Assembly: GCF_026130045.1 (NCBI RefSeq)
Contig: NZ_JAIBNX010000003.1
Location: forward strand, 62,001-126,000
Origin: Micromonospora sp. CPCC 205371
GTDB taxonomy: Bacteria > Actinomycetota > Actinomycetes > Mycobacteriales > Micromonosporaceae
DNA: 64,000 nucleotides
Direction of reading: 5' to 3'
Shown here piece by piece: positions 1 to 64,000 of the stretch. Position 1 is the first letter of the stretch. Each line of letters starts with the position of its first letter. The translations under genes were made by a program, and so were the position numbers. Under the pieces are notes generated by a model. That model was given only the letters and a program-made list of their open reading frames with translations, was not told where the DNA came from and ran no database searches.

Positions 1-1268
1 AGGTCGTACTCGCGCCAGGTGTCGAGCACGGCATCGCGCAGCGTGGGCCAGTCCACGGTGGGGCGTCGGGCCGGTGTCTGTCCGGCGGTACGCGTATAGG
101 TGGCGGCTGTGTCGACGAAGAGGACGTGCTGCGCCGCGGTCGTCTGCTGGTGCGGGCGTTGGAGCAGCCACAGGTGCAGCCCGATATGCAGCGGAGGTGC
201 CACACCGACCGGGAGGGCGATTACGGCGCGCAGTGTGCCGCTGCGGACGAGTTCGGCCCGGATGCGTCGTCCGGCGGCTCGCTCGGCGGTGGCTGGTGGC
301 ATGAGCATGACGACCCGTCCGCCCTGCTGTGTGTGGCTCAGACAGTGCTGCACCCAGGCCAGTTCCGGCTCACTCTTGGGAGGTAGGGCGAACAGCCATC
401 GTGGATCGTAGGCCAGTTCCTCGTGGCCCCAGTCCCGGTCCCCGTACGGCGGCGCGCACAGCACCGCCTCCGCCAGCAGCCCGGGGAAGCCGTCGGCCCG
501 CATGCTGTCACCCGCGCGCACGGTCACCCGAGTGTCCGAGGTCTCCAGCGGGATACGGACCGCGGCCTGAGCTGCCTGGCCAGCGACGACATCCTGCCCG
601 TACAGCTTGGTCGCGCCGTGCTTCCCTGCTGCGATCAGCAGGCCACCATCGCCGCAGGCGGGGTCGAAGACACTGACGGGGTAGGGCTCGCCGGGGGTGG
701 AGAGCAGGTCGGCGATCAGCTGGGCCAGCGGGGTGGGGGTCTGATAGTTGCCGCTGGCGGTGTCGTCGGAGTCGTATTCGGCCAGCACCTCGGCGGTCGC
801 CGCGGCACCCGTCTCGGCGACGCAGCGCAGCAGGGTGCGCAGCACGTCCGCGCTCTCGACGCGATACCGCTGATCGTCGATTCCCGGTACGTGGCCCTGG
901 TACGGCTCGACCACTTCGCCAACGCGAGACATCAGCGTCTCGTCAGGAAGTGCTATCACGTCCTGGAGGTCGCCCGGGTCCATCCGCCCAGCGGCGAGCA
1001 CCAGAGGGAACAGCGACAACGCCGCCTTGGTCGTCAGGCCGGTACGGAGCACGGTGCGCAGGTCGTCCGCCGGCGAGCCGACCGGAAGCTGCCCACGGGC
1101 GGCCAGCCACCCGCGCACCGCGTCGAGGTCGTACGCCGGGCTGGCTTCCGTCCCTCCGGACGGCGCGGGAAAGTCTGGGTGGCGCCGGCGCCAGTTGCTG
1201 ACCGTGGCACGCGTGACCCCGGCCAGCCGGGATATCTCGGCGGCGGTCACCTGGGCAAGGTCCGGCAT
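1..1268 (-). CDS. HTH N-6 DNA methylase-like protein, 3' end outside window
   Basis: The frame is open from the ATG at 1268 to the window edge (at least 422 residues). The first ~60 residues form a helix-turn-helix (AEISRLAGVTRATVSNW). A class I SAM domain of the N6_Mtase (HsdM-like) type follows, with motif I DPACGDGG near residue 201. The usual motif IV (N/D)PP(Y/F) appears as APPYGDRDW near residue 272, so the catalytic Asn/Asp position reads Ala. Such solitary HTH-methylases occur in actinomycetes outside classical restriction operons. The variant motif leaves open whether it methylates DNA or only binds it. It diverges from the DUF6119 gene across ~265 bp. Family call fairly sure; activity unknown. 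Confidence 0.8.
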   Translation of the reverse strand, partial: MPDLAQVTAAEISRLAGVTRATVSNWRRRHPDFPAPSGGTEASPAYDLDAVRGWLAARGQLPVGSPADDLRTVLRTGLTTKAALSLFPLVLAAGRMDPGDLQDVIALPDETLMSRVGEVVEPYQGHVPGIDDQRYRVESADVLRTLLRCVAETGAAATAEVLAEYDSDDTASGNYQTPTPLAQLIADLLSTPGEPYPVSVFDPACGDGGLLIAAGKHGATKLYGQDVVAGQAAQAAVRIPLETSDTRVTVRAGDSMRADGFPGLLAEAVLCAPPYGDRDWGHEELAYDPRWLFALPPKSEPELAWVQHCLSHTQQGGRVVMLMPPATAERAAGRRIRAELVRSGTLRAVIALPVGVAPPLHIGLHLWLLQRPHQQTTAAQHVLFVDTAATYTRTAGQTPARRPTVDWPTLRDAVLDTWREYD

Positions 1269-1342
1269 GTGACGTCCTGTCGATCGGTACGCGGATGTGT
1301 TCCACCGCGCACACTACACGAAGGCGGGGCCGTGTAAACGGT

Positions 1343-1371
1343 TTGACAGTGCTTTCATTGACTCACATGCT
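1343..1371 (+). promoter_or_regulatory. Putative sigma-70-type promoter for the DUF6119 gene
   Basis: A consensus -35 TTGACA (1343-1348) is followed after 17 bp by CATGCT (1366-1371). The spot lies in the AT-richer part of the gap between the methylase-like gene and the DUF6119 gene. It would give a ~150-nt leader before the chosen start. The -10 match is only fair. Confidence 0.45.
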
Positions 1372-1533
1372 ATGGTTGCTTTCAGTCGGACGGCAGTTCG
1401 CCGCCCGCCTACTGCTCCGGCGAGCCGGACCGCGCCGCGAACGCGTCCGCCGCGCTCCACCTCAGACAGCTCCACCCGGCCTTCTCGCACGCGACCGGCC
1501 TGGGGCTACACCGCGAACAGGGAGAAACGCTTC

Positions 1534-3261
1534 ATGAGCGAGACCACAAGCAACCGCCCACCCGGTCGCGACGACGAGACCCGCCCCGACGGCGCATCCC
1601 GCGGCCGGCGGACCACTCGCCGCGTGTCCCGGCCCAGGTCCACGTACCGCACCACCGTCTACCGGGTACACGCCGACCTAGAGAGCCTGGCGACCGTTCT
1701 CAACCACCGCTACCTGCGCGCCAACGACTTCACGACGATGACCACGGAGGTTGCCGGAGCGCCGGCCCTGCTGGTCCACGGGCACGTTCCGCAGCCCGTC
1801 GCCGACTGGTGCCCGGTCGTCACCGGCCTCACCGGTGACACGATGACAGTCAGCCACAGCAGCGCCGGCTGCGTCCTGCTCATCGCCGTCGACGACCAGG
1901 TGTACGCCCTGACCTACGGCACCATCGGACGGTTCATGATCGACCCGGAACGGATCGACCCCGGATTCGGCATCGCATTCGCGATCCGGGCGATCGAACC
2001 GGAACAGATCCGCCGGGTCACCCGCCGCGTGCTGGCCTCCACCGGCCGGGTCGAACGCAGCCTCGTACCCGGCGGACAGCACATCCGCCGTTACAGCATC
2101 GAGGGCTGGGGCGAAATCGTCGGTCAGCTGTCCGGCCACCTCACCAACACGCAGCTCACCGTCGCTCGCGGCAGCGCCCGCCCGGTGTCCATTGCCGGAG
2201 CCGAGTCGCTGCAGATCGCGGTCAGCACCGATCCCGCAGGGCTGCTGGACGACCTGCGCGAGATCAGCCGTGTCTGTGCCCGGGAGTCCCCCTCGCCGGA
2301 TCTCGAGTTCATCGCCCAGGTCCGGCCGATACACCCGGGGGACAGCACCGCCCGGCTCGACGTACTCCTGGATGGTCTGCTCGGCAGTTACGGGCACCCC
2401 GATCTGGGCCTTGCCGTGCCCGCCTCCCAGATCGAGTACGAAGCGTCCGCCCAGTCGTACGTGATCAAGGTGCCGTACCGTGCGGAGCGCACCCCCGACC
2501 TCGACCTGGACACGATCCTCGAACGCACCCGCGGGAGGCCCGCCGGACGCCGGCTGGAGGCGCTGAAGATCGGCTCCATCGGCATGTGCGCCGACTCGGA
2601 CGGCCGCGAATTGCTCACCCCGGCGGTAGCGGCGCACAAGTGGATCACTGCCGAGATCTCCCTCGGAGCGGCCCGCATGATCTACCACGAAGGCCGCTGG
2701 TACGAGATCGGCGTCGAGCATCTCGCAATCCTCCGCGCCGAGATCGAGCAGATCCTGACCCGGACCCCGACGATCGCCCTGCCCCCGTGGACCGGCGACC
2801 TCGCCAACGAGGACGCCTACAACCGGATGGTCGCCGAACAGGGAACCGGATACGTCCTGCTCGACAAGCACTTCCTCAAGACCAGGCAGCATCGCCGTGG
2901 CCCCGGCATCGAAGCCTGCGACCTGCTCGGGCCCGCCAACGAACTGATCCACGTCAAGCGCGCCGAACGGTCGGCACCCCTGAGTCACCTGTTCGCCCAG
3001 GGCGAGGTCTCCGTCGATGCGTTGATCCACGAGGCTGAGGCGCGGGAGCGGCTCGTCGCCCAGGTGCACGCCGAACGTCCGGGGCACCCCATCGACACGA
3101 CCTTCCGGCCCCGCAAGGTGGTCTACGCCATCGCGCTCGGCGAGGGCAACCGGCTCACCGCCGACACGCTCTTCACGTTCTCGCAGGTCGCGCTCTACCG
3201 GACAGTCCGGCGCCTGCGCGGCGACAATGTTGACGTTGAGGTGGTGTCGATTCGAACGTGA
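1534..3261 (+). CDS. DUF6119 (TIGR04141) family protein
   Basis: 575 residues. The start ATG at 1534 follows GGGAG at a 9-11 nt distance; an upstream ATG at 1297 in the same frame would add a low-complexity Arg/Pro/Ser leader and has no ribosome site. The C-terminal half shows the family signature: GDLANEDAYNRM (~421-432), a Leu-Asp-Lys segment, IEACDLL, IHVKRAE (~472) and LSHLFAQGE (~483). This sporadically distributed family has no settled biochemical role and often sits in accessory islands. Residues ~30-45 are Arg-rich. It diverges from the HTH-methylase-like gene, which suggests a shared function, possibly DNA-directed defence; that is inference. Family call confident, function unknown. 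Confidence 0.8.
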   Translation: MSETTSNRPPGRDDETRPDGASRGRRTTRRVSRPRSTYRTTVYRVHADLESLATVLNHRYLRANDFTTMTTEVAGAPALLVHGHVPQPVADWCPVVTGLTGDTMTVSHSSAGCVLLIAVDDQVYALTYGTIGRFMIDPERIDPGFGIAFAIRAIEPEQIRRVTRRVLASTGRVERSLVPGGQHIRRYSIEGWGEIVGQLSGHLTNTQLTVARGSARPVSIAGAESLQIAVSTDPAGLLDDLREISRVCARESPSPDLEFIAQVRPIHPGDSTARLDVLLDGLLGSYGHPDLGLAVPASQIEYEASAQSYVIKVPYRAERTPDLDLDTILERTRGRPAGRRLEALKIGSIGMCADSDGRELLTPAVAAHKWITAEISLGAARMIYHEGRWYEIGVEHLAILRAEIEQILTRTPTIALPPWTGDLANEDAYNRMVAEQGTGYVLLDKHFLKTRQHRRGPGIEACDLLGPANELIHVKRAERSAPLSHLFAQGEVSVDALIHEAEARERLVAQVHAERPGHPIDTTFRPRKVVYAIALGEGNRLTADTLFTFSQVALYRTVRRLRGDNVDVEVVSIRT

Positions 3262-3329
3262 TACCGAAAGAGCCGGCCATGAGGGCTTGGTGTGCACACG
3301 CTTGGGCTCCCTGGGTATGGTCACAGGGG

Positions 3330-3383
3330 CGAACCCCGCCGTTACCGAGGTGCTGCTAACGCCTCGGTCCCGCCCGGGGTTCG
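3330..3383 (+). terminator. Nested hairpin after the DUF6119 gene
   Basis: An outer inverted repeat CGAACCCCG (3330-3338)/CGGGGTTCG (3375-3383) encloses an inner one, ACCGAGG (3344-3350)/CCTCGGT (3362-3368). It lies between convergent genes, so it could end transcription from both sides. No strong T-tract is present. Confidence 0.55.
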
Positions 3384-3400
3384 TCTCTGTGTGGCGCGCC

Positions 3401-3553
3401 TTATCTGAGTTTCTTGGCGTAGGTGTACAGCACGCCGGCGATGGCAGGCACTGCGATTGCCGGGATGCCCAGCTTGGCTCCAGCCTTACCTGCCGCCTTG
3501 ATCGCCGCTCCGGCGACCGCGGCCAGGACGATGAACTTCACGATTGACTCCAC
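3401..3553 (-). CDS. 50-residue hydrophobic peptide
   Basis: A GTG start at 3553 is preceded by a near-perfect ribosome site (AAAGGAGG, 5-nt spacing) and the frame runs to TAA at 3401. The peptide begins VESIVKFIVLAAV and alternates Ala/Ile/Val-rich stretches with Lys residues (IKAAGKAGAK), ending YAKKLR. It looks like a small cationic membrane-associated peptide with one or two hydrophobic segments. It lies 36 bp downstream of the ribbon-helix-helix/zinc-ribbon gene on the same strand, so the two are probably co-transcribed. No family recognised. The strong ribosome site is the main support for a real gene; toxin-like or phage-type membrane peptide are possibilities only. Confidence 0.6.
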   Translation of the reverse strand: MESIVKFIVLAAVAGAAIKAAGKAGAKLGIPAIAVPAIAGVLYTYAKKLR

Positions 3554-3589
3554 TGCTTCCTCCTTTCGTCTGACGGCGGACGGATCGCG

Positions 3590-4042
3590 TCACTTTTTGG
3601 ACGCGAGGTAGGCGACGGCAAGAACAGCTCCAAGTGCGCCGACCAGCATGAGGGCCTCGCGTTGGTCCAGGCTGTTCTTGCCGTTGTTCGGAACGATGAG
3701 TTCTGACAAGGGTTTACGGCAGTGTGGGCAGTTGCCCACTGCCAGCAGATCCCGCCCCGTGATGTCCTTACTGCAGTAGGGGCATGTGCCGATGCGATGG
3801 CTTGCCCGCTCGGCGAAGGCGCTCAATGTCGCCAGCTGAGCCTCAGCCGCCTGCAGCCGAGAATTGGTTTCAGCAAGACTCGCCTCCAGCCGCTCGACGG
3901 ACAAGCCCTTCGCGGCTGCCAATCCACGGTCGAGCAGATCCACGACGCCTGCCGTCAAGGACGTGCCCTGCCGGCTGGCGTAGGCGTCGACCGCTTCCTT
4001 GAGTGCGGTCGGCACGCGGGCGTAGATGACATCTTGGGCCAT
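3590..4042 (-). CDS. Ribbon-helix-helix, coiled-coil, zinc-ribbon, membrane-anchor protein
   Basis: 150 residues with an unusual domain order. Residues 1-42 read as a ribbon-helix-helix DNA-binding domain (DVIYARVPTALKEAVDAYA). Residues ~47-80 form a heptad-rich coiled coil. CPYC (87-90) and CPHC (105-108) make a zinc ribbon. Residues 131-147 are a hydrophobic membrane helix ending AYLASKK. It would be a dimeric DNA-binding protein tethered to the membrane, or a protein-interaction adaptor. It heads the unit with the 50-residue peptide and lies just before plasmid-spread-type genes, so an integrative-element origin is likely. No named family recognised; domain reading is fairly sure, function is not. 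Confidence 0.75.
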   Translation of the reverse strand: MAQDVIYARVPTALKEAVDAYASRQGTSLTAGVVDLLDRGLAAAKGLSVERLEASLAETNSRLQAAEAQLATLSAFAERASHRIGTCPYCSKDITGRDLLAVGNCPHCRKPLSELIVPNNGKNSLDQREALMLVGALGAVLAVAYLASKK

Positions 4043-4132
4043 GAGCAGATGCTAGCGATCTTGCAAGGCTTTCGCAAGGCGATTGCTAGGCGCAAAGGCG
4101 CTCCGTCCAGATCAATGCCTCCGTCCGGGGTT

Positions 4133-4822
4133 CTACGTCGACGTTGTGCGTGGACTCCTCCTGTCGGTTCTCAGGAGTCTGCGGACATGACGTTCAGTCA
4201 CTCCCAGGTGAGCGGCGATGTCCGCCGTGCTCGCGTCCGGACGTTCCTCCCTCACCTTCAACGCGGCTTCGGACGCGTTGCGGCCAGTCCTTCGCCGATG
4301 CTCAGACGCCCCAGAGGTCTTTCGTGTCCGGACGGCCGGGGACGTGCCGGCCGGTTCCGGCGGGGTTCCCGCATTGGCGTGCGCAACAGCATCAGCAGCA
4401 ATATCGAGCGGGTCCGCGCCCGTGGGGACGCCTACTGCCTCGGCAGGTGGCGTTGATGTCCGTCGGACGCGGGACAGCATCTCCACCACGAGCAGGAGCG
4501 CGATGGCTGGCCAGGCGGCGACGATGCGGGCGCCGAGGGTGGGTTGAGCTGCGGCGATGTTCGCTGCGACGCTGGCCCCGACCCCCGCGATGAACGCGAT
4601 CCGGGCCGACCAGCGCACTGGTCGTCCGGCGCGTTGGTCGTCCACCATCGCGGTGGAGGCGATGATGAGCATCCCGTCGACCGAGATCGGCAGGACGTAG
4701 GCCACCTCCGGACGCTCACCGAAACGCAACGCGACGTGGACCATATGGCTCCACGACGACCAAGCGGCGATGGACGCGACCGCGACGGTGCTGACGTTTC
4801 GTGCGATGCGGGTTGGGCTCAT
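4133..4822 (-). CDS. DUF2637 (plasmid spread-type) membrane protein
   Basis: 229 residues. About four hydrophobic segments lie in residues 12-115, including SVDGMLIIASTAM and the YVLPISVDG signature of DUF2637. A Pro/Ala/Thr-rich linker and a C-terminal helix-turn-helix (ADIAAHLGVTERHVRRLL, ~200-217) follow. DUF2637 proteins accompany transfer and spread genes of Streptomyces-type conjugative plasmids and integrative elements. The ATG at 4822 overlaps the stop of the preceding gene (ATGA), so it is the last cistron of a three-gene unit. The fusion of membrane and DNA-binding parts suggests a role in mobilisation or its regulation; that is inference. Confidence 0.75.
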   Translation of the reverse strand: MSPTRIARNVSTVAVASIAAWSSWSHMVHVALRFGERPEVAYVLPISVDGMLIIASTAMVDDQRAGRPVRWSARIAFIAGVGASVAANIAAAQPTLGARIVAAWPAIALLLVVEMLSRVRRTSTPPAEAVGVPTGADPLDIAADAVAHANAGTPPEPAGTSPAVRTRKTSGASEHRRRTGRNASEAALKVREERPDASTADIAAHLGVTERHVRRLLRTDRRSPRTTST

Positions 4823-5205
4823 GGGTGCACCTCCTCTCGGATGCGTTGGCGGATGGTCCGGACCTCGTCCGGGTTAACGGATGGACGTCCGGCGATGACC
4901 AACTTGGTCTGGACATCGGCCCATCGGGTCCATCGACGGACCACTTCGCCGTTGTCCAGTCCGGTCGCGGCGGCGACGTCCGTCACCGTGGCTCCGGCCC
5001 GGAGCGCGGCGTGGATGGTGATCGGCTGCCAGCCGCTCCACCAGGCCACGACCGCGGCGGCGAGGGCCAACTCCGCCAGTGCGCCGTCAGGCGTCGGATC
5101 GGGAGCGTGGTCCAGTGTGTGATCGTGCAGGTTGATGAGGAGTTGGAACGGGTTGATCTTCTCGGCGTCGGTGAACCGTGTCGGCGGTGGGAGGGCTCGG
5201 CTCAT
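4819..5205 (-). CDS. Hypothetical protein of the integrative-element operon
   Basis: 128 residues from the ATG at 5205, which follows GAGGAGG and overlaps the previous stop by four bases. A longer frame upstream is Pro/Arg-rich and overlaps the previous gene fully, so it was not used. The middle is hydrophobic (LAELALAAAVVAWWSGWQP, ~47-65) and a helix-turn-helix-like stretch follows (GATVTDVAAATGLDNGEVVRRW, written here in part). The C-terminus is charged and helical. No named family recognised. Its position between two coupled genes of a plasmid-type unit is the best clue to its role. Confidence 0.65.
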   Translation of the reverse strand: MSRALPPPTRFTDAEKINPFQLLINLHDHTLDHAPDPTPDGALAELALAAAVVAWWSGWQPITIHAALRAGATVTDVAAATGLDNGEVVRRWTRWADVQTKLVIAGRPSVNPDEVRTIRQRIREEVHP

Positions 5206-5432
5206 CGGCGGCCCTCCTCGACGACGAACACGTTGAGGAGCCTCACCGTGCGGACGAACACCTGGTACGCCTCGGTGTCCGAGGTCGTGCTCTTGGTGAG
5301 TGTGTCGAGCAGTTGCTTGACCAATGCCGTGACGAGGGCATGGCGTACGGCCTGGCGTGCCGGCAGGTGCAGGGCGGTCCAGGCGCCAGGGTCGAGGCCG
5401 GCCGGGAGTTCGGGGCGGCGGGTCGGGGTCAT
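5202..5432 (-). CDS. Small hypothetical protein, first gene of the element operon
   Basis: 76 residues, acidic/basic mixed, predicted mostly helical (ARQAVRHALVTALVKQLLDTL). It overlaps the next gene by ATGA, which shows translational coupling. No family recognised. It is the first cistron of the three-gene plasmid-type unit; 100 bp separate it from the end of the ABC operon. Confidence 0.55.
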   Translation of the reverse strand: MTPTRRPELPAGLDPGAWTALHLPARQAVRHALVTALVKQLLDTLTKSTTSDTEAYQVFVRTVRLLNVFVVEEGRR

Positions 5433-5532
5433 CGGGCACCACCCCGCGCCCGTGACCTGGTCAAATGCGCTGGTAGCGGGTCACCGGTAACCGTGATGGG
5501 CGGTGTTCGCGGCGACGCGTCCGGCCCTCCTG

Positions 5533-7311
5533 TCACCCGCCTGATGGTGGCGTCGGGTTGATCTGCCACTGGCTGGCCTTGGTGCGTTCCTGCCACATGC
5601 GGGTGTAGAGGCCGCCCGCGGCGAGCAGTTCGTCGTGGGTTCCCATCTCGGCGACCTTGCCGTTGTCGAGGACGATGATCTGGTCGGCGTCGCGGATGGT
5701 GTTGAGCCGGTGGGCCACGACCAGGACGGTGCGGTGTTGGACGAGCCGGGCCAGGGCCTGCTGGACGGCGTGTTCGTTGATGGGGTCGAGCGCGGCGGTG
5801 GCCTCGTCGAGTAGCAGGATGGGTGCGCCCTTGGCGACGGCGCGGGCGATGGAGATGCGCTGTCGTTCCCCGCCGGACAGAGTCTGGCCGCCTTCTCCGA
5901 TCGGGGTGTCGTATCCGTCGGGCAGGGCGGTGATGAACTCGTGGGCCTGGGCGGTGCGGGCGGCGGCCTCGATGTCGGCGGTGGTGAGGTCGGTGTTGCC
6001 CAGGGCGATGTTGTCCGCGACGGTGCCCTGGAACAGGTAGACGTCCTGGGGTACGAAGGTGATGGTGTCGAAGAGTTGGTCGGCGGACAGGTGGTCCAGG
6101 TCGACGCCGCCGACGGTGACGGCGCCGCTGTCCGGGTCCCAGAACCGGGCGACGAGGTTGAGCAGGGTGGTCTTGCCCGCGCCGCTGGGCCCGACGATCG
6201 CGGTGACGGTGTGCGCGGGCACCGTGAAGGTGACGTCGTGCAGCACCGGTTGGTCCGGTTGGTAGCCGAAGCTGACACCGGCGAGCCGGACGCTGGGTTC
6301 GCTCGGCTGGGCGGCCGGCGTGTCGGGGTACGTCTGGGGCGGCATGGCGAGCAGCCGGTTGATGCGTTCCAGCGCGGCGTCGGCCAGGCGTACCTCTTCC
6401 ACGCTGCCGGCCAGGTCGAGCAGCGGGTTGTAGACGCGCAGGATCAGCACGAGGAACGCGATCAGCGTGGCCGGGTCGAGGGAACCGCCGAAGAGCCGGT
6501 AGGCGCCGGCCGCGATGACGATGGGGACGCCGAGCTGTACGGCGCCCATGGTGAGCATGGCGGCCGGGGTGAGTCGTACGGCGAGGCGGTCGTTGACGGC
6601 GCGGATGTCGGCGACCGCGTCGCGGTACCAGCCGAGGCGTTCGCCGGTGCGGTCGAAGGCCCGGATCACCGCGATGCCCTGGATGTATTCGACGATCCGG
6701 CCGGCGCTAGCGGCCATCCGGTCGCCGCGGATGAGGGCGTTGGTGCGGAAGTAGCGGTTGACCCACCAGAACACCGGCGCCGCGACAAGGACGCAGGCCG
6801 CCGTCGCGGCGGCCATGGTGGGGTCGATGACGAGCAGGCCGGCGAAGACGGACACGGGCAGCGCGGCGGGGCCGCACAGATGGTGCCTCCCGCTGGGGGC
6901 GAAGGTGGACACGGCCTCGTGGTCGGTGGTGAGCACCGAGCTGACATCGCCGGTGCCGCGTTGTAGGACGGCGCCGAGCGGCACCTGGTGCACGTGTTCG
7001 AGCGCGCGGAGCCGGGCGTCACCGATCGCTTCGAACGTGGTCATCCAGGCGAACCGGTTGGCCGCGACGGCGAGGCCGTACTGGATGATGGTGGCCGCCA
7101 CCATGACGATGACCGTGGTGGTGACGGCCGATGCGGTCAGGGTCTGGGTGCGGATGCGATCGATGGTCCACACCAGTGCCACCACGGGGATCGCGGCGAA
7201 CAGCGCTTGCGCGAAGCGCAGCGCGATCCCGCCGGCGAGGTGGTAGCGGTGCGGTCCGAACAGGCGCCACACCGTGCGGATCGGACCTTGGTAGGTGACT
7301 GTGTCGTTCAT
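5533..7311 (-). CDS. ABC half-transporter, permease-ATPase fusion (IrtB-like)
   Basis: 592 residues. Six membrane helices lie in residues ~20-300. The ATPase domain follows, with Walker A GPSGAGKT, signature LSGGERQ, Walker B ILLLDEAT and H-loop AHRL. It should pair with the product of the gene just upstream as a heterodimer in the cytoplasmic membrane. Pairs of this kind (IrtAB, YbtPQ) import siderophores or metallophores although built like exporters. The start overlaps the previous stop by four bases. The stretch near 6866-6905 (STFAPSGRHHLCG) departs from the family pattern just there and may be a local error. Last gene of a six-gene operon. Confidence 0.85.
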   Translation of the reverse strand: MNDTVTYQGPIRTVWRLFGPHRYHLAGGIALRFAQALFAAIPVVALVWTIDRIRTQTLTASAVTTTVIVMVAATIIQYGLAVAANRFAWMTTFEAIGDARLRALEHVHQVPLGAVLQRGTGDVSSVLTTDHEAVSTFAPSGRHHLCGPAALPVSVFAGLLVIDPTMAAATAACVLVAAPVFWWVNRYFRTNALIRGDRMAASAGRIVEYIQGIAVIRAFDRTGERLGWYRDAVADIRAVNDRLAVRLTPAAMLTMGAVQLGVPIVIAAGAYRLFGGSLDPATLIAFLVLILRVYNPLLDLAGSVEEVRLADAALERINRLLAMPPQTYPDTPAAQPSEPSVRLAGVSFGYQPDQPVLHDVTFTVPAHTVTAIVGPSGAGKTTLLNLVARFWDPDSGAVTVGGVDLDHLSADQLFDTITFVPQDVYLFQGTVADNIALGNTDLTTADIEAAARTAQAHEFITALPDGYDTPIGEGGQTLSGGERQRISIARAVAKGAPILLLDEATAALDPINEHAVQQALARLVQHRTVLVVAHRLNTIRDADQIIVLDNGKVAEMGTHDELLAAGGLYTRMWQERTKASQWQINPTPPSGG

Positions 7312-9119
7312 CGGGTCTCCTGGGCGTGGACGGCGGCGGACACCGAGATCTGTTGGGAGCCTTCAAACGCGGCCCACATCCGGGCGTACAGGCCACCGCT
7401 GGCGACCAGGTCGTCGTGGCGGCCCTGTTCGACGATGCGGCCGCCATCCATGACGAGGAGCTGGTCGGCTCCGGCCACGGTGGACAGCCGGTGAGCGACC
7501 ATCACGACGGTGCGACCGGCGGTGAGCGCCGTGATCGCCTCTTGCAGGGCGAGTTCGTTTTCCGGGTCGACGAAGGCGGTGGCCTCGTCGAGCACGATGA
7601 TCGGCGCGTCTTTGAGTAGGGCGCGGGCGATGGCCAGCCGCTGCCGTTGCCCGCCGGAGAGCCGGCCGCCGCGTTCCCCGAGACGGGTGGCGTAGCCGTC
7701 GGGCAGCTCGGTGATCACGTCGTGGATGCGGGCGGCGCGGGCGGCGGCGACCAGTTCGGCGTCGGTGGCGTCCGGTTTGGCCAGCCGCAGGTTGGCCGCC
7801 ACCGTGTCATCGAACAGGAACGTCTCCTGGAACACGAACGCGACCTGCTCCATCAGCTGCGCGAACGGCAGGTCCCGCACGTCGGTGCCGGTGACCCGGA
7901 CGGTGCCGGCGTCAACGTCGTAGAAGCGGCAGATCAGCCGCGCGACCGTGGTCTTGCCGGCCCCGGACGGGCCGACCAGCGCGGTGACCGTCCCAGGTGC
8001 GGCGCGGAAGCTGACCTCGTGCAGAGCGTCCGTGGCGGACTGCTCCCCGGGGTAGCGGAAGCTGACCCGGTCAAACTCCACGCCGGGCTCACCGAACTCG
8101 GCGGTGTCGGCGGTTTCCGGGAGTTCACCGGCGTCGCGCAGGGTGGTCACCAGGCCGGCGGCCAGCGACAGCACACCGAGCTGCACGCCCATCTGGGCCA
8201 ACTGGAGAACGGGTACGCCGTAGCCGATCCCGAAGATGGCGAAGAACAGAAGGTCGGCGGCGGCGAGGTGGCCGGTGTGGTACAGGATCAGCGCGACCGG
8301 GACGACGGTGACGACGGTGGCGGCGGCGAGCACCTGGAAGCCGGTGTACAGCGGCAGGAAGTCGCGTCCCCACCGGGATTGGAAGCGGGCGGCGTCGGTG
8401 ACCGCGTTGCGGGTTTCGGCGTACAGCCGGCCGGGCCGGTGGAAGGTGCGCACCACGGGCAGGCCGCGGATCAGTTCCACGACCGAGCCGTTCATCCGGC
8501 CCATCGCAGCCATGTAGTCGCCGAGCTGCTCCTTGCCACTGCGGCGGACGGAGGCGTTCATCAGCCCCAGCCCAGCCACCACCGTGGCGAGGGCGACCAG
8601 CGCCAACCGCCAGTCGACAACAGCCATCCACACGGTCAGCGCGAGCACGGACACCGCCGCGGCCACCAGGTCCGGCAGCGCGTGGGCCAGGAACAGCTCC
8701 AGGCGTTCCACGTCGTTGGTGATGGTCCGCTGCACGGCGCCGGACTGCCGGCTGGTGACGAAACCGAGCGGTACGCGGGTCAGCCGCTGCCCGACGCGCA
8801 GCCGCAGCCGGTAGAGGGTGGCGAACGCGGCCCGGTGGGAGATCCAGATCGAGGCGGTCAGCAGCAGGTACTGGGCGACCACGAAGACGAGCGCGAGCAG
8901 CGCCAGCCGGTACAGGCCGCCCCGCGTGGCGGAGTCTTCGACCAGGTGGCGCAGGGCTTCGTAGATGGCGTAGAGCGGGCCCAGGCGGCACAGCGCGGCC
9001 AGGGCGGCCAGGGCGGCGGACAGCGTGTAGCGCGGCCAGTCCGGGCGGGCGAACGGCAGCAGCGACCGTACGCCGCCGGACAGCGTCAGCGGGGTGTCCT
9101 GGTGGTTGTGGTCGGTCAT
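7308..9119 (-). CDS. ABC half-transporter, permease-ATPase fusion (IrtA-like)
   Basis: 603 residues. The N-terminal six-helix membrane domain (~20-320) precedes an ATPase domain with GPSGAGKT, LSGGQRQ, IIVLDEAT and AHRL. It lacks the FAD-binding siderophore-reductase extension present at the N-terminus of mycobacterial IrtA, so it is closer to YbtP/YbtQ-type proteins. Its neighbours on both sides overlap by ATGA, placing it in the same operon as a dipeptide/nickel-type importer. Likely function: ATP-driven uptake (or export) of a metal chelate. Substrate not shown by the sequence. Confidence 0.85.
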   Translation of the reverse strand: MTDHNHQDTPLTLSGGVRSLLPFARPDWPRYTLSAALAALAALCRLGPLYAIYEALRHLVEDSATRGGLYRLALLALVFVVAQYLLLTASIWISHRAAFATLYRLRLRVGQRLTRVPLGFVTSRQSGAVQRTITNDVERLELFLAHALPDLVAAAVSVLALTVWMAVVDWRLALVALATVVAGLGLMNASVRRSGKEQLGDYMAAMGRMNGSVVELIRGLPVVRTFHRPGRLYAETRNAVTDAARFQSRWGRDFLPLYTGFQVLAAATVVTVVPVALILYHTGHLAAADLLFFAIFGIGYGVPVLQLAQMGVQLGVLSLAAGLVTTLRDAGELPETADTAEFGEPGVEFDRVSFRYPGEQSATDALHEVSFRAAPGTVTALVGPSGAGKTTVARLICRFYDVDAGTVRVTGTDVRDLPFAQLMEQVAFVFQETFLFDDTVAANLRLAKPDATDAELVAAARAARIHDVITELPDGYATRLGERGGRLSGGQRQRLAIARALLKDAPIIVLDEATAFVDPENELALQEAITALTAGRTVVMVAHRLSTVAGADQLLVMDGGRIVEQGRHDDLVASGGLYARMWAAFEGSQQISVSAAVHAQETR

Positions 9120-10747
9120 GACGATGCCTCCATGGGCACGGCCGCAGTGTCGGCAGTGGACGATGGGTCGGGTGTGGCCGACGGGTCGGCCGCGAGGGCG
9201 GCGCGCAGCGACGGCGCGGCGTACAGCAGCGCGCGGGCTGCCGGCGATTGCGGATCAGTGAGCACGGCCTCCGCGGTGTCGTACTCGCGGATATGTCCGT
9301 CTTCGAGGACGGCGACGGTGTCGGCGAACCGGCGGACCAGGCCGAGGTCGTGGGTGATGAACACGACGGCGAGCCCGTCGTCGCGGCGCAGTTCGTCGAG
9401 CAGGTCGAGGATGCCTTCGGCCACGGTGGGGTCGAGCGCCGAGGTGATCTCGTCGCAGACCAGCACCCGCGGCCGGGCGGCCAGGGCTCGGGCGATGGCG
9501 GCCCGCTGCCGTTCGCCGCCGGACAGCTGCGCGGGCCTACGGCGGGCGAGGTCGGCGCCGAGCCCCACCCGGTGCAGCAGCTCGACGGCGCGCGTGGTGG
9601 CCTGCCGCCGGGGCATGCCGTGCAGCAGCCGCAGCGGTCTGCCTACCGCAGCGTCGATGCGGCGGCGGGGGTTCAGCGACCCGTACGGGTCCTGCGGGAT
9701 GAGCTGCAACCAACCACGTTGAGCGCGGCTGCGCCGCCCAGCGGTCGGTGCCAGGATCTGCTCGGCGACGCGGATGTGACCGCTGGTGGGGTAGTGCAGG
9801 CCGACCAGGCAGCGGGCCAGGGTGGACTTGCCAGATCCGCTGGCACCGACCAGGGCGAGCGCTTCACCCGGCCGTGCCCGCAAGCAGACGTCGTGGAGGA
9901 CATTCCCGTGCCCGTACCCGGCGCCGAGGCCGTCCACGCTGAGCGCCGCGGCATCGGCGGCCGGTGGGGTGCGCGCGCGGTGGGCGCGCGGATCCGGGTA
10001 CGCGTCGACCAGCCGGCGAGTGTAGGGGTGCGCCGGGCTGCGCAGCGTCTGCCGGCTCTCTCCAGTCTCCACGGGCCGCCCGTTCCGCAGGACGACGATC
10101 CGATTGGCGAGCCGGGCGACCAGGTCAAGGTCGTGGCTGATGACCAGCAGGGCGAAGCGTTGCTCGCGGTGCAGCCGGTCCAGTTCGGCGATCACCAGCG
10201 CCCGGGTACCGTAGTCCAGCCGGCTGGTCGGCTCGTCCAGCACCACCAGCCGCGGCTGCGGTGCCAGGGCGCGGGCCAGTGCGAGGCGCTGCTGCTGCCC
10301 GCCGGACAATTCGGCCGGCAGCCGCCGCAGAAACTCGGCGTCGGTGGGAAGGCCGACGCTTGCGAGGCGGCGGCGCACCGTGTCGTGGTCGCGTTGGGCG
10401 GGGTCCAGCAGCTCACTGACCTGTTGGTCGACCCGCATCGTAGGGGTGAGCGTGGCCGCCGGGTCCTGCCCGAGCCAGGCCGTGTGCTCGCGACGCAGCC
10501 GTCGGCGCGTCCGCTCCGGCAGCGCGAACACGTCCTGTTCGCACAGCCGCACCCGGCCGGCGGACAGGTGCAGGCCGGGTCGGATGATGCCCAGTCCGGC
10601 GAGGGCCAGTGTGGTCTTGCCGGCGCCGGACTCGCCGACGACTCCGACCCGTTCCCCGGACCCGACGTGCAGCGTGATGCCGTCGACGACGGGCCGGCCG
10701 CCCGGTCCGGTGACCCGCAGGTCGGTGATCTCCAGCGGCGTGGTCAT
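9116..10747 (-). CDS. Double ATP-binding protein of a dipeptide/nickel-type ABC importer
   Basis: 543 residues made of two complete ATPase domains in one chain (DppD-DppF fusion type). The first has GESGAGKT, LSGGQQQR and VLDEPTS; the second has GASGSGKS, LSGGERQ and CDEITSALD. It energises the two permeases encoded immediately upstream. Four-base overlaps on both sides show coupled translation. Such fused ATPases occur with oligopeptide, nickel and opine-metallophore importers. The C-terminal ~25 residues are low-complexity Ala/Ser/Thr. Confidence 0.88.
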   Translation of the reverse strand: MTTPLEITDLRVTGPGGRPVVDGITLHVGSGERVGVVGESGAGKTTLALAGLGIIRPGLHLSAGRVRLCEQDVFALPERTRRRLRREHTAWLGQDPAATLTPTMRVDQQVSELLDPAQRDHDTVRRRLASVGLPTDAEFLRRLPAELSGGQQQRLALARALAPQPRLVVLDEPTSRLDYGTRALVIAELDRLHREQRFALLVISHDLDLVARLANRIVVLRNGRPVETGESRQTLRSPAHPYTRRLVDAYPDPRAHRARTPPAADAAALSVDGLGAGYGHGNVLHDVCLRARPGEALALVGASGSGKSTLARCLVGLHYPTSGHIRVAEQILAPTAGRRSRAQRGWLQLIPQDPYGSLNPRRRIDAAVGRPLRLLHGMPRRQATTRAVELLHRVGLGADLARRRPAQLSGGERQRAAIARALAARPRVLVCDEITSALDPTVAEGILDLLDELRRDDGLAVVFITHDLGLVRRFADTVAVLEDGHIREYDTAEAVLTDPQSPAARALLYAAPSLRAALAADPSATPDPSSTADTAAVPMEASS

Positions 10748-11559
10748 CGGTCACCCCGCAGCCGGCCGGCGAGACGGTCGGCGAGGAGGTTCACCGAGAC
10801 GGTGAACGCCACGATGCACAATCCGGGGGCGAGCAGGGCGGCGGGGTTCAGGCTGCCGCCGTCGGCGTTCTGCGCCACCATCGTCGCCCAGTTCGGCCCG
10901 CCGACCGGTGCGAAACCGAGGAAGCTCAGCGAGGCCACCAGGTACACCGAGCCGACCAGCCGAAGGCCGGCGTCGGTCAGGATCGGACCGGCCAGGACCG
11001 GCACCAGTTCCCGGGTAAGGATGGCGGTGCGCCGCTCGCCGACCGCGATGGCGTGCTCGATGTAGCCGCTGTGCGCCACGCGCGCGGTCGCGGCGCGCAG
11101 GTAGCGGACGCTGCCTGGCACACCGAGCAGGCCGATCACCGCGACAATCAGCGCCGCCGGTGCCCGCGAACCGACGACGATCAGCAGCACCAGCAGCGGG
11201 GGCAGCACCAGCAGCAGCTCGCTGCCGCGCAGCACGAGCCGGCTGCCCCGCCCGGACCGCCAGCCGGTCAGCAGCCCCAACGGGACGGCGACCAGGCTGC
11301 CCAGCGCCACCGCCAGGACCGGCACGAGCACCACCCCGCGTGCCCCAGTCAGCAGCCCGGAGACCACGTCCCGGCCTAGGTGGTCGGTGCCCAGCGGCAG
11401 GCCGGTCCGGGCCGGCTCGTACGGAATACCGACGATCGCATCGACGCGGTGCGGCGCGAGATGCGGACCGGCCAGCGTGAGCGCCGCTGCCAGCAGCGTC
11501 GGCGTGGCCACCAGTGCCAGGCCGACGATCCGTAGCCGCCGCGTCAGGATCCGCGTCAC
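10744..11559 (-). CDS. ABC importer permease (DppC/NikC type)
   Basis: 271 residues, five to six membrane helices. The N-terminal part carries the family motif LGTDHLGRDV near residue 56. The EAA loop region lies near VGERRTAILTRELVP, followed by SFLGFAPV, typical of DppC-type subunits. It forms the membrane channel with the permease encoded just upstream. Overlaps of four bases on both sides. Confidence 0.88.
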   Translation of the reverse strand: MTRILTRRLRIVGLALVATPTLLAAALTLAGPHLAPHRVDAIVGIPYEPARTGLPLGTDHLGRDVVSGLLTGARGVVLVPVLAVALGSLVAVPLGLLTGWRSGRGSRLVLRGSELLLVLPPLLVLLIVVGSRAPAALIVAVIGLLGVPGSVRYLRAATARVAHSGYIEHAIAVGERRTAILTRELVPVLAGPILTDAGLRLVGSVYLVASLSFLGFAPVGGPNWATMVAQNADGGSLNPAALLAPGLCIVAFTVSVNLLADRLAGRLRGDR

Positions 11560-12539
11560 CGCAGCCTCCCCAGCGCGGGCCTCATCGGTACCGCCCGCCC
11601 CGGACAGGACCGGTCCTGGATCAGCTCGGCGACCAGGAACCCGGCGATCGCGACGGCGGCGAGGACCAGGCCGGCCGCTTCGACCTGGACCGCGTCGCGG
11701 GCCCGGACCGCACTGGCCAGCAACGCCCCCAGCCCCGGATACGCGAACACCGTCTCCACGACCAGCGCCCCGCCGACCAGGTACGGCACCAGCAGCGCCA
11801 GCACCTGCGCGATGGAGCCCGCCGCCGACGGCAGGACGTGCCGGCGCAGCACCAGGTGCTCCGGCAGCCCGGCGATCCGGGCCGCCTCGACGTGCGGGCC
11901 GGCCGCAATGTCGGCGACGATGCCGCGCACCATCCGGGCGGTGTACGCGCCCCCGTACAGGGCCAGCGACGCGACCGGCAGCACCAGGATCGCCGGCTGC
12001 GACAACGGCCCGCTCCCTGGTGCCACCAGCGACACCGCCGGCAGCCAGCCCAGGGCGAACGCGAAGACCGCGACCAACACGGTGGCGAGGGCGAACTCCG
12101 GCACCGCGGTCAGTGTCAGCGTCACCGCCGAGACCGCGCGGTCGCGTCCGCTGCCCGGACGCGCCCCGGCGAACAGGCCGAAACCGACACCGAGCACGGC
12201 GATCAGCACGAACGCGGCAGCCGCGAGGACCACGCTGTTGCCGGCCCGTTCGGCGACGATCGGCCCGACCGGGACCCGGGTGACCGCACTGGTGCCGAAG
12301 TCCCCGCGCAGCACCCCACCCAGCCAGCGCAGGTACTGCTCGGCCACCGGCGCGTCCAACCCGAGCTGCGCCCGCAGCTGCGCGCCCCGCTCCGGGGTGT
12401 AGGTGCTACCCAGCGCCTGGGTGACCGGGTCCCCGGGCAGCACCTGCACCGCCACGAACAGCACCACGCTCACCGCCAGCAGCAGCGCCACGGCACCGGC
12501 CACCAGGCGCAGCGCCCGTCCCGGCGTGGGAACGCGCAT
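11556..12539 (-). CDS. ABC importer permease (DppB/NikB type)
   Basis: 327 residues from the ATG at 12539, which overlaps the TGA of the binding-protein gene by one base (TGATG). The frame stays open further upstream, but that part lies inside the previous gene. The start is a membrane helix with LPGDPVTQALG, then the EAA-type loop ARIAGLPEHLVLRRHVLP, then VETVFAYPGLGALL, all typical of DppB. Partner of the following DppC-type permease. Confidence 0.88.
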   Translation of the reverse strand: MRVPTPGRALRLVAGAVALLLAVSVVLFVAVQVLPGDPVTQALGSTYTPERGAQLRAQLGLDAPVAEQYLRWLGGVLRGDFGTSAVTRVPVGPIVAERAGNSVVLAAAAFVLIAVLGVGFGLFAGARPGSGRDRAVSAVTLTLTAVPEFALATVLVAVFAFALGWLPAVSLVAPGSGPLSQPAILVLPVASLALYGGAYTARMVRGIVADIAAGPHVEAARIAGLPEHLVLRRHVLPSAAGSIAQVLALLVPYLVGGALVVETVFAYPGLGALLASAVRARDAVQVEAAGLVLAAVAIAGFLVAELIQDRSCPGRAVPMRPALGRLR

Positions 12540-14092
12540 CACGCCGGCAGGTAGGCCGTGGCCAGCAGGGGCACCGACTGGTTCAGCTGCACGCCACCCA
12601 CCCCGGGACGGACCGCGTCTAGCTGCTCGGCGTACCCCCACACGAGGTCGCCGCCGGAGTCCCACAGGTAGCGCTGCAGCTCATTGAACCGTTCCCGGCG
12701 GGCCGCGTCGTCGACGGTCGCGCGGGCGGACACCAACTGGCGGTCGAAGTCGCCGCCCCGCACACCGGTGATGTTGAACGACGAATCGGAACCGGTGTAC
12801 GTGCTGATCATCGTCGCGGCTGGCCGGTTGATGAAGTAGAACGCCTGGAACGGTGTGCTCAGCACGCCGGCGTAATCGTTGAAGTAGGTGTCCGCGGGCG
12901 CCTGCTCGACCGTGATCGTGAGACCGACCTCGCGGGCCTGCTCGGCCAGCAGCCGGGCGGCGTCCACGGTGCCGGCCTGCAGGTCGGCCGCCTTGATCGT
13001 CAGCCGGGTCACGCCGGCCTTGGCCAGCAGCGACCGGGCCTGCTCGACATCCCGGGTGCGCTGCGGCAGCGCGGTGTTGTAGCCGGGTAGGCCGAGGCCG
13101 TACAGGTCGTTGCCGACCTGGCCTTGTCCGAGCAGCACGTTGTCCACCAGTTGCTGCCGGTCCACCAGCAGCCGCAGCGCGCGGCGGACATCCGCGTCGC
13201 GGAACGGGTCGGTCTGCACGTTCATCTCGAAGCTGCGGCCCATCGAGTTGGCCGGCCCGCCACGACGGATTTGCACATCCGCCGAGTTCGCCACCGAACG
13301 CGCCCCGGCCGGGGTGACGTCGACGGCGTAGTCGGCCTGGCCGCCGCGTACCGAGTTCAGTCGAGCCGCCGGGTCGACGACAACCGCGACGGTGACCTCG
13401 TCCAGCAGCGGCGCACCACCCCAGTACTCGTCGTTGCGGGCCAGCGTCACGCCGCCGCCGGCGGCGGACACCAGCCGGAACGGGCCGCTCCCGACGCCCT
13501 TGACCCAGTCTCGATCGGTGGTGCCGTCCGGGAAGACCAGCGACATCTGGGCCAGCACCGAATCGACCAGGTCGCCCCTGGCCCGCCGCAGCGGCACCTC
13601 GACGGTACGGGCGTCGTGGACCTTCAGGTTCGCCAGGTCCACGTCGGCGTAGAGCTGGCCGAAGGTGGAGCTGCGTTTCGGGTCGCCGAACTGGCGTATC
13701 GAGTACGCAACGTCGGCCGCGGTCACCGCCCGGCCGTCGTGGAACCGCGCCCCGTCGCGGATCCGGATCGTCCACGCTGTGGCGTCCGCGTTCGGCTCCA
13801 CCGACTCTGCCAGCGAGGTGACCACCTTGTCGCCCTGCAGCCGGACCAGCTGGCCATAGAGCTGGAACATCGCGATGAAGCTGGCACCGTCGGTCGCGGT
13901 CAACGGATTCAACCCACCGGTCGGGCTGCCCAGCGCGACCAGCCGCAGCCGGCCTCCCCGCCGCGGCGACGACGACCCCGCCCCGGCCCCGGCGTCCGCG
14001 CCACACCCCGCCACACCCGCCACGCCTGCGGCCAGCGCGCCGGTCAACACCGTGCGGCGCCGCACCCCAGCGCTCATCTGCCGCTCAGACAC
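12539..14092 (-). CDS. Solute-binding lipoprotein, SBP_bac_5 family
   Basis: About 517 residues. The signal region carries twin arginines and a lipobox (AAGVAGVAGC), so the protein is exported, probably via Tat, and lipid-anchored outside the membrane. The body is a family 5 extracellular binding protein (peptides, nickel, opine metallophores). GTG at 14092 is chosen because GGGGAGG precedes it; that same sequence lies inside the reading frame if the ATG at 14107 is used. It heads the operon binding protein, DppB, DppC, DppD-F, IrtA-like, IrtB-like. Ligand unknown; a metal-chelate is inferred from the IrtAB-type pair and the Zur-like site upstream. Confidence 0.85.
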   Translation of the reverse strand: MSERQMSAGVRRRTVLTGALAAGVAGVAGCGADAGAGAGSSSPRRGGRLRLVALGSPTGGLNPLTATDGASFIAMFQLYGQLVRLQGDKVVTSLAESVEPNADATAWTIRIRDGARFHDGRAVTAADVAYSIRQFGDPKRSSTFGQLYADVDLANLKVHDARTVEVPLRRARGDLVDSVLAQMSLVFPDGTTDRDWVKGVGSGPFRLVSAAGGGVTLARNDEYWGGAPLLDEVTVAVVVDPAARLNSVRGGQADYAVDVTPAGARSVANSADVQIRRGGPANSMGRSFEMNVQTDPFRDADVRRALRLLVDRQQLVDNVLLGQGQVGNDLYGLGLPGYNTALPQRTRDVEQARSLLAKAGVTRLTIKAADLQAGTVDAARLLAEQAREVGLTITVEQAPADTYFNDYAGVLSTPFQAFYFINRPAATMISTYTGSDSSFNITGVRGGDFDRQLVSARATVDDAARRERFNELQRYLWDSGGDLVWGYAEQLDAVRPGVGGVQLNQSVPLLATAYLPA

Positions 14093-14129
14093 CGAACCTC
14101 CCCACATCGCACATGCACCGAGACCATAC

Positions 14130-14150
14130 TATCGGAAACGGTTTTCATTA
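14130..14150 (-). promoter_or_regulatory. Zur/Fur-like palindrome upstream of the ABC operon
   Basis: On the minus strand the 21-bp site consists of TAATGAAAAC, a central C and GTTTCCGATA. Seven of ten arm positions pair. It resembles the streptomycete Zur box (ATGAAAA...TTTTCA type) at about 13 of 18 positions. It lies 38-58 bp before the chosen start, over the likely promoter (TAGTAT just downstream). The core GGAAACGGTT is also found beside the LacI-family gene at 57947, so a LacI-type operator is the alternative. Confidence 0.45.
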
Positions 14151-14154
14151 CGAC

Positions 14155-14330
14155 CTAGGCCATTCGGGTGATCGTTTCCGTGGCGGACTGCCGGGGTGAC
14201 GGTGTGAACAGCGCCGCGCACACCGCGGCGATCAGGACCAGCACGGCGGTGGCGGCGAACGCGCGGCTGTAACCGGCGGTCAGCGGATCAGTCGCGTCTG
14301 GGCGTAGCAGCCGCCGGCGCGCTCCAGAAC
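14155..14330 (-). pseudogene. 3' remnant of an MFS drug-exporter gene
   Basis: The minus-strand frame ending at TAG 14155-14157 reads LTAGYSRAFAATAVLVLIAAVC followed by a short tail, in part the last helix of an EmrB/QacA-type major facilitator exporter. No upstream part exists: the methyltransferase gene follows within a few bases. Only ~58 codons remain, so it cannot function. Its position upstream of the metallophore-type operon hints that an export gene was lost by deletion. Confidence 0.65.
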
Positions 14331-14331
14331 G

Positions 14332-14961
14332 TCAACTCGCGGGCGCACGGTCTCTGAGCCACGACCGGCGCGGCTCGAAGGCTCGGTGCACGTAGGCGGG
14401 TGGCAGGTTGGCCCACACCATCCCGCTACGCTCCACAGTGGAGAATCGCGCGGCGAGCTCGGCCGTGAACCGTTTTGCCGGCGGTGTCCAGCCCGCGTGC
14501 GCGTACGCGAACGTGCTGAACCGCCCGCCTCGCTGGAGGACCGCCGCCACCGCGTCGAGGATGCGCCGCTGCTCGGCCGCGGGCATTACCGTCCATGGTA
14601 GACCGGCGACGATCGCGTCTACCGGGTACGGCACGATGTCGGCGAGCTCGGCCGCGGAGGCCTGCACCACCTCAACCGGATACCTCTTGGCAAGCCGTGC
14701 GGCCAGCACAGGGTTGAGCTCGACGGCGACCAGCCGCGCACCCGCGCCGAGCCGCGACACGATAGCCTCGGTGATCGCGCCCGTGCCGGGCCCCAATTCG
14801 ACAACGGTGGCCGCTCTTTCGAGATCGAGCCCGTCCGTCATGGCCGCGGCAAGCCGCCGCGAACTCGCCGCGACCGCCCCGGTAGCCCAAGGCCGCCGTA
14901 GAAACTCCCTCGTGATCGACATACGGCGACGATCGCGGTTGATCTTGTAACCGCGCGTCAC
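14332..14961 (-). CDS. Class I SAM methyltransferase, phospholipid N-methyltransferase-like
   Basis: 209 residues. It shows REFLRRPWATGAVAASSRRL near residue 18 and motif I VVELGPGTGAITEAI (~53), a pattern shared by bacterial PmtA-type phospholipid N-methyltransferases and rRNA adenine dimethylase-like folds. AGLPWTVMP stands at the motif IV position. The GTG start at 14961 has a weak ribosome site; ATG at 14922 is the alternative. It stands alone between the MFS remnant and the response regulator. Substrate unproven. Confidence 0.75.
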   Translation of the reverse strand: MTRGYKINRDRRRMSITREFLRRPWATGAVAASSRRLAAAMTDGLDLERAATVVELGPGTGAITEAIVSRLGAGARLVAVELNPVLAARLAKRYPVEVVQASAAELADIVPYPVDAIVAGLPWTVMPAAEQRRILDAVAAVLQRGGRFSTFAYAHAGWTPPAKRFTAELAARFSTVERSGMVWANLPPAYVHRAFEPRRSWLRDRAPAS

Positions 14962-15026
14962 CCTGGGCGTCGCTCACCGTCGTCCTCTCGACCGCTGGGA
15001 AATTAGCGCCGATCATCACCGTGCAG

Positions 15027-15692
15027 CTAACCGCCAGGGCGTGCCAGGCCCGTTTCGTATGCGAGGACGACCGCCTGGACGCGGTCGCGGATGTGGAGCT
15101 TGGCGAGGATGCGGGCCACATGGGTCTTGACCGTGGTCTCGCCGAGGAAGAGCTTCGAGGCGATCTCGGCGTTCGACAGGCCGCGGGCGATCAGAGCCAG
15201 CACCTCGAGTTCGCGGTCGGTGAGGGCCGCTAGGCGAGGGTCGGCCTCGGGTGGGGCGACTCCGGTGATAAACCGGTCGAGCAGGCGCCGGGTGACCGAG
15301 GGGGCGACCATCGCGTCGCCGCGCAGGACGCCGCGCATCGCCACCAGCATCTCGGCGGCGGGCGCGTCCTTTACCAGGAAGCCGCTGGCTCCGGCCCGCA
15401 GCGCGGCGTACGCGTATTCGTCCAGGTCGAACGTCGTGATGACCAGCACGCGGGTGGCGGGGAGGGCGGCGCAGATCCGCTCTGTGGCGGCGACGCCGTC
15501 CAGCCGTGGCATTCGCACGTCCATCAGTACCAGATCGGGTTTGAGTTCCAGAGCGCGTGCGACGGCGGCCTCGCCGTCCGCCGCCTCGCCGACCACCGTG
15601 AGGTCTGGCTGGCTGTCCACGATCATGCGGAGGCCGACCCGCATCAGCTCCTGGTCGTCGCAGATCAGGACGCCCGCCTTCTCCGGCGTCAC
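15027..15692 (-). CDS. NarL/LuxR-type response regulator
   Basis: 221 residues. The receiver domain (residues ~6-122) has the acidic pair DD near 11-12, the phosphoacceptor in LMDVRMP and the conserved Lys in FLVKD. A LuxR-type helix-turn-helix follows (LTDREVEVLALIARGLSNAEIA type, ~155-215). It overlaps the histidine kinase gene by ATGA and is the cognate partner. Target genes are not evident. Confidence 0.92.
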   Translation of the reverse strand: MTPEKAGVLICDDQELMRVGLRMIVDSQPDLTVVGEAADGEAAVARALELKPDLVLMDVRMPRLDGVAATERICAALPATRVLVITTFDLDEYAYAALRAGASGFLVKDAPAAEMLVAMRGVLRGDAMVAPSVTRRLLDRFITGVAPPEADPRLAALTDRELEVLALIARGLSNAEIASKLFLGETTVKTHVARILAKLHIRDRVQAVVLAYETGLARPGG

Positions 15693-16828
15693 GCGGCCTC
15701 CACCTGGAGCGTCGCCGCGACGCGAAAGCCGCCGTCGCGTGTGGGGCCGGCGTCCAAAGTGCCGTCGAAGAGCGCGACCCGCTCGCGCATACCCGTCAAC
15801 CCTTGCCCGGATCCGGGCAGCGCCGTGGGCCGGGAAGGGCCGCCGGAATTGGTGACCTCGATGCGTACCCGGCGGTCGTGGGCGGGCGCCCCGAAGTCGA
15901 CGCGGACGTAGGTGGCCGCACCGGCGGGGGCGTGCTTGACCACGTTGGTGAGGGCCTCCTGCACGATGCGGTACGTCTGCAGGGCCGCGCTCGCCGGCAA
16001 CCCTTCGGCGTCGCCGGTCACCGCCAGGTCGGCGCCGATCCGCTCGGTGAGGTCGCGCAGGTCGGCTGCGGTGGGTTGAGGGCTGCGCGGCGATCCCTCA
16101 TGGAGCACGTCGACCAGCCGCCGCAGCTCGGCGAGCGCGGCCCGGCCGGTCGCACTGATCGCCTGCAGCGCGCGGTCGACCGCGTCCGGGTCGGTGTGGC
16201 GCATCAGCGCCGCGCCCTCCGCGTTGACCACCATCACGCTCATGCTGTGCGCGAGCACGTCGTGCAGCTCGCGGGCGATACGGTTGCGCTCCTCGGCGAC
16301 GGCCCGGCCCTCCTTCTCCGCGTCGTACGCCCGGCGGGCCCGCATGAACTCGCCGACCGCCCACATGAGGGCGATCGTCAGCAGGTAGCCTGCGATGGTC
16401 GGGATCCAGAGCTTGTCGCTGAGCCACGACACCGTACAGGTGATGTAGAACGTGGCGGTGAGGGCGGCCACGGCGGTCGCGGCTCGGGGCCGGCCCTGGA
16501 TCACCAGCGTGTACACCAGGATGTTGAGTGCCCACACCGCGATCGGGAGCTGGTGGGCCCACGGCTCTAGAACGAAGAGCAGGCCGGCCGACGCCAGCGA
16601 CACCGCCGCGGCGCGCAGTGTGTGGCGGCGGCGCCACAGCAGGGGCAGCACCAGGCCGCCGAGCACCAGCGCCTGCTGCCACCGCGGGCCCCACCCGTGG
16701 CCCGTCTGAAGCGACCAGCTCAGGAGCATGAGCAGGACGAGCGCCGCGTCGCCCACCCACGGATGGCCACGCAGCCACAGGTTGAGCCGGTGCACGATGC
16801 CACGGTACGACCACAGGCCCGTCGTCAC
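15689..16828 (-). CDS. Sensor histidine kinase, HisKA_3 type
   Basis: 379 residues. Five or so membrane helices (~20-160) precede a dimerisation/phosphoacceptor helix with ERNRIARELHDVLAHSM (~190, His in ELHD). A HATPase domain follows with GQGLTGMRERV near the C-terminus. It phosphorylates the response regulator encoded immediately downstream. Signal unknown. Confidence 0.92.
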   Translation of the reverse strand: MTTGLWSYRGIVHRLNLWLRGHPWVGDAALVLLMLLSWSLQTGHGWGPRWQQALVLGGLVLPLLWRRRHTLRAAAVSLASAGLLFVLEPWAHQLPIAVWALNILVYTLVIQGRPRAATAVAALTATFYITCTVSWLSDKLWIPTIAGYLLTIALMWAVGEFMRARRAYDAEKEGRAVAEERNRIARELHDVLAHSMSVMVVNAEGAALMRHTDPDAVDRALQAISATGRAALAELRRLVDVLHEGSPRSPQPTAADLRDLTERIGADLAVTGDAEGLPASAALQTYRIVQEALTNVVKHAPAGAATYVRVDFGAPAHDRRVRIEVTNSGGPSRPTALPGSGQGLTGMRERVALFDGTLDAGPTRDGGFRVAATLQVEAA

Positions 16829-16956
16829 GCGTCATCCTCGAGGATGACCGAGTGGGGTTTGGTGCGTGCGCATCGGGAATGCTCCGCACCGTTGTCACGG
16901 TGGACGGGTCCTTCCATTCGGTGGTCGATAGTCGATAAGGGAGGGCTGTTGTCGGG

Positions 16957-17510
16957 CTATCGGGGCGGGTCGGCCGAGTTCCACGCCGGCAGCGGGAGCG
17001 GACGGTCGAGTAGGAACGCGCGGATCAGGCTCAGGTACAGCGCCGGCTTGTCGCTGGAGATCGCGTGGCCGGCGCCTTTGAGGTATAGCAGCGTGGCCTC
17101 TGGGAGGGTGCGCTTGTAGTCGTAGGTGACGGCCCACTTCTTGTAGTCGCCCTCCGCGCGGAGGACCAGCGCCGGCACGTGTACCGCGCGCAGGGCCGGC
17201 CGCGGGTCCGCCACCGTCTCGGCGTCGAGGCTGGTGAACTGGTTGGCCCAGAAGCCCGGCGTGTTGGCCGGTCCGCCTCGGGGTCGGTGAGCAGTGCGTG
17301 GGCGGCGCGCGGGTTCACCTCCTGCAGCAGGGTGGCGGCGAGGAAGCGCGGGCGGTACGCGAGCGCGTCGATCTCGTTCTCCTGCGCCGGGGTGAGCTTG
17401 TCCCAGATGTCACCGGTCTGCCCGTCCGGGAACGCGCCCTCCCACAGCGCGCCTGGCGACGTGAACACCACCCGGGCGACCCGGTCTGGGTGGGCGGCCG
17501 ACGCCCAAGG
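16957..17510 (-). pseudogene. Decayed alpha/beta hydrolase gene
   Basis: Two frames must be joined. The first reads SAAHPDRVARVVFTSPG and onward to LLTDPEAD; the second continues as NTPGFWANQF and on through VPALVLRAEGDYKKW to GAGHAISSDKP, the strand-acid-histidine end of an alpha/beta hydrolase. The frameshift falls near 17260-17270. The 5' third, with the nucleophile, is absent: the frame starts directly at the stop codon of the GNAT gene. Both defects show inactivation. Confidence 0.75.
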
Positions 17511-17948
17511 TCAGCCGGTTGGCGCGACGGATTTGGTCAGGGCGAGCTGGGTCTTCACCGCTTCGTAGCCGCGCGAGAGGTAGAAGGCATGGGCTTCCTT
17601 CCTTTCCGTTCCTGATCGCAGATGGATCGTTCGGACCCCGCGTTGCGCCGTCCATTCTTCGGCTGCGGAAAGGAGAGCCGATCCTACGCCCCGCCCTTGG
17701 GCGTGGGGCGCGACTGCCAGGCCGGCGATCTCGGCCCTCGGTCCGACGATCAGGTTGTGGCTGATCAGAACGTGGATCCAGCCGATGCCGTCGGACCCGG
17801 ACTCCGCCACGTACACGGCGTGGCCCTCGGGAAGCGCCTGCAGACGCGTATGAAGGTCTTGGGAGGTGACTTGATATCCCATCGCGGCGACGAGGGTCCG
17901 CAAGATTTCGACGTCGTCCGATGCTGCCGGGCGGATACTGAATTTCAC
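17511..17948 (-). CDS. GNAT-family N-acetyltransferase
   Basis: 145 residues. The acetyl-CoA-binding motif reads LAVAPHAQGRGVGSALL (~80-96) and the C-terminal LRSGTERKEAHAFYLSRGY is typical of small-molecule or aminoglycoside-type GNAT enzymes. Substrate cannot be told. The gene ends exactly where the hydrolase remnant begins, a likely deletion junction. Confidence 0.85.
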   Translation of the reverse strand: MKFSIRPAASDDVEILRTLVAAMGYQVTSQDLHTRLQALPEGHAVYVAESGSDGIGWIHVLISHNLIVGPRAEIAGLAVAPHAQGRGVGSALLSAAEEWTAQRGVRTIHLRSGTERKEAHAFYLSRGYEAVKTQLALTKSVAPTG

Positions 17949-18045
17949 GGTGAGCGCTCCTACTGTCTATCGTGCCGGCAGCAGCCGCCGGTACGGATGC
18001 GGCACGGGCTAGAGCGTCAGGTGTCGGCCGGCCCGTGGCCGCGCG

Positions 18046-19290
18046 TCAACCGCCACCGCCGCCGTCGCCGGGTGAAGCCCCGGTGATGGCCTGCTTCTGC
18101 TGTCCGAGGATCTCCAGCAGCGGTATGTCGTCGTAGTTGCTGAGGACGACGGCGACCCATCCGGTGTTCGGGTAGATGCTGTAGTGGGTGATGCTGCCTG
18201 GGTGGACGCCGCCGCGCGAGAGTTCCCACTGGCCTTCGACGATGTGGGCTGTCGGCCCGTAGGTGGTGAACCCCGGGGAGCCTCGGAAGTTGGGGGCCTT
18301 GACCGAGGTGTACACGTCGGCCCAGGCCGGGTCGAGCACGGTGCCGTCGTACAACGCTTCCGCGAACCGCACCATGTCCGGTGCGGTGACGAACCCGCCG
18401 TCCGGGACGAAGTTGCGGGCATTGTTCTGGCCCGCCATGCCCGGGTTCGGGCTGTCCTTGTCCAGGTTGCGGACGGCGTCCACCCAGCTGCCGTCGTCCT
18501 GTTTCATGTACGAATGCGCGATGTGTTTGTCGGCCAGCCACTGCGGTCTGGTGTAGTACGCCGAGCCGGTCATGCCGCAGCGCCCGAAGATGTGCTTGTG
18601 CACGTAGTCCCAGAACGTCATGCCAGTCACCGCCTCGACGATCTGCACGACGACATCCGCACCCCAGCCGGGTTTGTTCGAACCCGCGCCGGGGGCGGCC
18701 CTCAGCGTCGCCTGCCGGGTGTACTGCTGGTAGTACTCGTGCTGCTCCTCCGTGCTGTGGAAGATGCGCTGGTAGTCGTGGTCCGGGAAAGACAACCCGG
18801 AGGTGCCGATGAGCAGGTGGTGGATGCGCACCTGCTCGGCGATCTCCGTGGCGAAACCGGTCAGGTAGGTGCCCACCGTGTCCCACAGCTTCACCTTGCC
18901 CTGCTGCGCCAGCTGCACAATGGACAGGCTGACGAACGGCCCGCCGTAGAGGTTGAACGCGACACCTTCGTGGTTACGAATCCCCTTCTCCTTGTCGGCC
19001 ATGCCGTAGCCGCGCGACAGCACCGTCCGACCGCGATACGACAGCAGCACCACTCCGGAGAACTTGTCCTCGGCGGCCAGCTTCGCGATGTACCGGTCGT
19101 AGGCACCGCCGGGACGGGCGTCCGGCGGGATCCGGTCGTGCCCGGATGAGTCGGTTGGGGCCGGGGCAGCGTGGCCGACCTCGGCACCCACCAGCGGCGC
19201 GCCGGCCGCCACGCCAGCGGCCGCCAACCCGCCCCATCCGAGCAGCCGCCGCCGGTCGACACCACGTCCCGAATCTGAATACAAGATCAC
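18046..19290 (-). CDS. Tat-secreted serine-hydrolase/beta-lactamase-like protein lacking SxxK
   Basis: 414 residues. The N-terminus has DRRRLLGWGGLAAAGVAAG, a twin-arginine signal. The body matches class C beta-lactamase-like serine hydrolases (RGYGMADKEKG, IHHLLIGTSGLSFPD, DGGFVTAPDMVRFAEAL). The segment where the catalytic Ser-x-x-Lys should lie reads FNLYGGPFVSLSIVQL, with neither a proper Ser nor a Lys and about two residues short. It may therefore be a non-catalytic binding protein or a damaged enzyme. The C-terminus ends in a run of Gly. Stand-alone gene. Confidence 0.8.
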   Translation of the reverse strand: MILYSDSGRGVDRRRLLGWGGLAAAGVAAGAPLVGAEVGHAAPAPTDSSGHDRIPPDARPGGAYDRYIAKLAAEDKFSGVVLLSYRGRTVLSRGYGMADKEKGIRNHEGVAFNLYGGPFVSLSIVQLAQQGKVKLWDTVGTYLTGFATEIAEQVRIHHLLIGTSGLSFPDHDYQRIFHSTEEQHEYYQQYTRQATLRAAPGAGSNKPGWGADVVVQIVEAVTGMTFWDYVHKHIFGRCGMTGSAYYTRPQWLADKHIAHSYMKQDDGSWVDAVRNLDKDSPNPGMAGQNNARNFVPDGGFVTAPDMVRFAEALYDGTVLDPAWADVYTSVKAPNFRGSPGFTTYGPTAHIVEGQWELSRGGVHPGSITHYSIYPNTGWVAVVLSNYDDIPLLEILGQQKQAITGASPGDGGGGG

Positions 19291-19509
19291 AGTTCCTTCC
19301 CGATCGACAAACCAACCTTTGATGCGCTGTGGCCGATGCCTCCACTGAAGACGAGCGACCGTTGCGGTGGCGTATGCGATTTTCGATACGCCCGCGATAC
19401 ACCGAATCCTCGGGCGTCTGCCGCGCCCCGCGCGCCGGCCGTGTAATACTCCAACAGCGCTTCGTGACCTTGGCCGTGCGCGTTCCGGCAGCCCGCCGTG
19501 GTGAGGCGG

Positions 19510-19537
19510 TTGTGGCTGGACTTCGCCGGTCTAGAAT
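19510..19537 (+). promoter_or_regulatory. Putative promoter of the uridine-kinase-like gene
   Basis: TTGTGG (19510-19515), 16-bp spacer, TAGAAT (19532-19537), lying 44 bp before the start codon. The -10 is good and the -35 moderate. The rest of the gap 19291-19580 shows nothing else. Confidence 0.45.
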
Positions 19538-19580
19538 CGCAGGTTGATCGTGGGTGAATTGATCGGCGGGGGCTGAGCAT

Positions 19581-20252
19581 ATGGAAGACTTTTCCCTTGC
19601 TCCTGAGCGGCTTCGTGTCCTTGGCGACGTCGCCGATCGTGTTCCCGAGCCGCGGAACCACAGCTGCGTACGCGTTGGCGTGGATGGACCAGATGGCTCA
19701 GGGAAGACCATGTTCGCCGACGACCTCGCCGCCGTGCTCCGCGAACGGGACCGGCCGGTCGTACGGATCTCGCTCGACGACTTCCATAACGTGCGCGCCG
19801 TGCGCTATCGCCAGGGCCGCGAGTCTGCGGAGGGCTTCTGGCGCGACTCATACAACTACGCGCGGTTCCGCGCCGATGTCCTGGAGCCGTTTGGGCCGAA
19901 CGGGTCGCGCCGCTACCGCGCCGCCGGCCACGACCTTGTCACCGATGCGATCCTCACCCCTGAACCGCAGCTCGCCCCGCCAAGCGCGGTGCTCGTCGTC
20001 GACGGGCTGTTCCTGCATCGCGACGAACTGGCCGCCACGTGGGATCTGTCAGTCTTTCTCGACGTCCCGTTCAACGAGACCGCCCAACGAATGGCGCGGC
20101 GTGACGGTACCAATCCGGATCCCGACCACCCCGGCCTGCGCCGCTACGTAGAAGCCCAACGCATCTACTTCGCCGCCTGCGCTCCACAGGAACGGGCCAC
20201 AGTCCTGGTCGACAACACCGACTTTCATCGCCCCCGGATGCTGCGAGGCTGA
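19581..20252 (+). CDS. Uridine kinase-like P-loop enzyme
   Basis: 223 residues. Walker A is VDGPDGSGKTMFADDLA (~34-50) and RISLDDFHN marks the substrate-lid Asp of the uridine/phosphoribulokinase family. SAEGFWRDSYNY and VVDGLFLHRDEL complete the family pattern. It probably phosphorylates a nucleoside or related small molecule in the cytoplasm. Actinobacterial paralogues of this type are usually annotated simply as uridine kinases. It stands alone. Confidence 0.82.
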   Translation: MEDFSLAPERLRVLGDVADRVPEPRNHSCVRVGVDGPDGSGKTMFADDLAAVLRERDRPVVRISLDDFHNVRAVRYRQGRESAEGFWRDSYNYARFRADVLEPFGPNGSRRYRAAGHDLVTDAILTPEPQLAPPSAVLVVDGLFLHRDELAATWDLSVFLDVPFNETAQRMARRDGTNPDPDHPGLRRYVEAQRIYFAACAPQERATVLVDNTDFHRPRMLRG

Positions 20253-20449
20253 CCCGCGACGGGCTCGAACTTTGGTAGCCAACGCGGCCACCGGCCCGCG
20301 CGACCCGGATCGCTACGCCGCGAGCCCGGCCCTATCGACCTAACCGTCGCCGAAATCCGCTACCTATTTCGCACCCAAGCCAGACAGGCCACTTACCGGG
20401 CCAAGGTTTCATGGTGAGCCATTAGCCACCAGGCGGGCAGTGCCTACAA

Positions 20450-21079
20450 CTAACCCCAGTCCTCGTCGAGTGGATCTCCGGGCAACCATAGGTTCACTGG
20501 CCGGCGTACGGGCTCGGGCTCCCATGCCTTCGTCTCCGGGTTCCAGCGGAGTGTGGCCGCGCGCAGTGAGCCGCCGGAGAGGTCGATTTTCTGCAGGGCG
20601 GCGAGCGCGGTCTCGTCGACCCGGGCGTCGATGACGACGCGTACGTCGGTCTCGCGGTCGCCCAGCATGATGCGCTCTGGATCCGCTTGCTCCGCCGAGC
20701 CTACCTCGGACTGCTTGCGGGCCCGGTGACGGCGGACGAGTTGGGTCAGTGCGCGGTACGCGTCGTTGCCCGCGTTTTCGATCAGGCTCTGCACGAAGGG
20801 TAAGAGGATGGTGGTGATCCCGACGGTCGAGATGATTGTCAGTGGATCCACCCCACGCGCGCCGGAGTCCTTGATCGCGTCGGCGTCTAGCGCGGGATAT
20901 AGCGGCGCGAGTGCCTCGACCGCCCGGCGCGCCTTGGACAACAGCTCATCCGCTTCTGCGATCAACTCGGGCTCGAGTCCGTTTTCGCGGCCGCGCAGCT
21001 CGTCACGCAAGGAGGAAAGCTGGTCGAGGGCGGACATCAGCTCCGCACGCCAGTGTGATTCGCGCTGCCGGCCACTCAT
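20450..21079 (-). CDS. Hypothetical membrane-associated protein facing the CHAT gene
   Basis: 209 residues. An N-terminal helical bundle with coiled-coil character (LDQLSSLRDELRGRENGLE) precedes a hydrophobic helix near residues 79-98 (LTIISTVGITTILLPFVQSL). A basic stretch and a C-terminal alpha/beta part ending WLPGDPLDEDWG follow. No named family recognised. It starts only 26 bp from the start of the large CHAT gene on the other strand. A divergent pair this tight suggests joint control, and a membrane helix would suit an effector or substrate of the CHAT protease; that is inference. Confidence 0.65.
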   Translation of the reverse strand: MSGRQRESHWRAELMSALDQLSSLRDELRGRENGLEPELIAEADELLSKARRAVEALAPLYPALDADAIKDSGARGVDPLTIISTVGITTILLPFVQSLIENAGNDAYRALTQLVRRHRARKQSEVGSAEQADPERIMLGDRETDVRVVIDARVDETALAALQKIDLSGGSLRAATLRWNPETKAWEPEPVRRPVNLWLPGDPLDEDWG

Positions 21080-21105
21080 ACATTGAACTTTAGTGTAAGT
21101 CTGGT

Positions 21106-24100
21106 GTGGTGCGGTGGAAGAGGAGAGCGCGGGGACAGGGGGACGCCGCCGCGCCCGACAGTATCGGGTTGCATGATCGGCTCAGCGCGGCGGCAAGCGC
21201 GGTCTACGCCGCGGCCGGCGACGTGTCAGGTCTCAGCGCGGCCATCGACGTGCTCGAGCGGGGGTTGCCTCGGGTCGCGGCCGGCCATCCCCATCGAGGG
21301 ATCTTTCTGGGTGTTCTCGGTGAGGCATTCGGGCTTCGGTTCGGGTTGACGAGCGTTCCCGCTGACATCGAGGCGGCTGTTGCTTTCGGTGAGCAGGCCG
21401 TCGTGGCTCTGCCTGCGGACGATCCGCAACGCGGGGTGGCGTACGGCCGGCTGGCGGAGCACTACATCGTGCGGTTCGAGGCGGTCGGCGCCCCGGGCGA
21501 CCTCGACGCCGCCGTCCGATGCTGCGAGCGGGCCATGGCGGAGGCCACGGCGACGCCGGTGTTGTTGGCCCGGCTTGCCTACGCGCACCAGTGTCGCGCT
21601 GACCTCGGCGGGGCACCGGCCGATGTGGACGCGCAGATCCGGCATGCCGAACACGGTCTGGAACTGGCCGATACCGCTGACTCCTATCGGCCACTTCTGC
21701 ACGAGCTGGCGGCCGCGGGGTACGAGCGACGGTACGAGCGGGCCGGTGACATCGGTGACCTCGACACGGCCATCACATGCCGGGAGGCCGTCGTGGTCGA
21801 TGGCCGGCGCGGCGGCATGCTGGCCCGAAGCCTGTCCAACCTCAGCTTCGACTATCTGGAGCGGTACGAGGCCACTGGCGGCGCGGCGGATGTGCACAGT
21901 GCCATCGACCGTGCGGGCAGGGCGCTGGAGATCGCTGGCGAGGACAACCGGGACTACGCGGAGCTGCTCTACAAGCTGGGTCTGGCGTATCGAGCTCGGT
22001 TCAACCTGGCCGGCGACGCCGACGATCTGTGTAAGTACGTCGAACTGGCGCAGGAGTCACGGCGACGCGCCCCTGTCCACTATCGAGGCACAGCGCTGGT
22101 CAATCTCGCCGTTTCCTACGTCCAACGCTACGAACGCCTCGGTGACCACCGCGATCTGGACGGGAGTATCGAGATCGGTGAGGAAGCGCTGGCGCATGGC
22201 GGTTTGACCAGCCAACAACGCGGCACCTGCGTCGCCAACCTCTCCAGGATGTACCGGAAGCGGTTCGAGCGATTCGGCGCACAGGGTGACCTGGACCATG
22301 CCGTCCAGCTCGGTCACCGTGCCGTCCGGGCGCTGCCCGACGGTCATCCCGAGCTTGTCTCACGACTCGAAGGGCTCGCCAACGCCTACTCCGAACGCTT
22401 CGCACGCTTCCGGGACCTGGAAGACCTGAACACCGCCGTGGAACTGGGTGAACGTGCCCTCGCGATCGCCAGCATCAGCCACACCGAGCGGCGGCAGATT
22501 CAGTCCAACCTCAGCGGGTACCTGCTGCAGCGATACCTGAAGGGCGGCGATCCCGCCGATCTGGACGCGAGTGCCGGCTACAGCCTGCAGGCGCTCGGCG
22601 TCACCGACGAGGCCGACCCACAGTGGGCCCACTTCGCCGACGCCCTCGCCGGAGCCCTGCTGCATCGGCACCGGCTCAACGCCCGCACGGGCGAGGAAGC
22701 CGGTCATGCAGATCTGGACAAGGCGATCGACCTCATCGCGCGGGCGGCGGCGTCGACCAGGCCGGACTCGCCGTTCTTCCTCGGGCGTCTGCAAAACCTC
22801 GCGGTCGCCTACCAGGAAGAGGCAGTCGATCCGGAGCGTCGGGCAGGCGTGGTGCGGCGACTCGTCGAGGCGGTGGGGACCGCCACAGATACGACACCGA
22901 CGGCGCAGGCGAGTGCCCAGACGAATATCGGCCGCCTGGCTCTGCAGGCCGGCATGCTCACCGAGGCGGCGGCGATGTGGCGCGGAGCGGTCGAGCTGCT
23001 GCCCCTGTGCGCACCCCAGGGCCTGGCCTGGTCCGACCAGGAGCACCAGCTCAGCCACAGCTGGGGTCTGGTTGGCGAGGCCACGGCGACCCTCCTCGCG
23101 ATCGGTGACGTGGCGGGTGCTGTCGAGCTTGCCGAGCTTGGCCGCGGCATCCTGCTGTCCAACCAGCTGAGCGCCCGCATAGACGTAGCCGAACTCTCGC
23201 GCGCCGCTCCCGACCTCGCCGAGGAGTTCAAGAAACTCGTGGCCGAGCTGGACACCCAGTCGCGGATCGACGGCCGCCTGCACGACCTCACCGGCGCGCC
23301 GGCGCTGCGGCGGCCGCCGCGCCACCTCGCCGACCGCTGGGACCAACTGCTGCACCGGATCCGCGAGCTCCCCGAGTTCGCCGGCTTCCTGGCACCGCCT
23401 CGGATCGCCGAGCTGCAGAGCGCAGCGGCCGACGGTGCCGTGGTGCTCGTCAACGTGGGAACGCTCGGCGGCGACGCGGTGGTGCTCAAGCCGGACGCCC
23501 TGGTGCGGGTGCGGCTGCCCGAACTCACCGAGGCGGACGCGAGGGCCCACGCGAACGCCTTGGCGGGCGTGGAGTTCTTCACGGAAAATCACGTCACACA
23601 AGCCAGAACCACCCAGGCGATAGGCGCGACACACGACCTGCTCGCCTGGCTGTGGGAGACGGTCACCGGGCCGGTGCTGGCCGCACTCGGATACGACACG
23701 CCGCCGGATGCCGGGCGGCCGACACCACGGGTGTGGTGGGTGGCGACCGGGGTGCTGAGCCTGTTGCCCCTGCACGCGGCCGGGTTGCCCGACGGGCCTT
23801 CGGCACTCGACCGCGTCGTCAGCTCGTACACCCCGACCATCCGTGCCCTGATCCTCGGCAGGCAACGCACGAGCGCGGACACCCGCACCCAGCTGACCGT
23901 CACCATGCGGCACACGGACGGACTGCCGGACCTGCCCGCCACCGCCGCCGAGACCGCACACCTGCTGGCCAGGCACCCGGACGCGGTCGCGCTCGCGGAC
24001 AGCGAGGCCAGCGCGGCCGCCGTTCTCGACGCACTGTCCGGCGCCGGCTGGGTTCACTTCGCCTGCCACGCGACAAGTCATCCGGAGAAGGCGTCGAAGA

Positions 24101-24465
24101 GCGGGCTGCACCTGCACGACAGGACGCTGCGCGTGCCCGAGATCAGCAGGGCCGGTCCGCAGGGCGGTGAGTTCGCCTACCTGTCGGCCTGCTCCACGGG
24201 TCAGGGGAGCCTCTTCCAGGCAGACCAGGCGATCCACCTGGCGTCCGCGTTCCAGCTCGCGGGGTACCGGCACGTGGTGGCCACCCTTTGGCCGGTCAAC
24301 GACCAAGTCGCGGCGATGGCCGCACGTCGCTTCTACCGGCTGCTCGGCGATTCGTCGACCGCGGACGGTGCCGCGGCGGCCTTGCACGACGTGACCCGAC
24401 GCCTGCGTGCGAGATTTCCCGCACATCCGGAACTGTGGGCACCGTTCGTCCACAGTGGCCCATGA
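21106..24465 (+). CDS. TPR-repeat CHAT-domain (caspase-like) protein
   Basis: 1119 residues. Residues ~25-700 carry about a dozen degenerate tetratricopeptide-like repeats of the pattern (D)LDAAV..GERAL. The CHAT domain fills the C-terminal ~350 residues, with the catalytic dyad visible as His in HFACHA (~988) and Cys in LSACSTG (~1029), followed by ATLWPVNDQV. CHAT proteins are clan CD cysteine peptidases; several act in bacterial immunity or regulated cell death, others have no known role. The start is one of two adjacent GTG codons at 21106/21109 with no ribosome site and probably leaderless mRNA. It diverges from a small membrane protein and precedes a TPR gene on the opposite strand. Confidence 0.85.
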   Translation: MVRWKRRARGQGDAAAPDSIGLHDRLSAAASAVYAAAGDVSGLSAAIDVLERGLPRVAAGHPHRGIFLGVLGEAFGLRFGLTSVPADIEAAVAFGEQAVVALPADDPQRGVAYGRLAEHYIVRFEAVGAPGDLDAAVRCCERAMAEATATPVLLARLAYAHQCRADLGGAPADVDAQIRHAEHGLELADTADSYRPLLHELAAAGYERRYERAGDIGDLDTAITCREAVVVDGRRGGMLARSLSNLSFDYLERYEATGGAADVHSAIDRAGRALEIAGEDNRDYAELLYKLGLAYRARFNLAGDADDLCKYVELAQESRRRAPVHYRGTALVNLAVSYVQRYERLGDHRDLDGSIEIGEEALAHGGLTSQQRGTCVANLSRMYRKRFERFGAQGDLDHAVQLGHRAVRALPDGHPELVSRLEGLANAYSERFARFRDLEDLNTAVELGERALAIASISHTERRQIQSNLSGYLLQRYLKGGDPADLDASAGYSLQALGVTDEADPQWAHFADALAGALLHRHRLNARTGEEAGHADLDKAIDLIARAAASTRPDSPFFLGRLQNLAVAYQEEAVDPERRAGVVRRLVEAVGTATDTTPTAQASAQTNIGRLALQAGMLTEAAAMWRGAVELLPLCAPQGLAWSDQEHQLSHSWGLVGEATATLLAIGDVAGAVELAELGRGILLSNQLSARIDVAELSRAAPDLAEEFKKLVAELDTQSRIDGRLHDLTGAPALRRPPRHLADRWDQLLHRIRELPEFAGFLAPPRIAELQSAAADGAVVLVNVGTLGGDAVVLKPDALVRVRLPELTEADARAHANALAGVEFFTENHVTQARTTQAIGATHDLLAWLWETVTGPVLAALGYDTPPDAGRPTPRVWWVATGVLSLLPLHAAGLPDGPSALDRVVSSYTPTIRALILGRQRTSADTRTQLTVTMRHTDGLPDLPATAAETAHLLARHPDAVALADSEASAAAVLDALSGAGWVHFACHATSHPEKASKSGLHLHDRTLRVPEISRAGPQGGEFAYLSACSTGQGSLFQADQAIHLASAFQLAGYRHVVATLWPVNDQVAAMAARRFYRLLGDSSTADGAAAALHDVTRRLRARFPAHPELWAPFVHSGP

Positions 24466-24469
24466 CGTT

Positions 24470-25531
24470 TCACCTGCCTCGCAGCCAGACGATAAGCTTG
24501 CCCAGTCCGCGCGGCGGCTGCGGGTGCAGCCGCTGGTTTGCGAACCTGACCAGCAGGTTGGCGCGCCGGGTCATGCCAAGGCTCGTCAGCATCCCGGCGA
24601 TGTCGGAAGCCAGCCCAGCCAGCTCCGCGAGGCCTTCAGCGTCACGGACGCGCTTCAAGCATTCAAGGAATGCCTTGTCCGCGTACATCTTGGCATCCGA
24701 CTGGCGACCCAGTTGCCACATGATCTTGCTCAGATTGTTCAGTGCGCCCGCCTCGTTGAGGCTGTTGGGATGGTCGCCGCCACGGCGTGCTTCCTGGTAG
24801 CACCGCACGGCCTCCTCCGCCACGGGAAGCGCGTCCTGCCATCGCTCACGATGTGCGAGTGCCGCCACCTGGAGGTCGAGGCCATTGGCCAACAGACGTG
24901 CGTTTGCCGCACCAGGGTCACGGGCACGCAGTCGTCGCGCGATCGTCACCGACTCCTCGGCGTAGGCCGACGCCTCGTCGCCGCGTCCGGCGCTCTGCAG
25001 GGCGAAGCAGAGCGTGTGCAAGGTGGTTGCCAGATAGTGGTCGTGCTGCCACGGTTGCTCATCGACGAGCTGCCGCCACATCGCCACGGATTCCCTGGCC
25101 GCGCTGACCGCCGCACGGTGGTCACCCACATCCCCGAGCGTGACGCTGGCAAGGCCAAGGGCAAGGGCGAGTTGGGTCTCGTACAGGTCGGACTGCGCAT
25201 TCGCCATCCGCCTGATCAGCCCGACGCCCTCCTCCATCACCTCCCGAGCCTCGGTTTTCCAACCGAGTCTGTGCTTGGCGAACCCGAGCCAGCAGAGCAT
25301 GATTCCCAGCTGCGGAAGTGAGCTTGGACTGCGCCGCAGCAGCCTGCGGTGCAGTGCGATGCCTTCCTCCAGGAGGTCCAGATAGGAGTTGGTAATCGGG
25401 CCGGGAGCCCCGTGCAGCACCATGCACAAGTCGTACAGCGCCAGACCGAGCTCTGGTTCATACGTGGCGGGGCTGACCTTGGCCAATTCCCGGTACTGCG
25501 TCACCATCGTCTGCGCGGCGTCAACGCTCAC
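24470..25531 (-). CDS. Tetratricopeptide-repeat protein
   Basis: 353 residues from the GTG at 25531, which follows GGAGG by six bases. The frame stays open ~160 codons upstream but that part is Thr/Arg/Pro-rich and shows no ribosome site. The body is all helical with TPR pairs such as AVSAARESVAMWRQLVDEQP, HTLCFALQSAGRGDEASAYAEES (in part) and GALNNLSKIMWQLGR. The end is basic (LGKLIVWLRGR). It converges with the CHAT gene, 4 bp apart. A scaffold or sensor role beside the CHAT protein is plausible but not shown. Confidence 0.7.
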   Translation of the reverse strand: MSVDAAQTMVTQYRELAKVSPATYEPELGLALYDLCMVLHGAPGPITNSYLDLLEEGIALHRRLLRRSPSSLPQLGIMLCWLGFAKHRLGWKTEAREVMEEGVGLIRRMANAQSDLYETQLALALGLASVTLGDVGDHRAAVSAARESVAMWRQLVDEQPWQHDHYLATTLHTLCFALQSAGRGDEASAYAEESVTIARRLRARDPGAANARLLANGLDLQVAALAHRERWQDALPVAEEAVRCYQEARRGGDHPNSLNEAGALNNLSKIMWQLGRQSDAKMYADKAFLECLKRVRDAEGLAELAGLASDIAGMLTSLGMTRRANLLVRFANQRLHPQPPRGLGKLIVWLRGR

Positions 25532-25940
25532 GACTCGCCTCCGAACGCCCGGATCGGATCGAAGCCCATCGTAGTAGGTCAGTTGATGAGTCGTAACCGT
25601 CGCAGTGGAAGTCGTCCTGACCTGGGGCGGAGCGCTGGCCGGCGCGACTTGAATGCTTCTACTGTGACAGTGGCCCGGGCTGCGGCTCAGCTGAGCGACT
25701 CCAGGCCCGCACGGCGAATTCTCCACCAATCTACAGTGGATTGTTATCCCGGGGCCGTCGTGCGCGCGACCGTTGCTCCCGCCGGAGTCCGGTCGGCCGC
25801 TGGGCGGCCTCCCTTCGCGTCCGCGTTCCCCCATGCGCGGGTGACTGTCGAATGTGGCCGTTACGGTGATCGACAGACGTGTACGCGTCGATAGGCTGGA
25901 GGCATTCTGTCCGTCGTGCTCGATCGTAGGGGAGATCATT
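25532..25940. other. Gene-free gap upstream of the TPR gene
   Basis: 409 bp. It should hold the promoters of the TPR gene (left) and the small membrane protein (right). One interrupted palindrome, CAATC-7-GATTG (25727-25743), is visible. No recognisable gene remnant was seen. Confidence 0.4.
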
Positions 25941-26072
25941 GTGCGTGTGCGTGTGCGAAGCGTGGCCATGACCGTCGCCGTCGTCCTGGCCGCCATCGGT
26001 GTGGCCGGCATCCTCATCCTGGGCCAGGCTCAGGCCGTATGGGACGTAGCGGGATACACCTGGTCCAACTAG
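25941..26072 (+). CDS. 43-residue membrane peptide
   Basis: A GTG start follows GGGGAG by six bases. The product begins MRVRVRSVAM, has one membrane helix (TVAVVLAAIGVAGILILG) and ends QAVWDVAGYTWSN. The basic N-terminus and single helix suggest a membrane-inserted small protein with its N-terminus inside. No family recognised. It stands alone between the TPR gene and the IS-disrupted hydrolase. Confidence 0.5.
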   Translation: MRVRVRSVAMTVAVVLAAIGVAGILILGQAQAVWDVAGYTWSN

Positions 26073-26295
26073 GATCCCTTGCGATCAAGGTCGACCGCTT
26101 CCTCCCGAGGGGCGGGGGAGTGCCCAGCGGGAGGGGCGGAGGGTTGCAAGCACAGCACACACCGCTTTCACATCGACTTCATGTCCTCCACCAGCGGGTA
26201 GAACCGCTCGGGGGCGTCGAGGACGGGCGCCGGCGCGCCGCAGAGGAAGCGGCCGAAGAACGCCGACGTCAGCCGGATCATGATCTCCTGGCTTA

Positions 26296-26306
26296 GAGTT
26301 CCTAAC
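26296..26306 (+). repeat. IS left terminal inverted repeat
   Basis: GAGTTCCTAAC, perfect inverse of the right end; target duplication TTA lies just outside. Confidence 0.85.
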
Positions 26307-26362
26307 GCAATGGGGTGAACCAGGGCAGGGCGGCGTAATGCGGCGCTTGGCGGGTCGGTCTC

Positions 26363-27189
26363 GTGGATATGCGTCGTGGTGAACAGCCGCCCTGGGTCGT
26401 CCCGGACGAGTTGTGGCAGCGGATCGAACCCTTGCTGCCGGTCAAGCCGCGCCGGTTCCGTAGTCCAGGCCGGCTGCGGCTACCGGACCGGCAGGTGTTG
26501 TGCGGGATCTTGTTCGTCCTGCACACCGGTATCCAGTGGGAGTTCTTACCGCAACAGCTCGGCTTCGGATCCGGGATGACCTGCTGGCGGCGGCTGGAGG
26601 AATGGAATCGGGCCGGGGTCTGGACTCGCCTGCACCAAATCCTGCTGCAAGAGCTGCACCAGGCCGGCAAGCTGGACTGGTCCCGCGCGGTCATCGACTC
26701 CTCCCACGTACGCGCGGCCCGTCGTGGCCCAAAAGCGGACCGAGCCCGGTTGACCGTGCCAGAGCGGGCTCCAAGCACAACGTGTTGACCGAGGGCGCGG
26801 GTATCCCTTTGGCCGCCTGCTTGTGTGGCGGTAACCGTAACGACGTCACCCAGCTCGAACCGTTGATGGAAGCGATTCCGGCCGTCCACGGCCGGCGCGG
26901 GCGGCCACGCCGACGCCCCGACCAGCTGTACGGCGATCGTGGCTACGACCACGACAAGTACCGAAACATCCTGCGCCGCAAAGGGATCCGGCCCCGGATC
27001 GCTCGCCGCGGCGAGCCTCACGGCTCAGGCCTGGGCACCATCCGCTGGGTCGTGGAACGCACTATCGCCTGGTACCACGGGATGAAACGCCTACGCATCC
27101 GCTGGGAACGCCGCGACGACATCCACGAAGCCTTCCTCAACCTCGCCACCTGCATCATCACGTTCCGCCACGTCCAACGACTCTGTTAG
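26363..27189 (+). CDS. IS5-family transposase made by -1 frameshift
   Basis: The first frame (26363-26788) encodes the N-terminal DUF4096-like DNA-binding part (DELWQRIEPLLP) and the first catalytic Asp (VIDSSHVRA). The -1 frame (open to 27189) continues with GSKHNVLTEGAGIPLA, the second Asp in LYGDRGYD and the Glu in RWVVERTIAWYH, completing the DDE triad. The switch point is the slippery heptamer CCCAAAA (26728-26734), read C CCA AAA in the first frame. The fused product would be ~275 residues, the normal length. Without slippage a 141-residue truncated protein is made, which often acts as a repressor. Confidence 0.9.
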
Positions 27190-27195
27190 GAACTC
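27185..27195 (-). repeat. IS right terminal inverted repeat
   Basis: GTTAGGAACTC, perfect inverse of the left end, followed by the TTA target copy. Confidence 0.85.
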
Positions 27196-28427
27196 TTAGC
27201 CGGTCGTCGATGTCGCCGAAGTTGAGTCGCCAGACCTCCGGCCTGGTCGGCTTGAGCAGCTCTTCCAGGCCCCACTTGCGTACGCTGCCACCGAAGTCGA
27301 TGAAGCGGTAGTGCCCCGCGTCGTGGACCCGGAACCAGCGGTGCCAGCCGGTGAGCCGGGGCAGGAAATCGGCCCACGTCGGGTCCTGGACCGGGTCGTG
27401 GTAGGAGCTGCCCAGCATCAGGAACGGCTTGGCGAGCCCCCGCTGGGCGACCGGTCCGATGATGAAGCCGTCGAGGTTGACGCCGGCCACGAAGCGCCGA
27501 TCGGTGGCCAGTACGGCGGCCGTCGTACCGCCGCCGAAGGAGTGCCCGAACATCCCGACCCGGGTGGTGTCCATGCCGCCAGCCAGTCCGCGGGGCAGCG
27601 GGGTGCCGCTGGCGTCGGGGTTGACGCCGCGGTTGACCAGCTCCATCTGGTCGAGGACGAACTGGGTGTCGGCGACCCGCACGTCGAGCAGGCGTTGCAG
27701 TATCGCCGCGTCGGCCGGTACTGAAGGATCGACAGCTTGGCAGAAGGCCGGGTCCGTGGTCGTCTCGACCCGCCCGCCAGGAAACTCGACGGCCGGTGAT
27801 TCGTGCGTGTTGGCCAGCGCCACGACGACAAAACCCAGGCTGGCGAGCTGTTCGTCGATCCCCGTGGTGTCGACACGCCCGGCGCACAGGCCGTGGTGGA
27901 AGAAGACCACGCGGTGGCGGCCGGGCCGGACCGCAGCGCCGAGGCGGCTGTGCGTGGTCGCGGTGAACGCTCCGGCGGGCAATCCGTAGAAGGCCTGGAG
28001 CGCGGCCGCTTCGTGTGGGGGTGCGTACGGCGCGAAGGCACGGTCCGGTGCGGGCCGGGACGGGTACCAGAGTTGGGCCATCACCTCCCGCGGCCGCGAC
28101 CGCGGGTCCAACGGGTCGACGCGATCATCGTCACGCAGGTGCAGGCGGACGGTGCCGGTCGGGAATGGACCCGTTGGTTCGGGCAGGGTGATGGCGACGT
28201 CGGTCGGGCCGTGGACGGTCTGTGGCGGCGCGGCCAGCGCGGTGGTCGAGTCAGGCAGCAGGGCAGCGGCCAGCACGGTCGTGGCCGCGAGCTTCAACAG
28301 TCGCATGTGGTCGAACGCTATGGTCGCCGCGCCCTGCGGTCTTCCCTCCGCGGGCGGAACGCGGCTCCGACAGGAGGCGGAGCACGGCGACGAGATACGC
28401 CGATACTGTTGAGCGGGGAGGCAGCGC

Positions 28428-29648
28428 ATGTGGCAGAAGCTGAGGCCCGGGCAGCGCGACATCGCGTCCGCCAGCGCGCTGGCGGTCGTGCTCTGCCTCG
28501 GCACCATCGGCGTCTATCTGCTGGTCAACGCCATGCAGCCGGCGCCAACCCACGCCTCGTGGCAGCTCATGGCGGCCACCCTTACGGCCACGCTGGCCGG
28601 CTGCGGGTTCGTCGCGGTGCGCCGGCGGGCGCCCCGGGTCGCGCTGTGCGGGGCCACCGGGCTGGTTCTGGTCTGCGTCGGGTTCGCCCTGCGGTCGTTC
28701 GGACCGGCGGTCGCGCTGGTTGTCTGCGCCTACACGGTGACGACCCTCAGCGCCGTCCGGACGGTCGTACCGGCGGTGGGAGGGCTCGCCGCCGCACATG
28801 TGGCCGGTGGCTTCCTGCTCAGCCGGATCGGCGGTGACACCGCCGGCATGCTCACATACTGGCAGGCGTCTGGGCGGGACCTCGACGCGCTGGTGGTGGC
28901 GACCCTGGCCAGCTTCGGCCTGCCGGCGCTCGCGGGCGCGGTCGTGCGCGACCGTCGCCGGCGTATGGCCGAGCTGGTGGCCCGGGCCGAGCTTCTCGAG
29001 GCCGAACGGGAGGAGCGCGACCAGGCCGCCGCGGCCGAGGAGCGCGGCCGGATCGCGCGCGAGCTGCACGACATCGCGGCGCACGACCTGTCCGCGATCG
29101 TCGTACAGGCCGGCGCGGCGGACCGGCTGATCGAGGCCGACCCCGCGCGGGCTCGGGCGGTGCTGCACGACATCCGCCGTCAGGGGCGGCAGTCGCTGGC
29201 GGCCATGCGACAGCTCGTCGGCGTCCTTCGCCAGGACGACACCCCCGGCCGGCGACCGCCGCCCGGCCTGCGCGACGTGGCGGACCTGCTCGCCGCCGCC
29301 GAGGTGGCCGGCATGGCCGTCGACGCCACCATCGTTGGCACGCCGTCCGCCGTGCCCGCCCTGGTCGACCTCACCGCTTTCCGGGTCGTCCAGGAGGCTC
29401 TGACCAACGCGCGGCGGCATGCACCCGGTGCGGCGGTACGTGTCCGCATCCGCTACGGGTCAAGTCTGTCCATTGTGGTCGACAACGACCGGTCCGCGAC
29501 CCGGCCACCGGGCGGGCCGGCGGGGTACGGTCTGGCCGGCATGCGCGAGCGGGTGCGTCAGGTGAATGGCCGGCTGCGGGCCGGACCCACGGCCGAAGGC
29601 GGCTGGCGGGTGGCCGCGGACCTGCCCGCGAGCATGGAGGACGCCTGA
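28428..29648 (+). CDS. Sensor histidine kinase, HisKA_3 type
   Basis: 406 residues. Start ATG follows GGGGAGG. Five to six membrane helices (~15-180) precede ERGRIARELHDIAAHDLSAIV (phosphoacceptor His in ELHD, ~212) and a HATPase domain ending GYGLAGMRERV. Its last codons overlap the response-regulator start (TGATG), so the two are translated together. The family often controls ABC transporters or envelope stress genes in actinomycetes, but the target here is unknown. Confidence 0.92.
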   Translation: MWQKLRPGQRDIASASALAVVLCLGTIGVYLLVNAMQPAPTHASWQLMAATLTATLAGCGFVAVRRRAPRVALCGATGLVLVCVGFALRSFGPAVALVVCAYTVTTLSAVRTVVPAVGGLAAAHVAGGFLLSRIGGDTAGMLTYWQASGRDLDALVVATLASFGLPALAGAVVRDRRRRMAELVARAELLEAEREERDQAAAAEERGRIARELHDIAAHDLSAIVVQAGAADRLIEADPARARAVLHDIRRQGRQSLAAMRQLVGVLRQDDTPGRRPPPGLRDVADLLAAAEVAGMAVDATIVGTPSAVPALVDLTAFRVVQEALTNARRHAPGAAVRVRIRYGSSLSIVVDNDRSATRPPGGPAGYGLAGMRERVRQVNGRLRAGPTAEGGWRVAADLPASMEDA

Positions 29649-30319
29649 TGGGCCTGCGGCTGTTGCTCGCCGACGACCAGGCGGTGGTGCGGGCCGGCTT
29701 CCGCACGATCCTGGGGGCGGAAGCCGGCCTGTCGGGGGTCGGCGGGGCGGGAGGCGGGACGCAGGGGGTGGGGGTCGCCCCCCCGCCAAGGCCCGACCTG
29801 GTGCTGATGGACATCCGGATGCCCGGGCTGGACGGCATCCGGGCCACCGAGAAGCTGGCCGGTGAGCAGGTCGTCGACCCGGTCACCGTGCTCGCGGTGA
29901 CCACGTTCGACCTCGACGAGTACGTGTTCGGCGCGCTGCGGGCCGGTGCCAGCGGCTTCCTGCTCAAAGACGTCGAGCCGGATGAGCTGGTGGCTGCGGT
30001 CCGCACCGTCGCCGGCGGGCAGGGTCTGGTCTCCCCGCGGGTGACCCGGCGGCTCATCGCCGAGTTCGCCCGATCCTGCCGGCCCCAGCCGCCCGACCGG
30101 CTGCTGGCCACGCTGACCGAGCGCGAGCGGGAGACCCTGGACCTGGTCGCCCGCGGACTGTCCAATATGGAGATCGCCGAGCGCATGATGCTCGGCGCGG
30201 CCACCGTAAAGACCCACGTCAGCAGCCTCCTGGCCAAGCTGGGCTGCCGCGACCGGGTGCAGCTGGTCGTGTTCGCGTACGAGCACGGCATCATTGAACC
30301 GGGCCGTCCGGGGTACTGA
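29648..30319 (+). CDS. NarL/LuxR-type response regulator with an altered patch
   Basis: 223 residues. The receiver keeps LLADDQ, the phosphoacceptor in LMDIRMPG and the Lys in FLLKD; the LuxR helix-turn-helix reads LTERERETLDLVARGLSNMEIA. Residues ~29-50, normally of the form VVGEAxDGxxAVxxA, read GVGGAGGGTQGVGVAPPP. Length is conserved, but positions that normally hold Glu, Asp or Val have become Gly and the DNA is nearly pure G/C (29725-29795). This is either recent damage or a base-calling artefact. Partner of the kinase just upstream. Confidence 0.88.
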   Translation: MGLRLLLADDQAVVRAGFRTILGAEAGLSGVGGAGGGTQGVGVAPPPRPDLVLMDIRMPGLDGIRATEKLAGEQVVDPVTVLAVTTFDLDEYVFGALRAGASGFLLKDVEPDELVAAVRTVAGGQGLVSPRVTRRLIAEFARSCRPQPPDRLLATLTERERETLDLVARGLSNMEIAERMMLGAATVKTHVSSLLAKLGCRDRVQLVVFAYEHGIIEPGRPGY

Positions 30320-30325
30320 CGAAGG

Positions 30326-30397
30326 ATGCGCGTCGTCACGCTCAACGTCTGGAACCGGGACGGAGTCTGGCCGGACCGTCGCGCGGTGGGAAGGTAA
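30326..30397 (+). pseudogene. 5' stub of an endonuclease/exonuclease/phosphatase-family gene
   Basis: MRVVTLNVWNRDGVWPDRRA is the typical beginning of an EEP-fold nuclease/phosphatase, but the frame stops after 23 codons and nothing of the rest follows. It starts 6 bp after the response regulator, with GAAGG before the ATG. Confidence 0.6.
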
Positions 30398-30715
30398 CCC
30401 CGACCCCGCCAGTGAAGGACGTCTTCACGCCGGTCGGCGCCGGCTGCGCGTGCGTCGGAGTAATGCGTCGGACGGGCCGACCACCCGATGCGGCGAACGC
30501 CTGATCGCCCTGGCTGCCGGATCTGGCCCAGGTCGCCGTCCTCGACCCACAACTCCAGGCCACCCTCGGTGGCGTGCGCCACTTCGCCGCCAGCATCGAC
30601 GACCTCAAAAGGAGACCGGGTGCGCGACCACGGCCACCGCGCTCGGCCAAGCGTAACCACGACGGGGGATGTCGATTGGAGTGTCGGCGAGGCTACGCCG
30701 CCGTCCGTGCCGGTC
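30398..30715. other. Gene-free gap, probably degraded DNA
   Basis: 318 bp between the EEP stub and the WYL regulator. Short open frames exist on both strands (for example LPDLAQVAVLDPQLQATLGG on the plus strand), but none has a ribosome site or a recognisable family. Confidence 0.35.
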
Positions 30716-31663
30716 TTAGCCGTATCGCTCGACGAGCGCGTTACCGATCGAGGCCAGGTGGTCTCGCACACCCGGAGGGCCGGTCACCTCGATCCATTCG
30801 ATCAGCCCGGCAAGCTCGCCGGCGAGTATGAATTCGTCGTTGCCGCGGATCACGACCTCGATGCGGCCGTCGGTCGTGGCACCTCCCACCACGAGCCGAC
30901 CGCCGAACCCTATCCGCAGCACGCCTATGCCCTGGGGCGCGCACACCGCCCGGGCCTCGAGGGGTGTCCGCATGCGGTCGACCTCGTCCGCGATCGCGCG
31001 CCAGCTCTCGGCAAGGTCGAAGTCCTCGGGCCGGTGCACGGGGTCGCAGGTCGGGTCGGCGGACGACACGCGGTCGATCCGGAAGGTCCGCCGACCGGCC
31101 TCGGTGTTGGCGACGAGGTACCACGACGGGCCTTTGGCGACGATGCCCAGCGGGTGGACGGTTCTCTCGGTTTCGCTGCCTTCGCGGTCGACATAGCCGA
31201 GCCGCACCTGGACGCCGCGGATCACCGCGTCCTGGAGCTCGTCGAGGAAGCGAGGCGATCGGGGCTCGACCCGGCTCGACCCCCATCGCTGCGGGTCCGT
31301 GACGAGCGACGATGCTGCAGCCTCGGCCTGCACCCGGAAGGGCTCCGGCAGGGCACGCACGAGCTTGCGCAGCGCCGCTTTCACAGCCGGCGTCATAGAC
31401 GAGGCCGGGCCGGCGACCAGGAACAGGGCGCGCGCCTCACTCGCGGTCAACCCGGACAGGTCGGTGCGGGCGCCGCCCACGAGGCGCCAGCCGCCGCCGC
31501 GGCCCTGGATGGAGTACACGGGCACGCCGGCCATGCCCAGGGCGTCGAGGTCGCGGCGCGCGGTGCGCTCGGAGATCTCCAACTCCCGGGCGACCTCCGC
31601 TGCTGTCACCTGCTCGCGATGTTGCAGCAGAAGGAGGATGGCCATCAACCGGTCGGCTCGCAC
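30716..31663 (-). CDS. WYL-domain transcriptional regulator (DeoR-type HTH)
   Basis: 315 residues from the GTG at 31663 (RADRLMAILLLLQ), the usual beginning of this family; the frame extends upstream over the divergent hydrolase gene but that part is not coding. An N-terminal winged helix (VTAAEVARELEISERTARRDLDAL, in part ~17-38) precedes a WYL domain (PLGIVAKGPSWYLVANTEAG) and a WCX-like C-terminal domain. Such proteins sense ligands and repress or activate neighbours. A perfect inverted repeat lies in the 63-bp gap to the epoxide-hydrolase-like gene, its likely target. Confidence 0.88.
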   Translation of the reverse strand: MRADRLMAILLLLQHREQVTAAEVARELEISERTARRDLDALGMAGVPVYSIQGRGGGWRLVGGARTDLSGLTASEARALFLVAGPASSMTPAVKAALRKLVRALPEPFRVQAEAAASSLVTDPQRWGSSRVEPRSPRFLDELQDAVIRGVQVRLGYVDREGSETERTVHPLGIVAKGPSWYLVANTEAGRRTFRIDRVSSADPTCDPVHRPEDFDLAESWRAIADEVDRMRTPLEARAVCAPQGIGVLRIGFGGRLVVGGATTDGRIEVVIRGNDEFILAGELAGLIEWIEVTGPPGVRDHLASIGNALVERYG

Positions 31664-31684
31664 CTCGACAACACTTCCACAAAA

Positions 31685-31705
31685 ACCGGTCAGGAGGTGA
31701 CCGGT
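31685..31705. promoter_or_regulatory. Perfect operator palindrome between WYL regulator and hydrolase
   Basis: ACCGGTCA (31685-31692), GGAGG spacer, TGACCGGT (31698-31705). Eight-base arms match perfectly. It sits centrally between the two divergent starts, so one bound dimer could control both. Confidence 0.65.
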
Positions 31706-31726
31706 ATCGGTCGGCAAGATGCCGGT

Positions 31727-32665
31727 ATGACAACCGATTTTCCTGAGCCCACCCGCATTTCGGTCAACGGTGTGGAACTCGAAGTCTTCGAAGCCGGCCG
31801 GCAGAACGCGGGGAACCCCATCGTGCCCTGTCACGGCTGGCCGGAGCACGCCTTCTCCTGGCGCCATCAGGTACCCGCGCTTGCGGCAGCGGGCTACCAC
31901 GTCATCGTCCCGAACCAGCGGGGTTACGGCAACTCGTCCCGTCCGGCCGAAGTCACCGACTACGACATCGCACACCTGTCGCGTGACCTCGTCGCACTGC
32001 TCGATCACTACGGATACGACGATGCCACCTTTGTCGGCCATGATTGGGGTGCAGCCGTCGTTTGGGGGCTGACCCTGTTGCACCCAAACCGGGTCAACAA
32101 GGTGATCAACCTGAGCCTGCCGTACCTCGAGCGCGGAGAAATGCCCTGGATCGAGGTAATGGAAGCCGTGCTCGGCAGCGACTTCTACTTCGTCCACTTC
32201 AACCGACAGCCGGGCGTCGCGGACGCCGTGTTTGAGGAGAACACGTTCCAGTTCCTTCGGAACCTGTACCGGAAGAACGTGCCCTTCGCAGAGCCTCAGC
32301 CGGGCAACGCGTTGATAAACCTCGCCAGAGCGGAAACCCCACTCGGTGAGCCCGTCATGAGTGACACCGAACTGGCCGTCTTCGTCTCCGCCTTCGAATC
32401 AACAGGGTTCACGGGCGGAATCAACTGGTACCGAAACCTGGACCGCAACTGGCGCCTGCTGGCGGACGTGGACCCGATCATCCGACAGCCCACCCTCATG
32501 ATCTACGGCGACCGCGACACGGTCGCGAGGTCTGAAAGACTGACGGAATTCGTGCCGAATGTGGAAGTGGTCAGTCTGGACTGCGGTCATTGGATCCAGC
32601 AGGAGAAACCGGAGGAAACGACCGAAGCGATTCTGAAGTGGCTGGACCAGCGGAATGCCGCCTAG
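31727..32665 (+). CDS. Epoxide hydrolase-like alpha/beta hydrolase
   Basis: 312 residues. HGWPEHAFSW (~36) forms the oxyanion loop, VGHDWGAAVVWG (~103) carries the Asp nucleophile typical of epoxide hydrolases and dehalogenases, LMIYGDRDTV holds the second acid region, and CGHWIQQEKPEE the catalytic His. Cytosolic, no signal peptide. The start follows no strong ribosome site, and short leader translation is possible. It diverges from the WYL regulator with a shared operator. Epoxide hydrolase is favoured over haloalkane dehalogenase because of the WPEH and HDWG pattern; the substrate is unknown. Confidence 0.85.
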   Translation: MTTDFPEPTRISVNGVELEVFEAGRQNAGNPIVPCHGWPEHAFSWRHQVPALAAAGYHVIVPNQRGYGNSSRPAEVTDYDIAHLSRDLVALLDHYGYDDATFVGHDWGAAVVWGLTLLHPNRVNKVINLSLPYLERGEMPWIEVMEAVLGSDFYFVHFNRQPGVADAVFEENTFQFLRNLYRKNVPFAEPQPGNALINLARAETPLGEPVMSDTELAVFVSAFESTGFTGGINWYRNLDRNWRLLADVDPIIRQPTLMIYGDRDTVARSERLTEFVPNVEVVSLDCGHWIQQEKPEETTEAILKWLDQRNAA

Positions 32666-33113
32666 CATTCCAGCACGAGATCCGCTTCACGGTCCGCTGA
32701 GGGCTCGCGGGTTGTAGTCGCTGGTCATGCCCCCTGCGCTGCGGTGTTCGTGGCGTCAGCCACGGACTCCGCTTCCAGGCGCGAGCGGCTGCGGGAGGCT
32801 TTTCCGCACCTGGACAGCCTCGTCGATGCAGAGGGGTGCATAGCCTCTCCATGGATCCTTCGGATCAGGACCGCTCTGGACTATCCGGTTACTTACCTTC
32901 ATGCCGCAAGCCGCACCCATCAATGGCCGCGTAGCCGATGATTGGGCGTGGTGGCTTGCCGCCGTGCTGGCCCGAGCCCGCGGGCACCTCGGCCCTGCCC
33001 ACCGGCGTCACCGACTGGCTGCTTCGCGAGCTGATCCGCCGGGAACGGCACGGCATCTCCTTCGACCTGAACGACACGACCGTGCTCACGTGACAACCGC
33101 CTCGGGAGGACGC
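32666..33113 (+). other. Gene-poor stretch with the tail of an unknown protein
   Basis: 448 bp before the ACP gene. A plus-strand frame ending at TGA 33091-33093 reads TGVTDWLLRELIRRERHGIS and then FDLNDTTVLT, which looks like a genuine C-terminus, but it has no recognisable beginning. It is probably the end of a deleted biosynthetic gene that once preceded the ACP. I could not name its family. Confidence 0.4.
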
Positions 33114-33365
33114 ATGACATCGATCGATCGGGACACGGCGATCACCTGGCTCACCGAGCGGGTCGCCTTCTCCGTCGAGCGGGACCCGGCCGAGATCGCC
33201 CCCGACGAGAATCTGACGGCGTACGGCATCGACTCTGTCTACGCCTTCGGGCTCGCCGGCGACATCGAGGAAGAATTCGGCGCAGCGGTGGACGTCACGC
33301 TCGTGTGGGACAACCCTACGATCGAGGCGATCGCGACGAAATGGACGGCGGCCACCACGACGTAG
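33114..33365 (+). CDS. Acyl carrier protein
   Basis: 83 residues. Start follows GGGAGG. The phosphopantetheine site is YGIDSVYAFGL with the modified Ser near residue 40. The N-terminal half (ITWLTERVAFSVERDPAEIAPDENL in part) resembles stand-alone carrier domains next to fatty acyl-AMP ligases or polyketide synthases. No synthase, ligase or phosphopantetheinyl transferase lies in the window, so it appears orphaned from a larger cluster. It converges with the P450 gene. Confidence 0.85.
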   Translation: MTSIDRDTAITWLTERVAFSVERDPAEIAPDENLTAYGIDSVYAFGLAGDIEEEFGAAVDVTLVWDNPTIEAIATKWTAATTT

Positions 33366-33389
33366 CCGACCGCCCCCACCCCGCTCGCC

Positions 33390-34610
33390 CTATCCCGTCG
33401 TGCGGATGGGCAACGAACTGAATCCCTTCAGGGTCAAGCTGTTGCGACGTTGACCAGGACCGGCCGCGGCCAGTGCCGGAAAGCGGCGCACGAGTGCGGG
33501 TAGCGCGATCTGTGCTTCCAGCCGGGCAAGCGGCGCACCGAGGCAGTAGTGGATGCCGCCGCCGAACGACAGCGGTGAGTTGTCCAGGCGGTCCAGCCGA
33601 AGGCAGTCCGGGTCAGCGAATCGCTCAGGGTCACGGTTGCCCGCACCGAGATAGGCGATCACCCGTTCGCCTTCCTCGACAGCGATCCCAGCGATCTCGA
33701 CCCGTTCGGTCGCCACTCGACTGCTGACCTGGACCGGACTGTCGAATCGGAGTAGTTCCTCGACGGCTGGCCCGGCGAGTGCGGGGCGTTCGGCGAGAAG
33801 CTTCAACTGGTCGGGGTGCGCGAGGAGCGCGGCCAAGCCGTTGGACAGCAGGTTTGTGGTGGTCTCGAAGCCCGCGGCGAACAGGAAGGCCGCATTGCTC
33901 AGGACTTCCTCGTCGGAGAGCCGGTCGTCGGTGGCCTGCGCCTGGACCAGCGCGCTGATCAGATCGTCGGCAGGCCGCCGGCGGCGCTCCTCGACGAGTC
34001 CGGCGAGATAGTCGCGGATGGTGGCGGCGGCCGGATCCGCTCGGCTCACCACCTCAGGGGAAATCACCTCGAGCACCTGCGCCCAGTCGCGCACCAGCGA
34101 CTGGAACTGGCCGCGATCCTCCACCGGTATCCCGAGCAGCTCACCGATGACGTTGACCGGCAACGGGAACGCGAAGGACTCGACGAAGTCGACCTCGCCG
34201 TTCAACTGATCGAGCAAGCCGTCGACCATCTGCTCGATCGCCGGTCGCAGCGCCTGCACCCGGCGCGCGGTGAACGCGGAGCTCACGAGCCGGCGCAGCC
34301 GGGTGTGGTCAGGCGGGTTAAGAGTGATCATGCTGGTGAAAAGATGCAGCAGCGCCGGATGCTCGCGCCAGTCCGGGAAACCGACTAAGGCCAACAGGTT
34401 GTCGGGAGGCATGTGCGCGAACCGCCCATCGCGGACCACACTCGCGCAGTCCGCGTAGCCGGTCACGGCCAACGCGCCATCCTGCGCCCGCACGACCGGC
34501 GAAATCTGTCTTAGCCGCGCATATCGCGGGTACGGGTCCTCCCGACCCACCATCGCCGTCAGCTCACCCAGCAGAAACAAGGCTTCTGGACTCTGCACTA
34601 CCTCAGGCAC
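33390..34610 (-). CDS. Cytochrome P450
   Basis: 406 residues from the GTG at 34610, the normal bacterial length; the frame continues upstream through a palindrome and a hairpin, which argues against an earlier start. The oxygen-binding helix is FAAGFETTTNLL, the K-helix EELLRFDSP, and the haem-Cys loop FGGGIHYCLGAPLARLE. It is a soluble class I enzyme needing ferredoxin partners, which are absent here. Its position facing an orphan carrier protein suggests tailoring of a carrier-bound or secondary-metabolite substrate. Confidence 0.92.
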   Translation of the reverse strand: MPEVVQSPEALFLLGELTAMVGREDPYPRYARLRQISPVVRAQDGALAVTGYADCASVVRDGRFAHMPPDNLLALVGFPDWREHPALLHLFTSMITLNPPDHTRLRRLVSSAFTARRVQALRPAIEQMVDGLLDQLNGEVDFVESFAFPLPVNVIGELLGIPVEDRGQFQSLVRDWAQVLEVISPEVVSRADPAAATIRDYLAGLVEERRRRPADDLISALVQAQATDDRLSDEEVLSNAAFLFAAGFETTTNLLSNGLAALLAHPDQLKLLAERPALAGPAVEELLRFDSPVQVSSRVATERVEIAGIAVEEGERVIAYLGAGNRDPERFADPDCLRLDRLDNSPLSFGGGIHYCLGAPLARLEAQIALPALVRRFPALAAAGPGQRRNSLTLKGFSSLPIRTTG

Positions 34611-34625
34611 CGCCCCAGCATACGT

Positions 34626-34638
34626 ACCAACGGTTGGT
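34626..34638. promoter_or_regulatory. Palindromic operator upstream of the P450 gene
   Basis: ACCAAC, central G, GTTGGT: a perfect 13-bp palindrome ending 16 bp before the P450 start. The form suits a TetR-type repressor; no regulator gene lies adjacent. Confidence 0.5.
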
Positions 34639-34656
34639 GCGGCTATGAGCGTGCGC

Positions 34657-34688
34657 CGCAACGCCGTGGTCTGGTCCACGGCGTTGCG
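34657..34688. other. Strong 13-bp hairpin upstream of the P450 gene
   Basis: CGCAACGCCGTGG (34657-34669), six-base loop, CCACGGCGTTGCG (34676-34688). No T-run follows. It could be a terminator of vanished transcription or an operator. The rest of 34689-35059 shows no gene. Confidence 0.45.
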
Positions 34689-35059
34689 CGCGATCGTAGT
34701 TTTGGTCTGCTTTACGTATGGGGCGCGCAGTACGGGTCGGACACAGGACACGTCCAGCCGAACTCAAGGCCGTGACTCCTCTGTCCACACTGGACCGAAG
34801 TGGTCGAGCTGGTCGACCACGACGAGTGGAAGTATCGGGTTTCGAAGGCTTCGGGCCGCTGCAGAAAGCCCAGCGGCCCCCCGGACTCGGCCCGCTCGTT
34901 TTTCATGATCTGTCAAAGGACATTTGGCGACGAACCGGTTCCTGCGGTACTGACGGCCCATGCCTAGGACAGCGCTGTCCGAACCGGGCGCGGCGCTGTG
35001 GAACTCGGTCGGTCGCTCCGGGATGGGCTGCGCGCACGGGCAGACCCTGACACGCCGGC

Positions 35060-35803
35060 TCAGGCCGGGGCTGGCAGATGGATCGAGGCGAGTTTGGCTG
35101 GGTCAACGATGATGTGGATGCCGGTGATCCGGCCTTGGGCGACTGTGAAGGCGATGACGGACAGAGGGGTTCGGTCGGGGCGCCAGGACATGTGTCCGGG
35201 GATGCCGTTGACCAGCACGGGTCGGTGGCTGGCGGCCTCGCCGGAGAACATGCGGGCGCCGGCGGCGACCTTGGTGGCGCCGAGGGTGACGACCGCGCCT
35301 TCGGGGGTGTCGACGGTCAGCTTCACGTTCGGGTCGAGGACGCGTAGGAGCGCTTCAAAGTCGCCGCTGAGGGCGGCGGCGCGGAATGCCTGGACCACCT
35401 TTCGGTGCTCGCGGCCAGGGCCCGCCGGCCGGTCGGTGGCTTGGACCTTGCGGCGGGCGCGGCTGGCGATCATCTCCACGGGTTCGGACTCTTCGAAGCT
35501 GACGCCGCGCTGGCGCAGAATCTCGAAATCCTTTCGCAAATCGTCGGATTCGAGGATCAGCGGGCCGGGCGCCGCACTCTGGCCTCCGTCGCCCGGCTGT
35601 CCCGCGGCCGCCGCATGCGACCACAGGATGATCTGCACTGGGCTATCGGGAACGCCGACGGTCAGGAAACGTCCGTCGGGCCCCGAGAAGTCGATCCGCT
35701 TCTCCAGGCCGAGTCCATCGGTGTAGAACTTCAGTGCGCGGTCCTGATCGGTGACGTAGACCGTCGCATACATGATGTTGGTCAGCATCCTGTCCCTATT
35801 CAC
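35060..35803 (-). CDS. Chimera: VOC domain fused to the tail of a SigJ-type sigma factor
   Basis: 247 residues. Residues 1-~110 are a glyoxalase/VOC domain (MYATVYVTDQDRALKFYTDG; RQRGVSFEESEPVE). At residue ~111 the sequence switches to IASRARRKVQATDRPAGP, the end of sigma region 4 of a SigJ-like ECF factor. The C-terminal NTF2/SnoaL-like domain of that factor follows (FRAAALSGDFEALLRVLDPNV; VNGIPGHMSW; FTVAQGRITGIHIIVDP). The VOC domain lacks its last strand. An in-frame deletion between two adjacent genes explains this best. The product has no sigma region 2 and cannot act as a sigma factor. Confidence 0.8.
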   Translation of the reverse strand: MNRDRMLTNIMYATVYVTDQDRALKFYTDGLGLEKRIDFSGPDGRFLTVGVPDSPVQIILWSHAAAAGQPGDGGQSAAPGPLILESDDLRKDFEILRQRGVSFEESEPVEMIASRARRKVQATDRPAGPGREHRKVVQAFRAAALSGDFEALLRVLDPNVKLTVDTPEGAVVTLGATKVAAGARMFSGEAASHRPVLVNGIPGHMSWRPDRTPLSVIAFTVAQGRITGIHIIVDPAKLASIHLPAPA

Positions 35804-36117
35804 TCGTCGGTGCGACGACCGTTCCGTATTTCGGTCGTCGCACCTATGACGAGTGCCGACCGGGAAAGGTAACAGGACCGGTCGCCGCAGCGGTAACCGG
35901 GCGTGTGCGTTGGTTGCCGCAGCCGCGGGACATTGTCGCGGTGCCCCGGCTTCCCGACGCCGCCCAGCCGTGATCTGAACGGGTAACGGTTGCGGCGCTG
36001 ACGCGTAGTGCCGCCGTCAGCCCTCCGCCCGCTACTGGTCGGAGGTGATGCCGACTGGCAGGTGCGCCGGGGCCGCGTGCCTGGTGACCGGACCAAGCGT
36101 CCGCGCGATCGTCGACT
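35804..36117. other. Gene-free gap
   Basis: 314 bp between the chimeric gene and the DUF2786 gene. No ribosome site, recognisable protein segment or clear hairpin was seen, apart from a minus-strand stretch of plausible composition near 36160-36240 (TEGYDTVYQTVVGWMK) with no family match. Confidence 0.35.
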
Positions 36118-37191
36118 GTGGATGGTCGGCTGGGTGAGGATGCCCGCCGCTGTATCTTCCTTCATCCAGCCGACGACGGTCTGGTAGACGGTGTCGTAGC
36201 CCTCCGTGCAAAGAACCTTGTGGATGGGGCCGGGCCCGATGCCGTTGAGGTTACGGGCAGGGTCGGCGACGAGCTGCCGCATCCTCTTGCGCGGGTGGAC
36301 CTGATCGCGGCGCCGACCGGGGTCATGCTCGCCACGGCCCAGCCCGAAACCGACGTCGTCGGTGACCGGGTTATGACGATCCACGCCCCGTACGCTCTGG
36401 ACAAGGCGATGCTGCTCAATGCGATCGTCGAGATCCTCGGCGGCCGGGCGATCTTAAGGCACGGCGGCCCTCGTGGCGGCCGGGTGATGCACGTCTTTGG
36501 CATGCAGTCCGACCTGGAGCGCATCGACCTGCTCTTCACCTCGCTCCTTGTTCAGATCGGCCGGTTCATCGCCCGGGCGCGGCCCTGGCTGGGCGAGAAC
36601 CTCAAGGTGTTCAAGCGGGACTGGCTTGCCGGCTTCACCCGCACCGTCCGCGCCCGGCTCGCCGAGGTCGAGCGCCGCACCCGAAACGAGGTTCAGGAGG
36701 AGCGGGACGCGGCCAACGTGAGCGGCCCGTCGGTCGCGCTCGTCCTCGCCGACCGTCGCGACCAGGTCTCGCGGGCCTACGCCGCCGCCCACCCAAACGC
36801 CCGCGCCGCCGTCCGTCGACGGCTCGCCGGGCACGGCTACCACCAGGGCGTCGACGCCGGCAACCGGGCCGACCTCGGCGGCACACGCCCCCGTACGCCA
36901 TTGCGAGATCTGCGTGCACCGGATTCTGCGTTTCGCCTGCATACTCGTCACGTCCACCGAGGGGCATGGGAAGACGCAGACCGAAAAGACTGTTGCACTC
37001 ATTGGGCGCATCCACCTACCGTGTCCTTCAACAGATTCACCACCGAGCCAGGGAGCACGAAGATGTTGTGGCACGCCACGTTCGAACCGCAGCGGTCACC
37101 GCTGTGCGGTTCCGCAGGCCTACCCAACGTCGGGCGACCCTCCGATCTGACCGCCAGCGAGAAGCCGAACCAGGGCAGGCGGCGAACGTAA
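36118..37191 (+). CDS. DUF2786-family protein with abnormal ends
   Basis: The core (about 36290-36900) matches DUF2786 proteins: TDVVGDRVMTIHAPYALDKA, ERIDLLFTSLLVQ, KRDWLAGFTRTVRARL, VALVLADRRDQVSRAY and the terminal GYHQGVDAGNRADLGGTR. These proteins are common on actinomycete plasmids, phages and tRNA-bearing islands; function unknown. The usual N-terminal helical DUF2786 motif is missing or out of frame (residues 1-55 look unrelated). The C-terminus runs ~85 residues past the normal end as low-quality sequence. It may be a decaying gene; a start near 36290 is possible. Confidence 0.55.
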   Translation: MDGRLGEDARRCIFLHPADDGLVDGVVALRAKNLVDGAGPDAVEVTGRVGDELPHPLARVDLIAAPTGVMLATAQPETDVVGDRVMTIHAPYALDKAMLLNAIVEILGGRAILRHGGPRGGRVMHVFGMQSDLERIDLLFTSLLVQIGRFIARARPWLGENLKVFKRDWLAGFTRTVRARLAEVERRTRNEVQEERDAANVSGPSVALVLADRRDQVSRAYAAAHPNARAAVRRRLAGHGYHQGVDAGNRADLGGTRPRTPLRDLRAPDSAFRLHTRHVHRGAWEDADRKDCCTHWAHPPTVSFNRFTTEPGSTKMLWHATFEPQRSPLCGSAGLPNVGRPSDLTASEKPNQGRRRT

Positions 37192-37213
37192 ACGCAGCAC
37201 AGACAGCGTCTAC

Positions 37214-37248
37214 GCCGCCCACCCAGACCAGGGGATCGGGCGGCTTTT
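37214..37248 (+). terminator. Rho-independent terminator before the tRNA array
   Basis: GCCGCCC (37214-37220) pairs with GGGCGGC (37238-37244), followed by TTTTC. It closes the DUF2786 transcription unit just ahead of tRNA-Trp. Confidence 0.7.
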
Positions 37249-37270
37249 CGTTGTAGCACAACAACCTCAT

Positions 37271-37344
37271 AGGGGCGTGGCGCAACAGGTAGTCGCGGCG
37301 GTCTCCAAAACCGCAGGTTGTAGGTTCGAGCCCTGTCACCCCTG
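37271..37344 (+). tRNA. tRNA-Trp (CCA)
   Basis: The anticodon arm is GCGGT-CTCCAAA-ACCGC and the T arm GTAGG-TTCGAGC-CCTGT. The acceptor AGGGGCG/CACCCCT has one C-A mismatch. The D arm is degenerate compared with a housekeeping tRNA-Trp. It lies outside the inverted repeats that flank the rest of the array. Confidence 0.85.
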
Positions 37345-37390
37345 CTTTGCCCTGCGCATTTTCGCGCGGAATGGCATTGATAGTTGAGAA

Positions 37391-37408
37391 TTCCACAGTG
37401 GATGGCAT
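37391..37408 (+). repeat. Left 18-bp inverted repeat of the tRNA/HNH array
   Basis: TTCCACAGTGGATGGCAT; its exact inverse complement occurs at 38714-38731. The inner part TCCAC-A-GTGGA is itself palindromic. Confidence 0.75.
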
Positions 37409-37452
37409 TACGAAGCCCGGCGGTCGCCGAAGATTGGTGGCGGCCGGGCATT

Positions 37453-37525
37453 CGGGAACGACCGGCACGGTGACCGGGCCTGGTTTGGGACCAGGACGCA
37501 GCGCGTTCGACTCGCGCGTTCCCGA
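37453..37525 (+). tRNA. tRNA-Pro (UGG)
   Basis: Acceptor CGGGAAC/GTTCCCG perfect; D stem CCGG/CCGG; anticodon arm CCTGG-TTTGGGA-CCAGG; T arm GCGCG-TTCGACT-CGCGC. No CCA encoded. All stems pair, so it should fold normally. Confidence 0.92.
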
Positions 37526-37530
37526 CGCAC

Positions 37531-37602
37531 GGGCCGCACGTCACCGGTGTGCGGGGATGCTCGGCAGGCATCTCGGGAGGGGTTCGACACCCCTGCGGTC
37601 CA
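37531..37602 (+). tRNA. tRNA-Ala-like (GGC), unusual C33
   Basis: Acceptor GGGCCGC/GCGGTCC pairs with one G-U; T arm AGGGG-TTCGACA-CCCCT is perfect; anticodon stem GATGC/GCATC is perfect with loop TCGGCAG, giving GGC for Ala. Position 33 is C instead of the near-universal U, and the D arm is irregular. It may be a decayed or phage-type tRNA. Confidence 0.6.
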
Positions 37603-37603
37603 C

Positions 37604-37632
37604 GCACGGGTTCGAGTCCCCGCTACCGCTCG
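37604..37632 (+). other. Orphan T-arm-like sequence
   Basis: GGG-TTCGAGT-CCC with flanking CCGCTACCGC looks like the 3' end of a tRNA, but no matching 5' half with a complementary acceptor is present. Read as a tRNA remnant. Confidence 0.4.
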
Positions 37633-37637
37633 ACGTT

Positions 37638-37715
37638 CCGGGGCGCGGTGTTTGGCAGCCGCGACGGGACTCTGGACCCCCGGAACAGACGCAGGTTCGA
37701 TTCCTGCACCCCGAG
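37638..37715 (+). tRNA. tRNA-Gln-like (CUG), degenerate
   Basis: The T arm GCAGG-TTCGATT-CCTGC is perfect; the 3' end ACCCCGA-G is followed by an encoded CCA (37716-37718). The loop CTCTGGA gives anticodon CTG. The anticodon stem and 5' acceptor pair only partly, as if a base or two were lost. It may be non-functional; a better tRNA-Gln lies at 38415. Confidence 0.5.
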
Positions 37716-37719
37716 CCAT

Positions 37720-37792
37720 GCCGAGGTAGCCCAACGGGAGAGGCAGCCGGCTCAAACCCGGTACAGCGCGGGTTCGACCCCCGCTCTCGGCA
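37720..37792 (+). tRNA. tRNA with CAA anticodon (Leu) but short variable loop
   Basis: Acceptor GCCGAGG/TCTCGGC, anticodon arm GCCGG-CTCAAAC-CCGGT, T arm GCGGG-TTCGACC-CCCGC. The anticodon CAA reads UUG (Leu), but the variable loop is only ~5 nt, whereas bacterial tRNA-Leu normally has a long variable arm. Which synthetase charges it is therefore uncertain. Confidence 0.75.
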
Positions 37793-37814
37793 CGCATGCC
37801 GTCGTAGCTCACGT

Positions 37815-37887
37815 GCGGACGTGGCGCAGCTGGTAGCGCGTCACCTTGCCACGGTGAAGGCCGCGGGTTCGAACCCCGCCGTCCGCT
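37815..37887 (+). tRNA. tRNA-Gly (GCC)
   Basis: Acceptor GCGGACG/CGTCCGC, D stem GCGC/GCGC, anticodon arm TCACC-TTGCCAC-GGTGA, T arm GCGGG-TTCGAAC-CCCGC, all perfect. CCA is encoded at 37888-37890. Best-formed tRNA of the array. Confidence 0.95.
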
Positions 37888-37932
37888 CCAACAATTCCCA
37901 CCGGCCATCACGACCAGCAGAGGAGGTATCCG

Positions 37933-38373
37933 GTGGACGTCTTGGTCATCAACGCCGACCTCGGCCCGCTCCACCGGGTCAGTCTCCGCCACGCCGTACG
38001 GATGCTCGTGCGGAGGGTCGCCGAGGTTCACGAAGCACACCCAGACCGGGTGATCGGCGTCTACCCGATCCCGACGGTCGTGCGGCTGGTCCGGTACGTG
38101 GTCACCCGCTGGCGGTACAACTGCGGGCCGGCATGGTCGCGTCCCGGCGTGCTGGTCCGCGACGAGCGGGTGTGCGGCTACTGCGGCGCTCACGCCACCA
38201 CCGTCGACCACATCCTGCCCCGCTCCCGCGGCGGCAAGAACTCCTGGCTCAACACGATCGCGGCCTGTGGCGGCTGCAATCAGCGCAAGGGCGACCGCAC
38301 CCCGGCCGAGGCCGGCATGCGGTTGCGGTTCGAGCCGACCGCCCCGTCGTGGGCGGCGCTCGTAGCGCGCTGA
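37933..38373 (+). CDS. HNH endonuclease
   Basis: 146 residues. GTG start at 37933 follows AGGAGG. The beta-beta-alpha-metal nuclease motif reads CGYCGAHATTVDHILPRSRGG, then NTIAACGGCNQRKGDRTP, with CxxC pairs binding zinc and His in VDHI as the catalytic residue. The N-terminus (VLVINADLGPLHRVS) is that of the stand-alone HNH family found in actinophages and on actinobacterial tRNA-rich islands. It sits in the middle of the tRNA array inside the inverted repeats. It may cut DNA at defined sites and help the cassette move, by analogy with homing nucleases; that is inference. Confidence 0.9.
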   Translation: MDVLVINADLGPLHRVSLRHAVRMLVRRVAEVHEAHPDRVIGVYPIPTVVRLVRYVVTRWRYNCGPAWSRPGVLVRDERVCGYCGAHATTVDHILPRSRGGKNSWLNTIAACGGCNQRKGDRTPAEAGMRLRFEPTAPSWAALVAR

Positions 38374-38414
38374 TGGTGCGGCCGGCGGCAACTCTCTCGC
38401 CCGCCGGCCGCCTT

Positions 38415-38486
38415 TGGGAGCTGATGTAACCGGCAGCATGGTTGCCTCTGAAGCAGCTCGTCCAGGTTCGAATCCTGGGCTCCCAG
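38415..38486 (+). tRNA. tRNA-Gln (CUG)
   Basis: Acceptor TGGGAGC/GCTCCCA perfect, D stem ATGT/GCAT near-perfect, anticodon arm GTTGC-CTCTGAA-GCAGC, T arm CCAGG-TTCGAAT-CCTGG perfect. No CCA encoded. Confidence 0.92.
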
Positions 38487-38498
38487 CGACATGTCCTA

Positions 38499-38569
38499 GG
38501 GGCCGGCCTGGTTATAGAGCGCTGGTCCTACAAACCGAGGGCTTGCAGGTTCGAGTCCTGCCGCGGTCA
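38499..38569 (+). tRNA. tRNA-Val-like (UAC), degenerate acceptor
   Basis: T arm GCAGG-TTCGAGT-CCTGC perfect. The anticodon loop CCTACAA in a TGGT/ACCG stem gives anticodon TAC (Val), with C at position 33. The acceptor GGCCGGC/CGCGGTC has two mismatches and the exact 5' end is uncertain. Confidence 0.5.
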
Positions 38570-38626
38570 CCCCGCGGGCGCGCCACCGACGGTGAGGTGG
38601 GGCCGAATCCAGCCGTGGGCACGCAT

Positions 38627-38711
38627 GGCCTCGCGGAAGCTCCGGGTGGAGCTGGCCGCCTGCAAAGCGGTTCCCGTTAAGGGTCCTCCCGTTCGACTCG
38701 GGGCGAGGTCT
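38627..38711 (+). tRNA. tRNA-Cys (GCA) with a long variable arm
   Basis: Acceptor GGCCTCG/CGAGGTC, D arm AGCTC/GAGCT, anticodon arm CCGC-CTGCAAA-GCGG, T arm TCCCG-TTCGACT-CGGGG. The variable region forms its own stem-loop (CCCGTTAAGGG), which is unusual for Cys. It lies 2 bp from the right inverted repeat. Confidence 0.7.
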
Positions 38712-38713
38712 CG

Positions 38714-38731
38714 ATGCCATCCACTGTGGAA
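38714..38731 (-). repeat. Right 18-bp inverted repeat of the tRNA/HNH array
   Basis: ATGCCATCCACTGTGGAA, exact inverse of 37391-37408. The pair encloses 1.3 kb with eight tRNA or tRNA-like genes and the HNH gene. Confidence 0.75.
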
Positions 38732-38851
38732 CATCGTGAGCGCGGGCGTTGGCTGCCCGGCTGCCGGCGGCCGTTGAGGTGACCGTCGGCACGTAGAGCG
38801 CTATCAGCTCGGCGGCTCTGGCTCATCCGCTGTCCAGGTACGGGATACGCG

Positions 38852-39559
38852 TCAGGAGCGATCGTTGGTGATCGGGCGTGATGCGCCGCCTGCGGCCAGG
38901 CGCATCAGGTCGGTGTCGAAGTCGATGTCGGCGCCGGTCCGTTCGGCGCGGGTGGCGTTGCCGCCGAACTGGTGCTGGTAGCCCGACCAGTTGCTGTCGG
39001 CGATGTCGCGGCCGGCGCCGCTGCGCAGCAGGACGGCAAGCTCGCCCGCGGCGCGGGCGATCCGCTTGCCCAGATCGGTGGAGCTCCAGTCCTCGGGCGC
39101 CGCGTACAGCGAGGTAGGCATCGGCAGGGCCCGCAGGAACGCGAACAGTGGACGGAGGTGGTCATCGACGACCATCGCGTGACGCGCGCTGCCGCCGGTC
39201 GCTGCGAGGATGACCGGCTTGGCGATCAGCAGGTCGTTGTCGATCAGGTCGGCGAAGGACTTGAAGAGTCCGCTGATACCCGCCTTGTAGACGGGCGTGG
39301 CGGCAATGATCCCATCTGTCCGCGCTAGCTGCTCGATGGCTGCCTGCACCTTCGGGTTCGGCATACCCGAGACGAGTGCTTGTGCGACGTCCACGGCGAG
39401 AGTGCCGAGGTCGATCGAACGGACCGTTGCGGTGGTGCCGGACTCGCGAAGGGTGTCGATCACCTTCTGGGCAACGCGATCGGCGAGCAGGCGCGTCGAT
39501 GAGGGGTCGCTGACACCGGCGTTGATCACGGTGATCGTCACCGGTACGTGTGCAGCCAT
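38852..39559 (-). CDS. FMN reductase (CE1759 family)
   Basis: 235 residues, flavodoxin-like fold. TVINAGVSDPSSTRLLADRV begins the FMN-binding loop and ATPVYKAGISGLFKSFAD is the signature of NAD(P)H-dependent FMN reductases. LAATGGSARHAMVVDDHLRPLF is typical of the family that feeds reduced FMN to a luciferase-like monooxygenase encoded next to it. That partner is reduced to its last 84 codons just upstream, so this enzyme appears orphaned. Confidence 0.88.
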   Translation of the reverse strand: MAAHVPVTITVINAGVSDPSSTRLLADRVAQKVIDTLRESGTTATVRSIDLGTLAVDVAQALVSGMPNPKVQAAIEQLARTDGIIAATPVYKAGISGLFKSFADLIDNDLLIAKPVILAATGGSARHAMVVDDHLRPLFAFLRALPMPTSLYAAPEDWSSTDLGKRIARAAGELAVLLRSGAGRDIADSNWSGYQHQFGGNATRAERTGADIDFDTDLMRLAAGGASRPITNDRS

Positions 39560-39560
39560 C

Positions 39561-39815
39561 TCAGAATCCCCGCGGGAAGCGGGCCTCGACGCCCGCGACG
39601 GTGTCCTGGTACGGCGAGGCGCCGGACAGGTTGTCGCCCCGGTTGGGATTCGGGCGTGGCTGACGCGGTTCGGCGTCGCCGTACTTCGCCTTCACCAGCG
39701 ATGCGTGCGTGGGCGCGTCCGGCACACCTGGCTTGCGCCGCGCCGCCATCTCCTTGCGCAGGACCGGAACCACCTCGGTGCCGAGCAACTCGACCTGCTC
39801 CAGGGCCATATCCAC
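39561..39815 (-). pseudogene. 3' remnant of a luciferase-like monooxygenase gene
   Basis: 84 codons starting QVELLGTEVVPVLRKEMAAR and ending EARFPRGF, the C-terminus of a CE1758-type LLM flavin oxidoreductase. No N-terminal barrel remains and no promoter or ribosome site fits the first ATG. It ends 1 bp before the FMN reductase start, the usual operon layout of the pair. Confidence 0.75.
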
Positions 39816-39888
39816 GGGAAGGCATGCACTCTAGCCTACGCCTCACATGACACGTCAAGCACCCCGGCGGCGACGGCACCCGGACGGC

Positions 39889-40602
39889 TCACCGAGACGC
39901 GCTTCCGGATGGAGGTGGGGATTCGCGGAAGTGGTCGAGTCCGTCAAGGAGCAGGTCGAGCGTGAACTCGAACTCGACCTGGCTGTCACACCAGCCAAGC
40001 GTGGGGTCGGCGGCATCATGCGCCTCGGTGGCGACCATCGCCACGAGGTGGGGCAAAGCGTCGCCCATCGCCGTCAGGTCCGCCTCCGCGACGTCGACGT
40101 CCGTGCTCCCGCCGGCCGGGACGGGTCTGAAGATCTCCTGGGCGAAGCCGAGCGCCATGCTGCCGAAGGCGTGCAGCGCCCGGTGCGCTATGCGGTACGA
40201 GAACCCGGCATCGACTAGCGTGGAAACGATTTCGTCATAGTAGGCATACACGCCGGCAGGGATGGTTGGGCGCGAGCCGATGAGGCCGGGGGCCCACGGG
40301 TGCCGCAGCATCACATTGCGCGCTGCGAGGAAGCGCTGCCGCAGCAACGTACGCCATTCCGTGTTGATCGGATCCTTGCGTAGGCGGCCGACCGCCGCAT
40401 CGATCTCCTCGATGACAGCCTCGACGAGGCCATCCAGCAGGCCGTCCTTGCCACGCAGGTGGTAGTAGAGCGACATGGCCTCGACGCCAAGATCAGCAGC
40501 GAGGCGTCGCATCGTCAATGCCTGGATGCCTTCCGCGTCCGCGAGAGCGACCGCAGCGTGCAACACCATCTCGCGGCTCAGTGGCTTTCGAGCCTTCTTC
40601 AC
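39889..40602 (-). CDS. TetR-family transcriptional regulator
   Basis: 237 residues. The N-terminal helix-turn-helix reads GIQALTMRRLAADLGVEAMSLYYHL (in part, ~25-48), followed by the TetR_C-type ligand domain (LRHPWAPGLIGSRP; ALHAFGSMALGFAQ). It diverges from the DUF4386 gene with a perfect 11-bp inverted repeat between them, so it likely represses itself and that gene in response to a small hydrophobic ligand. Confidence 0.9.
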   Translation of the reverse strand: MKKARKPLSREMVLHAAVALADAEGIQALTMRRLAADLGVEAMSLYYHLRGKDGLLDGLVEAVIEEIDAAVGRLRKDPINTEWRTLLRQRFLAARNVMLRHPWAPGLIGSRPTIPAGVYAYYDEIVSTLVDAGFSYRIAHRALHAFGSMALGFAQEIFRPVPAGGSTDVDVAEADLTAMGDALPHLVAMVATEAHDAADPTLGWCDSQVEFEFTLDLLLDGLDHFRESPPPSGSASR

Positions 40603-40630
40603 CTGTCACCTTCCGACTCTTGACCGTACC

Positions 40631-40661
40631 TTACAACGTATGGTTACCTTACGTTGTAAGA
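40631..40661. promoter_or_regulatory. TetR operator, perfect inverted repeat
   Basis: CTTACAACGTA (40631-40641), 9-bp spacer, TACGTTGTAAG (40651-40661). The AT-rich site lies 29 bp before the TetR start on one side and 30 bp before the DUF4386 start on the other. Confidence 0.75.
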
Positions 40662-40691
40662 CTGTCGGGCGCTGCGTATCGAGGGAGGAAA

Positions 40692-41375
40692 ATGCACTCG
40701 CCGATCCGCACCGCCCGTGCGACCGGGCTGCTGTATCTGGGCCTCGCCCTCTCCGGCCTGTTCGGTTTCCTGCTTCTCAGGCCACGGCTCTTCATCGCCG
40801 ACGACGCCGGAGCAACTCTGGCCAACCTCGTCGCGCACGAGCCGCTGGCCCGCGCCGGGATCGCCTTGGAGCTGCTCATCGTGCTCACGAAGGCAATGGT
40901 CGCGGTGTGGTTCTTCCGCCTGTTCCGCGCGGCCGACCCCGTCGCCGCCGGCTGCATCACCGCCTTCGGGCTCGTCAATGCCGTCATCATTCTTGGCAGC
41001 GCGGCGCTCCTTGCGACGGCAGTAGAGGTGTCGCACTCGCCAGGTGGCGATGCAGCCGACACCGTCCACCTCCTCTACTCCGTCAGCGGCAACATATGGG
41101 AGGTCGGCGCGCTGTTCTTCGGACTGTGGCTCGTCCCGATGGGCATTTGCGTGCTTCGCTCGGGCCTTATGCCCCGCCAACTCGGCTGGCTCCTGGTTGC
41201 CGGAGGCATCGGCTACGTGCTGAGCGCCTTCATCGGGTATCTTGCCCCGGCAGCCGGGATCGTCGCCGACGCCCTCACCCTTCCCGCGACCGCGGGTGAG
41301 TTCTGGATGATCGGCTACCTGCTGGTCCGCGGCGTCCGCAGGCACGCACCCAACGACTTGCTCGGTGACGGTTAG
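40692..41375 (+). CDS. DUF4386-family membrane protein
   Basis: 227 residues from the ATG at 40692, which follows GAGGGAGG; the longer upstream frame crosses the operator and is not used. About six membrane helices: TGLLYLGLALSGLFGFLLL, then GIALELLIVLTKAMVAVWFF, to GEFWMIGYLLVRG at the end. Function unknown; members are often controlled by adjacent TetR regulators. Its stop overlaps that of the convergent LLM gene. Confidence 0.82.
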   Translation: MHSPIRTARATGLLYLGLALSGLFGFLLLRPRLFIADDAGATLANLVAHEPLARAGIALELLIVLTKAMVAVWFFRLFRAADPVAAGCITAFGLVNAVIILGSAALLATAVEVSHSPGGDAADTVHLLYSVSGNIWEVGALFFGLWLVPMGICVLRSGLMPRQLGWLLVAGGIGYVLSAFIGYLAPAAGIVADALTLPATAGEFWMIGYLLVRGVRRHAPNDLLGDG

Positions 41376-42250
41376 ATGCGGGGCAGGATTTCGGTGGCAA
41401 CGGCGTCCAGGACGGCCTCGTCCCCGGCGTACCAGCCAGCGGTGCGGGGCCAGTAGGTCACCACATCGGTGAAGCCGTTTTCGGCCGCTCGACCGACCGC
41501 ATCGGCGAAATACTCGACATTGGACAGTGAGTAGACCGGCGACGCCGGGTCGAGCATCAGATAGCGGTCCACCGTGGACGGATCTCGCCCAGCCGCGTCG
41601 AGGGCGTCGTCGAACCGATGAGCCATTTCGGATACGGTGCGCCACCACCGGTCCACGCCGTCGGCGCGAGCGCCGGTGGTTACCCAGCCGGCACCGTAGC
41701 GGGCGGCCAGGCGCATGGAGCGTGGTCCGGTGGCGGCCACGACGAACGGGACGCGTGGCGTTTGCACGCAGCCCGGCGTGCCGCGAGCATCGACCACGGT
41801 GTAGTACTCGCCGTGCCGGGTGACCGGCTCGCCGCGCAGGATGGCGTCGAGCAACTCCACGAACTCGGTGAATCGGTCGACCCTGCCGCGGCGGGTGAGC
41901 GGCCGCTGGCCCAGAACGTGGTTGTCGTAGCCTGCGATACCGCCGGCGCCGACGCCCAACACGAGTCGGCCGCCGGAGATGTCGTCCAGCGCGGTGACTT
42001 CGCGGGCAAAGTGGGCAGGGTGCCGGAAGTGTGGCGAGGCGACCATCGTGCCCAACCTGATCCGCGACGTGGCCAGAGCCGCCGCGGTCAGCGTGGGTAT
42101 CGCGTCGAACCAAGGCCCGTCGATCAGGTCACGCCAGCCGATGTGATCGTACGTCCAGACGTGCGCGAAGCCGTAAGACTCGGCACGCCGCCACCGATCA
42201 GCGGCAACCGACCACCGCTGATCCGGGAGGATCAAAATCCCTACCCGCAT
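41372..42250 (-). CDS. F420-dependent-type LLM oxidoreductase
   Basis: 292 residues. TIM-barrel luciferase-like fold: MRVGILILPDQRW start, VWTYDHIGWRDL, RIRLGTMVASPHFRHP, LDDISGGRLVLGVGAGG and VPFVVAATGPRSMRLAARYG. These segments match actinobacterial F420-dependent LLM proteins (TIGR03560 type). Reaction unknown, probably redox of a small organic substrate in the cytoplasm. It converges with the DUF4386 gene. Confidence 0.87.
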   Translation of the reverse strand: MRVGILILPDQRWSVAADRWRRAESYGFAHVWTYDHIGWRDLIDGPWFDAIPTLTAAALATSRIRLGTMVASPHFRHPAHFAREVTALDDISGGRLVLGVGAGGIAGYDNHVLGQRPLTRRGRVDRFTEFVELLDAILRGEPVTRHGEYYTVVDARGTPGCVQTPRVPFVVAATGPRSMRLAARYGAGWVTTGARADGVDRWWRTVSEMAHRFDDALDAAGRDPSTVDRYLMLDPASPVYSLSNVEYFADAVGRAAENGFTDVVTYWPRTAGWYAGDEAVLDAVATEILPRI

Positions 42251-42441
42251 GCCCCGAGACGCTACCGGGAGAGTTGGTCTCACTGTTTGGCCCGTTTGGC
42301 TCCGATGCCGGTACCGGCGCACTGATACTGACCCCGAAGGGGATCGGCACCGCGGCGGCGAGGTGGTTCCACTGGCCAGGACAGCTTGCTCGGTACCGCC
42401 GCCGATCGGCGCTGCCAGCGGCCGCGGTCGGGTGCGCTGAC

Positions 42442-43143
42442 ATGTCGGCCTGGGCTGCCGCGGGGTGGGGAGCGCTGGCGTCGTCGTCGTTGCTGCTGGG
42501 TGCGTGGTTTGCCATCCGTGCCCGGCCCGGTGATCGCTTGGTCGGCTGGGTGATGGCCGTTGGCGCCGGCGCGCTCCTGGGCGCGGTCGCCTACGAACTG
42601 GTACCCAAGGGCCTGCATCTTGACGGGTGGGTGTTCGCGGCGCTGGGTGCCGGTGCGGCGGCCTTTTACCTGGCCGACCGGGCGGTGACCGGCCGCACCC
42701 AGGCCGGCGCCACCGCCGGGAGGTCGATCGCGCTCGGGGCGCTGCTGGACGCGGTGCCCGAATCGGTGGTGCTGGGTATGGGGATCGCCGCTGGTGGAGG
42801 CGTCAGCATCGCGTTCTTGGCCGCGGTGTTCCTGTCGAACCTGCCGGAGGCCCTGGGCGCTTCGGCGGGCATGGCCCGCAATGGCCAGGCGTCGGGCCGG
42901 ATCTACCGAATGTGGGCCGTCATCGTGGCCGTGTCCGGCCTGTGTGCCGCCGCCGGGTACGGCGTGCTGCGGCTGGTACCGGCGGCGGGCGGCCGCTATG
43001 TACAGGCGTTCGCCGCGGGCGCGGTGCTGACCATGCTGGCGGACTTGATGATGGCCGAGGGCTTCACGGAAGGCGGCCGGCTGGGCGGGCCCTTGACCGT
43101 GGCCGGTTTTGCCATCGCCGGCGCGCTGACCACACTGGAGTGA
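42442..43143 (+). CDS. ZIP-family metal transporter
   Basis: 233 residues, about eight membrane helices. GALLDAVPESVVLGMGIA and FLSNLPEALGASAGMARNG are the metal-site helices of ZIP proteins (HxxxE-type positions are here DAVPE and NLPEA). It should bring zinc or another divalent cation into the cytoplasm. ATG 42442 is taken because the ~56 codons upstream are unlike a ZIP N-terminus; the ribosome site is weak. It stands alone; no Zur-like box was seen upstream. Confidence 0.82.
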   Translation: MSAWAAAGWGALASSSLLLGAWFAIRARPGDRLVGWVMAVGAGALLGAVAYELVPKGLHLDGWVFAALGAGAAAFYLADRAVTGRTQAGATAGRSIALGALLDAVPESVVLGMGIAAGGGVSIAFLAAVFLSNLPEALGASAGMARNGQASGRIYRMWAVIVAVSGLCAAAGYGVLRLVPAAGGRYVQAFAAGAVLTMLADLMMAEGFTEGGRLGGPLTVAGFAIAGALTTLE

Positions 43144-43356
43144 ACCCTTTTTGTGCGCCGGTCCGTGTCCGTGGCGGACCGCTCGCTCCCGCGGGCACCG
43201 CGCTGGCCGGCGAGGCGGACCCGTGACTGGACGCGCAGGGTGAGGCCGCGGGAGCAGCGGGCATGGACCGCGACGGACGCCGCGGTAGCTCGAAATCAAT
43301 GAATCTTGGCGAGCTGTCTGCCCGGACCTATGGACGGACGGACCTCGACGTGGGCT

Positions 43357-44628
43357 TCAGGCGGCGGTGGGGTGCCGTTGGGGTAGCCGGGCGAGGACCT
43401 CGACCGCGGCTACCGTGACGGCGACGCCGGCGGCGGGCCATCCCGCGGGCGCCACCCCCGGGCTGGTCTCGCGGGGCGCGGGCCGGCGGAGGGCCCGGGG
43501 GAGTTCGGCGGTTCGCCGGTAGCGCAGCGCGAGGTCATGCGTCCTGGTCAGGGGTAGGTCGACCCGGCCAAGCCCGGCGGCGGCCAGGTCGAGACCGCCG
43601 CTGACGCCCCGGCGCAGCAGCACGGGTATCCGGCCGGGGCCGGCGAGCCAGGCGATGGCGGCGATGAGGAAGCCGGAGGCGATGAGCAGGGTGACGGCGT
43701 CCCGGACTCTGCGGGTGACGGTGTCGAGAATCCGAGCGACCGCGTCCGGGGACTGCACCGCAGCGGGGAGCCGGTCGAGGTAGAAGTCCCGGCCGATGGC
43801 GAAGCCGCCGCGCGCCAGCAGTAGTCCGAACGCGATGAACAGCCCGGCGGCCAGCAGGCCGCGGCGCCGATTGGGCGCGACCAGCGCTGCGGCGGCCAGC
43901 ACGAGCAGGGTGATCCAGGGCAGCCAGGTAGCGGCACGGTCCAGCCATCGCACGTAGGTGCGGATGGTTGGCAGGTCCGGTGAGGAGTAGACGGTGAACG
44001 GCACGGACACCTCGGGTATCCGCGCGGCGAGCCCGAAGCCCGCGTCGACCAGCCGTTGTTTGACCGTGTCGAGGAAGACGCCGAGGTTGATGGTGATGTC
44101 GGTGCCGCTGCTGCTGACCGCGCCGCTGGAACCGCCGGTGGGGACGGCGACCAGGTCGTCGTGCGCGACCCGGTTCGCGGCGTCCCATGCGGCGGCGGAC
44201 TGGTCGGTGCCGACCAGCCGCCGGACTTGGGTGTGCACGGACGAGTCCACGCCGCGGTGGGCCGGGTCGACCGGGGGGTGGGCCCCTGGTGGTGCGCCCT
44301 GCGTGGTGAGCCAGGCGGTCGCCTGTTCGGCCAGCCCGGTCAAGTCGACGCGGGTGACGATTTCGGTGGTGAGGCGGCCCGCGATCGCGTCCTGCACGAT
44401 CGGATCGCGGGCCAGCGGAGCCACGGTTGCCACGTACCGGTTGGTGTCCAGCAGCTGGTTGCGGGCGAAGACGGCGGCGATCGAGGTCACCGCGAGCAGC
44501 AGCCCGACCAGCAGGAGGACCACCGCGCCGACCCACCGCCCGGCGCGGGCGGCCCGGCCGGTTCGCGTGGTCTGCAGTTGGGCCACCTGCGCGCGCAGGC
44601 GCTGGACTTCATCATCGGGCGTTGTCAT
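43357..44628 (-). CDS. Integral membrane protein of the sulfatase operon
   Basis: 423 residues from the ATG at 44628, which overlaps the previous stop by ATGA. A short coiled coil (DDEVQRLRAQVAQLQ) precedes a membrane helix at ~28-52. A large outside domain follows (~55-230, with DTNRYVATVAPLARDP) and three to four further helices (~235-345). Family common in actinomycetes but unnamed. A membrane-bound partner of exported or surface-acting enzymes is possible. Confidence 0.75.
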   Translation of the reverse strand: MTTPDDEVQRLRAQVAQLQTTRTGRAARAGRWVGAVVLLLVGLLLAVTSIAAVFARNQLLDTNRYVATVAPLARDPIVQDAIAGRLTTEIVTRVDLTGLAEQATAWLTTQGAPPGAHPPVDPAHRGVDSSVHTQVRRLVGTDQSAAAWDAANRVAHDDLVAVPTGGSSGAVSSSGTDITINLGVFLDTVKQRLVDAGFGLAARIPEVSVPFTVYSSPDLPTIRTYVRWLDRAATWLPWITLLVLAAAALVAPNRRRGLLAAGLFIAFGLLLARGGFAIGRDFYLDRLPAAVQSPDAVARILDTVTRRVRDAVTLLIASGFLIAAIAWLAGPGRIPVLLRRGVSGGLDLAAAGLGRVDLPLTRTHDLALRYRRTAELPRALRRPAPRETSPGVAPAGWPAAGVAVTVAAVEVLARLPQRHPTAA

Positions 44629-45095
44629 CGCAGGCCCCCTGGGTACGGCGCCGGGCGGACCGCCGAGCGGGCGCTCATCGAGACCAGCAGCCCAATGGCC
44701 AGTCCGATCGCGAGGTTGACCGCCGCCGTGGCGAGCCTGGCTTCCCACGGCTGGTCGAGGGTGAGCGGCACGATCATGCTGATCGCGGTCGCCAGGGCGA
44801 CGATCCAGCCGAAGAACGTGCGCGGCCGCGGCGCGGTGAGCAGCAGCAGGTGCATCAGGGCGGTTGCCGCGAGCGCGGCGAGCGCGGCGCACACGGCGTA
44901 GGCCGCCATCGACGGCTCGAACACCGCTCCGCCGCGTTCCACGCCGAGGACCTGCAGGTCGAGCAGCCCTCGAACGATGAGGAAGCCGACGATCGCGACC
45001 CCGGCGGCGACAACCGCCGCTGCCGCACCGCCCGCCCACAGCGTGGCGGCGCGCACCGGCGGACGGCTCTCGGCTGAGCTGTACATGGCCATCAC
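44625..45095 (-). CDS. DUF6069-like membrane protein
   Basis: 156 residues, four membrane helices (~20-42, 64-86, 94-112, 122-142). Overlaps the next gene by ATGA and lies 28 bp after the HAD gene, so it belongs to the sulfatase operon. Function unknown. The start could be either of two adjacent ATG codons. Confidence 0.7.
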   Translation of the reverse strand: MMAMYSSAESRPPVRAATLWAGGAAAAVVAAGVAIVGFLIVRGLLDLQVLGVERGGAVFEPSMAAYAVCAALAALAATALMHLLLLTAPRPRTFFGWIVALATAISMIVPLTLDQPWEARLATAAVNLAIGLAIGLLVSMSARSAVRPAPYPGGLR

Positions 45096-45122
45096 ACCTC
45101 GCTCCGTCCTGAATGGCCGTAA

Positions 45123-46043
45123 CTAATGGCTGCCGGGTCCGATGACGGTTGTCCAGTCGTTACGCATGCTGGCCACGGCCCAGCCTTCGCGTCGTGCGAC
45201 GTCCACGATGGACTCGGTTTCGTCGAGGGTGACCGAGCGCGACTGGTAGGCGTACTCCCGGTCGTGGTCGTCGTGGTTGATCAGCAGCGCCAGCGATGCC
45301 GGCCCGGCGTCTGCGGTGTATTCCAGCATCTCGCGGTCGCCGGCGGAGTTGCCGGCGGCGAAGATGGGCCGGCGGCCCAGTTGGGCCTGGATGTGGGACA
45401 CCTTCGGTTTGCCCTCGTTGAGCTGGCCGTGCACCTTGGCGGTGCGAAGCAGTACCGGTGCGCCGTCGCGCAGCTGGTAGGCATATTCGATGAGGGTGCC
45501 GACGACCAGTTCCGGTGGTACGCCGTACAAGTTCGGTGCGACGGCGCGGACGAACTCGGTGCCGCCGCCGGTCACCACGCCGATGGTGAAGCCCTTGGCC
45601 CGCAACGCGTCCATCAGTTCCAGCATGGGCTGGTACACAATCTGTCCATAGGGGACGTTGTAGTCGGGATGCCGACCCGTCTTCATGAAATGGGTCACCC
45701 GGTGGGCGAACTCCTCCGGGGTCAAGCCGGCGGACAGTTCGATGAGCGCCGCCGCGACGCGTTGCAGGCCCAGTTCGGCGAGGGCGGCCTGGTCGCCGTG
45801 CAGGAGCGCCCGGTACTCGGGCCGTTGCGCGAGCTCTGGCCGCGCCTTGGCGGCGGTGCTCAGCTCGTGCAGCAGGAAGTCCTCCTGGACGTATCGGGGC
45901 TTCTCGCACCAGAGGGTGCCGTCGTTGTCAAACACGGCGACGCGGCGCTCTGCGGGGACCGTCGACGCGGCCTCGAGGAAGCCCTCGACGGCGTCCCGGG
46001 TCGCCCCGGTCCGCCAGGAGGGCAGCACGTCATCGGCTGCCAA
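45123..46043 (-). CDS. HAD-family phosphatase
   Basis: 306 residues. HAD motif I AVFDNDGTLWCEK (~36-48, nucleophile and acid Asp), motif II GVVTGGG, and AAGNSAGDREML as motif III/IV. Resembles bacterial phosphoserine-phosphatase-like HAD enzymes. Cytosolic, no signal. It overlaps the sulfatase gene end by 14 bases, so the two are coupled. Substrate unknown. Confidence 0.87.
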   Translation of the reverse strand: MAADDVLPSWRTGATRDAVEGFLEAASTVPAERRVAVFDNDGTLWCEKPRYVQEDFLLHELSTAAKARPELAQRPEYRALLHGDQAALAELGLQRVAAALIELSAGLTPEEFAHRVTHFMKTGRHPDYNVPYGQIVYQPMLELMDALRAKGFTIGVVTGGGTEFVRAVAPNLYGVPPELVVGTLIEYAYQLRDGAPVLLRTAKVHGQLNEGKPKVSHIQAQLGRRPIFAAGNSAGDREMLEYTADAGPASLALLINHDDHDREYAYQSRSVTLDETESIVDVARREGWAVASMRNDWTTVIGPGSH

Positions 46044-47589
46044 TGCCGGCCTCCAGCTTCTGCATGGCTTGATCGACGGTGAAGCTGGCCGCCTTCTGCC
46101 GAGGTGGGTACTTCAGGAACGTGGTCAGGAACTCACCGACCAGCTTCTGCGCGGCTCCGAGCATGTACGCGTGGTCGATCAGCCAGTCGTAGTAAGTGTT
46201 GGACGTGATGTCGGCCCGCTCGAACGGATCGGTGCGCAGGTTGAAGATCTTCGGCACGCGCAGCGCGGTGAACGGCTCGGCCCAGATCCGCAGGGTGCCG
46301 GCGGCCCGCTGCTCCATGAACACGATCTTCCAGTTGTCGAACCGGAAGGCGGTCAGGTCGCCGTCGTCGGAGAAGTAGAAGAAACCCTGTCGGGGGCTGT
46401 GCTCCTGCGCGCCGGTCAGGTAGGGCAGCAGGTTGTACCCGTCGAGGTGCACGGTGAAGCTCTTGCCGCCGGCCTTGTGGCCAGTGAGCAGCTTATCTTT
46501 GATGTCCGGTTCGCCGGCGGCGGCGAGGAAGGTCGGCAACCAGTCGAGATGGCTGACGATCTCGTTGGAGACGGCGCCGGCCTTGATCTTGCCGGGCCAG
46601 CGGATCATCGCCGGGGTGCGGAAGGCACCCTCCCAGTTGGTGTTCTTCTCGCTGCGGAACCACGTCATTCCCGCGTCCGGCCAGGAGTTCATGTGCGGCC
46701 CGTTGTCGGTGCCGTAGATGACGATCGTGTCATCGGCCAGTCCCAGCCCGTCCAGCTCGTCCAGCAACCTGCCGACGGTTCGGTCATGGTCGATCATCGT
46801 GTCGTGGTACTCCGACTGCCAGCGGCCGGCCTGCCCGATGCTCTGCGGCTTGGCGTGGGTGCGGAAGTGCATGTGGGTGGCGTTGAACCACACGAAGAAC
46901 GGGGTGCCGGCGGCGTGCTGGCGTCTGATGAAATCGATGGCGGCGTCGGTGAACTCGTCGTCGACGGTCTCCATCCGCTTCCTGGTCAACGGCCCGGTGT
47001 CCTCGATCTCTTGCTTGCCGCCGGGCCGCGCCCAACTGTGCAGCACCCCGCGGGGTCCCTGGTTCCTGCGGAAGTCCGGGAAGTCCTCCGGCGGCGGGTA
47101 GTCCGCCAGTTCGGGTTCCTCTTCGGCGTTGAGGTGGTACAGGTTGCCGAGGAACTCGTCGAACCCGTGCACGGTCGGCAGGAACTCGTCGCGGTCGCCG
47201 AGGTGGTTCTTGCCGAACTGGCCGGTGGCGTAGCCGAGCGGCTTGAGCAGCTCGGCGATGGTCGGGTCTTCCGCGGAGAGGCCGACCGGCGCGTGCGGCA
47301 TGCCCACCTTCGACAGCCCGGTGCGAAACACGCTCTGCCCGGTGATGAACGCCGACCGCCCCGCGGTGCAGCTCTGCTCGCCGTAGTAGTCCGTGAACCG
47401 CATCCCCTCCGCCGCAAGCCTGTCGATGTTCGGGGTGCGGTAGCCCATCAACCCGTCGCTGTAGCACGACAGGTTTGCCACACCGATGTCGTCACCCCAG
47501 ATCACCAGGATATTGGGCTTGCCTCGCGAGGCGGCCGGCTTTGCCGAGGCCGCCTTGGTCGCTGCGGTCGCCTTCTTCTTCGTGGCCAC
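46030..47589 (-). CDS. Arylsulfatase
   Basis: 519 residues. GTG at 47589 is chosen because AGGGGG precedes it by six bases; ATG at 47604 is in frame. A Lys/Ala-rich tail (ATKKKATAATKAAS) leads to PNILVIWGDDIGVANLSCY with metal-binding Asp pairs. The formylglycine site is SCTAGRSAFITGQ, a CxAxR motif whose Cys must be oxidised. GYATGQFGKNHLGD and YGTDNGPHMNSWPD complete the active site. It hydrolyses sulfate esters. No signal peptide is visible. Its activator (FGE) is encoded 29 bp upstream in the same direction. Confidence 0.93.
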   Translation of the reverse strand: MATKKKATAATKAASAKPAASRGKPNILVIWGDDIGVANLSCYSDGLMGYRTPNIDRLAAEGMRFTDYYGEQSCTAGRSAFITGQSVFRTGLSKVGMPHAPVGLSAEDPTIAELLKPLGYATGQFGKNHLGDRDEFLPTVHGFDEFLGNLYHLNAEEEPELADYPPPEDFPDFRRNQGPRGVLHSWARPGGKQEIEDTGPLTRKRMETVDDEFTDAAIDFIRRQHAAGTPFFVWFNATHMHFRTHAKPQSIGQAGRWQSEYHDTMIDHDRTVGRLLDELDGLGLADDTIVIYGTDNGPHMNSWPDAGMTWFRSEKNTNWEGAFRTPAMIRWPGKIKAGAVSNEIVSHLDWLPTFLAAAGEPDIKDKLLTGHKAGGKSFTVHLDGYNLLPYLTGAQEHSPRQGFFYFSDDGDLTAFRFDNWKIVFMEQRAAGTLRIWAEPFTALRVPKIFNLRTDPFERADITSNTYYDWLIDHAYMLGAAQKLVGEFLTTFLKYPPRQKAASFTVDQAMQKLEAGIGSR

Positions 47590-47618
47590 GGACGTCCCCC
47601 TCATGAGAATCGTGTGTG

Positions 47619-48578
47619 TTATTGCCGAGTCGAACTACGGATGATGCAGCGAAACCCGAGATGGCACGTCGAGGTGTCCACCGGCTGCGGCATCCGGGCC
47701 GCCGGGCGGTAACGACGGCAGTAGTTCGGCGCGCACAGGAAGGAGCCGCCCTTCATCACCCGTCGCGGGATGCCGGAGCCCGGCTCGACGCTAGCGGCCT
47801 CGTCGCCACCGCCGGGGTTGACAGCCCCACAGCAGGCGTACTCCACCCGGCCGTGCGGGACGTACCAGTCGCTGGTCCACTCCCAGACGTTGCCGATCAT
47901 GTCGAATAGCCCGTATCCGTTAGGTGGGAACGAGCCGACCGGCGCGGTCCACGCGAAGCCGTCGGAGGCGAGGTTGCGCACCGGGAACTCGCCCTGCCAC
48001 ACGTTGGCCATGTGCCGCCCGCCCGGAGCCAGCTCATCACCCCACGCGTACTCGGTCACGCGGGAACCGCCGCGGGCGGCGTACTCCCACTCCGCCTCGG
48101 TGGGCAGCACCTTGCCGGCCCAAGCCGCGTACGCCTCGACGTCGGCCCACGCCACGTGCACCGCCGGATGATCGTCGAGGCCGTCGAGGTCGGAGCCTGG
48201 ACCGCGGGGATGCCGCCAATCCGCCCCGGGAACAAAGGCCCACCAGTTGAGGTGGTCGGTCAGGTCGACGCGATGCCGGGGTGCGACGAAGACCACCGAG
48301 GCGGCGCGGAGCTTGGCCGGATCGGCCCCGGGGTAGTCGGCGGCCGTCGGCACCCGCTCGGCCACCGTGACGTGCCCGGTGTCCGCTACGAACGCCGCGA
48401 ACTGGGCGTTGGTCACCGCACACCGGTCGATCCAGAACCCGTCCACGCTGACCCGGTGCGCCGGCGCCTCCTCCGGATAATGACTGTTGGATCCCATCAG
48501 GAACCGGCCCGGCGGCACCCACACCATGTCCGCGTGCACGGACAGGATCGCGTCCGGTGCGGTCGCTGCTTCCTTCAT
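47619..48578 (-). CDS. Formylglycine-generating enzyme
   Basis: 319 residues, FGE-sulfatase domain throughout. VWVPPGRFLMGS near the start, HPAVHVAWADVEAYAAWAG, LPTEAEWEYAARGG and GNVWEWTSDWY are family hallmarks. The redox/copper cysteines are both present in SFLCAPNYCRRYRPAARMP. It converts the active-site Cys of the adjacent sulfatase to formylglycine. First enzyme gene of the operon FGE, sulfatase, HAD, DUF6069-like, membrane protein. Confidence 0.93.
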   Translation of the reverse strand: MKEAATAPDAILSVHADMVWVPPGRFLMGSNSHYPEEAPAHRVSVDGFWIDRCAVTNAQFAAFVADTGHVTVAERVPTAADYPGADPAKLRAASVVFVAPRHRVDLTDHLNWWAFVPGADWRHPRGPGSDLDGLDDHPAVHVAWADVEAYAAWAGKVLPTEAEWEYAARGGSRVTEYAWGDELAPGGRHMANVWQGEFPVRNLASDGFAWTAPVGSFPPNGYGLFDMIGNVWEWTSDWYVPHGRVEYACCGAVNPGGGDEAASVEPGSGIPRRVMKGGSFLCAPNYCRRYRPAARMPQPVDTSTCHLGFRCIIRSSTRQ

Positions 48579-48604
48579 CGCAATCCACCTAGACCGCCGA
48601 CTCG

Positions 48605-49018
48605 TCAGCGCAGGATCTTCTGCTTCGCGCGCTGGAACTCCTCGTCCGTGATATCGCCCCGCGCCCGAATCTCCGAGAGCCGCTCAAGCTCCGCGAGTTC
48701 ACTGTGGCCAGTCGTGCCGGCGGTTTCCCGGATGTACTTGTCGAACGCGGCTTTCTGTGACTCGGCCTGCCGTACCTCACGCTCGCCCATGCCTCGGCCC
48801 CGCGCGATCAGGTAGATGAGGACGCCCAGGTAGGGAAGCACCAGTACACAGAGCAGCCAGGCGGCCTTGACCCAGCCGCTGAGGCGGTCATCCCGGAAGA
48901 GATCGACGACGACCCGGAATATCAGGAAGATCCACGCCACCCACAAGAAGACCCACATCACCGTCCAGAACGCGCCTAGCACCGGGTAGTCATACGCCAG
49001 ATAGTCGCGACCAGCCAT
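48605..49018 (-). CDS. PLD-nuclease_N/SHOCT membrane protein
   Basis: 137 residues from the ATG at 49018 after TTGGAGG. Two membrane helices (~14-36 and ~50-68, with the PLDc_N pattern VLVLPYLGVLIYLIARG) and a C-terminal SHOCT motif (LSEIRARGDITDEEFQRAKQ). Small envelope protein, often in stress operons. It ends 26 bp before the FGE gene and may be co-transcribed. Confidence 0.85.
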   Translation of the reverse strand: MAGRDYLAYDYPVLGAFWTVMWVFLWVAWIFLIFRVVVDLFRDDRLSGWVKAAWLLCVLVLPYLGVLIYLIARGRGMGEREVRQAESQKAAFDKYIRETAGTTGHSELAELERLSEIRARGDITDEEFQRAKQKILR

Positions 49019-49199
49019 CGATTCCTCCAACCCGCATCCGTCTGTGCCACTCCCAATGTCGGTTGGGCCCGTCCAACTGGTCCTCACCCACAGCGGGTGA
49101 TTTCCGTCGACCACCCGCCGATTTCACCCCCTCCGGGTAGTGCCCAGGCCACGCCGACGTGGCGTGATGGAACACGGACACAACGACCGGAGGCAGCCC

Positions 49200-49682
49200 A
49201 TGACAAGCGGCGACACGCTCACCCCTACCGCCCGCATGAGCGCCGACGAGCTCGAACTCGGCCCGATCGACTATGTCGTCATCGAGTTCCCCGATGGCCG
49301 GGTACCCAGTGGCGCGATGCCGTTGCTGGTGGAGCTCGTCGAGCGGGACACCATTCGCATCCTGGACCTGGTCTTCGTCCGGAAGGATAAGGACGGCACG
49401 CTGGCCCGCCTGGCCCTTGCCGACGTTGACGGCGACGGCCGGCTGGGCCTCGCTGTCTTCGACGGCGCCTCCTCGGGGCTACTCGATCAGGACGACATCG
49501 ACGAGGCCGGCAACGCCATCGAGCCGGGCAGCGCAGCCGCGGTTCTGGTCTACGAGAACCACTGGGCAGGTCCATTCGCCACCGCGCTGCGCCGTTCGGG
49601 AGCGCAGCTCGTATCAAGCGGCCGCATCCCGATCACCGAACTCGTGGCCGCGTTGGACTCGGCTGACGAGACGACCACCTGA
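49200..49682 (+). CDS. DUF6325-family protein
   Basis: 160 residues; ATG follows CCGGAGG. ELGPIDYVVIEFPDGRVPSG opens the DUF6325 pattern, then VELVERDTIRILDLVFVRKD, ALVYENHWAGPFATALRRSG-type end. Soluble, no signal. It is followed after 27 bp by a SHOCT protein, the usual pairing in actinomycetes. Role unknown, probably stress-related. Confidence 0.82.
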   Translation: MTSGDTLTPTARMSADELELGPIDYVVIEFPDGRVPSGAMPLLVELVERDTIRILDLVFVRKDKDGTLARLALADVDGDGRLGLAVFDGASSGLLDQDDIDEAGNAIEPGSAAAVLVYENHWAGPFATALRRSGAQLVSSGRIPITELVAALDSADETTT

Positions 49683-49709
49683 CAGGCTTCGAGGAGGAAG
49701 GCGACCACC

Positions 49710-50018
49710 ATGCCAGGTCTCATTCGCGCGGCGGCCCGCACCGCGGTAGTCGCGGGCACGGCGACCGCGGTTTCCAACCGCGTGGCGCGGCGTCAGGCCG
49801 GCCGCTGGGCGCAGCAGGATCAGCACGAGTACCAACAGCAGCAGCCCCAGCAGCAGCCGCAGCCCCAACAGCCTCCCCCGCCGGCCTCCGCGACAACGCA
49901 GGGCGGCTCGATGGACGAGAAGATCGCTCTGCTCAAGCAGCTGGGAGAGCTCAAGACACAAGGAGTCCTCACCGAAGCGGAGTTCGAGGAGCAGAAGACG
50001 CGGATTCTCGCTGGATAG
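49710..50018 (+). CDS. SHOCT-domain protein
   Basis: 102 residues. Ala/Arg-rich beginning, a Gln/Pro-rich linker (residues ~40-60), and a C-terminal SHOCT motif (LKQLGELKTQGVLTEAEFEEQKTRIL in part). Start after GGAGG. Forms a unit with the DUF6325 gene. Confidence 0.85.
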   Translation: MPGLIRAAARTAVVAGTATAVSNRVARRQAGRWAQQDQHEYQQQQPQQQPQPQQPPPPASATTQGGSMDEKIALLKQLGELKTQGVLTEAEFEEQKTRILAG

Positions 50019-50041
50019 CGCCCGGCCGCGAACTCGGCAGG

Positions 50042-50515
50042 TCACGCAATACGGGGTGGCTGGTAGGTCTCCTGCCTGGAGCGTGACTCATACTGGTTTG
50101 TGCCGAAAGCGTCGCTGTCGTAGGCGAGTTCTTCCCGTGTTCCCGCCCAGCGTGCGGTGAGCGCGAACAGGACTATCGTGTCCAGCGCGATCATCATCAG
50201 CGCCCAGATCGGGTACGCACCGATCGACGCGACCTGCATGATGGCGTGCAGCATAACGATGATGATCGCGAGAAACCGGGCCCAGCTCTGCCCGAGGAGC
50301 AAGCCGACGCTGGTGAGGATCAGCAGCGCTCCGGAGATCAGCAACGTCCAGGCCCACGAGGTCAGGTCCACCACGACGAAGTTGTCTGCCGCGACGGCCA
50401 CGCGATCGTCTTGGACCAGTGCCACGATTCCTTCGAAGATATTCATCGCGCCAACAAAGATCATCATAACTGCGGCGAAGGCGACCCAGCCGGCCCAACT
50501 CCTGCTCGTAGCCAT
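50042..50515 (-). CDS. DUF7144-like membrane protein
   Basis: 157 residues, four membrane helices (WAGWVAFAAVMMIFVGAMN first). VDLTSWAWTLLISGALL and LLGQSWARFLAIIIVMLHA fit small actinobacterial membrane proteins of this type. ATG 50515 has the better ribosome-site spacing; GTG 50524 is in frame. Function unknown. Confidence 0.78.
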   Translation of the reverse strand: MATSRSWAGWVAFAAVMMIFVGAMNIFEGIVALVQDDRVAVAADNFVVVDLTSWAWTLLISGALLILTSVGLLLGQSWARFLAIIIVMLHAIMQVASIGAYPIWALMMIALDTIVLFALTARWAGTREELAYDSDAFGTNQYESRSRQETYQPPRIA

Positions 50516-50627
50516 ATCCGACACCTTTCTCCAGTCGATGGCTTCAGTACAGGCGGCGGAGGATGCTGGGCGCCTCGCCCGCAGCGGGTGATTCGCCGCA
50601 GACGGTCAGGGCCGCGAACCCGGCTGT

Positions 50628-51251
50628 TCATTGAGGTCGGTGGGCCCAGAAGAGCTGGTGGCCGCTGCTCCCTTCGGGCACGAAGTGCTCGGCGTCGATG
50701 TCCAGGCCGGCCTGGATGATCCACTTACGGTAGGTGGCCGCGTCGGCGTGACTCCACCACATGGCGGCGGTGCCGCCGAGCCAGCGGTCCTCGGTTCCGG
50801 TCCACGCCTGGGCTCCGGTGGTCGCCAGAAGGAGGCCGCCGGGCCGTAGCCAGGCGGCGACGCGGCGCAGCACGTGCGGCTGCGCGTCAAGTGGCATGTG
50901 GATGAGCGCGTAGAGGCAGATGACCGCGTCGAACGTCCGGTCGGGGAACGCAACCCCGGTAGCGTCGGCGTGCAGGAACGTCGCTTTGGGAACGAGTCGA
51001 CGGGCGCGGTTTATCTGGACCTCGCTGAGGTCGACGCCGACTACCTGGTGGCCGTTGTCGGCGAGTGCCCTGGCGACCGGGACGCCGCAGCCGCAGCCGA
51101 GATCCAGGACATCGGCGTTGGCCGGGAGCCGTAGTCGCAGCTCTGCGAGCCAGGATGCGTGCCCGGCCGGATTGTCGTGGTCACCGCGGTAGCGCAGGGA
51201 GAGGCTGTCGTACCCGCGTCGGACCAGTTCGGTGGGATCGGGGACGTTCAC
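50628..51251 (-). CDS. Class I SAM-dependent methyltransferase
   Basis: 207 residues. Motif I VLDLGCGCGVPVARAL (~48), acidic loop VVGVDLSEVQINRAR, motif IV-like FDAVICLYALIHMP, post-motif LRPGGLLLATTG. Methyltransf_25/11 type, substrate unknown. Stand-alone, with its own start after a 200-bp gap from the cutinase terminator. Confidence 0.87.
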   Translation of the reverse strand: MNVPDPTELVRRGYDSLSLRYRGDHDNPAGHASWLAELRLRLPANADVLDLGCGCGVPVARALADNGHQVVGVDLSEVQINRARRLVPKATFLHADATGVAFPDRTFDAVICLYALIHMPLDAQPHVLRRVAAWLRPGGLLLATTGAQAWTGTEDRWLGGTAAMWWSHADAATYRKWIIQAGLDIDAEHFVPEGSSGHQLFWAHRPQ

Positions 51252-51390
51252 GACGGCATCCTCGTTCAGCCAGCCAACCGTTGACGACCGGATTTCACCG
51301 ACCTGGCCACAGGTCCCGAATCAAAGATTACACAGCCGGGAGCGTGCTTGCCGCGGTGATCCAACCAATCGTAGGCCGTCGCCAAGGACA

Positions 51391-51434
51391 CGAGCCTCCT
51401 CCCAGGTCGTAACGCCGGCTTGGGAGGAGGCTCG
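51391..51434 (-). terminator. Strong hairpin terminator of the cutinase gene
   Basis: CGAGCCTCCTCCCA (51391-51404) pairs perfectly with TGGGAGGAGGCTCG (51421-51434), 16-base loop. It lies 27 bp past the cutinase stop on the minus strand. No long T-run follows, as is usual in high-GC actinomycetes. Confidence 0.7.
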
Positions 51435-51460
51435 ATGAGGCGTACCGAGACCGCGAATGG

Positions 51461-52099
51461 CTAGACGCGGTCGGCAGCGAACTCCGCCGCGTCATCGGCG
51501 TCGTCGCGGTAGCTCAGGTGTGCCAGGACGCTCGTGCCGGTGGGGTCGCAGACGACGTCGTTGTTCGCGCAGATGTCCAGGGTCCGCTCGGCGAACTCGC
51601 CCTCGATGCCGCGGCCCAGCTTCCGCAGCGGGTACCCGAACACCAGCACCGCCACGATCCGGGGCTGGACCGCATCGGGGATGGTGGCCACCACCGGGGC
51701 GCCCACAGCGGCGCCGGCGGAGCTGACGCCAAGAGAGTTGCCGACCACATCCGCGCCCTGGGAGTAGCCGACCAGGATGAACCGTTGGTCAGGACAGGCC
51801 TGCGCCTGGCTCGACACACGCTGGACCAAGGCGCGGTTGCCCTGGGCCGGCGAGGTGGGGCTCACGCTCGCCGGGTAGTCAACGGGGTGGCTGGTCACTG
51901 TCGTGCCGGTCAGTCGGTCCTCGATCGCGTCGAACACCGGATCACCCACGATGATCCCGAGCCGGCCCGGCTCGCCCGTACCGCGCGCTACCACGACCTC
52001 AACGTCCGAACACGCTGCGGCGTACGCCGCCGGAGCGTTGACCACCGCCGCGCCGCTGGCGACGAGCAGTGCGCCGGCGAGCAAGAGACGGATACGCAT
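51461..52099 (-). CDS. Secreted cutinase/carboxylesterase
   Basis: 212 residues. Signal peptide ends near AAYAAAC. VVVARGTGEPG, the nucleophile elbow VGYSQGADVVG (Ser ~108), Asp in CANNDVVCDP and His in LAHLSYRDD form the cutinase triad; four Cys make two disulfides. Exported alpha/beta esterase acting on cutin, lipids or polyesters. Ends at a strong terminator. Confidence 0.92.
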   Translation of the reverse strand: MRIRLLLAGALLVASGAAVVNAPAAYAAACSDVEVVVARGTGEPGRLGIIVGDPVFDAIEDRLTGTTVTSHPVDYPASVSPTSPAQGNRALVQRVSSQAQACPDQRFILVGYSQGADVVGNSLGVSSAGAAVGAPVVATIPDAVQPRIVAVLVFGYPLRKLGRGIEGEFAERTLDICANNDVVCDPTGTSVLAHLSYRDDADDAAEFAADRV

Positions 52100-52248
52100 G
52101 ACAGATCACCTCTGCTCCTGCCTGGTGGATGGGACGGCACGAAGCTAACGAACGGCCCAATCCGGGCGGTACTCAGTGAAATGCCAGTATTGGTGGCCAA
52201 GAAATGTCACTCGCGTGCGCCTGCGGCAAAGCGAATGGGGTGAGGTTG

Positions 52249-53487
52249 ATGAGGATCACGGCGCAGACCGCGGCGCTGCTACGCGCCGATATTCTGGCGT
52301 CGGCTGGCGAGATGGTGTGCGAGATCGAGGCGCACGTTCCCGAGTACGCGGACCGGGACGGCGAACCCCCGGCTCGCGCGTTGCGGCGCGGCGTCGAGCT
52401 CGCCCTGAGCCGCTACGTCGACCTCCTCGACCAGCACGTCCCGTCGAACGACTCCACGGCTCCCGGTACGTCTGGCGGTCGGGCCGTCGACTGGCGTGCC
52501 GTCTACCGCGAGGCCGGCGCGGCCGAGATGCGCGCCGGTCGCAGCCTGGACAGCTTGCACGCGGCAGTGCGTATCTGCGCGCGCGTGGCCAACCGCCGCT
52601 TGCACCTCTTCGCCGAGCGCCACGCGCTCCCAGCGCAGGCCCTTGCGTGGCTCGGCGAGATGATCTTTGACAACATCGACGACATCTCGGCGGCGTCGGC
52701 CGAAGGATACGCGGCCGCGCGGGCAGCCGAGGCCGGTGAACTCGACCGGCGCCGGCGTCGCCTGCTTGACGTGCTCGTCGCGGAGCCGCCGCCGTCGAAG
52801 CGCGCGCTCGCGACAGCGGCCGCCGCGGCTCGCTGGGCGCTGCCACGCCGGCTGGGCGCCGTGGCGATCGCCACGCCCGGGCCGATCATCCCGCCACCAG
52901 TCCTGCCGCCGCAGATACTGACCGGACTCGACCACACCCGGCCCTACCTCATCGTGCCGGATCCGGACAGCCCCGCCCAGGCACGGACACTCGTCAACGG
53001 CCTGGCCGGCCACCGGGCGGCGGTCGGGCTCGCGGTGTCCCCTGTGGACGCCAGCAGGTCGCTGCGCTGGGCCCGCCTCGCGCTCGACCTGGCCGCGAAG
53101 GGGCACATCCCGAGCCGGGACATCATCTGGTGCGCCGACCACCTGACCGAACTCGCGATCCTCCAGGACCAGGCGCTGACCGCCGCGCTCGTCGAGCGGC
53201 GGCTGGCGCCGCTCGCCCGCTTGCCGCAGGACAAGCGCGAACGCCTCGCCGACACCCTGCTGGCTTGGCTGAAGCTCAACATGAACGCCAACGAGGTGGC
53301 CAATCACCTCCACCTACACCCGCAGACCGTGCGCCAGCGCCTCCGCCAGCTCACACCGTTGTTCCGCGACCAGATCCGCGATCCCGAAGAGCGCTTCGAC
53401 CTGGCGATCGCGCTGTGGGCCCGCCAGTCGGGAGGCGCCTGGCCGGTGATAGCCGTTCGTTCATCCAACTCGTCGCGTCGGCGGTAG
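52249..53487 (+). CDS. PucR-family helix-turn-helix regulator
   Basis: 412 residues from the ATG at 52249 (GGTGAGG before it); a start at 52204 is less likely. The central GGDEF-like part is degenerate. The C-terminus is the PucR HTH (LADTLLAWLKLNMNANEVAN followed by HLHLHPQTVRQRLRQL). Probably a transcription activator. A hydrolase gene follows after 41 bp and may be co-transcribed or controlled. Confidence 0.85.
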   Translation: MRITAQTAALLRADILASAGEMVCEIEAHVPEYADRDGEPPARALRRGVELALSRYVDLLDQHVPSNDSTAPGTSGGRAVDWRAVYREAGAAEMRAGRSLDSLHAAVRICARVANRRLHLFAERHALPAQALAWLGEMIFDNIDDISAASAEGYAAARAAEAGELDRRRRRLLDVLVAEPPPSKRALATAAAAARWALPRRLGAVAIATPGPIIPPPVLPPQILTGLDHTRPYLIVPDPDSPAQARTLVNGLAGHRAAVGLAVSPVDASRSLRWARLALDLAAKGHIPSRDIIWCADHLTELAILQDQALTAALVERRLAPLARLPQDKRERLADTLLAWLKLNMNANEVANHLHLHPQTVRQRLRQLTPLFRDQIRDPEERFDLAIALWARQSGGAWPVIAVRSSNSSRRR

Positions 53488-53528
53488 CGTCGTTTCTGGC
53501 TAGTCGCGCTCTCCTTGAGGAGGAGGAC

Positions 53529-54365
53529 ATGGCACGCGTAGCGGTGGGCGAGGAGAACGGCGCCCCGATTGAGCTGTACTACGAGGACTTCGGCGCCGGG
53601 CGGCCGGTGGTGTTGATACATGGGTGGCCGCTGAGCGGGCGCTCCTGGGAGAAGCAGGTGCCCACGCTGGTCGACGACGGGTACCGCGTCATCGCGTACG
53701 ACCGGCGCGGGTTCGGCGCCTCCTCCCGGCCGTGGGAGGGGTACGACTATGACACCTTCGCCGCCGACCTGCGCACACTGCTGGAACACCTGGATCTGAC
53801 CGACGTCGCGCTGGTCGGCTTCTCGATGGGCGGCGGTGAAGTGGCCCGCTACGTCGGCCGCTACGGCACCGACCGGGTCACCAGGGCAGTGTTCGCGGGG
53901 GCGGTCCCGCCGTACCTGTACAAGACCGGCGACAACCCCGACGGCGGTATCGACGACGCCACACTCACCGCCTTCCACGACGGCATCCGAGCGGACCGGT
54001 TCGCCTTCGTGGACCAGTTCGTCACGAACTTCTTCGCTGTGCGTGGCCGCACCGACCTGGTCAGCGAGCCGCTGCGGCTGGCCAACGTCGCCATCGCCGC
54101 CGGCGCCTCGCCCAAGGGCACGCTGGACTGCACGACCGCGTTCAGCAAGACCGACTTTCGGCAGGACCTGCAGGCGTTCACGATCCCGACGCTGGTGATC
54201 CACGGCGACTCGGACGCGATCGTGCCGTTCGAGGTCAGCGGCCGGCGTACCGCCGAGGCCATCAAGGAGAGCAAGCTGGTGGTCGTACCCGACGCGCCGC
54301 ACGGCCTCAACGTCACCCATGCCGACGTCTTCAACACCGAACTGCTGACCTTCCTACGCACCTAG
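53529..54365 (+). CDS. Non-haem haloperoxidase-like alpha/beta hydrolase
   Basis: 278 residues; ATG after GAGGAGGAGG. LIHGWPLSGRSWE (oxyanion), GFSMGGGEVARYVGRYG (Ser nucleophile ~99), LVIHGDSDAIVPFE (Asp) and PDAPHGLNVTH (His) form the triad of bacterial perhydrolase/haloperoxidase esterases. Cytosolic. Substrate unknown. Confidence 0.9.
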   Translation: MARVAVGEENGAPIELYYEDFGAGRPVVLIHGWPLSGRSWEKQVPTLVDDGYRVIAYDRRGFGASSRPWEGYDYDTFAADLRTLLEHLDLTDVALVGFSMGGGEVARYVGRYGTDRVTRAVFAGAVPPYLYKTGDNPDGGIDDATLTAFHDGIRADRFAFVDQFVTNFFAVRGRTDLVSEPLRLANVAIAAGASPKGTLDCTTAFSKTDFRQDLQAFTIPTLVIHGDSDAIVPFEVSGRRTAEAIKESKLVVVPDAPHGLNVTHADVFNTELLTFLRT

Positions 54366-54399
54366 CGAAGCTACGAATGCGGGCAGCCTGGCTCGATGG

Positions 54400-54855
54400 T
54401 CACGGCCGTCGTTGCTCCTCGTTGGCGACCGCCGCGAGCAGGTCCCGCAGGTGACGGCGATCCGCGTCCGGCACGGCGAAGAGCGCGGCGGCCCGGATGT
54501 GCGCCTTGGTGCCCAGCAGATCGCGACGGCGCTGCCCCTCATCGGTCAAGACGAGGTGCTTGACCCGCCTGTCGGTCGGGTCGGTACGGCGAGTGACCAG
54601 GCCACGGCGCTCCAGCCCGTCGACGATCCCGGTCACGTTGGAAGCGTCGCAGCCGAGTAGGTCGGCGAGGTCGCGCATCGGCGCGGGGCCGCGCAGGTTG
54701 ACCAGGGCGAGGGCCTGGGCGGGCGGCAGGTCCAGCTCCGCCGCGATCGCATTGAACCCCTGCCGGAGCCGGCCCGCCACCTGGAACACCAGATCGGCCA
54801 GTTCGGTGATCACCTGGTCCGGGGCGGCAGGTGAGTGGGCGCCGTCCGCAGTCAT
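54400..54855 (-). CDS. MarR-family regulator
   Basis: 151 residues from the ATG at 54855; the frame extends 30 codons further over operator-like repeats and is not used. The winged helix is in MRDLADLLGCDASNVTGIVDGLERRG (in part) with the wing TRRTDPTDRRVKHLVLT. It diverges from the DUF6069 gene; two similar sites lie between them. It likely represses both. Confidence 0.88.
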   Translation of the reverse strand: MTADGAHSPAAPDQVITELADLVFQVAGRLRQGFNAIAAELDLPPAQALALVNLRGPAPMRDLADLLGCDASNVTGIVDGLERRGLVTRRTDPTDRRVKHLVLTDEGQRRRDLLGTKAHIRAAALFAVPDADRRHLRDLLAAVANEEQRRP

Positions 54856-54872
54856 GACTCGATGATACGTGT

Positions 54873-54938
54873 CCTCGATAGTTGAGGTTTCCAAGTATCT
54901 GCTACGCTCCGAAAGGTTGACGTCCTCAACAATTGACT
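54873..54938. promoter_or_regulatory. Two MarR-type operator copies
   Basis: CCTCGATAGTTGAGG (54873-54887) and CCTCAACAATTGACT (54924-54938) share the pattern CCTCRAYARTTGA. The first is close to a palindrome. They lie between the divergent MarR and DUF6069 genes, the second within 17 bp of the DUF6069 start. Confidence 0.6.
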
Positions 54939-54954
54939 TCCTCAAGGAGGAGCC

Positions 54955-55410
54955 GTGGCGGTAGTTACGAGTGTGGAGCAGACCGGGCGCAAGGGACGGT
55001 TCGGCAGGGCGGGCAGGCGGATACTCGTGGTCGCGGGTGCGGTGCTCGCAACCACCCTGGTCTGGGTGATCGGTGAGCCGCTACTTGGCCATGACCTCGT
55101 GGTGACCTCACCCGGACAGCCCGCCATGGACCTCGGCCTGGCCGAGATCATCTTCATGGCTCTGGCTTCCAGCCTGCTCGGCTGGGCGGCACTTGCCATC
55201 CTGGAGCGGATCACCGCTCGCGCCATGGTCATCTGGACGATCGCGGCATTCGTGGTCCTAGCGGCGTCGTTCCTGCCGTTCGCCGGCGTGGAGACGTCCG
55301 GCGGTAGCAAGGTTGTGCTGGCCCTCACGCACGTCGCGGTCGCGGCCGTGCTCATTCCGGGCCTTCGGCGCACGAGTGCAGGCCGCACGCCGGGACGGTC
55401 AGCCAGCTGA
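54955..55410 (+). CDS. DUF6069-family membrane protein
   Basis: 151 residues; GTG start after AAGGAGGAG. Four membrane helices (ILVVAGAVLATTLVWVIG first; ALTHVAVAAVLIPGLRR last), the DUF6069 layout. Function unknown. Divergent from MarR with shared operators, so it is probably the regulated target. Confidence 0.83.
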   Translation: MAVVTSVEQTGRKGRFGRAGRRILVVAGAVLATTLVWVIGEPLLGHDLVVTSPGQPAMDLGLAEIIFMALASSLLGWAALAILERITARAMVIWTIAAFVVLAASFLPFAGVETSGGSKVVLALTHVAVAAVLIPGLRRTSAGRTPGRSAS

Positions 55411-55523
55411 CGGCGCCCCGGACATACCGCTGTCAGCCCGCGGGGCAGGCGCATTAGCCGACCAGCGCAGTTCATCGATCGTGTCGACGCCGCGCCGGCG
55501 ACCCGCGGCGCGCCAGCGGCCCT

Positions 55524-55922
55524 CTACCGTCCTACTTCGACGGTGGGTCGGAAGCGCATGGCGGACCAACGGTCGTCCACGGAGATCAGGGTGACGCCCG
55601 CGAAGTTCTGTGCCTCCAGATACTGACGCAAGATGTCCCGGTTCAGATCCGTACCGGCTTTCTTGCCGCCCTTCGGGTACGCGATCCACAGCAGGCCGCC
55701 AGGCTTCGTCGCCCGCACGGCGCTTTCAAGCGAGTCGTCCAGGGCGGCCGAGTCCTGGGCGAAAAACAACACGGCGTCGCTGGACTCGGCCCGCGTGGTG
55801 CCCTGCAACCGAGCCCCCTCAAGCAGCGCCAGCAGAGTTTCCTTTACATCATCCGGGGCGCTGATCAGCGCAACGGTCATGCCATTCTTAATGCCAAGCT
55901 TCTTGGACAGTGAACTACTCAT
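55524..55922 (-). CDS. DUF3052-family protein
   Basis: 132 residues. SLSKKLGIKNGMTVALISAP, FFAQDSAALDDSLESAVRAT and GGLLWIAYPKGGKKAGTDLNRD match DUF3052. Soluble cytosolic protein; role unknown. Stand-alone. Confidence 0.85.
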   Translation of the reverse strand: MSSSLSKKLGIKNGMTVALISAPDDVKETLLALLEGARLQGTTRAESSDAVLFFAQDSAALDDSLESAVRATKPGGLLWIAYPKGGKKAGTDLNRDILRQYLEAQNFAGVTLISVDDRWSAMRFRPTVEVGR

Positions 55923-56131
55923 CCCGCATCCTCACCACATGTCAACGTGCGTTTTGCAACACGTTAGCGCTGGCTGACGTCACCACATCGCGGCGGACGG
56001 TGTGCTGATTGGCGTCAGCCCGGCATGCCGGGGGCTGGGCCGGGCCGGTCGCCGCAGCCGGCCGTCTTGAGGCGGGCGAGGTAGTGGCGCCGCCCTGCCG
56101 TAACTGGGGCGACCGCTGTTCGGCGGCCGAG
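55923..56131. other. Gene-free gap
   Basis: 209 bp without a recognisable gene; the next 300 bp hold the TolB-like remnant on the minus strand. Confidence 0.4.
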
Positions 56132-56429
56132 TTAACGCTGTCTGCCGGGCGTGTGGGAGCCCCAGGACGGAAAGTTCAACGGGTCCGGCGTGGCGTTGAC
56201 GGCGATTTTGAGATGCCGTCCGTTGGCGTTCATCGTGCAGAGCTTGTCGATCTCAGCTGGTACCGTCCGGATTGGCCGTCCAGATGCTGTAGTCACCTAA
56301 CGCGCGATCGAATCTGCCGAAAGCGATCCGGCCGTTCTCCGGCTGGCCGAGGGCGTGCGCAGGCTCGGCGATGCCAACGGTCAGCAGGGCAATGACGAGG
56401 AGCGCCACAGCCGATCTGACCCGCAACAT
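56132..56429 (-). pseudogene. TolB-like beta-propeller gene, truncated and frameshifted
   Basis: ATG 56429 begins a signal peptide (VRSAVALLVIALLTVGIAEP) and a propeller strand (NGRIAFGRFDRALGDYSIWT), then stops at 56253. A second frame continues IDKLCTMNANGRHLKIAVNA and PDPLNFPSWGSHTPGRQR to TAA 56132-56134, again a TolB-type repeat (TMNxxGRHLK). A frameshift near 56255 joins them. Only ~100 codons exist, so the gene is inactive. Confidence 0.7.
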
Positions 56430-56632
56430 GCTGCCAGTGTGGACGCCGTCGGCTGCGACTGTGGTCGATTCTCCAGATGTTCCACGTCGAGATCGCCGAT
56501 CCGCAAACCGACGAGCACGGCCGGCGCGATCCACGCACCAAAATGATCAACTGAAGGCTGTGGGTCCGCGGCGGTTGATCCTGCCGCGGACCCCGGTCAG
56601 CCGACCAACGCAGCGCTGCCGCCGACGCCGGT

Positions 56633-57697
56633 TCAGGGGCTGGTGCAGGCTACGCCGGTGGGAGCGGCCGCGCCGTTGCCGTTGGCGACGTAGCCGAAGG
56701 TGGTCGTGGCGTTGGCGGCGAGGCTGCCGTTGTACGGCGCGTTCCGCACGCTGACCGCGCCGCTGGTGCCGGTGTTGGCGCCGTTCCACAGGTTGGTGAT
56801 GCTCTGTCCACTCGGGAGCGTCATCCGCACTGTCCAGCCGTTCACGGCCGCGGTGCCGGCGCGCACCGTCACCTCACCCTGGAAGCCGCCACCCCACGAG
56901 TTCACCGTCCGGTACGAGGCGGTGCAGGCCCCCGTCGGGGGCGCCGACGTCGGTGGTGTGCTTGTGGGCGGGGTGACCGCCGGCGATGTAGGCGTGGTGC
57001 CGTCGGTGATGCTGCGTGGGACCGCACGCAGCGCGTTGAACCAGACGGTGGCCATCTTGGCGTAGCCGCCCGCGTTGGGATGTACGCCGTCGGCCAGGTC
57101 GGCGGCGGTCAGGACGGGGTACATGTCGACGAAGTGCACCCGCTTGCCGGCGTTGACCTTGCTTTGCACGATCTCGGGTATCGCCGCGTTGTATGTGCGT
57201 ACCTGCGAATCGGCTCCGTTCAATCGGATGATCGAGGCGACGAAGACCTCGGCGTCCGGTGCCGTGTCGGTGATCTTGTCGATCAATGTGGACAGTCGCT
57301 GGGGCGCGCCGGCCGATTGGCTGAACATGTCGTTGGTGCCGATGTGCAGCAGCACGGTGCGCGGGGTGGTGGCGCGCAGCCAGTTCACCACGTTGGCGTC
57401 GATCTGTGCGATGGTCCACCCCGAGTGACCCTGGTGGTCGTGGTCGCCGAGGCTGGGTGGGCCGTTGAACTGGGAGCCGACGAAGTCAATCTTGTATCCG
57501 CCGGCGACGAATTTCTGCCACAGCTCTATCCGGTAGCCGCCGGGCACGTTCAGGCCGTCGGTGATCGAGTCGCCCAGTGGCATGACGCGCACGCCGCCGT
57601 TCGACTCGGCGCTGGCGGGGCCGATGGCCAGCAGCGTTCCGGCGACTGCGATCGCGGCGGCCGATGCCGCTGCGAGCAGGCCGCTCATCTTCCGCAT
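56633..57697 (-). CDS. Secreted SGNH/GDSL esterase with CBM2
   Basis: 354 residues. Signal peptide ends near ASAES. SGNH blocks: VMPLGDSITDGLNVPGGYR (Ser), HIGTNDMF (Asn), DGVHPNAGGY (Asp-His). A Thr/Pro linker (~235-262) joins a family 2 cellulose-binding module (CTASYRTVNSWGGGFQGEVTV; NGWTVRMTLPSG; NLWNG). Likely an acetyl-xylan or similar esterase acting on plant polysaccharide outside the cell. It diverges from a LacI-family gene, its probable regulator. Confidence 0.92.
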   Translation of the reverse strand: MRKMSGLLAAASAAAIAVAGTLLAIGPASAESNGGVRVMPLGDSITDGLNVPGGYRIELWQKFVAGGYKIDFVGSQFNGPPSLGDHDHQGHSGWTIAQIDANVVNWLRATTPRTVLLHIGTNDMFSQSAGAPQRLSTLIDKITDTAPDAEVFVASIIRLNGADSQVRTYNAAIPEIVQSKVNAGKRVHFVDMYPVLTAADLADGVHPNAGGYAKMATVWFNALRAVPRSITDGTTPTSPAVTPPTSTPPTSAPPTGACTASYRTVNSWGGGFQGEVTVRAGTAAVNGWTVRMTLPSGQSITNLWNGANTGTSGAVSVRNAPYNGSLAANATTTFGYVANGNGAAAPTGVACTSP

Positions 57698-57917
57698 GGT
57701 GGTTCCTCCTTCGGTTAGGGGCTGGTGCGGGTGAGTGCGGGCGTCGCTGGGCGGCCGCCCGCGAGGAACCCGAACGGAGCGTTTGACGTCGAGCGCCGAA
57801 GGACGCCGTTACCGGTCGATCGAGGGCCGGCCCGCCGCGTGAGCATGTGGTACCGGTGCGCTGAGGCGTCGTAGCGACGTCAGCGAGGCGGTCGTGGACT
57901 GCCACTCCGTCCGACCA

Positions 57918-57963
57918 CATCCGGCTCGAAACAGTTAGAAGTATCGATGGAAACGGTTCGGTT
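57918..57963. promoter_or_regulatory. LacI-type operator candidate
   Basis: TGGAAACGGTT sits at 57946-57956, with a weaker GAAACAGTT copy about 20 bp to its left. It lies between the divergent esterase and LacI genes. The core GGAAACGGTT recurs at 14134-14143. Confidence 0.45.
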
Positions 57964-58033
57964 GGCAACCCTCGAGGTGCGATGTGCCGTGATCGTCATC
58001 GATCTGATCAGGGCGGCCTCATACACTGCCGCC

Positions 58034-59080
58034 GTGGCGGAACGGATTGTAGAAGGCCAGCGGCGAGGCCGTCGGCGCGGAGAGTTGACCATCGCGACGA
58101 TCGCGCGCCTGGCCGGCGTGTCGAAGCCGACCGTGTCCAAGGTGCTCAACGGCAGGGCCGGCGTCGCGTTGGAGACCCGGCAGCGGGTCGAGGCGCTCCT
58201 GCGCGAACACAACTACCGGCGGCCCGACGCGGTGCTTCCCACGGCCACCCTCGAGGTGGTGTTCCACGGGCTGGAGAGCAACCAGGCAATCAAGATCATG
58301 CGTGGGGTCGAGCGGGTGGCCCGCCAGCACGAGCTTGCCGTCGGCTTCACCGAGGTGAACGACGAGGGCACCTCACAGGGCCGGCCCTGGACCGAATGGG
58401 TCCTGGCGCGGCGCCCGATCGGCGTGATCGCCGTGTACCCGAACACCACCCCGTCGCAGCACGCGCAACTGGCCGCCAGCGCGATACCGCTGGTCACCCT
58501 TGACCCGACGGGAGAGCCGGTGCACCCGACCCCCTCGGTCGGCGCGACCAACTGGAGCGGCGCGATCGCCGCCACCCGGCACCTGCTCGACCTCGGCCAC
58601 CGCCGGATCGCCGTGATCAGCGGACCGGCCGAGTACCTCGGCGCGCGAGCCCGGCTGGAGGGCTGCCGCGCGGCGCTAGACGCCGCCGGCATCCCGCTGA
58701 ATCCTCAGCTGGTGCGCACCGGGCCCTTCGGCTTCGGTGTCGGCCGCGAGTTCGGCCGCGAGCTCTTGCGCCTGCCCGACCCGCCGACCGCCGTGCTGTG
58801 CGGCAACGACCTGCAGGCCCTCGGCGTGTACACGGCCGCCGCCGAGCTCGGCATACACATCCCACAGCAGCTGAGCGTTGTCGGCTTCGACGACATCGAC
58901 ACCACGAACTGGTGCTGGCCACCGATGACCACCGTGCGACAGCCGTTCACCGAGATGGGCGCGACGGCCGCCCGGATGGTCGTCGCCCTCGCCGCCGGCG
59001 AGGCCCTGAGCCAGCCACGGACCGAGCTGGCCACCACGCTCGTCGTTCGCGACAGCACAGCGCCGCCGGGCCGGCTCTGA
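58034..59080 (+). CDS. LacI-family transcriptional regulator
   Basis: About 348 residues from the GTG at 58034; an ATG at 57947 in the same frame would place the operator inside the gene. Helix-turn-helix TIATIARLAGVSKPTVSKVL (~18-37) with NGRAGVALETRQRV after it. The periplasmic-binding-type sensor follows (GVIAVYPNTTPSQH; DLGHRRIAVISGPAEYLGAR; LSVVGFDDID). Probably senses a sugar and represses the neighbouring CBM2 esterase. Confidence 0.9.
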   Translation: MAERIVEGQRRGRRRGELTIATIARLAGVSKPTVSKVLNGRAGVALETRQRVEALLREHNYRRPDAVLPTATLEVVFHGLESNQAIKIMRGVERVARQHELAVGFTEVNDEGTSQGRPWTEWVLARRPIGVIAVYPNTTPSQHAQLAASAIPLVTLDPTGEPVHPTPSVGATNWSGAIAATRHLLDLGHRRIAVISGPAEYLGARARLEGCRAALDAAGIPLNPQLVRTGPFGFGVGREFGRELLRLPDPPTAVLCGNDLQALGVYTAAAELGIHIPQQLSVVGFDDIDTTNWCWPPMTTVRQPFTEMGATAARMVVALAAGEALSQPRTELATTLVVRDSTAPPGRL

Positions 59081-59113
59081 CCACGTCAACGCGGCCGCGA
59101 GAAGCGCCCCGAC

Positions 59114-59542
59114 CTATCGCCCTATGCTCGATTCGGCCGTGCCGTTCGAGCGGTCGACAGGCACGTCGCCGCCGAGTCGAGTGGCGAAACGGCACTGTCC
59201 GGTCCGGCATTCCTGGATCGTGGTGGTGATCAGCCGCCGGGTGCGGCGCAGTTCGGCGATCTTGGTGTCGATGCGGTCGAGGGCGCCTTCGAGTCGCCAC
59301 TGTTCGCTGTCGCAGGTGGCGGTGCCGGCGTCGTGGGCGTGCAGCATCTCGATGATCTCGTCGAGGGTGAAGCCGAGGTTCTGGAGCATGCGGGCCATCC
59401 GGATTCGCTCCACAGTCGACGGTGGGTATTCCCTGAAGCCCGAGGGCCGGCGGCCCGGCTCGGGCAGGAGGCCGCGGCGTTCATAGAACCGGACGGTATC
59501 GATGGTCACGTCGGCTTCGGACGCCACCTGGCCAATCTTCAT
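59114..59542 (-). CDS. MerR-family metal-responsive regulator
   Basis: 142 residues from the ATG at 59542 (MKIGQVASEADV). HTH VASEADVTIDTVRFYERRGLL (in part), long dimer helix, and three Cys placed like the metal ligands of MerR (TATCDSEQ; TIQECRTGQC). It activates the facing gene by bending an over-long promoter spacer. Metal not certain; Hg(II) fits the Cys pattern best. Confidence 0.88.
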   Translation of the reverse strand: MKIGQVASEADVTIDTVRFYERRGLLPEPGRRPSGFREYPPSTVERIRMARMLQNLGFTLDEIIEMLHAHDAGTATCDSEQWRLEGALDRIDTKIAELRRTRRLITTTIQECRTGQCRFATRLGGDVPVDRSNGTAESSIGR

Positions 59543-59554
59543 GCCTGTCACCTC

Positions 59555-59586
59555 TTGACTCTGGACCTAAGTCCAGAGTTTACGGT
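59555..59586 (+). promoter_or_regulatory. MerR-type promoter with 20-bp spacer and perfect dyad
   Basis: -35 TTGACT (59555-59560) and -10 TACGGT (59581-59586) are 20 bp apart, the length that needs MerR-type twisting. The spacer holds a perfect dyad ACTCTGGAC (59558-59566), CTAA, GTCCAGAGT (59571-59579). Drives the gene at 59634. Confidence 0.85.
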
Positions 59587-59633
59587 CGTGGTCAGACCTG
59601 GCGCAACGCCAGCCAAATCACAGGAGTGACGAG

Positions 59634-60101
59634 ATGCCGAGTGATCCGACCGTCGCACCGACTCCGATCGTGTGCGACTTGACCAACGCGCGGGACACCG
59701 CCGAGGAGCGGATGGCCGAGTACGCCCGGCTGTTCGCGCAGTCGCTGGTGGGGCGGGAGCGGGCCGAGCAGGGGGTCCGGTTGCGGTTCCGCGCCGACGA
59801 CGGTGTCGAGGCGTGGGTGCGTGACCTGGCCGCCCGGGAAAAGGCGTGCTGCCCGTTCTACGACTTCGCGGTCAACGCCATCGGCGGCGAGGTGTGGTGG
59901 GACATCGCCCTGGTCGACCGTGTCGCTGCCGACGACAACGACATGGCTCGCATGATGCTCGATGAGTTCTACGATGCGCCGGACAACGTCGCCGGCGGGG
60001 TGGCCGGCATGAAGGAGCGGTTCGCTGAGGGCGGGATCGCGGTCATCGCGAACGAGTCTGGGACCGTGATGCAGTTCGGCCGCACTGGCGTCACCACCTG
60101 A
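59634..60101 (+). CDS. MerR-controlled protein with vicinal Cys pair
   Basis: 155 residues; ATG after CAGGAG. VCDLTNARDTAEERMAEYARL, VRLRFRADDGVEAWVRDLAA and REKACCPFYDF (vicinal Cys ~85-86) form a conserved actinobacterial family commonly found next to MerR genes. The Cys pair could bind a thiophilic metal, so a buffering or resistance role is plausible. Promoter is the MerR-type site just upstream. Confidence 0.75.
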   Translation: MPSDPTVAPTPIVCDLTNARDTAEERMAEYARLFAQSLVGRERAEQGVRLRFRADDGVEAWVRDLAAREKACCPFYDFAVNAIGGEVWWDIALVDRVAADDNDMARMMLDEFYDAPDNVAGGVAGMKERFAEGGIAVIANESGTVMQFGRTGVTT

Positions 60102-60212
60102 GCGTGGCCGTGGCGCAGAACTCGGCGGCCCCGGGAACCTGACTGCCGGGGAATGTTAAGAAGCCATCAAGTAGGGCTGACGCGCCTCGGGGGCGCTTGC
60201 GACAGTGCGTAG

Positions 60213-61721
60213 ATGACCCTCAGTCCGAGAGCGGGGGTCGCCGCGGTGCTGGCGGCGGTGACCGTGGTCGCCGCCGGCTGCGACGGCCGCTCCACAGCGC
60301 CCACCGACATCACCTCCACCGGTGCCACCCTGCACGCTCAGGCCCGTTGCCTGGCCGAGAGCACCACCAACCCGTGCACCTTCTGGTTCCAGTACTGGCG
60401 GAACGGGGACAGCACGGTGCAACGCACCGATCCGGTGGTGGCCAACGTCAACACCAACGGCTACGTCGACGTCCAGCAGGCGGTAACCGGGCTGACCCCG
60501 GACACCCTGTACCACTCGCAGCTCTGCGGCTACGGCGACAGCAACGTCGCCCCGCCCGGTGTCTGCGTCGGCCTGCCCGGCGGCGCGGGGTCGACGCCGG
60601 GCAGCCAGCCCGACGCCGGCGACCACAACCCGCCCCAGCGGGTCCGTTCCGCCCGGCCCGGGACCATCGGCACCGCCGAGCTCGGCCGTCCACTGTCGAC
60701 GGCCGACACGGCAGCCAACCCGATCTCCCGGGACGCGGGCCTGAGCGCAGCCTATTCGGACACCCGGAGCCTGTGGCTGTTCGGTGACACCGTACAGCGC
60801 AACGGGCCCGCGTTCCTGGCCGGCACGACCGCGGCCGCGGGCCCGTACACCCGGGGTGAGCCACCGAACGCGCTGGAGGAACTACCCACGCCGCCGGCGC
60901 CGCCCGCCCCCGGCCGCACCTCGCCCGCCCCGTTCCTGCCCCGGCCCGAGGGCCTGCTGACCCCGGACAACCCGCCGGTCGAGTGCGGTACCAACCGCAG
61001 CTACCCGGCCTCCTGGCCGGGCGGCCTCGCGCGCATCCCGGGCACCTCGCGGATGGTCATCGTGTACGCGCAAGTGTGCGTCGCGGTCGACCGCGACTGG
61101 CCCACCGAGCGGCTCACCCTGGTCGAGTACGACCCGGCGACGAACAGGTTCCTCTCCAGCGCGACGCCGTTCGTGGCCACGCCACTGCACGCCGGTGTCC
61201 CGGTGACGCAGCGGCTCGGATCTCCGGTGTTCGGCGGCGACGGCTTCCTCTACCTGTTCGGCCACGACACGGCCACCGACCGGGTCTTCGTCGCCAGGGT
61301 CGCCGCCAACCAGAGTGCCTGGGCAAACCCTGCCAACTACCGCTGGTGGGGGCGGCCCGGTGGCGGGCCAGCCCAGTGGACCACGGACCAGGCATCGGCC
61401 ATCTCGATCGCCCCCGTCACCGACCCGTGGTCGGTCCATGTAGCCGACTACACCGGCGTGGGCGGCCACCGCCTGGCGATGATCGTCCAGACGGAGTACG
61501 GGACCGGCGGCTTCCAGCTCTTCGAGGCGGCCGCACCGAACGGCGCGTGGTCGGCCGGACCCTCGGCGCGGGCACCCGACACGTGTCAGGGCACCTTCGG
61601 CTGCTACGCGCTCGCCGGGCACGCCGAGTTGAGCACCGCCGAGGCGTTCGTCTACTCCTGGTACTCGGCCGGCGATCGCGGCGGTTTCGGGCACATTCGG
61701 CTGGCGACCGTCCCGTGGTGA
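60213..61721 (+). CDS. Secreted lipoprotein, propeller-like
   Basis: 502 residues. Lipobox TVVAAGCDG near residue 22. An N-terminal fibronectin-like part (TGATLHAQARC; VTGLTPDTLYHSQLCGYG) precedes a Pro-rich linker (~195-235). A DUF4185-like propeller follows (LWLFGDTV; FVVAT-type strands; GGDGFLYLFGHD; YRWWGRPGGG). Probably a surface carbohydrate-binding or glycosidase-like protein; activity not shown. Stand-alone. Confidence 0.78.
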   Translation: MTLSPRAGVAAVLAAVTVVAAGCDGRSTAPTDITSTGATLHAQARCLAESTTNPCTFWFQYWRNGDSTVQRTDPVVANVNTNGYVDVQQAVTGLTPDTLYHSQLCGYGDSNVAPPGVCVGLPGGAGSTPGSQPDAGDHNPPQRVRSARPGTIGTAELGRPLSTADTAANPISRDAGLSAAYSDTRSLWLFGDTVQRNGPAFLAGTTAAAGPYTRGEPPNALEELPTPPAPPAPGRTSPAPFLPRPEGLLTPDNPPVECGTNRSYPASWPGGLARIPGTSRMVIVYAQVCVAVDRDWPTERLTLVEYDPATNRFLSSATPFVATPLHAGVPVTQRLGSPVFGGDGFLYLFGHDTATDRVFVARVAANQSAWANPANYRWWGRPGGGPAQWTTDQASAISIAPVTDPWSVHVADYTGVGGHRLAMIVQTEYGTGGFQLFEAAAPNGAWSAGPSARAPDTCQGTFGCYALAGHAELSTAEAFVYSWYSAGDRGGFGHIRLATVPW

Positions 61722-61906
61722 CCCGGATCGTCCCTGGCCGCCGAGCGCCGCTTGGGCATGGCGCGTTGGGCCGGTCAGCGATACCCGCTACATCGACGAT
61801 ATTCCGGCCATCATCCTCGAGATGGATTCGAGCTCATGCACTGATGGTCAACGGGCGTGCGTGCGCTGGTAAGGACGCCGGCCCGGCGGAGAGCAAGCCT
61901 TGACGG
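61722..61906. other. Gene-free gap
   Basis: 185 bp with no recognisable gene, leading into the glycosyltransferase stub. Confidence 0.4.
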
Positions 61907-62035
61907 ATGCGAGTAGCGATCTCAGCGCACGGCACCCGGGGTGACGTCGAGCCGGCGGTCGCGGTCGGTGACCGTCTGGCCCAGCGTGGGCACGAGGTGG
62001 CGGTGGCCGGTTCGCGACCCTGGTCCGGGAAGTGA
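61907..62035 (+). pseudogene. 5' stub of a UDP-glycosyltransferase gene
   Basis: MRVAISAHGTRGDVEPAVAV and DRLAQRGHEVAVAG are the classic start of an MGT/UGT glycosyltransferase. The frame breaks at a stop after 42 codons and nothing of the rest (~360 residues) follows. The 140 bp up to the next gene show no further piece. Confidence 0.75.
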
Positions 62036-62175
62036 CCGCCGATGAGCGACGGGTCAACGACTCCAGCCGACTTTCAGGGATCGGGCCTCGTCGCAGGCGT
62101 GGCAGTAGGAGTCCGCGGTGGATCTGGTCGCCGGTCGTGGAGGGCTGATCGGGGCAAGCCAAATGTGAAGCCGGG

Positions 62176-62847
62176 TCACACGTCGAGCAGGAGTTGGCGT
62201 TGGCTGGCCGGTAGGCGGCCCCGGAAGGTCTTGAGGTGGCGGACCTGTGCCTGCAGGCCGATGTCGAGGCGCAGCTGCTGCCCGACGGGTGCGCGGCCCA
62301 CGAGGGTCAGGGCGTGCTGCCCGGAGAGGTCGACGGCGGCGGTGCGGGTGAAGTACCACTCGGCCGTCGGCTCGCCGACGCCAGCGGCGGTCAGGTACGG
62401 CTCGCTGGCCTCGAACTCGCGGGTGCGTGCGACCTGCACGGCTTCCAGCGAGGAGCCCAGCAGGTTGACGGTGGGGCCGAGGCTGACGGTGCGGGAGTGC
62501 TTGACCGGTGTCGCGAGCCGCTTTGGGGACATCGACCACACCACCGCCTCGCCGCCCGCGCTCGACAGGCGCACCGCTAGCGTCGCCTTGGTGATGGGTG
62601 CGCCGCCGGGCCGGAAGCTGCACACCAGTCTCAGCAGGAGGTAGCCGGTGGCGGCCTCCTGTGCGAGGCGGCGCGCCAGGTCCGGCTCGACGCCGGGGCT
62701 GTCCGGCCGGAGCATGACCACCTCCGAGTGGCCGATCGAGGCCCGCGCGGGCGCGTCACCGTCGAGCGGGTACGTGCCGAGGACGGTGCGCTCGTCCCAG
62801 TCGACGTCTTCGAGCAGGGTGGCCGGGATCGTCAGCTGCGATGTCAC
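62176..62847 (-). CDS. Hypothetical protein coupled to a CHAT gene
   Basis: 223 residues; GTG at 62847 after GGGAG, 2 bp past the CHAT stop, so the genes are coupled. Mostly beta and polar, with VVMLRPDSPGVEPDLARRL, LLRLVCSFRPGG and a C-terminal HLKTFRGRLPASQRQLLLDV. No membrane helix or signal. No family recognised. As partner of a CHAT peptidase it may be substrate, inhibitor or effector; that is inference. Confidence 0.65.
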   Translation of the reverse strand: MTSQLTIPATLLEDVDWDERTVLGTYPLDGDAPARASIGHSEVVMLRPDSPGVEPDLARRLAQEAATGYLLLRLVCSFRPGGAPITKATLAVRLSSAGGEAVVWSMSPKRLATPVKHSRTVSLGPTVNLLGSSLEAVQVARTREFEASEPYLTAAGVGEPTAEWYFTRTAAVDLSGQHALTLVGRAPVGQQLRLDIGLQAQVRHLKTFRGRLPASQRQLLLDV

Positions 62848-62849
62848 GT

Positions 62850-64000
62850 CTACTCCCTGGAATCCGCCTGCTGCCAGTCTCCGACGAAGACAAATGCGCC
62901 CCAGTCGCTGTAGTGGGGGTGGTGGCGCCGGGTCTCGCGTTGCGCCGTACCGAACGCGTCGAGCTTCGGCCGGCCTTCGGCGAGTTCCCGGTACAGCGTG
63001 GTGAAGAAGGTACCGGCGGGGTCGGGCTCGACGGGCCAGAGGGTGGCGACGATCGACGCGCAGCCGGCGGCGAACATCGAGGCGGGCAGGCCACGCAGGT
63101 TGTCCCCGAGGTCGAACCGGCCGAGCGCGGTGTCGCAGGCGCTGAAGGTCGCCAGGTCGACGCGGGTGAGGTCGGTGCGGACGAAGTCGTGGGCGAAGAC
63201 CCGCCCGTCCCGGGCCGGTGGCTCGGGATGCAGGTAGAGCGTCTGGAAGGCCGGTGCGACCGCGTCTCCGGTGCCGTGTGCGGCGATATGCAGGTACCGG
63301 ACGTCTTCGATGTCGCGCAGCACCCGCTCGCGGGTCGCGAGCGCGCCGGTGTACGCGGACGCGCCGAACACCGATGCGACCGCTTCGGCTTGTGCGTCGA
63401 GGGACGGGGTGGCGGCCAGCCCGTACGCCGAACCGCCGTCGGTGGCCGCGACGGACAGGACCGTCGCGCCCGTGGCCGACCGGGGCCGGGTGTGTGCCAG
63501 CAGCGCGGTAAGCGACGGCAGGCTGGTGACGATCCAGTGCTCGGCCAGCGGTGCGCCGTCGGCGTGCAGGAGGTGGAACGGGAGGTAGTGCGTCGCGCCG
63601 TGGGCCCAGACGCAGAGATGGTCCTTGCCCTGCGCGCGCCACTGGGGCAGGCGCGCGGCGAGGTGGCCCAGATAGCGCGGCAGGTGCCTCGTGACGATCT
63701 TCTCCGCGTCCCGGCTCAGCAGCCGGAAGTCGGGTTTGTCGGCGAGGGTCCGGCGTAGGTGGGTCACCTCGAACGCGAGCGGGTTCAGGTGGAGCTGTTG
63801 CTCGCCTGGCGACCCAACCACGACGCTGCGGATCGGCAGTTCGCCTCTAGACCAGACCGCGCTGCCGACGACCTCCTGCCGGGTGATGGCCAGGGCGGTG
63901 ATCGCCTCGGCGCCGTTGGGTCCCGTGGTCTGCATCAGGCTGATCAGGACGGTGCGGTCGTCGAGCAGCTCCCGCACCTGCTCGACGGTGAACACGACGG
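62850..64000 (-). CDS. CHAT-domain protein, 5' end outside window
   Basis: At least 381 residues. The CHAT domain is complete: HGATHYLPFHLLHADG near the beginning, catalytic His in LHIAAHGTGD and Cys in LATFSACDTALG, then ASIVATLWPVEPDPAG. N-terminal sensor part lies outside the window. A second CHAT gene, with TPR repeats, lies at 21106. Clan CD peptidase fold; likely a regulated protease in defence or signalling. Confidence 0.85.
   Translation of the reverse strand, partial: VVFTVEQVRELLDDRTVLISLMQTTGPNGAEAITALAITRQEVVGSAVWSRGELPIRSVVVGSPGEQQLHLNPLAFEVTHLRRTLADKPDFRLLSRDAEKIVTRHLPRYLGHLAARLPQWRAQGKDHLCVWAHGATHYLPFHLLHADGAPLAEHWIVTSLPSLTALLAHTRPRSATGATVLSVAATDGGSAYGLAATPSLDAQAEAVASVFGASAYTGALATRERVLRDIEDVRYLHIAAHGTGDAVAPAFQTLYLHPEPPARDGRVFAHDFVRTDLTRVDLATFSACDTALGRFDLGDNLRGLPASMFAAGCASIVATLWPVEPDPAGTFFTTLYRELAEGRPKLDAFGTAQRETRRHHPHYSDWGAFVFVGDWQQADSRE

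Follow-up and report, generated by a model that had tools for sequence, protein, structure and literature searches.

A tRNA array unit has a minimum of about 20 tRNAs. Leader-peptide attenuators are known of the trp type and from the whiB7 leader of actinobacteria, and boxA-type regulation is known outside rRNA in CRISPR arrays. In the main text of PMC5966550, the density required of an array unit is at least 2 tRNAs per kb, and the units of mycobacterial plasmids and phages described there and in the main text of PMC12803027 are dense runs of tRNAs with an embedded HNH gene. For rRNA, the part of PMC10250234 on Escherichia coli describes a nearly invariant boxC, with wobble preserving the pairing; the rRNA leader–trailer helix has 25–40 bp. 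An rRNA-type signal on a non-rRNA unit is also described in PMC5725501, for suhB and a toxin–antitoxin system, in a main text where tRNA has no match.

The window analyzed here, the whole stretch of 64,000 nt from Micromonospora sp. CPCC 205371, contains the perfect 18-bp inverted repeat TTCCACAGTGGATGGCAT at 37391–37408 (+) and 38714–38731 (−), its arms separated by 1305 nt. The earlier note had described perfect repeats bounding a tRNA/HNH unit, and this was confirmed: an exact search of the 9.36-Mb genome placed the repeat that encloses the tRNAs and the HNH gene at these two sites and nowhere else, and with up to three mismatches allowed the same two sites were the only ones in the window, compared with none in 100 shuffles. 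The features of the unit are as follows.

37271–37345, + strand: tRNA-Trp(cca), first gene, outside the putative helix (ARAGORN)
37384–37390, + strand: TTGAGAA, rRNA-leader heptamer, boxA/boxC-like region (comparison with arrays and rRNA leaders)
37391–37408, + strand: left copy, putative 5' strand of a leader–trailer helix (exact match, shuffles, array comparison, pairing, fold)
37453–37526, + strand: tRNA-Pro(tgg) (ARAGORN)
37509–37603, + strand: degenerate tRNA (called as Gly(acc) by ARAGORN; sub-threshold Rfam match at 37530–37602)
37639–37716, + strand: Gln-like tRNA remnant (by eye; no ARAGORN call)
37720–37793, + strand: tRNA-Leu(caa) (ARAGORN, Rfam)
37815–37890, + strand: tRNA-Gly(gcc) (ARAGORN, Rfam)
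37933–38373, + strand: HNH endonuclease gene (PF14279, 6e-13; PF01844, 4e-12)
38415–38487, + strand: tRNA-Gln(ctg) (ARAGORN, Rfam)
38500–38571, + strand: tRNA-like remnant (by eye)
38627–38711, + strand: Cys-like tRNA remnant (by eye; Cys is the usual last tRNA noted below)
38714–38731, + strand: right copy, putative 3' strand (trailer) of the helix (exact match, shuffles, array comparison, pairing, fold)
38737–38810, + strand: probable decayed tRNA-Met slot (by-eye similarity; Met follows the right copy in some arrays, below)

Of the six tRNAs called by ARAGORN in the window, tRNA-Trp lies outside the repeat, and the five that it encloses are Pro, Leu, Gly, Gln, and an atypical Gly(acc); inside the repeat, Rfam placed three tRNAs above its threshold and two below. 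About three further tRNA-like stretches were recognized by eye only, near 37639–37716, 38500–38571, and 38627–38711, so that the eight tRNA or tRNA-like genes of the earlier note are a plausible count if decayed genes are included, and the HNH nuclease gene that it had placed among them was recovered with both Pfam models. Five ARAGORN tRNAs in 1.34 kb exceed the density of an array unit. The unit looks reduced, with five called tRNAs against 28 and 34 in two arrays of the same genus (L045 and L293, respectively) and 3–30 in the comparison set.

The repeat recurs around other tRNA arrays of the Micromonosporaceae, for which genomes were searched as the earlier note had proposed, and it is therefore a true boundary of the unit. 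The motif YTCCACAGYGGATGR was present in 162 of 354 genomes of the family, while the reversed control was present in nine. The left copy was found in 67 retained arrays, after removal of six duplicates, 32 loci that did not reach three tRNAs, and four without a rule-defined left copy (one of these, L039, shows a left copy in a separate listing). A right-copy candidate with 0–2 core mismatches was detected in 57 of the 67 (0–1 in 51), and none within two mismatches in the other 10; in 38 of the 57 it lay at most 13 nt from the last detected tRNA. That last tRNA was Cys in 30 of the 57, and Met followed the right copy in 13. In 33 of the 67 arrays the left copy was closely preceded by a tRNA-Trp on the same strand, and across arrays the spacing of Trp and Met from the repeats, outside which they lie, was short and similar. 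The HNH gene was detected inside 34 of the 67, every time on the tRNA strand, and not detected in 33. Where the motif occurred without an array (29 loci), a partner with no more than one mismatch was present in two, one of which resembles a decayed array. Three small arrays (L151, L154, and L165) showed no right copy; in these a tRNA begins 5–7 nt after the core, just where the left copy ends. Clustering of the genes neighboring 26 arrays gave mostly within-genus clusters, plus a TROVE gene. In IMG/VR, the longer motif matched eight loci, two of them arrays, and a 15-mer matched 80 loci, probably by chance, none with a tRNA within 400 nt. Class-wide (296 genomes, three of them Micromonosporaceae), the sole match to the Micromonosporaceae-type motif was the genome studied here.

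The two copies co-vary in a way that retains their pairing. For 56 distinct left/right pairs (the duplicate L172 having been dropped), own pairs averaged −35.36 kcal/mol and swapped pairs −30.61 kcal/mol, and 0 of 5000 permutations was as good, related arrays not being independent in these statistics; with one array per genus (14 genera, codes assigned by hand) the values were −34.8 and −31.2 kcal/mol, respectively. The difference was confined to the two most variable genera, own and swapped pairs being equal in four others with at least three arrays. Changes on both sides were observed in two genera each at positions 8 and 14, in Catelliglobosispora at positions 12 and 13, in Virgisporangium at positions 15 and 16, and in Catellatospora at position 16. 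In register, 91.8% of 1008 cells were paired, compared with 29%–48% for shifted copies. At positions 1–15, a range picked after the outer positions proved freely variable, 34 transitional mismatches were wobble-compatible and nine were not (17 and four when collapsed by genus); the nine comprised eight A/G and one wrong-way C/T (L256), and there were 18 transversions (13 when collapsed by genus). Over positions 0–17 the transitions were 39 compatible and 27 not, with 56 transversions. The divergence thus appears largely RNA-stem-like, and complementary flanks under selection for pairing are what an rRNA-type leader–trailer helix has. The duplex of the antisense strand was slightly weaker (−34.89 kcal/mol), the sense duplex being stronger in 32 of the 56, and the minimum-energy fold of the window RNA was closed by the helix of the left and right copies.

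The left copy and the TTGAGAA preceding it resemble the 16S and 23S rRNA leaders of the Micromonosporaceae, both those of this genome (TTTGAGAACTCAACAG and TTTGAGATTTGCATAGTGGACGCG, respectively) and those of relatives, so that by similarity the 5' strand carries a boxA/boxC-like sequence. Among 20 spacer loci from this genome and its relatives, 16 matched TTGAGAAYTRCACAGTGGACGCG, and a partner strand was located ∼3.1 kb downstream, past the rRNA, in all seven operons analyzed. A 16S trailer was not found in L211, the 23S partner of L209 scored narrowly above the next site (28 against 22), and the pattern search for the 23S leader gave no match in three loci of G084, nor in L213. The family's own 23S leader and trailer are closely similar in sequence to the array copies. 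Array and rRNA units share a conserved leader with a boxC-like strand that pairs with a trailer 0.6–3.9 kb away. In contrast to rRNA helices, the array helix is only ∼18 bp and encloses tRNAs, together with a protein gene in about half of the arrays, instead of 16S or 23S rRNA. The heptamer varies among arrays (TTGACAA, TTGAAAA, TTGTCAA, TTGGCAA, TTCTCAA) and also resembles a −35 box.

Upstream of tRNA-Trp lies a further set of elements.

36993–37022, + strand: putative promoter, TTGCAC-18-TACCGT (aligned as TTG..C-18-TACC[GT]T in eight loci of the genus; −35 and −10 by eye)
37050–37055, + strand: ribosome-binding-like AGGGAG (sequence)
37063–37191, + strand: 42-codon leader ORF, MLWHATFEPQRSPLCGSAGLPNVGRPSDLTASEKPNQGRRRT (tblastn; position and SD+ATG)
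37178–37184, + strand: GGCGGCG, candidate antiterminator arm at the leader ORF end (pairing to the 5' arm of the terminator)
37214–37248, + strand: intrinsic-terminator-like hairpin, GCCGCCC...GGGCGGC-TTTT (kept before arrays)

A strict sigma-70 promoter scan of 36900–39000 gave no match, and the hairpin was not among the matches of a terminator scan with a loop limit of 3–8. A terminator-like hairpin was present before 70 of 75 arrays (68 in a stricter search, with seven lacking one), and similar leader ORFs were detected by tblastn before 18 of the 75, the window's own array counted. With a search rule independent of the GGYGG motif, an ORF of 20–60 codons with SD and ATG, ending 6–30 nt 5' of the hairpin, was found in 53 of the 68 arrays and absent in 15, compared with 1.1% of 2720 shuffles. 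All but two of the 53 (L144 and L156) contained a Trp codon, against 52% of 29 shuffled ORFs, and the best antiterminator pairing overlapped the last eight codons of the ORF in 46 of the 53, against 24% in shuffles. In a version guided by GGYGG, one frame accounted for 48 of 59 arrays, compared with 14 and six for the others; 48 leaders were accepted, and every one carried Trp (in the last five residues in 36, at residues 2–5 in 26); the antiterminator count of 47 of 48 is partly circular for ORFs located in this way, and the ORF of L299 is apparently in the wrong frame. The 11 arrays not accepted were eight from Catellatospora, L136, L144, and L018, the last solely because its ORF was overlong under the start rule. 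The window's leader has a single Trp codon, at position 3, and a Trp codon near the ORF end may be no more than a consequence of the GGUGG that pairing requires.

By sequence, a leader ORF with regulatory codons, a terminator, and an antiterminator arm can all be recognized, and together, ahead of a tRNA-Trp gene, they have the geometry of an attenuator. As in the trp-type and whiB7 attenuators, a short ORF with a ribosome-binding site and Trp codons is followed near its stop by a hairpin with a T run, and the ORF end is complementary to an arm of the hairpin; the difference is that control here would act on tRNA genes and not on a gene for biosynthesis or resistance. From this layout, the array seems to carry its own shortage-sensing switch.

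We consider it probable (roughly 0.8) that the inverted repeat is an RNA feature, that the array is packaged in the manner of a pre-rRNA by a boxA/boxC-type leader and a leader–trailer helix, and that an attenuator-like leader lies upstream. The earlier note had instead suggested a mobile or invertible tRNA cassette with the repeats as its termini. It would be moved or flipped by a recombinase or the HNH enzyme. Perfect repeats at both ends would suit such a cassette, as would the three arrays of genome G321, on separate contigs or places, and the two IMG/VR contigs with arrays. Where a flanking tRNA-Trp allowed orientation to be judged, however, 0 of 33 arrays was flipped (the other 34 had no such marker, and the selection of arrays had required the left copy to precede the tRNAs); the bases flanking the two copies differ by eye, showing no target-site duplication; no recombinase or transposase gene was found inside the repeats, the HNH gene, itself undetected in 33 of 67 arrays, being the sole recognized protein gene among the ORFs scanned; and Trp and Met keep their distances. 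Orientation, flanks, and the largely wobble-compatible drift of the core led us to reject the cassette, and orientation, drift, and resemblance to rRNA leaders indicate that the repeat is probably not a mobility boundary; we regard the cassette as very improbable. Hardly more probable is a pair of operators for a DNA-looping repressor, an idea prompted by the −35-like heptamer: TCCACAGYGGA is nearly palindromic, and in many arrays TTGACA/TTGAGA abuts the left copy, with AT-rich bases after it, which would set the left operator between −35 and −10. The right copy, however, lacks the TTGACA context, and a symmetric dimer site should treat its halves alike, whereas 18 of the 56 right copies have C in place of T1 of the left half-site and none has G in place of its mirror, A11. 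This asymmetry and the near-identical sequence that precedes 23S rRNA were the reasons to set the operators aside.

The left copy might also act solely as a boxA-type antitermination signal, the pairing of the right copy being an incidental remnant of an rRNA-derived origin. The mycobacterial plasmid arrays fit this: a leader of type TTTGAGAACTNCACAGTGG stands just 5' of the first tRNA in all six loci, of which two are near-identical and one has a degenerate motif, but a right copy directly follows the last tRNA in only three, over 10–11 bp, and equal or better scores are reached there by sites beyond the array. A mycobacterial-type motif had no match in IMG/VR. In the Micromonosporaceae, changes on both sides in several genera point to continued selection for pairing, which makes the remnant improbable, if less so than the operators. 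The mycobacterial units also differ in tRNA order, and the Micromonosporaceae-type attenuator leader was not seen in the six loci, which have a different conserved upstream region. A more serious rival, though still unlikely, concerns the upstream part: the hairpin may be a mere terminator of the preceding gene, which every upstream gene needs, and the ORF a small functional protein, since within the genus it retains a recognizable sequence (LCG..GMP). Across the family, however, leaders are recognizable by sequence before only 18 of 75 arrays, while the order of ORF, hairpin, and tRNA-Trp/left copy is kept in most, and stop–hairpin distance, Trp content, and antiterminator position are far above shuffles.

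Under the pre-rRNA-like reading, a transcript would begin upstream, cross the short leader ORF and the terminator-like hairpin, continue through tRNA-Trp, and enter the boxA/boxC-like leader formed by TTGAGAA and the left copy. If rRNA is a guide, Nus factors could load on this leader and render RNA polymerase processive across the array, which is not translated, while keeping hold of the leader until the right copy has been transcribed into the same RNA; the copies would then pair into an 18-bp helix closing off the array for processing by RNase III, RNase P, and others. If the leader ORF is translated to its stop, the terminator would form; if a ribosome is delayed in it, the GGYGGC end would be freed to pair with the terminator arm, and shortage of tRNA, especially of tRNA-Trp, would thus turn the tRNAs on.

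Arrays of tRNAs with HNH genes are already known, and rRNA-type packaging and attenuator layers were not found in the literature examined: the main texts of PMC5966550 and PMC12803027 have no match for leader, promoter, terminator, or antitermination, and none of the papers among the matches listed deals with rRNA-type leaders of tRNA arrays or with their attenuators, where subscription journals are thinly covered and absence is unproven.

More tentatively, and with somewhat more doubt than belief, the phage- and plasmid-type arrays of Actinobacteria may be inducible operons of spare tRNAs, in which a Trp leader peptide senses shortage and a borrowed rRNA cassette drives expression. Shortage could follow tRNA-cleaving toxins or defense nucleases; sensing it would lift termination, and the borrowed boxA/boxC leader and helix would let the entire array be transcribed and processed quickly and in full. 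The attenuator-like leader makes more plausible the suggestion of the earlier note that the array helps the element when host tRNAs are cut. The role of tRNA arrays, widespread on phages and plasmids, is debated; if this reading is true, they use host rRNA control and a built-in shortage sensor, rRNA-type leader–trailer packaging extends to tRNA operons, and the anti-defense idea becomes directly testable.

The source genome is a draft actinobacterial assembly (481 contigs, 9.36 Mb) that contains no further exact copy of the perfect 18-bp inverted repeat. The earlier note had suggested looking for the repeat around other tRNA arrays, and had allowed that it could be absent from them and merely a stray palindrome common elsewhere. 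The exact 18-mer was present in 13 of 354 Micromonosporaceae genomes, and a degenerate 15-base form in 162 of them; the reversed control occurred in 9. Loci were fetched by motif (13, then 40, then 40 more), together with 14 named family loci reached via the HNH protein. After removal of duplicates and of loci lacking an array, 67 arrays were retained with a left copy of the repeat ahead of the first inner tRNA, and 57 of them also had a right copy with no more than two core mismatches; 20 later loci gave six extra arrays, used in the attenuator counts alone. The repeat therefore recurs around other arrays and is no stray palindrome. The last detected tRNA lies 5–230 nt from the right copy (median 9; at most 13 nt in 38 of 57), and the longer gaps may hide undetected tRNAs. 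tRNA-Met follows the right copy in 13 of the 57 arrays. tRNA-Trp lies just ahead of the left copy in 33 of the 67, and in all 33 the array is on the same strand as this tRNA. None of the 67 arrays has a minus-strand tRNA inside the repeats; one, for Arg, lies near an array end (locus L169).

In the window, the repeat encloses intact and degenerate tRNAs and one HNH gene, with tRNA-Trp outside. The 16 relatives reached through the HNH protein carry mostly the names Catellatospora, Virgisporangium, Rugosimonospora, Actinoplanes and similar, which we take to be Micromonosporaceae; two are MAGs, one of Chloroflexi and one of Eubacteriales. Of the 67 arrays, 34 had a detected HNH gene, in every case on the same strand as the tRNAs and in 20 of them between Gly(gcc) and Gln(ctg). 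Since the repeats are also present in arrays without HNH, the gene is not required for them. Arrays with HNH genes are already known, as excerpts of two papers indicate (PMC5966550, PMC12803027).

Several other features accompany the arrays. A TROVE/Ro60-like gene lies about 0.1–1 kb behind 4 of 26 arrays (L041, L035, L046 and L248, as sense-frame clusters); in L041 the gene is at 10509–12095 (+), and the profile, tested on this locus only, matched it (PF05731, 2.9e-17). L036 and L037 gave such a signal by motif or antisense-frame matches only. Ro60 binds Y RNAs, and window positions 38511–38622 gave a sub-threshold YrlA match. In several Catellatospora-genus loci (L023, L025, L026, L027, L029, L172 and L173), the array comes 0.6 to 5.9 kb after a same-strand tRNA-Ile/tRNA-Ala pair and has a similar tRNA order, as though it had been chromosomal for a long time. 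Genome G321, of the window's genus, has at least three arrays with the leader (L293, L296 and L248, with 34, 7 and 11 inner tRNAs). At L145 (~7930, genome G014) stands a complete TTGACAACTCCACAGTGGATG leader with neither array nor partner copy, perhaps left over from a lost array. Two IMG/VR contigs (L265 and L266, 106 and 112 kb) share the Trp-leader-array layout, one near helicase- and DNA-polymerase-exonuclease-like genes, the other near an endonuclease VII-like gene.

The inverted repeat behaves like an RNA stem, and the pairing evidence is strong. Over 56 distinct pairs, left copies paired with their own right copies at -35.36 kcal/mol, against -30.61 when swapped, and none of 5000 permutations was as low. 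The advantage persisted when each of 14 genera was represented by a single array, and also within the two most variable genera; in four others, own and swapped pairs were equal. Positions 8, 12, 13, 14, 15 and 16 had changes on both sides. Of the transitions between copies at positions 1–15, 34 are compatible with a G-U pair and 9 are not (17 versus 4 when collapsed by genus); with all 18 positions included the figures are 39 and 27, owing to loose outer positions. At several positions the left copy is nearly invariant while the right copy drifts. For a 1376-nt RNA from the window, the minimum-energy fold is closed by the left/right helix. Against a stem stand 18 transversions at positions 1–15, one wrong-way pair (L256), an antisense duplex energy only slightly different from the sense one, and the lack of a good right copy in 10 arrays.

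The heptamer TTGAGAA or a variant lies immediately 5' of the left copy. The genome's own 16S leader contains TTTGAGAACTCAACAG, and its 23S leader TTTGAGATTTGCATAGTGGACGCG, a variant of the TTGAGAAYTRCACAGTGGACGCG found ahead of 23S in 16 of 20 spacer loci; the search patterns used found nothing in three spacer loci of genome G084. The partner strand follows 23S, about 3.1 kb on, in all seven operons analysed. The array unit thus has strands like those of pre-rRNA leaders and trailers, a strong resemblance. Excerpts of the literature place mycobacterial boxA, boxB and boxC in leader and spacer (PMC5676007), and in E. coli describe boxA as recruiting the Nus complex, boxC as part of the leader-side strand of the leader-trailer helix, and pairing there as counting more than sequence (PMC10250234). 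From the former excerpt and other earlier work, we would read the heptamer region as boxA/boxC.

Six mycobacterial plasmid loci (two near-identical) have the leader TTTGA[GC]A..T.CA[CT]AGTGGTGGCAT ahead of the first tRNA; in three, a right copy of 10–11 bp is visible past the last tRNA, but other sites in these loci reach equally high scores. In plasmid pCBMA213_1, a related leader lies 255 nt upstream of the first tRNA. The upstream region of mycobacterial arrays differs from that of Micromonosporaceae: L127, L128, L130, L132, L270 and L271 have in common a conserved region about 150–330 nt before the leader, CTTCCGGT...GCCGGAAGC, then CAGGAACGTC..TGACATTCCTGT, which by eye looks structured. 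An unannotated stretch near the genome end of Mycobacterium phage Kumao (L269) matches the mycobacterial leader exactly over 19 nt (E 0.8), which may be chance; at E up to 10, this leader has matches in 26 Mycobacterium phage records.

Upstream of the left copy, eight arrays of the window's genus (three from one genome) share one layout: a promoter-like pair, then a short ORF, then a GC hairpin with T-run, all ahead of tRNA-Trp, which L248 lacks. Such a hairpin precedes 70 of 75 arrays (68 under stricter folding). In a first analysis, guided by a GGYGG element, one reading frame was open and reached a stop within seven codons in 48 of 59 arrays, compared with 14 and 6 for the other two frames. 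All 48 accepted leaders contained Trp (4.3% of residues, compared with 2.4% and 1.1% for the two remaining frames), within the last five residues in 36 and at residues 2–5 in 26. Because the GGYGG rule could favour antiterminator overlap, the analysis was redone without it, requiring an SD and ATG ORF of 20–60 codons ending 6–30 nt ahead of the hairpin. Such an ORF was present in 53 of the 68 arrays and in 1.1% of 2720 shuffles, and Trp occurred in 51 of the 53 (52% of shuffled ORFs). For 46 of the 53 ORFs, the best pairing with the hairpin arm overlapped the final eight codons, compared with 24% among shuffles; GGYGG was present in 59 of 68 arrays (30% in shuffles). Together, the ORF, hairpin and arm overlap are arranged as in a leader-peptide attenuator, and roughly half the arrays have tRNA-Trp as the next gene. 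Catellatospora arrays mostly lack the leader ORF. The window leader ORF has a Trp codon at position 3 and an Arg-rich end. The longer ORF at 36118–37191 matches phrog_421, of unknown function (residues 86–254, 1.6e-19), a possible sign of phage-like DNA next to the array; its short C-terminal matches beside same-genus arrays are the small leader ORF, in frame with the preceding gene.

The element is of a known kind, a tRNA array unit; in the literature searched, we found no description of an rRNA-type leader and closing helix or an attenuator-like leader in tRNA arrays. Judged from sequence, the unit would carry a control system composed of an rRNA-type leader and closing helix, to which most Micromonosporaceae arrays would add an attenuator-like leader with Trp codons.
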